Of a stretch of DNA of 32,863 bases, positions 1 through 32,863 are shown one piece after another. A program made the position numbers and the translations under genes. The stretch comes from an uncultured Bacilli bacterium (lineage in GTDB: Bacteria; Bacillota_I; Bacilli_A; RF39; UBA660). Under the pieces are notes generated by a model. That model saw nothing but the letters and a program-made list of their open reading frames with translations, ran no database searches and had not been told where the DNA came from. Each line of letters starts with the position of its first letter. Position 1 is the stretch's first letter. The stretch is from the NCBI GenBank assembly GCA_947598395.1, contig CANQFG010000007.1, forward strand, positions 1 to 32,863. Direction: 5' to 3'.

Positions 1-1005
1 GCATTAAAACAAGCCCATTCAATCGAAATAATATTTGACACAACTAATACCACTGAAGAATCAGGAGTATCATGTGCAACGCCGATGGAAAGTGGCAATA
101 TAGGTTCGTGTTCTAATGGGGAGTATATGACCCATCCAGCATTTATTTCATTTGATGTTGATGGTTTTTGGGTAGGCAAATTTGAAACTGGTTATAAAAA
201 TGCAACAAATGCATCACAAGCTCAAGTAAATAGCAATGATTCCACTAAAATAATCATAAAACCTGATGCCTTTTCCTGGCGATCAAACATAATAAAGAAT
301 ATGTTTGAAGCAGCATATAACTACGAACGAGACTTAGATTCGCATATGATGAAGAATACAGAATGGGGAGCAGTTGCCTATTTAAGCCATTCTAAATATG
401 GAATAAATTATGAGGTAAATATCAATAATAATAATGCATATAAAACGGGGTATAGTTCCATTCCGGATAATTATCAAGGAACGTATAAAGGAACATCAGG
501 GGATGGGGAAAAGTATAATACGGCTTGGAATATAGAAAATGGATATCGAGCAAGTACGACTGGTAATATTACAGGAATTTATGACATGAGCGGTGGAGCA
601 TCGGAATATATGGCAGCACATCGATCTGGGTCTTACGGAAGCGGAAGTGGATTTAGCAAAGTAACTTTAGAAGATAAATATGCTGCTGCTTATTATGATT
701 CTTATAGTTCTTCAAGTACTGTATCTACCAATCAGTATATGATACTTGGCGATGCCACGGGAGAAATGGGACCATTCAAATTTTTTAGAGATGATGATAA
801 TGTTGAGCGTTATCATGGTAGCTGGTATGGTGATAATTGTTACTTCGTTGAGTCATCGTATCCTTGGTTTCCTCGAGGAGGAAATAATGCAGGTGGTCTT
901 ATTTCTGGACAATTTAGCTTTGGTAGAGGCTCTGGTGGTGTTGACGCTGGTATTGGTTTTCGCCTCGTCCTTGCTGAAGAAAATAAACATCCAACAACTG
1001 AATAA
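1..1005 (+). CDS. Surface protein with FGE-sulfatase/C-type-lectin-like C-terminal domain (5' truncated by window edge)
   Basis: Frame 1 is open from base 1 (ALKQAHSIEIIFDTTNT...) into the 85..1005 ORF. Motifs TEWGAVAYLSHSKYG, GIYDMSGGASEYM and C-terminal RGGNNAGG...GIGFRLVL are typical of FGE/SUMF1-like folds. Confidence 0.75.
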   Translation, partial: ALKQAHSIEIIFDTTNTTEESGVSCATPMESGNIGSCSNGEYMTHPAFISFDVDGFWVGKFETGYKNATNASQAQVNSNDSTKIIIKPDAFSWRSNIIKNMFEAAYNYERDLDSHMMKNTEWGAVAYLSHSKYGINYEVNINNNNAYKTGYSSIPDNYQGTYKGTSGDGEKYNTAWNIENGYRASTTGNITGIYDMSGGASEYMAAHRSGSYGSGSGFSKVTLEDKYAAAYYDSYSSSSTVSTNQYMILGDATGEMGPFKFFRDDDNVERYHGSWYGDNCYFVESSYPWFPRGGNNAGGLISGQFSFGRGSGGVDAGIGFRLVLAEENKHPTTE

Positions 1006-1012
1006 ATTCATT

Positions 1013-1041
1013 TTGCGCCTACCTTTCGGCGCTTTTATAAT
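1013..1041 (+). promoter_or_regulatory. Candidate sigma-A promoter overlapping the terminator
   Basis: TTGCGC (1013-1018), 17-bp spacer, TATAAT (1036-1041). Predicted start falls on the G9 tract at 1048. Confidence 0.5.
1015..1036 (+). terminator. Intrinsic terminator after the FGE-like CDS
   Basis: GCGCC-TACCTTTC-GGCGC followed by TTTT, 10 nt after the stop codon. Confidence 0.6.
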
Positions 1042-1047
1042 GCAACT

Positions 1048-1056
1048 GGGGGGGGG
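1048..1056 (+). repeat. G9 homopolymer at predicted transcription start
   Basis: Direct reading: caact-GGGGGGGGG-tgcgat. Confidence 0.9.
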
Positions 1057-1093
1057 TGCGATACATTGAAGATAGAGAAAAAATAGGAGCAAA

Positions 1094-2227
1094 ATGAACA
1101 TGAAGAAAGTAATATTAGCTTTTATATTAGGACTATCTTTAAGTACGATAAGTGTTGTAGCTTTGAGTTTATGTAATGCTAAAGATATTGAATATAAATC
1201 AAGTGATACCAATTGGGATGTTGAAACCGTCGAAGATGCTTTGAATGAACTATATAGTGAAGACAATTGTAAATTATCCAATGAATTTTATGAATACTTA
1301 AAACAACCTTTCTTTTTTGCATATATAGGTAGTTCTCAACGCTTTTCAGTTCCTGTATCTGGCAACTACAAAATCGAATTATGGGGTGCCAGTGGTGGTG
1401 GAAGTAAAAATTTATATAGCTATACTAGTGGCATAATTTATTTAAATTCGCGTTTTACTTTGTATATATATGTAGGAGGTAAAGGTGCGGATACAAATGG
1501 TAGTGGAATCGGTGGCTATAATGGTGGAGGCAATACTAATCATTATAGTGGATATTGCGGACCTTCCGGAGGTGGAGCAACAGACGTGCGATTAGTTGGA
1601 GGGGAATGGGATAATTTTGATTCTTTAAAATCGCGAATTATGGTCGCTGCTGGTGGCGGCGGAGGGAATGATAATGATGAAACTTATGATTATTATGGTA
1701 ATAGTGGTAATGCCGGTGGTTTATATGGATATGATGGCACATTAAAAACTTATGAATATTATGCCGATGTTGGAAAAGGTGGAACTCAAACTAGTGGTGG
1801 GGCACAGGCATCTCAATATCCTGGATCAACTTCGGTATCAACCGCTGGCGGTTTTGGAATAGGCGGAATTGGGGGATCGAATAGAAGAGATACCCAAAAC
1901 GGTGGTGGCTGCGGAGGAGGAGGAGGCTACTATGGTGGATCTGGTGGTTCAGGTATTGTTATGGGTATCATGCCTAGTGGAGGTGGCTCATCATTTATCT
2001 CCGGTCATGATGGATGTGATGCGATATTAGAAGCTTCCACGGCAAGTAGTATCAAACATTCGGGTCAATCAGAACATTATTCCCATCTCGTTTTTAAAGA
2101 TACGGTTATGATCGATGCCGCAGGGTATCAATGGACGAGTGAAAGAGGCGAGATGGTTGGGGCTAAAATCCCGGAAATTGAAACCAATGGCAATGGATTA
2201 GCCAAGATAACTTATTTGGGTAGCTGA
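1094..2227 (+). CDS. Secreted glycine-rich protein (ALK/LTK glycine-rich-domain-like)
   Basis: AGGAG RBS, signal peptide MKKVILAFILGLSLSTISVVALS, then FFAYIGSSQRFSVPVSGNYKIELWGASGGG...YIYVGGKG...GGYNGGG...GGGATDVRL...SRIMVAAGGGGG, a pattern typical of the PF12810-like glycine-rich domain. Confidence 0.75.
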   Translation: MNMKKVILAFILGLSLSTISVVALSLCNAKDIEYKSSDTNWDVETVEDALNELYSEDNCKLSNEFYEYLKQPFFFAYIGSSQRFSVPVSGNYKIELWGASGGGSKNLYSYTSGIIYLNSRFTLYIYVGGKGADTNGSGIGGYNGGGNTNHYSGYCGPSGGGATDVRLVGGEWDNFDSLKSRIMVAAGGGGGNDNDETYDYYGNSGNAGGLYGYDGTLKTYEYYADVGKGGTQTSGGAQASQYPGSTSVSTAGGFGIGGIGGSNRRDTQNGGGCGGGGGYYGGSGGSGIVMGIMPSGGGSSFISGHDGCDAILEASTASSIKHSGQSEHYSHLVFKDTVMIDAAGYQWTSERGEMVGAKIPEIETNGNGLAKITYLGS

Positions 2228-2229
2228 TT

Positions 2230-2258
2230 TTGACATAAGACTTTCGTTTTGCTATAAT
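2230..2258 (+). promoter_or_regulatory. Consensus sigma-A promoter
   Basis: TTGACA (2230-2235), 17 bp, TATAAT (2253-2258) with extended -10 TGC. Confidence 0.85.
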
Positions 2259-2281
2259 AGGCCCTACAAAAGGGTGAGATT

Positions 2282-3133
2282 ATGAAAAAAGCAAATATCT
2301 TTAAATTTGGGGCCTTACTTTTATCGATACTAATATCGGGTGGGGTCATTGCTCATGAAATAAAGGATGATATCTCCGATAAAGAAAATATCTCTTATCA
2401 AGATAATCATGAGGGATCAATTGATCCTAACTTTAACGTTCAAGCTTTGGAAAATGATTATGAAACGGTATGTAATTTATATACGACGATGTTTGAACAA
2501 AGCAATACTTATGAGAATCCCTTAGAGGTCTATGCAGCTTATTATGTTGCCTTAGTCAATGGCTATTTATCGCGGAGCAATAACTTTAAATTCGAACAAA
2601 GTGATGTTCCTTATGATGTTGCAGGAATTGGCGTCGTCATTGGGCAAGCTAATGATTATGATGTCGCCTATAATTTATGTAATATTTTACGTAAATGTGG
2701 TCATGAGGCCGGTGTCGTTGCAGGCACTTTCTATGATGCTGCTACTGATAATGAAATATCCGAAAATTACCATGTCGTCTATAGTCGCGATGATGACTTT
2801 TTCTACCTCTTTGATCCGACGACTAATACGATATTCTTGCGCAATATCTTTGGCAAATATCGTTCGATCTATAATGGCGATATTCACTTTATTCCCAACG
2901 AAACTCTAACGGAACATGAAGGATATGCCACTTCAATCGAAGCCTTAAAGCATAATCATGCCGATGCTTTCTCACACTTCTTAACCGTCAAAACGCGCTT
3001 TGATAAATATCGGGATGCTGCTTTAGAGGAAATTGATGCCTACTGCGAATACGAAGAAGCATTTATCAAACCTTATCAAGATCAAATCTATGATGGCCTC
3101 AGCGGTCATAGTAAAGTCTATACAAATAATTAA
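2282..3133 (+). CDS. Secreted protein with possible transglutaminase-like fold
   Basis: Signal peptide; segment DVAYNLCNILRKCGHEAGVVAG ... NYHVVYSRDDDFFYLFDPTTN resembles the core of transglutaminase-like domains. Confidence 0.5.
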   Translation: MKKANIFKFGALLLSILISGGVIAHEIKDDISDKENISYQDNHEGSIDPNFNVQALENDYETVCNLYTTMFEQSNTYENPLEVYAAYYVALVNGYLSRSNNFKFEQSDVPYDVAGIGVVIGQANDYDVAYNLCNILRKCGHEAGVVAGTFYDAATDNEISENYHVVYSRDDDFFYLFDPTTNTIFLRNIFGKYRSIYNGDIHFIPNETLTEHEGYATSIEALKHNHADAFSHFLTVKTRFDKYRDAALEEIDAYCEYEEAFIKPYQDQIYDGLSGHSKVYTNN

Positions 3134-3134
3134 T

Positions 3135-3155
3135 AAGCCGATCAAGGCTTTTTTT
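3135..3155 (+). terminator. Intrinsic terminator
   Basis: AAGCC-GATCAA-GGCTT followed by a T-run. Confidence 0.75.
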
Positions 3156-3230
3156 ACTTTACATAAAAATTGTCTAAATTTATTAAAGTTATCTTTAAAT
3201 TATTATATAATTATAACAAGAGGTGAGGTT

Positions 3231-4313
3231 ATGCGCGTTATCATAACTGCTGGAGGAACCGGAGGACATATCTATCCCGCTTTGGCGATCGTCAATAAGA
3301 TTAAAGAGATGGAACCCAAGAGTGAAATTCTTTATATCGGCACTCATAATCGCATGGAAAAGGATATCGTCCCCAGCAAGGGAATCAAATATATTCCCTT
3401 AGAAATTTATGGTTTATCGACATCATTAAAGTTGATGGGACGAAATATTAAAAATGTGTTCTTAATTCAAGCTGCCGTCAAAAAGTGCCAAGCGATAATG
3501 GATGAATTCAAACCCGATATCGTCATTGGCGTCGGAGGCTATGTCACATATCCCGTCATCAAGGCCGCCCATCTTAAGGGCATCAAGACCTTTATTCACG
3601 AACAAAATAGCATTCCGGGCAAAGCCAATAAGGGCCTTTTAAAATATACGGATCTCGTCGGCATTAGCTTTGCCGATTCCAAGAAATACTTTGGCAATCA
3701 TCCGACGGTCTTGACCGGTAATCCTGTCAGTGAAAATGCTTTGAAGATCAAAAAGATTTCCAAGGAAAACTATGGTTTATCGAAGAATAAAAAAGCCGTC
3801 TTAATCTTCAATGGTTCGCTAGGTAGTAAGACGATGAATGATTTATTCTTATCATATTTAAAAGATATCAAAGATGAAGACTATGAAGTCTTATATATCA
3901 CGGGCAAGACTTTTTATGATACGTTTAAGAAAGAACGTTTTAGCCCCAATGTCCATATCGTCGATTATGTCGAAGATCTAAGTGGTTTGATGAAGGATAT
4001 GGATTGCATCGTCGCTCGGGCAGGAGCTAGTACCGTCGCCGAAATTACCGCTTTAAATATTCCAGCTATATTTATACCGAGTCCATATGTTGCCAATAAC
4101 CACCAATATTATAATGCCTTGAGTATCAAGGAAGCCAATGCTGGTCGCATGATCGAAGAGGATAAACTAACTAAAGAAGCTTTAAAGGAAAATATTCATG
4201 AATTACTTACCGATCAAGAATTGATCAAGACGATGAAAAAGAATCTCAAAGCTTTAAGTATTGATGATTCGGCCACGATAATTTATAATGAAATAAAGAA
4301 ATTAATCAATTAA
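3231..4313 (+). CDS. murG: UDP-N-acetylglucosamine--N-acetylmuramyl-(pentapeptide) pyrophosphoryl-undecaprenol N-acetylglucosamine transferase
   Basis: MRVIITAGGTGGHIYPALAIV, HEQNSIPGKANK, ARAGASTVAEI, IPSPYVANNHQYYNA; RBS gaggtgagg precedes the internal ATG at 3231. Confidence 0.95.
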   Translation: MRVIITAGGTGGHIYPALAIVNKIKEMEPKSEILYIGTHNRMEKDIVPSKGIKYIPLEIYGLSTSLKLMGRNIKNVFLIQAAVKKCQAIMDEFKPDIVIGVGGYVTYPVIKAAHLKGIKTFIHEQNSIPGKANKGLLKYTDLVGISFADSKKYFGNHPTVLTGNPVSENALKIKKISKENYGLSKNKKAVLIFNGSLGSKTMNDLFLSYLKDIKDEDYEVLYITGKTFYDTFKKERFSPNVHIVDYVEDLSGLMKDMDCIVARAGASTVAEITALNIPAIFIPSPYVANNHQYYNALSIKEANAGRMIEEDKLTKEALKENIHELLTDQELIKTMKKNLKALSIDDSATIIYNEIKKLIN

Positions 4314-4334
4314 AAGAGATTAGGAAGGGATTAT

Positions 4335-5063
4335 ATGCCAACGAAAAAAGTTAAACGTAAACATTTAAATATTGCTCGTACATTAGTCCTTTTACTATTT
4401 CTATATCTCATCATCTGTCTTTGTCTATATGTCTACAAAGAGCCCGTACAACATATTCATATTACGGGTTCCAATCTCGTAAGTGATGCCGAAGTTATCG
4501 AGATTGCGGGTTTAAAAAATTATCCCTCATTTGTCTCAGTTCGGCCCCATAAGATGGCCAAAAAAATTGCCACATTGCCTTTGATAAGAGAGGCCCAAGT
4601 TAGCTATGGCTGGGATTTTACGATCAATATAGAACTTACAGATAATACGCCCCTCTTTTTGGTTAAGAATACGAATCAAGTATGTCTAGCCGATGGTACG
4701 CTTTTAGATACGCCGAGTGAATTTTATGGCTTACCGACGCTTTTAAATCAGACGCCCGATAAAATTATGAAAAATTTTGCCGCCGCTTTCGATGAAGTCG
4801 ATGCCGGTATCCGCTACCTCGTCAGTGAAATTCAATATACGCCGAGTTATAGTTCGGATAATAAAGTTATCGATGAAAATCGCTTCTTGCTTACGATGTC
4901 GGATAATAATACGATATATATAACGACGAAGAAATTAAATCTTATGAATAAATATTTGGATATTATCGCTTCATCCAATATTTCGGGAACGCTTTATTTA
5001 GATGGCGATAATGAAGGACGGGTCTTTAAAGCCTATCCACAAGAGGATAACGATGGAGAATAA
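4335..5063 (+). CDS. ftsQ: Cell division protein FtsQ/DivIB (POTRA)
   Basis: N-terminal TM helix, then POTRA-like VQHIHITGSNLVSDAEVIEIAGL...PLIREAQVSYGWDFTINIELTDNTPLFLV; follows murG. Confidence 0.8.
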   Translation: MPTKKVKRKHLNIARTLVLLLFLYLIICLCLYVYKEPVQHIHITGSNLVSDAEVIEIAGLKNYPSFVSVRPHKMAKKIATLPLIREAQVSYGWDFTINIELTDNTPLFLVKNTNQVCLADGTLLDTPSEFYGLPTLLNQTPDKIMKNFAAAFDEVDAGIRYLVSEIQYTPSYSSDNKVIDENRFLLTMSDNNTIYITTKKLNLMNKYLDIIASSNISGTLYLDGDNEGRVFKAYPQEDNDGE

Positions 5064-5664
5064 TGTTAAAATTAATTATGATCATGTGATGCAAGATATC
5101 ATTAGTTCTTTGACGGACCGCAAGAGGATTTTATTGCATAGTTGCTGTGGACCTTGTTCGAGTGCCTGCATTGAACGCCTAAAGGATTACTTTGATATTA
5201 CGGTCATCTATTATAACCCCAATATCGAACCCCTAGCAGAGTATCAGCATCGCAAGGAAGAACAGCTTCGGCTCTTAAATTTATGGCATATTCCTCATCT
5301 CGAAGTGCCATATAATAATGAAAGGTTTAACCAAATTACTAAAAATTTGGAGAGAGAAGTCGAAGGGGGACGAAGATGTGCCGTATGTATCGGTGAACGC
5401 TTAAAATATACGGCCTTAAAGGCGCGCGAAAATAAGTTCGATTATTTTACGACGACGCTCAGCGTCTCGCCCCATAAGAATAGCGAACTCATAAACACCA
5501 TCGGCCTATCATTAGCAAAGCATTATAACGTCGCTTATTTGCCAGCTGATTTTAAAAAACATGATGGCTTTAAGAAGAGCATTGAATATTCAAAAAAATA
5601 TCATTTATATCGCCAAGATTATTGTGGCTGTCGATATAGTAAGAAGGGAACATATGAAGAATAG
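5053..5664 (+). CDS. queH: Epoxyqueuosine reductase QueH
   Basis: ILLHSCCGPCSSACIERL, YYNPNIEPLAEYQHRKEEQ, CxxC-containing RRCAVCIGERL, DYCGCRYS. Confidence 0.9.
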   Translation: MENNVKINYDHVMQDIISSLTDRKRILLHSCCGPCSSACIERLKDYFDITVIYYNPNIEPLAEYQHRKEEQLRLLNLWHIPHLEVPYNNERFNQITKNLEREVEGGRRCAVCIGERLKYTALKARENKFDYFTTTLSVSPHKNSELINTIGLSLAKHYNVAYLPADFKKHDGFKKSIEYSKKYHLYRQDYCGCRYSKKGTYEE

Positions 5665-6148
5665 AGGATTTACATTAGTTGAAGTACTAGCAGTTATAAG
5701 TGTATTGGGAGTCGTAATGGTTTTAGCTTTGCCAACGTTGCTCAATATCTTTAATAAATCGAAGAGTAAATTGACGGAATTTGAAAGAAAGGAACTTATC
5801 GATTCGGCGCGAACTTATGTCGAAGAATTAGATATGGGAGCCGTCTCCTATATTGCCCCTAAGACCTTAACGGCCAATGGCAAGACCTATGAAGCCGGTG
5901 AGACCTTATCGACCTATGATTTGCGCGTCTATCTTATCGAAAATAAGTTGGAAATATCGGTCAAAGATCTCGTAAGTCAAAATTATTATGGCAGTGAGAC
6001 GGGCTGTAATTATGAGACGAATAAGGATAAATGTCGCATTCCCGAAACTTGTACGCTCGTCGTTTGGATCGATGGGGAAAAAGTGGAAAATGATCGATAC
6101 TATGTATCGTCAAGTTATAATGCCGATATTCAAAGAGGATGTGAATAG
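5654..6148 (+). CDS. Prepilin-type N-terminal methylation domain protein
   Basis: MKNRGFTLVEVLAVISVLGVVMVLALPTLLNIFNKSK is a class III (type IV) prepilin signal; starts 11 bp inside the end of queH. Confidence 0.85.
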   Translation: MKNRGFTLVEVLAVISVLGVVMVLALPTLLNIFNKSKSKLTEFERKELIDSARTYVEELDMGAVSYIAPKTLTANGKTYEAGETLSTYDLRVYLIENKLEISVKDLVSQNYYGSETGCNYETNKDKCRIPETCTLVVWIDGEKVENDRYYVSSSYNADIQRGCE

Positions 6149-6172
6149 ACGATTTTAAATCGTTTATTTTTT
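6149..6172 (+). terminator. Intrinsic terminator
   Basis: ACGATT-TTA-AATCGT followed by TTATTTTTT. Confidence 0.55.
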
Positions 6173-6208
6173 GTATGTAATGTATTATAATGTTTATGAG
6201 GTCATATT

Positions 6209-8143
6209 ATGAAGTATAATTATATGCGTTATTTTGTTATTAATTATAGCTATTTAGTTCTGTTTGAATTATTATTCAAAATTTTTGTCATGCAAACCTA
6301 TGATATTGGCTTTTTATATATCTTTATCTTTTCTTTGCCGATATCATTATCATTATGCTTTTTAGCGCATATGACGAAGAAGAGAGGAATCAATCGCCTA
6401 ATCAGTATCATTATCAATATCATCATCTTTTTTATCTTTGGAGCAGAGACGATCTATTATAGTTTTTATAAGACGATATGTGGTTTGAGTGCTCTCATGT
6501 ATGGTGGTCAAGTAATGGAATTTTATTCGGCAATTATCAATCATTTATTCGCCAATATTTTCCTCATTGGAAGTTATGCTATCCTCTTGATCATAATGCT
6601 TGTTTTGAGTATCAAAAAGTTTAGCTATGAACGGACGACACTAAGGGATAATGGCCCGGTTATTTTGGCCTCTCTTGCCTTAATCATTTCTTCTTTTGAG
6701 ATTATAACGCCGCATGATGAGAGCGCCAAATCCTTATTCTATGAGATGAACGATATCATGCAGACGACCAACCGCTTTGGGGCCATGTCCGCAATCTTAA
6801 GCGATGCCTATAAGACTTTGACGGGCTTCGAAGAGAATGTCGAATTTACTAGTAAACCGGCTTTTACCAAAGATGATGAGACGGAATATAACATGACTAA
6901 TATCGATTTCGATGACTTAATCGCGAAGGAAGACGATAATACGATTAAATCGATGCATGCCTATTTTTCGTCGATTATGCCTACGGAGCAAAATGAATAT
7001 ACGGGTCTCTTTGCCGGTAAAAATGTCATCTTTATGGTTGCCGAAGGCTTTTATCCGATTGCCGTCGATGAGGAGTTGACGCCAACCCTTTATAAATTGG
7101 TTAATTCGAGCTTTATCTTTAAAAATTATTATCAACCGATCTATAATTGTTCGACTTCCGATGGGGAATTTATCAGTTCCTTATCCATCTTGCCGGGTGT
7201 CGCCACTTGTTCGATGAAGAAGACGAGCGATGTTTATCTTCCTTATTCCTTGGGCAATATCATGAAAAATTATGGGTATGATACGTATGCCTTTCATGGA
7301 TGGACTTATACTTATTATGGTCGCGATCAAACATTGCCGAATTTAGGCTATACTTATTATGGCTATGATCGATATAAAAAGGGCTATAAATATGCCTTAA
7401 AGAATATTCACGATTCATGGCCGACGAGCGATGTCGATGTCATGAATGCCAGCTATGATATCTATCATAATAGCAAGAACTTTATCGCCTATTATATGAC
7501 GATATCGGGACACTTAGAATATAATTTTACGGGTGGCAATGCGATGTCTTTGAAGAATAAGGCTGCCGTTTCGGGGTTAGATGCCAACAATAATATCAAG
7601 GCTTATATCGCCTCGCAAATCGAATTCGATAAATCGCTTGCCATCTTACTCGATAATTTAAAGCGCGATGGCATCTTAGATGATACGGTTATCGTCATTA
7701 CGGCCGATCATTATCCCTATGGCCTAAGCGAACAAGATATTGCCTCGTATGTCGATTGGTTAAAAAATCCTAATTTTGATCTATATAAGAATAATTTAAT
7801 CATCTATAATTCGCAAATCGAAGATCAAGAGGTCATGAAATATACGTCATCACTCGATATCTTGCCAACTATTCTAAATTTATTGGGTGTCAAATTTGAT
7901 TCGCGCTTGCTCATTGGTCGGGATATATTCTCCGATGCCGCGGATTTAGTTATCTTTAATAATAAATCGTGGATTACCGATAAGGGACGCTACGACTATT
8001 TGAAGAAGAAGTTTGAACCATTTAATGGCGAAGAGGTGAGCAAGGAATATATAAGTGATATCAATGAGATCGTCAAACAAAAATTTCAAATGAGTAAGTT
8101 ATTGATATCGAAGGATTATTATCGATTAGTATTGGGAGGTTAA
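6209..8143 (+). CDS. LtaS-like sulfatase-family phosphoglycerol transferase
   Basis: Multiple N-terminal TM segments, then extracellular domain with KNVIFMVAEGF, CSTSDGEF (nucleophile Thr context), YYMTISGH, ITADHYPYGL. Confidence 0.85.
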   Translation: MKYNYMRYFVINYSYLVLFELLFKIFVMQTYDIGFLYIFIFSLPISLSLCFLAHMTKKRGINRLISIIINIIIFFIFGAETIYYSFYKTICGLSALMYGGQVMEFYSAIINHLFANIFLIGSYAILLIIMLVLSIKKFSYERTTLRDNGPVILASLALIISSFEIITPHDESAKSLFYEMNDIMQTTNRFGAMSAILSDAYKTLTGFEENVEFTSKPAFTKDDETEYNMTNIDFDDLIAKEDDNTIKSMHAYFSSIMPTEQNEYTGLFAGKNVIFMVAEGFYPIAVDEELTPTLYKLVNSSFIFKNYYQPIYNCSTSDGEFISSLSILPGVATCSMKKTSDVYLPYSLGNIMKNYGYDTYAFHGWTYTYYGRDQTLPNLGYTYYGYDRYKKGYKYALKNIHDSWPTSDVDVMNASYDIYHNSKNFIAYYMTISGHLEYNFTGGNAMSLKNKAAVSGLDANNNIKAYIASQIEFDKSLAILLDNLKRDGILDDTVIVITADHYPYGLSEQDIASYVDWLKNPNFDLYKNNLIIYNSQIEDQEVMKYTSSLDILPTILNLLGVKFDSRLLIGRDIFSDAADLVIFNNKSWITDKGRYDYLKKKFEPFNGEEVSKEYISDINEIVKQKFQMSKLLISKDYYRLVLGG

Positions 8144-8145
8144 TA

Positions 8146-9159
8146 ATGGGTTTACTTCAAAAATTTAAGGAAAAATTTCAGGCGAAGAAGGTCGAAATCG
8201 AAGAGACTAAAAAAACAAATTTGGAACCGGAAGCAGAGGAATTGCTTTTATATGATAAAGGTTTAGCTAAGACGCGAAGAGAGTTCGTCTCGGAATTGAG
8301 TCTTCTCGGCAAAAAGTTTCATCGCGTCAATGAAGAATATTATGATGAATTGGAAAGCCTACTTATCAAGGCCGACATCGGAGTCAATACGGTATTTAAG
8401 TTCATGGATCGCCTTCGGGACCGCGTAAGACATGAAAATATTGCGGAGACGAGTTATTTAAATGAAGTCATCGTCGATGAATTATTCACGATCTATGTCG
8501 AAGGGGAAAATTTAACCGATAAGATCAATTTGGCTTCTACGGGACCGACGGTTATCTTAATGGTCGGCGTCAATGGCGTGGGAAAGACGACGACGATTGG
8601 CAAGTTGGCCCATAAATATCGCGAAGAGGGCAAGAAGGTCATGTTAATTGCCGGCGATACTTTCCGGGCGGGAGCTGTTCCCCAATTGGAAGAGTGGGCT
8701 AAAAGAACGAATTCTTTATTTTATGGCAAGGAAAATACGGACCCCGCAGGAGTAATCTTCGATGGCCTAGTTAAAGCAAAAGCGGAAGATGTCGATATCG
8801 TCTTGATCGATACGGCCGGCCGCTTACAAAATAAAGTGAATTTGATGAATGAATTGGAAAAAATTAATAAAGTAATCGGGCGCCATATTCCCGATGCTCC
8901 GCACGAGACCCTCTTAGTTATCGATGCTTCGACGGGACAAAATGGCATAAGTCAAGCGGAGGCCTTTAAGGAGATTACCAATATTACGGGCATCGTTTTG
9001 ACTAAATTAGATGGCTCGGCTAAAGGGGGCATCGTCTTAGCTATCAAGGAAACTGTCGGCTTACCTGTCAAATTCATCGGCTTAGGCGAAGGGTTAACCG
9101 ATCTGCGCCCCTTTGATATTGAAGAATATATCTACGGATTATTTAAGGATATGATTTAA
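8146..9159 (+). CDS. ftsY: Signal recognition particle receptor FtsY
   Basis: NG-domain GTPase: GVNGVGKTTTIGKLA, GDTFRAGAVPQLEEWA, DTAGRLQ, TKLDGSAKGG. Confidence 0.97.
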   Translation: MGLLQKFKEKFQAKKVEIEETKKTNLEPEAEELLLYDKGLAKTRREFVSELSLLGKKFHRVNEEYYDELESLLIKADIGVNTVFKFMDRLRDRVRHENIAETSYLNEVIVDELFTIYVEGENLTDKINLASTGPTVILMVGVNGVGKTTTIGKLAHKYREEGKKVMLIAGDTFRAGAVPQLEEWAKRTNSLFYGKENTDPAGVIFDGLVKAKAEDVDIVLIDTAGRLQNKVNLMNELEKINKVIGRHIPDAPHETLLVIDASTGQNGISQAEAFKEITNITGIVLTKLDGSAKGGIVLAIKETVGLPVKFIGLGEGLTDLRPFDIEEYIYGLFKDMI

Positions 9160-9160
9160 G

Positions 9161-9445
9161 ATGGTCGAACAACAAGTCTATTTATGCAATTTATATGATT
9201 ATTATCATGCGCTTTTTACCGAACGCCAACGCCAATATTTCGAAGATTATTATTTCGAAAATTTGACGATGGAAGAGATTGCCCTTAATAATCATGTCAG
9301 CAAGAATGCCGTCAGCAAAGCCCTTTTGGAAATTAAAAATCGCCTCGAGGAATTGGAAAGCCTTTTAGGCCTCTATCAAAATAAACAACATATCATGAAG
9401 ATATTAGATGAAGATACTCTAAATAAGATTATCGATTATATATAA
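9161..9445 (+). CDS. ylxM: YlxM/UPF0122 family HTH protein
   Basis: RQRQYFEDYYFENLTMEEIALNNHVSKNAVSKALLEI, immediately downstream of ftsY. Confidence 0.85.
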   Translation: MVEQQVYLCNLYDYYHALFTERQRQYFEDYYFENLTMEEIALNNHVSKNAVSKALLEIKNRLEELESLLGLYQNKQHIMKILDEDTLNKIIDYI

Positions 9446-9500
9446 AAAAATAGCATATAATTATAAATTAATGCTATAATAAAGAAAATTAGGTGATGTT

Positions 9501-9974
9501 ATGAAAGCAAAACGAATTGTCACGTTCCTTATATTAGGTTGGCTCCTCTTGTGTCCTTTCAATGTTTGGGCCAAATCTTGTTCGGATTATAATGCCAATA
9601 ATTGTCCTCATGCCTGTAAAGTTGAGAATGGGGCGTGTGTGGAGACTTATGTCGGCGATACTTTCTGTGAAGATGAAAATATCCTCAAGGCCGTTCGCAT
9701 CTTTGGCTATCTTGTATTCCTCATGCGGATCTTTGTTCCGATAATTATCATCCTCGTCGGAACGATCGATTTTGTCAAAATTGTCATGGCGGGAACGGAA
9801 GATTCCTTTAAGAAACAGGGCATGAATTTATTATTTCGCTTTTTAATTGGCGTCTTCATCTTCTTTATTCCGACCCTCATCGATGCCGTAATGCAAGGTT
9901 TATATACTTCCGAGGCCATCAGCAGTGAATATAAAGCTTGTGAACGTTGTCTATTCAAACCCTTTGATTGTTAA
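9501..9974 (+). CDS. Small Cys-rich membrane protein, VirB2/TrbC-like topology
   Basis: Signal peptide, Cys-rich ectodomain (CSDYNANNCPHACKVENGACVETYVGDTFC), two hydrophobic segments, C-terminal CERCLFKPFDC. Confidence 0.55.
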   Translation: MKAKRIVTFLILGWLLLCPFNVWAKSCSDYNANNCPHACKVENGACVETYVGDTFCEDENILKAVRIFGYLVFLMRIFVPIIIILVGTIDFVKIVMAGTEDSFKKQGMNLLFRFLIGVFIFFIPTLIDAVMQGLYTSEAISSEYKACERCLFKPFDC

Positions 9975-10003
9975 AAAAAATATGTGTAAGGCATATTTTT
10001 TTT
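9973..10003 (+). terminator. Intrinsic terminator
   Basis: AAAAAAAATATG-TGTAAGG-CATATTTTTTTT. Confidence 0.8.
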
Positions 10004-10053
10004 GCATTTTTATAGGTCATTTGTTAAAATAAAACTTGTTTTGGGGGAATAGT

Positions 10054-11283
10054 ATGGAAAATTATATCAAATATTTAAAAGAACGTATTGCCTTTTATGA
10101 GCAATCTAGTGCTTTAGTCATCAAGGCCATCGAAAAATCGAATAAGAGTATGGCCAAAATGGGTACACTATACAATAAAGTGCAAAATATCATTAACCTT
10201 TATCAACAACTATTAAAATATGCTGAACAACCGGTCGAGTATTTTATTAAAGCACTTAAACTATATGGTCCGTTTAAAGAAATCTTCTATTGTTTAGAGG
10301 GAAGTACTTTTACGGCTTATGATAAACTGGGCATCGTTGAACATTTTGTCAGTATCAATATTGCTGTCTTGCAAGATTGTCTTGCCGTTCAAGAATTCAA
10401 AAATAATCAAATTATCAATTTGGAAAAATTGAGTGATTATGATTTTAAGAGCGTAACGGAAGAAGAACTTCGGGCCATGCTAGAGTCGGGTGAATTGGTA
10501 GCAATTACCCAAAAGGAAGAAGCCACCTTGAGTGATCGCGAACGTCATATTTTGATGGAATTGCGCCAATTCCACGAAAAATTTCCCGTTACAATCGATG
10601 AACAATGGGAATTATTCAATCGCTTTAAAGTTCATTATATCGATAAGAATGATACTTTTGATTTAGATGATATTGCCGAAATTGCCTTTTTAGAACAAGT
10701 TGAAATTCCCGAACAAGATGTTGAAGATATTCATAAATATCTTTCTAAGGAATACTATCGTCGGCAATCGCGCATGTTAAAAACGAGTCAAAAGAGCGTT
10801 AAAAACGACAATCCTTTGGCCGAAAATCCGCATGTTGTTGCTAATAATCGCCGATCTTATAAAGAAATTATTCACGAAATAAAGAGCTTTTACGATAATG
10901 GCAACTTTGTTCGTCCTTTAACGCAAAGTGAATTATATTATCTTCTTTCTTTGATGTTGGATGTATCATTTCCGCAAGAGACGATTATTAAAACGATTGA
11001 AATGTGGTATAACGAACAAGAACGGAGCAATATTTTTACCGAATATCTTTTAAACTATGACCGTTATGCCTATTATGCACCACGTCAACATTATGAAACG
11101 GATTTAAGTTTCTTAGATGAATTATTTGGCAGTATCTTTATCACTACCGATGATGATTATGAGGCCACTAAGCAATATATGTTAGAAGAATGTACGCGCA
11201 TGGATACTCTTATCAATAGCAAATATTGTTATGATTATGAAATTGCTCAAGCCTATAAACTTTTAAATAAAAAAGGAAACTAA
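10054..11283 (+). CDS. Hypothetical cytoplasmic protein (409 aa)
   Basis: Long ORF in the same composition as neighbours; GGGGG-type RBS before ATG at 10054; flanked by terminators. No family recognised. Confidence 0.7.
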   Translation: MENYIKYLKERIAFYEQSSALVIKAIEKSNKSMAKMGTLYNKVQNIINLYQQLLKYAEQPVEYFIKALKLYGPFKEIFYCLEGSTFTAYDKLGIVEHFVSINIAVLQDCLAVQEFKNNQIINLEKLSDYDFKSVTEEELRAMLESGELVAITQKEEATLSDRERHILMELRQFHEKFPVTIDEQWELFNRFKVHYIDKNDTFDLDDIAEIAFLEQVEIPEQDVEDIHKYLSKEYYRRQSRMLKTSQKSVKNDNPLAENPHVVANNRRSYKEIIHEIKSFYDNGNFVRPLTQSELYYLLSLMLDVSFPQETIIKTIEMWYNEQERSNIFTEYLLNYDRYAYYAPRQHYETDLSFLDELFGSIFITTDDDYEATKQYMLEECTRMDTLINSKYCYDYEIAQAYKLLNKKGN

Positions 11284-11304
11284 AGCGAACTAGTTTCCTT
11301 TTTT
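11275..11304. terminator. Bidirectional terminator between convergent genes
   Basis: GGAAACTA-AAGCGAAC-TAGTTTCC with A-run upstream and T-run downstream; contains the stop codons of both genes. Confidence 0.8.
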
Positions 11305-11532
11305 GACTTTAAGTAATATCTTGCATTTTTGTCTATATAGATAATGCATATAGTAGGCATTGATGAACGAGGCGATAACGCCTATTAGCAAAGTGATATG
11401 TCTAATATCATAGAATAGTATACTGGATACGATAAAGGGAACAATTCCCACTATAAAACCGATAAAGAAATATTTTGTCGTCTCTCTATTTAGGTTTTCA
11501 TGAATCAGTTGTCGTTCTTTGTTGTCCTTCAT
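11290..11532 (-). CDS. Small two-TM membrane protein
   Basis: MKDNKERQLIHENLNRETTKYFFIGFIVGIVPFIVSSILFYDIRHITLLIGVIASFINAYYMHYLYRQK; converges on the terminator. Confidence 0.6.
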   Translation of the reverse strand: MKDNKERQLIHENLNRETTKYFFIGFIVGIVPFIVSSILFYDIRHITLLIGVIASFINAYYMHYLYRQKCKILLKVKKGN

Positions 11533-11729
11533 TATGCTTACCTCTACTATAAGTATAGCATAGGTGATAGATTTTACCAATAAAAAATTTTTGTAAGTAG
11601 TTTTCATTTTCGTTTTAAATGCTTACAATTTTTACTCATAAAATTGTCGCAAAAATTACTCCAAAATTACTCCGAAGTATACGAAATGAGAGTAAAAAAT
11701 GTCAAAAAACGTAAAATTTACCATGAAAA

Positions 11730-11750
11730 AAGCCCTTTTTTTAAGGACTT
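11730..11750 (-). terminator. Intrinsic terminator downstream of tRNA-Ala
   Basis: On the minus strand: AAGTCCTT-loop-AAGGGCTT followed by TTTT. Confidence 0.65.
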
Positions 11751-11762
11751 TTGTTGATTTAT

Positions 11763-11839
11763 TGGTGGAGAATGAGGGATTCGAACCCTTGACCCTCACG
11801 GTGCAAACGTGATGCTCTAGCCAGCTGAGCTAATTCCCC
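11763..11839 (-). tRNA. tRNA-Ala(TGC)
   Basis: Reverse complement GGGGAATTAGCTCAGCTGGCTAGAGCATCACGTTTGCACCGTGAGGGTCAAGGGTTCGAATCCCTCATTCTCCACCA folds as a cloverleaf, anticodon TGC, CCA encoded. Confidence 0.95.
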
Positions 11840-11872
11840 ATCAGCAATAAATACATTCTAGCATAGATATTT

Positions 11873-12199
11873 TTAAATTTCAATACTTTTTTTCGAAATA
11901 TTCACAATATCGAAAAAATATATCTTGGCCCCAGAGGAAAAGGTAATCATCTTTGTGGCGGCATCGACTTTTAAAATTGTCCCTTGAATTTCATGAAGGT
12001 GATAGTTGTTATAATAAGTGATGGCAATTAAACTTTGTTCGTGGAAACTTTCCATAATCATCTTCTCTAAGTTCCATAACTGTTCATCACTTAAAATGGG
12101 CTTGGCCATGCGACTCTTTTGCTCATCGATTTCCCTTTTGACATCGTGCCCATCGATGACGGCGGCAAATGGCGCCCATTTGATCTCTTCTCTATGCAT
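11873..12199 (-). CDS. YolD-like family protein
   Basis: MHREEIKWAPFAAVIDGHDV...LSDEQLWNLEKMI...ITYYNNYHLHEIQGTILKVD; RBS GGAGG-CCACC-ATG; overlaps the end of the polymerase gene. Confidence 0.8.
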   Translation of the reverse strand: MHREEIKWAPFAAVIDGHDVKREIDEQKSRMAKPILSDEQLWNLEKMIMESFHEQSLIAITYYNNYHLHEIQGTILKVDAATKMITFSSGAKIYFFDIVNISKKSIEI

Positions 12200-13445
12200 G
12201 GTGGCCTCCAATCTTGTTATTGCGTTCCCTTATTGTCGAATCTTCGAGCAAACTCGAGGCCTTTAATATAATATTGGGTCCAAAGCGTTCCTTTATTTCA
12301 TCGATTGCTAAATTAAAATTATGCTTTTCTTGGGTTTGGGCAAAATCTTCAAAGATATTGAGCTGTAAGTTTTCATTATTTTGAATATGTCCCAAACTGA
12401 TACTTACTTGGCGAATGGGCAAATTATCATAATATTTGTTAAAGATAGTCATACAGGTGCGATAGATGATGTCTTCATCGTCGGTGAGGGCATCCAATTT
12501 GACGGAATGATGAAATCCGCCTCCGATATTTTTCGAATATCCAATGCCAAAGGAAACTAATCCCGTTAAAACGCGATGCTTGCGGAGTCTTTGCGTCAAC
12601 AATTCGATCATCTCCAATATAATGAGATGAATATTGTAATCATAATAATCTTTAAAGAGAACTTGCGAATGGGAAAAACTCTTCTCTTGAACGACATGCT
12701 TGTTGATATCTTGAATTTTGGCATTGTCGATGCCATTGGCATGTTCCCATAACTCTTCGCCGATAATTCCAAATTTAGCTTTTAATTTTATCCGATCGTA
12801 ACAGGCAATATCGCCAATTTTATATAGGCCGATGGCATTGAGCTTCTTTTCCATCTGCTTGCCAATGCCCCACATCTTCGATAGCGGCGTAATGGGCCAT
12901 AATTTGGTCTTGATATCTTCCATCGTCCATTCGGCAATAAAATTTTCGTTATGTTTGGCTTCGATATCCATGCTGATTTTGGCTAGCAACATATTGGGCC
13001 CAATTCCCGCCGTAGCCGTTAGACCCGTCTGTTCGCGAACTTTGGCCAAGATATCTAAGGCTAAGTGATAGGCATCCGTTTGATAAAATTTTAAGTAATT
13101 CGTCACATCTAAGAAAGCCTCATCGATCGAATAGACGTGGATATCTTCGCTGGCGATAAAATCCATATATATCTTCATGACTTCTATGCTCTTTTGTTGA
13201 TAGAGCCGCATGCGAGGTGGAACTTTGATGATATCTAAATCTTTGGGCAGTTCATAGACGCGCGTTCGTCCCTTGACGCCAAAGCGCTTTAAGTAGGGCG
13301 TAACTGCCAAGGTTATGGCGCCGTTGCGTTCGGGATCGCAGACGACTAGTGGTGTCGAAAAGGGATCTAAATTGCGCGCCACACATTCGACAGAAGCGAA
13401 GAAACTCTTTAAATCGATACATAAGATCTCGCGTTTTTCAGCCAT
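12192..13445 (-). CDS. Y-family DNA polymerase (UmuC/DinB/UvrX-like)
   Basis: ILCIDLKSFFASVEC, YSIDEAFLDVT, TATAGIGPNMLLAKISMDIEAKH, MWGIGKQMEKKLNAIG. ATG at 13445 preceded by AGGTGG. Confidence 0.93.
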   Translation of the reverse strand: MAEKREILCIDLKSFFASVECVARNLDPFSTPLVVCDPERNGAITLAVTPYLKRFGVKGRTRVYELPKDLDIIKVPPRMRLYQQKSIEVMKIYMDFIASEDIHVYSIDEAFLDVTNYLKFYQTDAYHLALDILAKVREQTGLTATAGIGPNMLLAKISMDIEAKHNENFIAEWTMEDIKTKLWPITPLSKMWGIGKQMEKKLNAIGLYKIGDIACYDRIKLKAKFGIIGEELWEHANGIDNAKIQDINKHVVQEKSFSHSQVLFKDYYDYNIHLIILEMIELLTQRLRKHRVLTGLVSFGIGYSKNIGGGFHHSVKLDALTDDEDIIYRTCMTIFNKYYDNLPIRQVSISLGHIQNNENLQLNIFEDFAQTQEKHNFNLAIDEIKERFGPNIILKASSLLEDSTIRERNNKIGGHHA

Positions 13446-13462
13446 AATTACCACCTAAAATC

Positions 13463-13491
13463 AATATAGTACATTTGTTCGTATAAGTCAA
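13463..13491 (-). promoter_or_regulatory. Promoter of polymerase-yolD operon with LexA/DinR-like box in the spacer
   Basis: Minus strand: TTGACT-TATACGAACAAATGTAC (17)-TATATT. CGAACAAATGTACT (13468-13481) resembles CGAACRNRYGTTYG. Confidence 0.6.
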
Positions 13492-13529
13492 TAAAAAATT
13501 AACGCATATGTTGTCTATTATTTGACTTT

Positions 13530-13560
13530 TTTACACAATATTATTAAAATATGCTATAAT
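13530..13560 (+). promoter_or_regulatory. Extended -10 promoter for the glycan island
   Basis: TGCTATAAT ending at 13560 with weak -35-like TTTACA at 13530-13535; divergent from the polymerase promoter. Confidence 0.5.
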
Positions 13561-13877
13561 GTTTGTGTTAAATAATTAAATTGTTTAATGTAGATAAAAA
13601 AATTCAATTTAATTGAATCGATCAAAGAACAAAATTTATGAAAGGAAGTAAGGCGTTAAAAACATCCATCACGTATATATAAAAAAATTTTATATTATAT
13701 GTGGCTTACGTGAAGTAATTATTTTGTTGTCTATAACTATTTATAAAATTAGTTACATTTTATATAAAATTGTTACTTTATTTTTTACTAATTTGCAAAA
13801 ATGATAAAAAATTCAATCTTTGTGGATACAAAAAGATAATTACGATGTTGATATGTGGAAAAGAGGTGTTAAATAGC

Positions 13878-15056
13878 ATGAATACTACTTCTAACAATAA
13901 AAATACAACCTTGCCTTTAAAAGAAAGACCAGTGCGCATTGCACAAATAATGGGCAAATGGTTAGGCGGTGGGGTTGAAGCAGTAGTTATGAATTATTAT
14001 CGCCATATGAATTATAATAAAATACAATTTGATTTTATTTGTGATAGCGATTCTACTAACATTCCTTATGAAGAAATAGAAAAATTAGGCGGTAAAGTTA
14101 TTTTAGTACCACCATATCAAAAAGTATTTGCTTATCATAAAAGATTAAAAAAAGTATTTAAAGAAAATAACTATAAAATAGTTCATTCACACATTAATAC
14201 TCTATCAGTCTTTCCATTGTATGCGGCAAAATGTGCAAAAGTTCCAATAAGAATTGCACATAGTCATTCTACAACTCATACAAAGGAATGGAAAAAAAAC
14301 TTAATGAAACAAATATTGAGACCTTTTTCTAAATTATTTGCTACTCATTATTTTGCTTGTAGTGAATATGCCGGGAATTGGCTATTCGGTAACAAAGCAG
14401 TTGTTAATGGAAATGTTTTTTTGCTAAATAATGCAATTGATGTGGAAAAATTCAAATACGATGAAGAGACAAGAAAAGAAGTAAGAAAAGAATTAAAAAT
14501 AAAAAAAAGTACAATTGTAATTGGCCATATAGGTAGATTTGTTGCACAAAAAAATCATGTATTTTTAATTGATATATTTAATGAATATCATAAATTAAAT
14601 AAAGATTCTATCCTATTATTAGCCGGTCAAGGCCCATTAGAAAAAGAAATAAAAGAAAAAGTTAAGGCATTGAAATTAGAAAATTCAGTTAAATTTTTAG
14701 GACTAAGAAGTGATGTAAATAAGCTATATCAAGCCTTTGATGTATTTTTATTGCCATCACTTTATGAAGGATTACCCGTAGTTGGAGTTGAAGCACAAGC
14801 ATCAGGTTTGTTGTGCGTTTTATCTGAATTAATGACAAACGAAACAAAATTATTAGAGTCAACCACTTTTATATCATTAGATAAGAGCGCAAAAGAATGG
14901 GCAAGTGTTATAAATAATAATTTTAAAAAAAATAAACGAATAGAGGCTTGCAAAGAACTTTCAAAAAAGGGGTATAGCATAGAAAAAGAAGCTAATAAAT
15001 TATTTAATAAATATGAAAAATTATTAGCAATAGGTGGTTATTATGTCAAAAGATGA
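13878..15056 (+). CDS. Glycosyltransferase family 4 (group 1)
   Basis: VRIAQIMGKWLGGGVEAVVMNYYRHM, IVHSHINT, IGHIGRFVAQKNHVFLIDIF, PSLYEGLPVVGVEAQASG; RBS AGAGGTG before ATG 13878. Confidence 0.9.
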   Translation: MNTTSNNKNTTLPLKERPVRIAQIMGKWLGGGVEAVVMNYYRHMNYNKIQFDFICDSDSTNIPYEEIEKLGGKVILVPPYQKVFAYHKRLKKVFKENNYKIVHSHINTLSVFPLYAAKCAKVPIRIAHSHSTTHTKEWKKNLMKQILRPFSKLFATHYFACSEYAGNWLFGNKAVVNGNVFLLNNAIDVEKFKYDEETRKEVRKELKIKKSTIVIGHIGRFVAQKNHVFLIDIFNEYHKLNKDSILLLAGQGPLEKEIKEKVKALKLENSVKFLGLRSDVNKLYQAFDVFLLPSLYEGLPVVGVEAQASGLLCVLSELMTNETKLLESTTFISLDKSAKEWASVINNNFKKNKRIEACKELSKKGYSIEKEANKLFNKYEKLLAIGGYYVKR

Positions 15057-16086
15057 AAAAATTAGTATAATTGTACCAATTTATAATGTTCAACATAATT
15101 TATTAAACAATTGTATAAATAGTTTGATAAATCAAACCTATAAAAATGTAGAAATTATTTTAGTCGATGATGGATCTACTGATGATTCTGGTAAAATATG
15201 TGATGATTTTGCTTTAAATGATAAGAGAATTAGGGTGATTCATCAAAAAAACAAAGGATTATCAGGAGCAAGAAATACTGGAGTTAATCATGTGACTACA
15301 AATTGGTATACATTTGTGGATGGTGATGATATTTTATTATCAAGTGGAATAGAACAATTAGCAAAATCAATTGAAAAAAATGTTGATGTTATTTGCACAA
15401 GAGTTATTCAAGCATCAAAAACGGAACTTATTGATAATTATCCGTATGAATTTAACAAAATTTATAGTTCAGAAGAAGATTTACATTATTTAAAATGTAT
15501 GTTATTAAATTTTTATGGAAATAATTGTAGTTCATGTGGTAAACTTTATAGTAAATTATTTACTGATAAATACCATTTATATCACAATGAAAATTTGAAG
15601 CAAGGCGCTGAAGATTTAGAATTCAATTTTAGAGTTTTTTCGAATGCGAAGAAAATAAAAATAATCGAATCTACGTTTTATCAATGCGTTTATAACTGCA
15701 AATCAATAACAAGATCTTTTAATAAAGAGAATGAATATTTAAAAATGGATTGCTTTAAAGCAATTAGGCAAAATATAAATTTAAAAGATAAAGATTTATG
15801 TGACTGGTTTTATAATAGAATGCAATATGCAATTGTTAGTTCTGCTATAAGTGGCTTTTTTAATCCATCAAATAAGCAATCGTATAATATTCAAAAAAAA
15901 GAATTTATAGAATTTTTAAAAATTGATATTATTCAAGATGCATTAAAATATCAAAATTCTATATCAATAGATAAAAAAAGAAAATTTATAATTCTATTAA
16001 TAAAAAACAAATTTTTTTTAGTAGTTAAGATAATCTCTATATTACGATTTTATCAAAAAAGGCAAATAAAAAAAGAGGCGATATAG
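15043..16086 (+). CDS. Glycosyltransferase family 2
   Basis: ISIIVPIYNV...NQTYKNVEIILVDDGSTDDSGKICDDF...GLSGARNTGV...FVDGDD. Confidence 0.92.
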   Translation: MSKDEKISIIVPIYNVQHNLLNNCINSLINQTYKNVEIILVDDGSTDDSGKICDDFALNDKRIRVIHQKNKGLSGARNTGVNHVTTNWYTFVDGDDILLSSGIEQLAKSIEKNVDVICTRVIQASKTELIDNYPYEFNKIYSSEEDLHYLKCMLLNFYGNNCSSCGKLYSKLFTDKYHLYHNENLKQGAEDLEFNFRVFSNAKKIKIIESTFYQCVYNCKSITRSFNKENEYLKMDCFKAIRQNINLKDKDLCDWFYNRMQYAIVSSAISGFFNPSNKQSYNIQKKEFIEFLKIDIIQDALKYQNSISIDKKRKFIILLIKNKFFLVVKIISILRFYQKRQIKKEAI

Positions 16087-17141
16087 TGGCAATATATATT
16101 ATATTTTATATATTAGTATTTTTATTATCATTTAGAATAAAAGAAAAAAAATGGAATATATTTGATATAATATTATTATCATTAATAATATTATTTTCAG
16201 GATTACGTTATGGTATTGGAACTGATTATAAAGGATATGAAGGTTATTATAACTCAATAACAAGTATTAATGATGTATTATTAAATCGAACGGGTACTGG
16301 ATACTATTTGATAGCCTACATTTTGCGTGTTAAATTACACTTGCCTTTTTCTTTTTATATATTTTTAATATCTTTTGTGACTAATTTATTAGTATATAAA
16401 TATTTTAAAAATAATTCAACAAGACCTGCACAATGTATTTTAATGTATATATCATTAGGCTTTTATGCTTTTACTTTTAATGCTTTTAGACAAAGTTTAA
16501 GCATGATAATAGTTTTATATGGTTTTTCATTTTTACAAAAAAATAAAATATTTCAATGTATACTTTTGTATGCATTGGGAATATCTTTTCATACCATATC
16601 GTTGATACCGGCTGCAATTTTTACAATATTATTTTGCCTTAAAAATTTTAAAATCAATTTTAAGGTCGTAATTTTATCAATTATAATTATTTTAATTTTT
16701 TATGATATGTTTTATTTTAAAATTTTAAATTTTAATAGTAATTATAAGTTATATACAATTAATTCAGAACAGTATATAGGTGGATTTGGTACATTTATCA
16801 ATGCCATAATGTATTTATTTTTATACTTAATTATTAATGTATTAAATTACAAAAAATTAGTAGCATATGATCCTAAAAATCATCTTTTTTCTAATATTAT
16901 GTCTATTGGGATTATTTTTAATACTATTTCTGTAAAGAATTGGCTATTTAGTAGAGTGGCTATGTCATTCTTGATTTTTACCCCAATTATTCTTTCGAGT
17001 TATTATGAATTTAAAGAATTTCGATATAAAAAAATGGAAAGCCTTTTGTGCTATATAATGCTATTTATATATTTTATAGTTAATGCTTTAAATTTTAATG
17101 ACGTTGTTCCGTATCAAAGTATACTATATTTAAATTATTAA
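16086..17141 (+). CDS. EpsG/Wzy-like O-antigen/EPS polymerase
   Basis: Polytopic; LRYGIGTDYKGYEGYY and FNAFRQSLSMIIVLYGFSFL are EpsG-like; GTG start overlaps previous stop (TAGTG). Confidence 0.8.
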   Translation: MAIYIIFYILVFLLSFRIKEKKWNIFDIILLSLIILFSGLRYGIGTDYKGYEGYYNSITSINDVLLNRTGTGYYLIAYILRVKLHLPFSFYIFLISFVTNLLVYKYFKNNSTRPAQCILMYISLGFYAFTFNAFRQSLSMIIVLYGFSFLQKNKIFQCILLYALGISFHTISLIPAAIFTILFCLKNFKINFKVVILSIIIILIFYDMFYFKILNFNSNYKLYTINSEQYIGGFGTFINAIMYLFLYLIINVLNYKKLVAYDPKNHLFSNIMSIGIIFNTISVKNWLFSRVAMSFLIFTPIILSSYYEFKEFRYKKMESLLCYIMLFIYFIVNALNFNDVVPYQSILYLNY

Positions 17142-17171
17142 AATATATATAATTTTATTATGGGAGGTAAC

Positions 17172-18143
17172 ATGAAAAATATTAAATTAAATAAAGATTT
17201 AATTAGCATTATAGTTCCAATTTATAATGTTGAAGATTATTTATCTCAATGTGTTGAAAGTATTTTACAACAAACATATACACCTTTAGAAATTATTTTA
17301 ATTGATGATGGTTCAATAGATTCATCAGGAAATATATGTGATGATTTATCAAAAAAAGATAAAAGAATCAAGGTGATTCATCAAAAAAATAAAGGATTAT
17401 CAGGAGCACGAAATACTGGTATAGAACATTCTAATGGTGAGTATATTTCTTTTATAGATAGCGACGACTTTGTTGAACCAGATTTTATTGAATTTTTATA
17501 TAATAATTTAATAAACAATGATGTAGAGATTTCAGCATGCGGAATGTGTGATTTTTATAATAATGATTATGTAATAAATAAACATTTTAAAAATATTAAA
17601 AAAAAATATAATATGGAACAATCTCACATTTATTTAAATGTACTTGGATATTTTGATGTGGCAGCATGTAATAAATTATATAAAAAAGATTTATTTTCTG
17701 ATTTAAGATTTCCATTGGGAAAAACTTGTGAAGATTGGCGAGTTATGTATAAACTAATTGATAAAATTAATTTTTTGTATTATGATTCAACGGTTAAATA
17801 TTATTATAGGCAAAGAAAAAATAGTATTACAAAATCAAATAAAATACGATATGATGGCATTGAAGCTGCAAATGATGCAATTGAATTTTATAAAATAAAA
17901 GGTTATAATTTTGCACTTCCTTATGCATATCAGTCATTACTTATAGCACAGTTAGGAGTATACAATAATTATTTAAGATTAGGAAAAGAATTAGATTGTC
18001 AAAAAATTTATAAAGCTTCTTTAGAAATTAATAAAAAATTAACTTATAGAAAATTAAAAATAAATAAAAAAATACAAATTCTTATTTATTTGTATTTAAA
18101 TTCAGTTTATAATTTTATATTCAAGTTAAAATTTAATAAGTAA
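17172..18143 (+). CDS. Glycosyltransferase family 2
   Basis: ISIIVPIYNVEDYLSQCVESILQQTYTPLEIILIDDGSIDSSG...KGLSGARNTGIEHSNGEYISFIDSDD. Confidence 0.92.
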   Translation: MKNIKLNKDLISIIVPIYNVEDYLSQCVESILQQTYTPLEIILIDDGSIDSSGNICDDLSKKDKRIKVIHQKNKGLSGARNTGIEHSNGEYISFIDSDDFVEPDFIEFLYNNLINNDVEISACGMCDFYNNDYVINKHFKNIKKKYNMEQSHIYLNVLGYFDVAACNKLYKKDLFSDLRFPLGKTCEDWRVMYKLIDKINFLYYDSTVKYYYRQRKNSITKSNKIRYDGIEAANDAIEFYKIKGYNFALPYAYQSLLIAQLGVYNNYLRLGKELDCQKIYKASLEINKKLTYRKLKINKKIQILIYLYLNSVYNFIFKLKFNK

Positions 18144-18249
18144 TACTGCTTACTAAATTTAAAAAAAATTATGAATAATTTGAAATATGAATATTAAAAA
18201 AATAAAATATTAATGATTTTAAATTTATTTGAGGAGATGAAAATGAAAT

Positions 18250-19413
18250 ATGAAACTATTTTTAATTAAAGTTCGTAATAAAATTAATAAAATTTTGGCG
18301 CCATTAGTTTTTTATGTATTTAGAGTTTTTCCCATAAACAATCATAAAGTGTTAGTTGAAAGTTTTGCTGGTAAAGGGTATGGTGGAAATTCTAAATATG
18401 TTGTTGAAGCATTACTTGAGCAAAATGTGCAAAATGATATTGTTTGGGTAACAAAAAATAAAGAAAATTTGCCAAATTCAGTAAGAAGCGTTAAGCCATA
18501 TTCATTGAAATGGATATATGAATTATCAACCGCAAGGGTGTGGATTAATAATATGAGATTCAGCCCGTATATTAGAAAGCGAAAAAATCAATATTATATT
18601 CAGTTATGGCATGGATGGATTGCCTTAAAGAAAATAGAATACGATGTATTTGATAAATTGGAAAAATATTATCAAAAAAGTATAAAAAATGATAATAGCA
18701 TGATTGATGTTATGATTTCTAATGGTAAAAAAACTACAGAATTTATAAGAAAATCTTTTAAGTATAAAGGTAAAATTTTAGAATTTGGTACGCCTAGAAA
18801 TGATGTGTTAGTGAAAAATAATCCTAATTTAAGAAAACAAGTATTAGAAAAATTAAATATTGATGAGGATTCTAATCTTTTATTATATGCTCCTACTTTT
18901 AGAAATACATATAGTAATAATAATCCATATGATGTAGACTTAATAAGAATAAAAAAAATATTAGAAAACAAATCAAAAGAAAAATGGGTAATATTAATGC
19001 GGCTGCATCCTAATGTAGCTGATAAAAAATTATTTACAAACTATTCCAAAGATATTATTAATGCTACCAATTTTCCTAATATTCAAGAATTATTATGCGT
19101 TAGTAATTTGGCTATTACTGACTATTCTAGTATTATGTTTGATTGTATGTTTTCGAATGTTCCAGTTATTTTGTATGCGAGTGATTTAAATAAATATTTA
19201 GACGAAAGAGGGTTTTATTATTCTTTGAATAAATTACCATTCCCGCTATTTGAAAATAATGATAAATTATGTGCTTATTTAGAAAATAATAATTGGAAAA
19301 AAATTGTAAATAATTATAAATTAATGAAAGATGATTATATTGAAGATGGCAATTCCAGTATTAGAGTAGCAGAATTAATAAATCAGGTTATTGAAAAATA
19401 TGAAAACAAATAA
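18250..19413 (+). CDS. CDP-glycerol glycerophosphotransferase family protein (TagB/TagF-like)
   Basis: YYIQLWHGW, LLYAPTFRNTY, RLHPNV, ITDYSSIMFDCMF, YLDERGFYY. Confidence 0.88.
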   Translation: MKLFLIKVRNKINKILAPLVFYVFRVFPINNHKVLVESFAGKGYGGNSKYVVEALLEQNVQNDIVWVTKNKENLPNSVRSVKPYSLKWIYELSTARVWINNMRFSPYIRKRKNQYYIQLWHGWIALKKIEYDVFDKLEKYYQKSIKNDNSMIDVMISNGKKTTEFIRKSFKYKGKILEFGTPRNDVLVKNNPNLRKQVLEKLNIDEDSNLLLYAPTFRNTYSNNNPYDVDLIRIKKILENKSKEKWVILMRLHPNVADKKLFTNYSKDIINATNFPNIQELLCVSNLAITDYSSIMFDCMFSNVPVILYASDLNKYLDERGFYYSLNKLPFPLFENNDKLCAYLENNNWKKIVNNYKLMKDDYIEDGNSSIRVAELINQVIEKYENK

Positions 19414-20773
19414 AATTAAAGAGCTATTAAAAAATACTATAATTATTTACATTGGAAGATTTTGTACGCAATTTATATCATTTTTCTTGGTTCCTATTTA
19501 TACAAATTTACTATCAACTGCTGATTATGGTTATGTTGATTTATTACAAACTTATATAACTTTGCTAGTACCTATTATCATTTTTAGATTTGATTCTGGA
19601 GTTTTTAGGTTTTTAATTGATGAAAGAAACAATGAAAAAAATAAAGATAAAATAATATCAAATACAATATTTGTTATTACTGTTCAAATCGTTATATTAT
19701 TAATTTTGTTTGCAATGTGTAATAGCTTTTTTGATATTAAATACTTCTTATTTGTAATTTTAAATATTGTTGCATTAGCTTTGTCAACGATCTGTTTACA
19801 AATTTCAAGAGGATTGGGTAAAAACGTTGATTATTCGATTTCTAGCATAATTTGTGGTTTGACTACTGTTATTGTAAATATTGTATTTATAACAATTTTG
19901 AAAAAGAATGCGTCTTATATATTATTGGCATCATGTATTGGAAATTTACTATGTTCTATATATTTATTTTTTCGATGCAAAATATATAAATATGTCCATA
20001 AAAATAAAATGGATATACAACAATTAAAACAAATGTTAAAATATTCAATTCCTATGATTCCAGATGGACTTTCTTGGTGGATAGTTAACGCTTCTGATAG
20101 AACGATTATATCAATTCTAATAGGTAATTCCTTTAATGGGATATTTGCTGTTTCTCATAAATTTGCTAATATTATTTCTAGTTTTTCACAGGTATTTAAT
20201 ATGACTTGGCAAGAAAGTGCTTCTAAATATATTAATGAAGACGATAAAGATGCTTTTTTTTCTAAAATTTTAAATGATGCTATAATAAGCTTTTCAATTT
20301 TGTGTTTACTTTTGATGTCTGGAATGGCACTAATTTATAAACTTTTTGTTGGACATGAATATTTTTCGTCATATTATTATATTCCAATACTGTTATTTGG
20401 AAATTTTTTGACTGTTATTTCTGGTATTTTTGGTGGCGTTTACATTGCTAAAAAGCAAACTAAATCAGTTGCAAAAACAACCATGATGGCAGCAATAGTT
20501 AACATTATTGTACATTTTATTTTGATAAGAAAAATTAAATTATGGGCTGCGTGTATATCGACATTAATTTCATATAGCGTATTAACTTTATATAGATATT
20601 ACGATGTAAAGAAGTATGTTAATTTTCATTTTAATATAAAAAATACAGCTCAATTGTTTATATTATATTGTGAAACAATTATTATATATTATTTCGATAA
20701 TGTATTTGTATCAATAATGAATATAATAGTTATTTTTATATTTGTTTTTGTTAAATGGAAATATAAAAAATAA
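19400..20773 (+). CDS. Polysaccharide flippase (Wzx/MATE-like)
   Basis: IIIYIGRFCTQFISFFLVPIYTNLLSTADYGYVDLLQTY, IPMIPDGLSWWIVNASDRTII; about 12 TM segments. ATG at 19400 (ORF track uses TTG at 19391). Confidence 0.88.
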   Translation: MKTNKIKELLKNTIIIYIGRFCTQFISFFLVPIYTNLLSTADYGYVDLLQTYITLLVPIIIFRFDSGVFRFLIDERNNEKNKDKIISNTIFVITVQIVILLILFAMCNSFFDIKYFLFVILNIVALALSTICLQISRGLGKNVDYSISSIICGLTTVIVNIVFITILKKNASYILLASCIGNLLCSIYLFFRCKIYKYVHKNKMDIQQLKQMLKYSIPMIPDGLSWWIVNASDRTIISILIGNSFNGIFAVSHKFANIISSFSQVFNMTWQESASKYINEDDKDAFFSKILNDAIISFSILCLLLMSGMALIYKLFVGHEYFSSYYYIPILLFGNFLTVISGIFGGVYIAKKQTKSVAKTTMMAAIVNIIVHFILIRKIKLWAACISTLISYSVLTLYRYYDVKKYVNFHFNIKNTAQLFILYCETIIIYYFDNVFVSIMNIIVIFIFVFVKWKYKK

Positions 20774-20852
20774 ATTGTATTAACATAAATTATATTTTGT
20801 ATAGCGTTTAAGCTGCTTTTAGAAGTAATTATTAATTGTTTGGAGGATATAT

Positions 20853-21910
20853 ATGGAAAAAAAGAAAAAATATAATTTAAGCTTGATCCGCTTTTTAGCA
20901 ATGAATATGATTATTTTTTGCCATATATTTGAATGGATAGGGTACGATTTAAGCAATAGTAAAACTATAGGAATAGTTGGAAATTTTTTAGCAGTTGGTG
21001 TTCAAATTTTTTTACTATTATCAGGATATTTATATGGTAAAAGGGATGATTTATTTGAAAAAGATGGAAAAATAAAATTTGTTTTAAATAATTTTAAAAA
21101 AATTTTATTTGATTATTACATTTATGCCTTTATTGTCATATTTCCGATTTATTGCTTAAGTTCTGAAATTTCTGGAATAACAATATTAAAAAATATTTTT
21201 AGACTTTTAACTTTTTCTGGTTTTGGTTTTGGTTTTCGCCACTTGTGGTTTATTCAATATATTTTATTTTGCTACGTATTAACACCATTTTTTTACGATT
21301 TGAAGGTTTATTTAAAAAATAACATAAAATCTAAATATATATTAGTGTGCATATGTGGCATAGCTTTGTTAGAAATTTTTAGTTGTGCGTATAATCCGTA
21401 TTTTAATACTAAATTTATTAATTGTTATATTATTGGCTTTTTTATATTTCCATATTTAAAAGATTTAATAAAAAATAATAATTTAAATTTGGTCATTTCA
21501 CAATTAGGAATGTTGGTTATATTTACGATTTTTTGGTATATTTTAAGATTTAGTATTATGCCTAATACACATAGTGTATACTTATCATATATTATTGGAT
21601 ATGGGATAAGCTATAGTTGTATATTCCAAGCTGTTTCCTTGTTTGGTTTATATTCTATTCTCGGGGGGGGGTGGTTAATAAAAAAATATTAAAAAAAATA
21701 TTGGATTTTTCTGACAAATACTCGTATGATATATACATTTGTCACATGTTATTTGTCAAGGGAATTTTAAGTTTGATAAATATTACGCCGTATTTTGCTA
21801 TTAATATTTTTTTAGCTCTTTTAGCAATTGTTATTTCAGGAATTATTTTAAAAACTATTAGTAGCTTTGTACAAAGCAAAATAAATAATTTAAGAATTGC
21901 GATTATTTAG
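20853..21910 (+). CDS. Acyltransferase family 3 membrane protein, frame-disrupted at a G9 tract (ORFs 20853..21692 and 21617..21910)
   Basis: N-terminal ORF: LSLIRFLAMNMIIFCHI...GVQIFLLLSGYLYGK...FGFRHLWFIQYILFCYVLTPFF. The other frame carries the missing C-terminus FSDKYSYDIYICHMLFVKG. Frames exchange at GGGGGGGGG 21663-21671; +1 G (or -2) restores one ORF. Confidence 0.85.
21663..21671 (+). repeat. G9 homopolymer inside acyltransferase gene
   Basis: attctc-GGGGGGGGG-tggtta, read directly. Confidence 0.92.
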
Positions 21911-22081
21911 TAAATTATAAAAAAAATTAATTTTGACACAATTAAGTGATTTTAGTTAACTTTACATTTATTAATTATTATGTTATTCTAAGAACGAAGC
22001 ATTCGTGACTTTAACTTTTTTAAAGTGTTTTGATTAAAAAATTAGATAATTATTATGTTGTTAAAAATGGAGGAATTTTAA

Positions 22082-23845
22082 GTGAATAAATATTTTAAGT
22101 TAGATTTTAAAATAATACAAATTTTAAAAATATTCATTATCACTTTTATTATATGCAGTTTAACATTAATATTAGCATCAATTATACCTGATAAAAAAAT
22201 TGATAATAATGTTGAAGAATCAATAAAGTTGATGAATAAAGAAGGAGAATACCCAATTATTTTAAACCAAAAAAGTAGTTATTATCAAATTGATAATTGG
22301 ACCGAAGCGGCTTTGTTAAATTTTATTTATAATTGTGATTCAAAAAAACCCTTGGAGTGTACTTTCGCAGAAAAGACATATGTAATCGATGGTGGAACAG
22401 GATTAGAAAATGCTAATTTAATGCTAAAAGAAATTGGTCATAATTCTGCGTATACGGGAGAAAAGGTTGGCCATTATTATTTGCGCTCATCTTATTGGTT
22501 AGGTGGAAGGACAATATATATGCCATTATTAACATTTATAAATTATTATCAAATTAGATATGTAATATTAGCAGTTGGCATTTTACTTTCGCTATTTACT
22601 GCAATCGAAATCGCTAAAAAGATAAATTGGAAATATGCAATTGCGTTTATGCTTTCTTTGATTCTTACTAATTATTACGTTGGATTATTAGTATCTCCTC
22701 AGGCTCTTGTATATATTTTGACATTTTTAGGGATGGACTATATTTTACTTAAAAAGAAAAAAGTAAATTATTTTAATTTTATGTTTATTATAGGAATGTT
22801 GACTACATATTTTGACTGGTTTAGTATCCCACTAATTAGCTGGGGATTTATAATTATTACAATTTTGTTAAAAGAATATCATAAAAACAAAAAAATGGAA
22901 TTTAGTGAATTATTTAATATTATTTTTCAAACGGGCGTTGCTTGGTGTTTAGGATATGCATCTTTATTGATGTTTAGAATATTATTTAGTTATTTAGTGG
23001 TTGGAAATGATGCAATAAAGTATTTTACAGGAAGAGTATCTGATAATACCAGTGTAGGGGAATCTTCTATTATAATTAATATAGCTAAGGCTTTGAAAAA
23101 TAGTTTGAACGGACTTGTTCCTATATTAATTTTAAAGAAGGATTCTTTGATAAAAATCGGGTTGTTCTTTCTTGTTTTCTTAATATTTAATGGTATAATA
23201 TTAATTGTCAGTAAAAAATTAATAAAAATAAATAAGTCACATATTGTGGTGCCTTTATTATTAATATCATTGTCTCCTCTTGTATGGATAATAACTTTTA
23301 ATGGCTTTCATGCAAAGCATGCATGGTTTGCGTATAGATCATTAGGTATATATGTCTTTGCGATATTTATAATATTTATAATGTATATCGATAATATAAT
23401 TAGTAAATCAAAAAAGGTTAATAATGTTATAGTCAAATTAAAAGATTGGAATGTAATTAGATTTCTTATTGTTGGCGGAATTTCTACATTGATGGATTAT
23501 ATTATTTATATGGTAATTAGCATAAAATTTAACTTGATTGTGTCTAAATGTATTTCCATGATTTGTGCGGGTATATTTTCCTTTGTTAACAATAAAACTT
23601 GGACATTCAGGATTAATGAAAAAGTGAATACTAGAATGCTATTTTTATATATATTAACTCAATTAATAAATATAGGAACAAATACTACGATTAATTATTT
23701 AATGTTTGGAATTACTCATATCAAAACAATATCGTTCATAATAGCAACATTTGTTGCCATGGTAGTAAATTATTTATTGCAAAATTATGTTGTTTTTAAA
23801 GGAGAAAAAAAATATGAAGTATTCAATAGTTATTCCCTGCTATAA
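22082..23845 (+). CDS. Polytopic membrane protein (possible GT-C-like) fused to C-terminal GtrA domain
   Basis: N-terminal about 450 aa polytopic with a long extracytoplasmic loop; C-terminus VIRFLIVGGISTLMDYIIYMVI...NNKTWTFR...MVVNYLLQNYVVFK is GtrA-like. Confidence 0.8.
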   Translation: MNKYFKLDFKIIQILKIFIITFIICSLTLILASIIPDKKIDNNVEESIKLMNKEGEYPIILNQKSSYYQIDNWTEAALLNFIYNCDSKKPLECTFAEKTYVIDGGTGLENANLMLKEIGHNSAYTGEKVGHYYLRSSYWLGGRTIYMPLLTFINYYQIRYVILAVGILLSLFTAIEIAKKINWKYAIAFMLSLILTNYYVGLLVSPQALVYILTFLGMDYILLKKKKVNYFNFMFIIGMLTTYFDWFSIPLISWGFIIITILLKEYHKNKKMEFSELFNIIFQTGVAWCLGYASLLMFRILFSYLVVGNDAIKYFTGRVSDNTSVGESSIIINIAKALKNSLNGLVPILILKKDSLIKIGLFFLVFLIFNGIILIVSKKLIKINKSHIVVPLLLISLSPLVWIITFNGFHAKHAWFAYRSLGIYVFAIFIIFIMYIDNIISKSKKVNNVIVKLKDWNVIRFLIVGGISTLMDYIIYMVISIKFNLIVSKCISMICAGIFSFVNNKTWTFRINEKVNTRMLFLYILTQLINIGTNTTINYLMFGITHIKTISFIIATFVAMVVNYLLQNYVVFKGEKKYEVFNSYSLL

Positions 23846-24524
23846 TGAAAGCGAAAATTTATCTGATTTAGTTGATGCAATAAAAAAAGTTCCCGATAGT
23901 TTTGAAGCTGAATTTATTTTAGTTGAAAATGGCTCAATTGATAATAGTAGGGAAATATTTAAAAATATAAATGTTAAAAATATGAAGTTAGTATATGTTG
24001 ATAAAAATCAAGGATATGGTTATGGAATAATTCAAGGCTTAAAAGAATCAATAGGTGATTTTGTCGGTTGGATTCATGCTGATATGCAATATAATCCAAT
24101 TGATTTAATTCCTTTCTTTGAATATATAAATTTTCACGAAAAAGAAAAGTTGTTATTAAAAGGAAAAAGAAAGAATCGTAAATTTATTGAATACTTTTTT
24201 ACTTTTGGTATGAATATATATGACTCATTGCTATTTAAAGAAAAGATGAAAGAAGTTATGTCTATGCCGGTGATATTTAATAAAGAATTATTAAAATTTA
24301 TTGATTCTTTTCCATATGATTATTCTATAGATATTTTTATATATGCATTGGCATTAAAATTAAACTATAATATTGTACATTTACCTATTTATTTGAAAAA
24401 AAGGGAAAAGGGTCATTCTTCATGGAACAATGGTTTTATATCGCGAATTAAGCAAAGTAAAAAAATGATAGTAGCAAGCCAAGAAGTAAAGAAAGAATTA
24501 AAGTATAATGATAGGTATAAATAA
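23814..24524 (+). CDS. GtrB/DPM1-like glycosyltransferase family 2
   Basis: MKYSIVIPCYNESENLSDLVDAIKK...EFILVENGSIDNSREIF...NQGYGYGIIQGLKESIGDFVGWIHADMQYNP; RBS AAGGAG; overlaps the upstream gene. Confidence 0.88.
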   Translation: MKYSIVIPCYNESENLSDLVDAIKKVPDSFEAEFILVENGSIDNSREIFKNINVKNMKLVYVDKNQGYGYGIIQGLKESIGDFVGWIHADMQYNPIDLIPFFEYINFHEKEKLLLKGKRKNRKFIEYFFTFGMNIYDSLLFKEKMKEVMSMPVIFNKELLKFIDSFPYDYSIDIFIYALALKLNYNIVHLPIYLKKREKGHSSWNNGFISRIKQSKKMIVASQEVKKELKYNDRYK

Positions 24525-24574
24525 TTCTAATAAATTAAATGGAAACTTTAAATTTCGTATAGGGAGAGTAAATT

Positions 24575-26215
24575 ATGAAATTAAAAAATATAAAAAAAGA
24601 ATTATTGAAATTTGTAAATAAAAAAGCAATTATATTGGCAATAATTGTTTGGGCTATTTTGAACTTTAGTGGCATACAAAATGGTACTTTAGAATCAGAA
24701 GTGTTTTTAATTACTGTCTGCTTTAAAATAATTCATTTATTCTTCTTGTATTTCCTTTTTCTCATTATTGTTAATATCTATAATAATAAAAATAGTAAGA
24801 ATTTCAAAATAGGATTAGTATATTTTTTTGGTTATTTATTTATAGCTTTAATTTTATTACTCTTGATTTGGCCGGGGGCATGGAGTTGGGATGATATAAA
24901 TGTTTTATTAAGAGCAAACTTTTATATGGGAACAGCTTGGCAACATATTTTTACTCCCATATTATATGTTTTGTTTCTGCAAACAGTACCAATTGCTTCG
25001 GGAATTTTAATTATGCAAATATTAATAGCTGGTGCCATTATAGGATATTGTGTATCAAAAGTGTCTAGTATATTAAGCAATAGTATCAAAACTCAAAAAA
25101 TTATAAGTATAATTTTATTTATTCCAATGATTTTGCCGCCTATATTATTGCATATTTTATCTGGCTTTAGGATGGGACTGTATAGTTACTTTGAGTTATT
25201 ATTAATCACAGAAATGTTCGTTATTTACAAAGAAAAAAAAGAATTAAATTTATTTAGAATTATTTTATTATCCCTATTAGTTATATTTGTTGCATCTTGG
25301 AGAACTGAGGCTATTTATTATCCAATTATTTTTAGTTTGTTTTTACTATTAAATAGAAGTGCAGTACCTAAAAGAAAAACTATATTATTAATTTTAATAT
25401 TTACATTAATTCCAACATTAATGATAGGAAAATTAAATAACTTGTTGATTGGTACTAATGATTATTCAATAACTGCTACTGTAGAACCAGTTGAAAAACT
25501 AATCAAACATGCTAATTTAGAAGATTCAGAGGATTTAAACAATATTAATGAAGTATTAGACGTAAATTTTATATTAAATCATCCAACTTGGCGCGGATCA
25601 CAATATTTTTGGGGTGGTGCATTGCGAGAAGAATATTCTGAAAGTGATTATAAAAATTATTTAAAATCGTATTTGCATTTATCTTTAAAATATCCTTATA
25701 TAACTTTTAAAGCTATGTGGGATGTATTTTATGAGACAAGCGGATTAAGCATTAATAGAGATGGAATAACTAATCAAGCAACATTAATGGGAGCAACATT
25801 AAAAATATTTGATACTAGTAATCAATATGGTGATGCTTGGTCTAAAGTAAAAAGCCCTTTGAAAGGTCCAATTAATAGTAATTTAAGAGATAAAACATTA
25901 AGAGCATTGGCCTGCTTTGATAAAAACAGTGCAGTGTTACCACCATATTATATATTTTGGAATTTATTTATACCAATAATTTTATTGTTTATTAGCTTTT
26001 TAATTATGCTATTTAAGAAAAATTGGAACATGGTGTTTATTATTTTATCTTTATTTGTTAGAATACCATTGGTTTTTTTAACATCTTCAACATCTTTATT
26101 TATGTATTATCTTTCATTTTATGTGTGTGCATATTTTATTTCTTTTGTGGTGTTTATAGAATTAATTATATCGAAAAATAAAAATATAAAAAATAGAGTG
26201 GATGGTATTACATGA
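24575..26215 (+). CDS. Large polytopic membrane protein (putative DUF6020/GT-C-like)
   Basis: Many TM helices; IWPGAWSWDDINVLLRANFYMGTAWQHIFTPILYVLFLQ; next to gtrA- and gtrB-like genes. Confidence 0.65.
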   Translation: MKLKNIKKELLKFVNKKAIILAIIVWAILNFSGIQNGTLESEVFLITVCFKIIHLFFLYFLFLIIVNIYNNKNSKNFKIGLVYFFGYLFIALILLLLIWPGAWSWDDINVLLRANFYMGTAWQHIFTPILYVLFLQTVPIASGILIMQILIAGAIIGYCVSKVSSILSNSIKTQKIISIILFIPMILPPILLHILSGFRMGLYSYFELLLITEMFVIYKEKKELNLFRIILLSLLVIFVASWRTEAIYYPIIFSLFLLLNRSAVPKRKTILLILIFTLIPTLMIGKLNNLLIGTNDYSITATVEPVEKLIKHANLEDSEDLNNINEVLDVNFILNHPTWRGSQYFWGGALREEYSESDYKNYLKSYLHLSLKYPYITFKAMWDVFYETSGLSINRDGITNQATLMGATLKIFDTSNQYGDAWSKVKSPLKGPINSNLRDKTLRALACFDKNSAVLPPYYIFWNLFIPIILLFISFLIMLFKKNWNMVFIILSLFVRIPLVFLTSSTSLFMYYLSFYVCAYFISFVVFIELIISKNKNIKNRVDGIT

Positions 26216-26619
26216 TAGATAAATTATTTCAATTTTGCAAATTTTTTGGCGTTTCTGGTATTGGGTGGATTATAGATTTTACTATTTATAGCATAATTTC
26301 TATTTATATTAATCCACTTATTGCAAATATAATAAGTTCTTTTGTAGCAATTATTTTTGTATTTTCAGTTTCAACAAGAAAGATTTTTGTCAATGATAAT
26401 AAGTATAGTTTAAAAATCAAGTTTTTAATTTATGTAGTTTACCAAGTCGTTTTAGTGTCATTCACATCGTTTATAATAAGTAGTTTAGCTAAATCATTGG
26501 TAAGTTGTAATTTCTATTTAATTGTTAAATATTCTAAACTGTTAGCAAAAATTATAGTAACGCCATTTTCAATGATGTGCAATTTTATAGTTATGAGAAA
26601 GTTAATTGAAAGGATGTAA
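26212..26619 (+). CDS. GtrA-like flippase
   Basis: FCKFFGVSGIGWIIDFTIYSIISI...SFVAIIFVFSVSTRKIFV; ATGA overlap with upstream gene. Confidence 0.82.
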   Translation: MIDKLFQFCKFFGVSGIGWIIDFTIYSIISIYINPLIANIISSFVAIIFVFSVSTRKIFVNDNKYSLKIKFLIYVVYQVVLVSFTSFIISSLAKSLVSCNFYLIVKYSKLLAKIIVTPFSMMCNFIVMRKLIERM

Positions 26620-26622
26620 AAA

Positions 26623-27429
26623 ATGGACAAAATAATGGTTTTTATTCCAATGTATAATTGTGAAAAGCAAGTAATTAGGGTATTAAACCAATTTGATAAT
26701 GTTATGAACAAATACATTGATGAAATAGTAATTGTAAATAATATAAGTACGGATAATGGTGAACAAGCGGTAATTGAATATGCTAAAAAGAATTCAAAAA
26801 AGCTTAGCATTACTGTGCTTAGAAATGAAGAAAATTATAATTTAGGTGGTTCACATAAAGTAGCTTTTAAATACGCAGTTGATAATGATTTTGATTATGT
26901 AATTGTCTTGCATGGCGATGATCAGGGGAATATAAAAGATTTTTTACCTTATTTAAAAAGTGCAGAATACAAAAATTATGATGCAATATTAGGCTCTAGA
27001 TTTATGAAGGGTTCTAAATTGTGTGGATATTCAAAATTTAGAACATTTGGTAATAGAGTATATAATATTTTATTCAGTTTGGCATTAGGTAAAAAAATTA
27101 CTGATTTAGGAGCTGGGTTAAATATGTATAAAGTTAGTACTTTAAAAGATGAATACTATTTTAAATATCCTGATAAATTAACTTTTAATTGTTACATGTT
27201 ATTAGCTATAAAAAGTTATAATCAGGATGTCAAATTTGTCCCTATCACTTGGCGCGAAGATGATCAAGTTTCAAATGTTAAAATGATAAGTCAAGCATGG
27301 TTAACATTCAAGATTGCATTTTTCTTCTTTTTTAAAAGAAAACCTTATTTAGAATCAGAACATAGGGATAAAATAGTCAAAAATTATGCTGCGGAAGTAG
27401 TTTATAAGACAAAAACAAGAAAGGAGTAA
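26623..27429 (+). CDS. GtrB/DPM1-like glycosyltransferase family 2
   Basis: MVFIPMYNCEKQVIRVLNQF...EIVIVNNISTDNGEQ...NYNLGGSHKVAFKYAVDNDFDYVIVLHGDDQGN. Confidence 0.88.
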   Translation: MDKIMVFIPMYNCEKQVIRVLNQFDNVMNKYIDEIVIVNNISTDNGEQAVIEYAKKNSKKLSITVLRNEENYNLGGSHKVAFKYAVDNDFDYVIVLHGDDQGNIKDFLPYLKSAEYKNYDAILGSRFMKGSKLCGYSKFRTFGNRVYNILFSLALGKKITDLGAGLNMYKVSTLKDEYYFKYPDKLTFNCYMLLAIKSYNQDVKFVPITWREDDQVSNVKMISQAWLTFKIAFFFFFKRKPYLESEHRDKIVKNYAAEVVYKTKTRKE

Positions 27430-27436
27430 TTCGACA

Positions 27437-28177
27437 ATGAAAAAAATTCATTTAGTAATGCCTATGGGGGGAGCAGGATCAAGATTTTATAATCATGGTT
27501 ATAATATGCCAAAGCCATTAATTAAAATTAATGGAAAACCATTTCTTTTTTGGTCAACTCAATCTATTGCAAAATTTGTCGATTTAATAGATATAACATT
27601 TGTTGTATTAAAACAACATATAGAAGAATATAAAATTGATTCAGTAATAAAAGAATATTATCCAAAAGCTAATATTGTTGTTTTAGACCATGTACTTAAT
27701 GGTGCAGTATTAACTTGTATTGAAGGAGTAAAAAATATAAAAGATAATTATCCAATAATTTTTAACGATTGTGATCATTTGTTTTTATGTCAATCACTTT
27801 ATGAATTTTGCAATAATGAAAAATTAAATTTATTTGATGGCGCATTATTATCATTTAAATCTAATGATCCTAAGTATAGCTATTTAAAAGAAGATTTTGT
27901 TAGTAATGTCATTGAAACCGCTGAAAAAAAAGTTATAAGTGATAAAGCAATATGTGGAACTTATTTGTTTAACAATAAGGACATATTTTTAAAAAATGCT
28001 CAAGAATATTTAAAAGAGTGTAATTATAGTGAATATTTCATGAGTGGCGTTTATAATACTATGATAAAAAATAAATATACTGTTAAGTATTTTAATGTAG
28101 AAACTCATTTGGATTTTGGAACTCCGGAGGAATATGAGAATGCTAAATCAAATAAAAGCTTTATGGAGTTGCTTTAG
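27437..28177 (+). CDS. Nucleotidyltransferase (sugar-phosphate/capsule NTase, LicC-like class)
   Basis: HLVMPMGGAGSRFYNHGYNMPKPLIKINGKPFLFWS, FNDCDHLF, HLDFGTPEEYENA. Confidence 0.85.
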   Translation: MKKIHLVMPMGGAGSRFYNHGYNMPKPLIKINGKPFLFWSTQSIAKFVDLIDITFVVLKQHIEEYKIDSVIKEYYPKANIVVLDHVLNGAVLTCIEGVKNIKDNYPIIFNDCDHLFLCQSLYEFCNNEKLNLFDGALLSFKSNDPKYSYLKEDFVSNVIETAEKKVISDKAICGTYLFNNKDIFLKNAQEYLKECNYSEYFMSGVYNTMIKNKYTVKYFNVETHLDFGTPEEYENAKSNKSFMELL

Positions 28178-30067
28178 ATGAAATACTTTATTTTTATAGT
28201 ATCAATTTTATTTTTAGTTTTAGGACATTACATTAAAGTATTAAGAATGAAAAAGTTTATTGAAATTTATGAGCAACCTAATGATAAAAACTTAATTCAA
28301 GCATTGTCTTTAGGCTATTTTGTAAATTTCTTTTTGCCATTTAAATTTATCGGTGAATTTTTTAGAGCCTGGTTTCAAGGAAAAAAAATGAAAAATGGTA
28401 TATCGTTTGGCTTGGCAACTGTAATTATAGATAGATTTTTAGATATTTTAACGGTTATAATAATATTTATATTTTTATACTTAATTGGTTTTAAAAACGA
28501 AACAATTAAATCGTCGATTACTTTTTATGCAATATTTGGCATTTTAATTGTTACATTTTTAGCTTTATTAAATAATAATAAATTTAGAAATGTTATAAAA
28601 AAAATAATTATTAATTTTTCGAAAATTTTTAATGATAATATTAAATTAAAAATTTTAAAAATATCGTGGTATGTCATTTTATCTTTTAAAAATTTGATTA
28701 AAAGAATTGATAAAATTAAAATATTATTATATAGTATTTTATCGTGGGGATGTTATCTTTTAAGTTATGCTTTGTTTGCTAAAGCTCTTCAACTTTTTAA
28801 TTTAAATATTGATGCTGTAGATATTTTTATTGGTTTATTCTCCGCTAATAATTTAATGATTTCAATAGGTAAACTTTCATTTAGCAACATATTATTATGT
28901 ATATATATTATAAGTTCAACTTTTATATTATATTTCATATCATTTTTTGCCAAAAATAAAAATTTTTCAAAAGAATATTACGAATTGTTGCCACAATTAA
29001 ATTATAATGATAAATTGAATTTTTTGGAGGGATATTTTTCATCAAAAAATGGAACTTACTTTAATAATTATATAAGAATAAATCAAGATATATCTATAAT
29101 TAAAGATTATTCTGCTGGTAGTAATGCTACTACTATGCTTTGTGAAAAAAATGGTAAAATGTTTTTTAGAAAGTATTCAATTGGTGAGGATAGCAAAAAA
29201 CTTTATGAGCAAGTATTGTGGATAAAAAGTCATAAAGATAATATCCCTTTAACAGAAATAACAAATGTAAAATATGATGATGATTTTTTCTTTTACGATA
29301 TGCCTTATAATAAGGACTACATTAGTTGCTTTAATTATGTACATAATGTACAAATTGCGACTGGTTGGAAGGTAATAGAAAGTGCGTTAAATTCCATTCA
29401 TAATAATTTGCATACTTTAAATGTTAAACGTGCTGATCGAGAAACAATTAATCTTTATATAGATAACAAAGTTTTAAAAAATCTTGATAAAATTAAAAAC
29501 GCGAAATACATAAAACCTTTATTAAAATATAATTATTTGAACATTAATGGCAAAAAATATCATAATTTAAATTATTTTGAAAAATATCTTTCTAAAGATA
29601 ATTTATATAATATCTTTAAAAATGATATGTATTCGGATATTCATGGTGATTTTACTATAGAAAATATAATTGCTATACCTGAAAAAAATAGTTTTTATAT
29701 CATTGATCCAAATACGGGAAATTTACATAATTCAGCTAATTTAGATTTTGCAAAATTATTACAGTCACTTCATGGTGGATATGAGTTTTTAATGAATACT
29801 CAAACGTTATCAATTGATGAAAATAAAATAATTTATATGTCTTCAAAATCTCAGGTTTACAATGAAATATATATAAAATATGAACATTATTTAAAAAGAA
29901 ATTTTTCTAATGAAGAACTAAAAAGCATTTATTACCATGAAATAGTACATTGGTTGAGATTATTGCCTTATAAAATAGAAAAAAATGGTGTAAGAAGTAT
30001 TTTATTTTATTGTGGCTTAATTATTGTTTTAAATGATGTTATAGATAAATTTAAGGAGACTTTATGA
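28178..30067 (+). CDS. Fusion: LPG-synthase-TM/UPF0104-like membrane domain plus APH/choline-kinase-like kinase
   Basis: N-terminus GYFVNFFLPFKFIGEFFRAWFQGKKMKNGISFGLATVIIDRFLDI is LPG_synthase_TM-like; C-terminus has MFFRKYSIG, IHGDFTIENI and FYIIDPNTG (HGDxxxxN...D kinase motifs). Confidence 0.8.
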   Translation: MKYFIFIVSILFLVLGHYIKVLRMKKFIEIYEQPNDKNLIQALSLGYFVNFFLPFKFIGEFFRAWFQGKKMKNGISFGLATVIIDRFLDILTVIIIFIFLYLIGFKNETIKSSITFYAIFGILIVTFLALLNNNKFRNVIKKIIINFSKIFNDNIKLKILKISWYVILSFKNLIKRIDKIKILLYSILSWGCYLLSYALFAKALQLFNLNIDAVDIFIGLFSANNLMISIGKLSFSNILLCIYIISSTFILYFISFFAKNKNFSKEYYELLPQLNYNDKLNFLEGYFSSKNGTYFNNYIRINQDISIIKDYSAGSNATTMLCEKNGKMFFRKYSIGEDSKKLYEQVLWIKSHKDNIPLTEITNVKYDDDFFFYDMPYNKDYISCFNYVHNVQIATGWKVIESALNSIHNNLHTLNVKRADRETINLYIDNKVLKNLDKIKNAKYIKPLLKYNYLNINGKKYHNLNYFEKYLSKDNLYNIFKNDMYSDIHGDFTIENIIAIPEKNSFYIIDPNTGNLHNSANLDFAKLLQSLHGGYEFLMNTQTLSIDENKIIYMSSKSQVYNEIYIKYEHYLKRNFSNEELKSIYYHEIVHWLRLLPYKIEKNGVRSILFYCGLIIVLNDVIDKFKETL

Positions 30068-30612
30068 AATTAGCAATATTTGATATGGATGGGACACTAT
30101 ATAATACTAATGATGTTAATTATTATGCATATAAAGAAGCATTAGAAAAATATAGTGTTAAACTAGATTATGATTATTATTGTAAGTTTTGTAATGGCAG
30201 GCATTATAAAACTTTTATTCCTCAATTGATTGATGATGAAGAAGCTATAAAAGATATTCATCAATTGAAAAAAGATTTTTATGCTAAGCATTTAAATAAG
30301 GTAATTATAAATGAACATTTATTTGACATAATTTGTTTAATAAAAAATGAATATAAGATTGCTTTAGTGACAACTGCTTCTAAAAAGAATACAATGGAAT
30401 TGTTAAAGTATACGGATAAAGATAAAATATTTGATTATATTTTAACGCAAGAAGATATTAAAAACCCTAAGCCTGATCCTGAAGGATTTTTAAAAGCTAT
30501 ACAATATTTTAACGTAAGTCCCAAAAATACCATTATTTTTGAGGATAGTGATGTTGGTATCGAAGCGGCTTTGAAAACTAAAGCAAATGTTATTAAAGTT
30601 ATAAATTTTTAA
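30064..30612 (+). CDS. HAD-superfamily IA phosphatase
   Basis: LAIFDMDGTLYNT, ALVTTASKKNT, NPKPDPEGFLKA, IIFEDSDVGIEAALKT; ATGA overlap with upstream gene. Confidence 0.92.
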   Translation: MKLAIFDMDGTLYNTNDVNYYAYKEALEKYSVKLDYDYYCKFCNGRHYKTFIPQLIDDEEAIKDIHQLKKDFYAKHLNKVIINEHLFDIICLIKNEYKIALVTTASKKNTMELLKYTDKDKIFDYILTQEDIKNPKPDPEGFLKAIQYFNVSPKNTIIFEDSDVGIEAALKTKANVIKVINF

Positions 30613-30652
30613 TATTTATAATAATGGTAAAAACTGGAAGGATTATAATAGT

Positions 30653-31784
30653 ATGAGTTGTGAAAATAGTGAAAGAAAAATTAGAAATTCTAATATAGAA
30701 TTGTTACGGATAATATCAACATTTTTGATTATTGCTTTTCATATGAGACGATATAATTATATTTGGTCTAGTAAGCCTATTGGCTATATTTTTGGTACAA
30801 TTTTTTCAAGCTGGGGAGTATTAGGTGTTGATATTTTTTTAATTATTAGTGCATATTTTTTATCTGAATCAAAATTTCATATAAAAAAAGTAATTAATAT
30901 TGTTTTTCAAACTTTTAGTTGGATTATTTTATTTACTTGTGTATATGCCGTTTATAGTTATATAAAACTGGGGGGGGGTCAATTATAATATTTTTCAATT
31001 TTTGTTAGAAGGATTTTTCCAACCATTTTTTTGCAACTTTTATTGGTATATTACAGCTTATTTTTTTATGTTGTTATTATCTCCATTTTTAAATAAGTTA
31101 ATAAATAAACTTAATAAACGTAATTTTCAAAAAGTATTAGTAATTTGTTTATTTATTCCAATTTATGCTCAGTATAGTGAATATAATCCGGTTTGTGACG
31201 TTGTTACTTTTTCATATGTATATTTATTAATTAGTTATATAAAAAAATATGGTAGTAAATTAGTCGATAAATTATCGAATAAACCTTGGTATATTTTAAC
31301 TATAATTATAGTTGTTGCTTCAATATTTATATCCAATGCGCTTTTAGATAAAAGTGTACCTTTAAAGGTTATCAGTTATTTAATATCTCAAACTTTTGGA
31401 AAAATTATTCGTCACTCCAATATTATGCTTATAACTTCTATTTTGATTTTTTTCAATGTTCTTAATAAGAAGCCAAGTTATAATAAAAAAATAAATAAAA
31501 TTTCATCATATTGTTTGGGAATATATCTTTTTCACGAAAATGCTTTTTTTAATATGCCACTTGTTCCATGGGCGTTTGTTAAAGCCTTTAATTATTGGGG
31601 CTTTATGAGTATAGATGTGTTTTTCCCTATATCATTTCTTTCTATTGTTATTCTTGTTTTTATATTTGGTGCAATTATAGAAGCTATCAGGAATTATATT
31701 ATTCAAAAGCCTTTTATGAGCTGGGTTTCTAAAAAATATGAAAACAACATGAATTTAATAGATAATTGGTTTAATAGCTTTTAA
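30653..31784 (+). CDS. Acyltransferase family 3 membrane protein, frame-disrupted at a G9 tract (ORFs 30653..30988 and 31002..31784)
   Basis: NSNIELLRIISTFLIIAFHMRRYN...GVLGVDIFLIISAYFLSESKF, then frame change at GGGGGGGGG 30970-30978. The other frame continues FYWYITAYFFMLLLSPFLNKLINKL...YCLGIYLFHENAF. -1 G (or +2) restores one ORF. Confidence 0.87.
30970..30978 (+). repeat. G9 homopolymer inside acyltransferase gene
   Basis: aaaact-GGGGGGGGG-tcaatt, read directly. Confidence 0.92.
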
Positions 31785-31819
31785 TGTAATGTTATAGTTA
31801 ATTTACATTTATAAAGTGA

Positions 31820-31848
31820 TTGATAATGAAGTAATTATATGCTAAAAT
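31820..31848 (+). promoter_or_regulatory. Promoter upstream of tagD
   Basis: TTGATA (31820-31825), 17 bp, TAAAAT (31843-31848), extended TGC. Confidence 0.65.
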
Positions 31849-31947
31849 AAACAATATAAAAAATTTAAATTATAAAGAAAAATTGTATTGAAAATTATTT
31901 CCAAAATACGAAGAATTTATGAATGCATAATATGAGGAGTTTAGGTT

Positions 31948-32397
31948 ATGAAGAGAATTTTGACATATGGAACATTTGATTTATTACATTATGGACATAT
32001 TCGTCTATTAAAAAGAGCTAAGGAATTGGGAGATTATTTAATTGTTGCCTTATCGACCGATGAATTTAATGATATCAAGGGCAAGAAAGCTTATCATAAT
32101 TATGAAACGCGAAAAGAGATGCTCGAAGCCATTCGTTATGTCGATTTAGTTATTCCCGAAGAGACGTGGGAACAAAAACTTGATGATGTAAAAAATTATC
32201 ACGTGGATGTCGTCGTCATGGGAAGCGACTGGGCGGGAAGTGACCGCTTTGAATATTTAAATGATTATTGTGAAGTTGTCTATCTCGATCGCACTGAAGG
32301 AATATCGACAACTAAGATAAAGGAAGAACTTGGACTTCAAGAACCAGTTAATCATGTCGATCAAATTCCAACCCCAAGATTTGAAAATCAAAAATAA
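31948..32397 (+). CDS. tagD: Glycerol-3-phosphate cytidylyltransferase
   Basis: KRILTYGTFDLLHYGHIRLLKRAKELGDYLIVALSTDEFN...RTEGISTTKIKEEL. Confidence 0.93.
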   Translation: MKRILTYGTFDLLHYGHIRLLKRAKELGDYLIVALSTDEFNDIKGKKAYHNYETRKEMLEAIRYVDLVIPEETWEQKLDDVKNYHVDVVVMGSDWAGSDRFEYLNDYCEVVYLDRTEGISTTKIKEELGLQEPVNHVDQIPTPRFENQK

Positions 32398-32443
32398 AGG
32401 GTTTAAAGATTTTTGCTTTTTTGAATTTGGATTATGCTGTACC

Positions 32444-32475
32444 AAAAGAATTGATTATTCAATTCTTTTTTTCCT
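32444..32475 (+). terminator. Intrinsic terminator after tagD
   Basis: AAAAGAATTGA-TTAT-TCAATTCTTTT plus T-run. Confidence 0.75.
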
Positions 32476-32510
32476 TTTTATTCATATGATTAATCAGAAA
32501 GGAAGAAATT

Positions 32511-32771
32511 ATGGAAACATTAAAAGTATCAACTAAATCGAATCCTAGTAAAGTGGCAGGTGCAATCGCGAATGTATTTAGAAACTATGGTTCGGTTGAA
32601 GTCCAAACAATAGGTGCAGGAAGTTTAAATCAAGCAATTAAGGCGATATGTATTGCTCGAGGTTTTGTAGCTCCTTCCGGAAAAAACTTAATTGTGATAC
32701 CCGCATTTTCGGATATAACGATTGATGGTGAAGAAAAAACGGCCATTAAATTAATAGTCGAATCGCGATAA
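32511..32771 (+). CDS. spoVS: Stage V sporulation protein S (SpoVS)-like
   Basis: METLKVSTKSNPSKVAGAIANVFRNYGSVEVQTIGAGSLNQAIKAICIARGFVAPSGKNLIVIPAFSDI. Confidence 0.95.
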   Translation: METLKVSTKSNPSKVAGAIANVFRNYGSVEVQTIGAGSLNQAIKAICIARGFVAPSGKNLIVIPAFSDITIDGEEKTAIKLIVESR

Positions 32772-32863
32772 TAGGTAAGAGTTTAGGGTTCTTTGTCAAA
32801 TAGTGTTGGTAGACAATAAAATTGATAAATGAACTAAAATTGTAAAGGGTGACGAAAGTCATC

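Follow-up and report, generated by a model that had tools for sequence, protein, structure and literature searches.

A putative phase-variable promoter element with a poly-G spacer upstream of secreted-protein genes in an uncultured RF39 bacterium

Repeat-bearing promoters of surface-gene families

The vlp genes of Mycoplasma hyorhinis form a small lipoprotein family. Every member carries a poly-A tract in its promoter and is switched by insertions and deletions in this tract (PMC10502178). The system described here likewise consists of a gene family with homopolymeric promoter tracts, but it comprises about 60 dispersed genes and uses poly-G, with poly-A in sister species. In Mycoplasma gallisepticum, each promoter of the large vlhA paralog family contains a variable (GAA)n repeat between conserved flanks, which is located ~40 nt upstream of the start and is considered active only at 12 units (PMC6258824). 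Here, too, the promoters of a family bear a repeat, but vlhA employs a trinucleotide instead of a homopolymer.

Poly-G tracts are known from two other groups. In Treponema pallidum, the tp0126 promoter has a poly-G between -35 and -10 with an optimum of 17 nt, and the tpr genes (tprL, tprE/G/J) have length-dependent poly-G promoters, with 7 to 11 Gs found in vivo for tprL (PMC7864442). Poly-G in surface-gene promoters is shared with the present case, but the Treponema genes are separate loci, whereas here one conserved element precedes about 60 paralogs. In Neisseria meningitidis, a G run between -35 and -10 of porA sets transcription through the spacing of both boxes (PMC7864442). This is the G-run spacer proposed below, but in a single gene of a proteobacterium. 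The mechanism is already known in kind; the gene number, the shared element and the base change in sister species make the present system a variant. Literature searches for RF39 combined with phase variation and for retroelements combined with homopolymeric tracts found nothing.

The G9 tract, its genomic copies and its relatives

The window, i.e. the whole analysed stretch of 32,863 nucleotides, contains a G9 tract between two genes for surface proteins. The original prediction had assigned to this tract a promoter with TTGCGC (1013-1018), a 17-nt spacer and TATAAT (1036-1041), transcription beginning at or near 1048, the first G. All these sequence features are present, and the downstream gene indeed encodes a secreted-type glycine-rich protein, whose N-terminus is hydrophobic and which contains an ALK/LTK glycine-rich domain (PF12810, E 4e-42). 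NCBIfam provided no name for the two proteins. The features of the region, including the promoter boxes proposed here, are:

1-1005, + strand: 3' part of the upstream gene, which is another paralog of this surface-protein set; its C-terminus GFRLVLAEENKHPTTE is a motif found in paralogs
1015-1036, + strand: terminator-like hairpin and T run of the upstream gene, variable between element copies
1040-1045, + strand: ATGCAA, proposed weak -35 box with a putative role (ATGCAA in 36, CTGCAA in 14 of 58 copies)
1048-1056, + strand: G9 tract, the putative length-variable portion of the promoter spacer (1046-1061, 16 nt)
1062-1067, + strand: TACATT, proposed -10 box within the near-invariant block TGCGATACATT (1057-1067)
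1073-1075, + strand: predicted transcription start, placed by position only, ~7 nt past the -10 box
1085-1089, + strand: AGGAG ribosome-binding site upstream of the ATG at 1094, kept in most element copies
1094-2227, + strand: secreted glycine-rich protein, 377 aa, with the N-terminus MNMKKVILAFILGLSLSTISVVALSLCNAKDI common to group-2 paralogs

Three G9 runs occur in the window, whereas dinucleotide shuffles predict 0.01; a count of three was not reached in any of 100 shuffles. G7 and G8 runs are absent from the window. The tract at 1048-1056 is located between the stop at 1005 and the ATG at 1094, outside any reading frame of the switched gene. Translational (frameshift) phase variation fails for this intergenic tract. 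Likewise dropped was a short ORF that traverses the tract, since its frame at G9 is closed by a stop ahead of the gene.

The genome of 1.30 Mb (84 contigs) comprises about 65 runs of at least eight Gs, most of which represent one element, GCAAYT-G(5-10)-TGCRATACAWT, followed by a spaced AGGAG and an ATG. Tract counts were taken from pattern searches and individual sequence stretches of the genome. The core pattern GCRAYT-Gn-TGCRATA was found in 58 full copies and the reversed control pattern in none. One locus is counted twice among the 58 (contigs C18 and C32), and five further contigs end inside an element copy, one of them at the same locus as a listed copy, so that about 60 element loci result. 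In the 58 copies, G9 (33) and G8 (22) prevail, and G5, G7 and G10 occur once each. Within each contig carrying several G runs, all are on one strand. A scan of the wider genome contig collection with the core pattern yielded at least 115 matches, and a G run above 6 was present in none of the 80 checked.

The copies are nearly always located directly upstream of secreted-protein paralogs. The group-1 leader TGCAATACAATAGAG... precedes MKKGIIIALILMSIGFAAV-type proteins, the group-2 leader TGCGATACATTGAAG..., to which the window's copy belongs, MNMKKVILAFILGLSLS...CNAKDI-type proteins. The downstream genes mostly have long intact frames; some of the proteins end in glycine-rich domains, others in a motif resembling retroelement-diversified proteins. 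Upstream of the core, the sequence differs between copies and mostly represents the terminator of the previous gene, leaving no conserved sequence beyond the core that could bear the promoter. Two more G runs have other locations. A G8 run (contig C8:5231-5238) occupies the Shine-Dalgarno position (GGGGGGGG-taatt-ATG) of a ~290-aa frame, where tract length may possibly tune translation. A G9 run (contig C2:21723-21731) falls within the coding sequence for the N-terminus of a further secreted-protein paralog; a neighbouring paralog has no such run.

Eight other genomes of the genus do not have the exact element, but the gene family was matched in all eight; in 57 genomes from other genera of the family no match to the gene family was found at E 1e-8. 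The comparison is therefore limited to related elements in sister species. In the sister-species genome G008, relatives of the window's gene group are preceded by TTGTAC-A(4-16)-TGC-TATATT; TGTAC-A(4-18)-TGR-TACAAT or -TATAAT is located before other-group members in G007. Other-group relatives in G008 and G002 have TTGATTTTTTC-G9/10-TATGAT and TTGCAAAAC-G8-TATGTT, the G8-G10 run directly abutting the TATGAT or TATGTT. Homopolymers of differing base thus occupy the same place before related genes, followed by a -10-like box. Such tracts are not universal: many family members in G007, G008 and G003 lack them. At the observed lengths, the spacings of the sister-species elements amount to 11, 14-15 and 7-21 nt, often far from 17 nt.

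Position of the promoter relative to the tract

The copies allow the boxes on both sides of the tract to be compared. Five bases past the tract, the hexamer is TACAAT in 38 and TACATT in 17 of the 58 copies, with three single variants, and it keeps A at position 2 and T at position 6 in every copy. The originally predicted TATAAT is exact in three of 58. As TACAWT downstream is conserved and TATAAT upstream is not, the tract would lie within the promoter spacer and upstream of +1, and the start proposed at the first G is not borne out. Most likely, the tract separates -35 and -10, and initiation would occur near 1074 rather than at the G run. The proposed -35, (A/C)TGCAA, ends two bases before the tract, and its spacing to the -10 is 15 nt in 22, 16 nt in 33 and 17 nt in one of the 58 copies. 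Given this -35, the spacing is around the 17-nt optimum. The -35 matches TTGACA in about three of six positions; the mean match at the 16-nt spacer is 2.5.

These data make it probable that the element is a phase-variable promoter operating by spacer slippage across about 60 secreted-protein genes. RNA polymerase would bind the weak (A/C)TGCAA just upstream of the G run, with TACAAT/TACATT five bases downstream of the run as -10 box. Replication slippage would add or remove Gs, yielding -35/-10 spacings of 15 nt (G8), 16 nt (G9) or 17 nt (G10), and each of the ~60 genes would toggle on its own between a low and a high transcription level. Which hexamer is the -35, where transcription starts, which lengths would correspond to ON and that switching takes place in the cell are all deduced from the sequence.

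The original promoter, in which a change in G number would act via altered initiation, reiterative G addition or the 5' UTR, is quite improbable. Its 17-nt spacing is real in the window; TTGCGC, TTGCAC or TTGTGC is present at the same place in 11 of 19 group-2 copies, AAAAAT-like hexamers provide A2 and T6 at its -10 place in 41 of 58 copies, and some G007 genes have TATAAT after a terminator-like T run. However, most group-2 copies have TTTGCT, TTTACT, TTTAGT or similar hexamers instead of TATAAT, and the AAAAAT of many group-1 copies, although retaining A2 and T6, is not accompanied by a conserved -35. Over all copies, the hexamer 17 nt upstream averages 2.1 matches out of six versus 1.8 at neighbouring positions. 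Furthermore, TTGCGC in group-2 copies is the left arm of the upstream gene's hairpin, and the poly-A elements of G007 and G008 place the -10 after the tract.

The original prediction also placed this promoter within the terminator of the upstream gene. A weak terminator-like hairpin of 5 bp (1015-1032) exists, its T run extends to TATAAT, and both TTGCGC and part of TATAAT derive from them. TTGCGC matches TTGACA in three of six positions only, and a sigma-70 promoter scan of the window did not list the TTGCGC/TATAAT pair, so this promoter is weaker than implied. A perfect TTGACA-N17-TATAAT is located at 2230-2258 upstream of the ORF at 2282 and is a good reference for a housekeeping promoter of this genome. 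Reiterative transcription of the pyrG type needs a G run at +1. A G run near the promoter is common to both cases, but its location at +1 is unsupported by the other element copies. With the tract placed upstream of +1, reiterative G addition and 5'-UTR effects are both unlikely. What stands of the original prediction is tuning of a surface gene by tract length, for which ~60 copies, coexisting lengths and sister-species homologues speak; the transcription start and the slippage mechanism linked to it are not supported.

The weak -35 leaves room for an activator or another sigma factor. Such a dedicated protein would read the core, with GCAACT as -35 or binding site and the G run setting spacing or helical phase. 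GCAACT and TGCRATACA are near-invariant beyond the needs of a housekeeping promoter, and the genome has eight sigma-70 region-2 matches, one of them a short ECF-like protein of 163 aa. On the other hand, the G007 elements with TGR-TATAAT or TGR-TACAAT fit the extended -10 of the housekeeping sigma factor, and a dedicated reader is unlikely. Still less can be said for a G run that acts post-transcriptionally in the 5' UTR, e.g. by being targeted by a C-rich small RNA, which is reportedly the case for H. pylori tlpB and RepG. G8 to G10 in common to ~60 genes would suit one trans-acting RNA, but a conserved promoter upstream of the tract is missing, the upstream terminator abuts the tract in most copies, and sister species carry poly-A instead. 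An Rfam search of 900-1300 yielded no family above the curated threshold and no credible match. A role for such an RNA is highly improbable.

Tract lengths, in-frame tracts and a retroelement

Two contig pairs provide information on length variation at single loci. C18 and C32 are identical over 69 nt to the left and to the right of the tract, and the sole difference between them is G8 versus G9. C52 ends on 69 nt plus G8; the same 77-mer opens C45, where a ninth G comes next. The upstream flanks of both pairs were found in no other copy compared. Both would be the expected trace of a k=77 assembly graph when one locus has two lengths, k being derived from the overlap length. The eighth G is the exact end point of five contigs (0.04 expected), and 16 tracts are no more than 150 nt away from a contig end (1.2 expected, p 5e-13), but breaks near tracts may also stem from repeats between paralogs or from library slippage. 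Since such repeats break contigs, only the C18/C32 and C45/C52 pairs are taken as locus-specific evidence. They suggest that G8 and G9 coexist at single loci, with library slippage as an alternative source; the lengths were read from one assembly, and the pairs concern loci other than the window's copy. In G005, contigs C15 and C151 end in or just after G22 and G12 runs following similar sequence, which is likely a sequencing or assembly artefact.

That the tracts as a whole are assembly or sequencing artefacts, or unstable by-products without effect, is barely credible. The accumulation of contig ends at tracts and the ability of library slippage to generate length variants would agree with it, but element and position are kept in 58 copies, homopolymers of another base are located there in sister species, and two acyltransferase genes, a usual type of phase-variation target, are split by G9 at other places in the window. 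These runs, at 21663-21671 and 30970-30978, are inside acyltransferase-3 genes (20853-21692 and 30653-30988), i.e. within a reading frame, as frameshift switching demands. In both cases, the frame ends shortly after the G9, and the remainder of the protein is encoded in a different frame. Both genes consequently look switched off in the assembly.

The genome has one reverse transcriptase match (RVT_1), a 304-aa open frame that runs to the contig start and contains the motifs GIPIGNYTSQ and YMDD. It adjoins a bAvd gene (PF22296, E 7e-20) and a 158-nt template repeat, the whole locus being at contig C11:1-2198 on the reverse strand. Among the variable repeats, the nearest is the C-terminus of a gene on C11 that itself carries a G9 element in its promoter. 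Nine differences separate this target from the template, and all nine fall on template adenines. Judged by this sequence signature, reverse transcriptase, bAvd and template repeat are a diversity-generating retroelement that targets at least one element-bearing gene. About 25 other C-termini resemble the template, with pooled mismatches of 46% at A, 35% at C and ~16% at G and T. As these are not confined to A, only some of the ~25 are likely to be recent targets. The upstream gene in the window resembles the template repeat at 832-974 with 64% identity, and the differences are not adenine-specific.

Tentatively, two layers of variation may act on the same genes: ~60 independently slipping poly-G promoters would choose among the paralogs, and the retroelement would rewrite the C-termini of part of them. 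The exchange of A for G at a kept promoter place between sister species would mean selection on spacer instability. If the retroelement targets the same genes, the system would be suited for testing phase variation and sequence variation in combination. In addition, near-identical flanks with differing tract lengths and another base in sister species offer a ready comparison of spacer length and composition with promoter strength. The bacterium probably turns dozens of its surface proteins ON and OFF in a random manner. If so, about 60 genes of a 1.3-Mb genome would be governed by independent stochastic promoters, in a lineage for which the literature searched reports no such system, and a single population could display very many surface states.

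Follow-up and report, generated by a model that had tools for sequence, protein, structure and literature searches.

We find that the acyltransferase gene at 20853-21910 of the window, by which we mean the whole stretch of 32,863 nucleotides that was analysed, is parted into two reading frames by a tract of nine G. We consider it likely that this tract, at 21663, is a contingency tract by which acylation is flipped on and off, and that the tracts found in promoter-like elements of the same genome act likewise, but switching has not been demonstrated.

The G9 run occupies exactly positions 21663-21671 of the plus strand, where the preliminary description, made from the sequence alone, had placed it within the gene. 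The frame opened by the ATG at 20853 ends at the TAA at 21690-21692, 21 nt past the tract by count (22 nt had been given, so that this claim nearly held), and it yields the N-terminal part of the protein (20853-21692, plus strand, 279 aa), which keeps the R-X10-H motif in TM1 (RFLAMNMIIFCH). In the other frame, the sequence 3' of the tract (21672-21910, plus strand, 78 codons) is free of stops up to 21910 and encodes ILDFSDKYSYDIYICHMLF. The first piece matches PF01757 over profile positions 2-265 (E 7.9e-22, 78.2 bits against a curated cut-off of 31) and the second one over positions 249-324 (E 1.7e-4), which places the break within a single AT3 domain. The tract, the frames and the identity of the domain are shown, and two further claims held: that the gene encodes an acyltransferase, which is of the AT3 type, and that the other frame encodes its C-terminus. 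The gene being "switched off" at 21663 is the consensus of a single assembly only, in which neither a contig break nor an alternative length is seen at this tract. The comparison of tract length across strains that the preliminary description had proposed is impossible at this locus, since no close homologue of the gene was found at E<=1e-12 among 117 genomes of the family; no solved structure could be found for the protein by sequence either.

The window contains a second PF01757 gene (30653-31784), which is cut by its own G9 at 30970-30978 on the plus strand. Its N-terminal part (30653-30988, plus strand) keeps the R-X10-H motif, and the remainder (30979-31784, plus strand) lies in the other frame, where it spans 267 codons and matches PF01757 positions 116-321 (E 5e-11); the pieces score 39.6 and 42.7 bits, against the same cut-off of 31. 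At this tract, again, there is no contig break and no alternative length in the assembly. Over the whole genome, four PF01757 genes lie above the Pfam cut-off, and it is shown that all four carry an in-gene tract of eight or nine G or C. Three of the tracts are out of frame, namely the G9 at 21663, the G9 at 30970 and a coding-strand C8 in contig C24, while the fourth, a G9 in contig C1, is in frame and gives a 343 aa protein (109 bits against PF01757). By inspection, the R/K-X10-H motif described for AT3 proteins (PMC9558356) is kept in the first transmembrane helix in 4/4. None of the three split genes has a lesion besides the tract, and their downstream frames are open for 78, 267 and 147 codons and match the Pfam profile. 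The place of the tract within the protein varies among the four genes, so these tracts probably arose separately.

The window acyltransferase lies behind a glycan cluster (13878-20773, plus strand), in which we find glycosyltransferases, an EpsG-type polymerase (16086-17141, plus strand), a CDP-glycerol glycerophosphotransferase (18250-19413, plus strand) and a flippase (19391-20773, plus strand). Given these neighbours, a surface polysaccharide is the likely acceptor. Acyl transfer to a surface glycan by this AT3 protein is thus likely, and it is inferred from the neighbouring genes only.

Tracts of this length are not expected in such a sequence. The window has three runs of at least nine G or C (1048-1056, 21663-21671 and 30970-30978, all of them G9 on the plus strand) against about 0.02 expected from its own GG and CC dinucleotide frequencies, so the earlier claim that a G9 is very unlikely by chance held. 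The whole genome (1.30 Mb) has 69 G/C tracts of at least 8, with lengths of 8-10 (108 G8 matches minus 39 G9 matches), but hardly any runs of 6-7. In the first 262 kb examined, run lengths fall geometrically to 6 (n=4), 7 is hardly present (n=1), and there follow 27 runs of 8, 37 of 9 and one of 10. With 69 tracts in the genome, the idea that the tract at 21663 is an isolated accident is rejected, and so is the idea that all tracts are in-gene switches, since the majority belong to one intergenic element. Of the tracts found, seven lie outside this promoter-like element, four of them in the AT3 genes. Tracts are also seen within a PDDEXK_2 nuclease-family gene (internal G8, in frame; G000:C22; L052:482-489), immediately 5' of a BRO-N gene's ATG, in ribosome-binding position (G8; G000:C8:5231-5238; L041:2532-2539), and close to the N-terminus in a short protein of the leader-B type (G9, in frame; G000:C2:21723-21731; L035:2524-2532). 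A read artefact of two-colour chemistry is rejected for the window genome, as the flanks are conserved. As a separate observation, the relative G003 has a contig (G003:C15) that ends in a G22; this run is probably a sequencing artefact and not biological. Finally, MutS (878 aa) and MutL (600 aa) are both present in the genome, so mismatch-repair loss is rejected as a cause, and any instability would have its source in the tracts.

Most of the tracts of the genome are part of one dispersed element, TGCAACT-G8/9-TGC(A/G)ATACA(A/T)T, that sits 37-43 nt 5' of the start codon in genes for two protein families, both of which have a conserved leader. The leader of family A reads ..LCNAKDIEYxASDTxWDVDTVEDALNDLY.. 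and that of family B MKKGIIIALILMSIGFAAVTTSLVINGTINYGYD.., and the C-terminal modules of these proteins are glycine-rich (ALK_LTK_GRD) or retroelement-target-like; a few copies of the element are followed by no more than a very short ORF. The first set counted 58 copies (24 with G8, 33 with G9 and one with G10), and with three found later added and two loci that had been seen twice taken off, this makes about 59 distinct loci. The copy in the window (1041-1067, plus strand) consists of TGCAACT, the G9 tract (1048-1056, plus strand) and TGCGATACATT, with a -10-like TACATT at 1062-1067, and 3' of it lies a family-A leader-bearing protein with an ALK/LTK glycine-rich domain (1094-2227, plus strand). 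The -10-like box and the tract are conserved in the window species; a consensus -35 was looked for in the element and not found, which makes the promoter reading weaker for this species. Its promoter role is inferred from this conservation and from relatives.

Length heterogeneity at promoter tracts is shown by the assembly itself. The latter is of short-read type (84 contigs), and we read all 168 contig ends; an exact overlap of 77 nt is shared by 26 pairs of ends, which gives k=77. The G8 of a promoter tract forms the exact end of a contig in six cases (69 unique nt + G8), and other contigs have their first base 69 nt ahead of a G9, or 67 nt in the case of a G10. Since the bases 5' of the branching tracts are unique among the 643 kb examined, such a graph branch means that reads of different tract length exist at the locus. 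Two loci are even present on two contigs each, one of which has G8 and the other G9 (C18/C32 and C52/C45), and in total eight promoter loci have length heterogeneity in the assembly graph. It is possible that the G8/G9 branches come partly from amplification slippage or from mixed strains. Contigs break at the tracts, which is in part why this genome assembles badly.

The same two kinds of tract are found in relatives. AT3 genes listed in 145 genomes of the family are nearly all unbroken, and of about 50 that were inspected, three have G tracts: in G163, a G9 out of frame cuts the gene just 5' of an SMDIYLSHM motif, which is also where the window gene is cut, and in G092 and G162 a G10 is in frame. 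These three relatives belong to other genera. As for promoters, the pattern TTGACA-N3..11-G8+ occurs in 65 of 291 family genomes, versus three for the reversed control. At 29 such loci, a TATAAT-like box usually lies directly 3' of the tract, and most spacers are 18-20 nt. A stricter pattern was found class-wide in 31 of 296 genomes from seven families (control 0), with spacers of 17-20 nt in 64 of 73 cases. There is only a weak sign that G length and non-G spacer compensate each other in these class-wide promoters (p 0.047), and we do not rely on it. In the sister species G006, family-A genes have an upstream poly-A (A9-A16) at the corresponding place (L121, L135, L141, L145), from which we infer that the homopolymer rather than the base seems to be conserved.

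The contingency-locus reading of the preliminary description is thus supported by the tracts in 4/4 AT3 genes, the AT3 tracts of other genera and the heterogeneity at eight promoter-like elements. The phenomenon is larger than had been described, as it includes a second split AT3 gene, a promoter-like G9 and 69 tracts genome-wide. The statement that such tracts are known mainly from Campylobacter, Helicobacter and Neisseria does not fit the lineage of the window, where they are common.

The mechanism that we propose would work as follows. Slipped-strand mispairing would alter the length of the G9 tract; one length class modulo 3 would give a complete AT3 acyltransferase, and with the other lengths, the assembled G9 included, translation would end before the last transmembrane part. 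Acylation of the glycan of the neighbouring cluster would then flip on and off at random across the population, and, with every AT3 gene of the genome so built, the glycan modifications would be combinatorial. In the promoters of about 59 genes for surface proteins, slippage would set the transcription strength of each gene, the tract length setting the spacing between the boxes as for porA/fetA. Length change at the in-gene tracts, reversible switching and any effect on transcription are inferred.

Other explanations can be considered, all of which we judge very unlikely. The tract length could have been mis-assembled by one base, the gene being constitutively intact. The assembly is indeed of a short-read type, errors of this kind occur at homopolymers, and one of the four AT3 genes is in frame. 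However, an error of length would not create G8-9 tracts, nor would it place them in 4/4 AT3 genes or make them recur in other genera, and a wrongly sized tract would still be of slippery length. The split acyltransferases could also be ordinary decaying pseudogenes, as 3/4 being out of frame in the consensus would suggest, but a second lesion is found in none of the three, their downstream frames are open and Pfam-matching, the active-site motif is intact and each break falls at a G/C tract.

A last possibility is that RNA polymerase or the ribosome slips on the G tract and so yields the full-length protein, without any need of DNA switching. Homopolymers can cause transcriptional slippage, and the narrow range of tract lengths (8-10) would suit a fixed device. 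Against this, one AT3 gene is in frame, as a mixed set of on and off genes predicts, and length heterogeneity is seen in the assembly at the promoter tracts, to which frame does not matter.

Taken singly, the components of this system are already known, namely phase-variable AT3 proteins, in-gene poly-G, homopolymer-spacer promoters and vlhA-like families. Phase-variable AT3 O-acetyltransferases are exemplified by oafA of H. influenzae (PMC9558356). As with oafA-type genes, an AT3 membrane acyltransferase would modify a surface glycan in an on/off manner, acylation and switching being inferred here; unlike them, the window genome has a G9/C8 homopolymer inside 4/4 AT3 genes and belongs to a low-GC lineage that has peptidoglycan genes. 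Contingency loci with an in-gene poly-G/C are described in Campylobacter, Helicobacter and Neisseria (PMC8355987, PMC2823697, PMC5320596), and share with our case a surface-glycan gene that contains a G/C homopolymer of about 8-10 and in which frame determines the full-length protein. The differences are the lineage, the location of most window-genome tracts in promoter-like elements, and the presence of both MutS and MutL. The porA and fetA promoters of Neisseria have a homopolymer between -10 and -35 (PMC5320596), to be compared with the arrangement in relatives of the window species (TTGACA, about 9 nt, G8-11, TATAAT, with 17-20 nt spacing). In contrast to those single genes, the promoters seen here form a family of which one genome carries dozens of copies, and the window species is without a consensus -35. 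Lastly, the vlhA family of Mycoplasma gallisepticum has variable GAA repeats upstream (PMC6258824); in both cases dozens of surface-protein paralogues each lie behind a conserved, repeat-bearing upstream element, but here it is a poly-G adjoining the -10, whereas the vlhA GAA repeats lie some 40 nt 5' of the start site, and there is no evidence for a single active copy in the window genome, for which expression data are lacking. The combination and its scale in uncultured gut or Bacilli-type lineages are undescribed in the literature searched, which is not proof of absence.

Work on poly-G contingency loci has concerned only a few Gram-negative pathogens. In the present case, poly-G tracts appear as a dominant design of an uncultured lineage and its class, with about 60 promoter-like elements and all the acyltransferases in one small genome. 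A bolder reading, which we would neither favor nor dismiss, is that of class-wide phase variation in uncultured low-GC bacteria, with three stochastic surface layers in one 1.3 Mb genome; this degree of confidence applies to the three layers jointly. Dozens of poly-G promoters per genome (poly-A in the sister species) would shuffle a modular surface-protein repertoire, part of this repertoire would also be diversified by a retroelement, and in-gene G tracts would independently flip every glycan acyltransferase. The poly-G design itself predicts a constantly reshuffled surface presented to host immunity and phages, and switching should be measurable without culture by mapping the reads of existing metagenomes in a length-aware manner.

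As regards the retroelement, a diversity-generating one lies at G000:C11:1-3000 on the minus strand, and it comprises a reverse transcriptase, an avd-like gene and a pair of template and variable repeats. These repeats are 94.3% identical over 158 nt, and all nine differences are at template adenines. The target that adjoins the retroelement is similar to the C-terminal modules of the proteins encoded behind the poly-G elements. Beside it we also find a stand-alone MutS_I domain protein of 131 aa (G000:C11:1353-1604, minus strand), and similar short MutS_I matches occur in several relatives.
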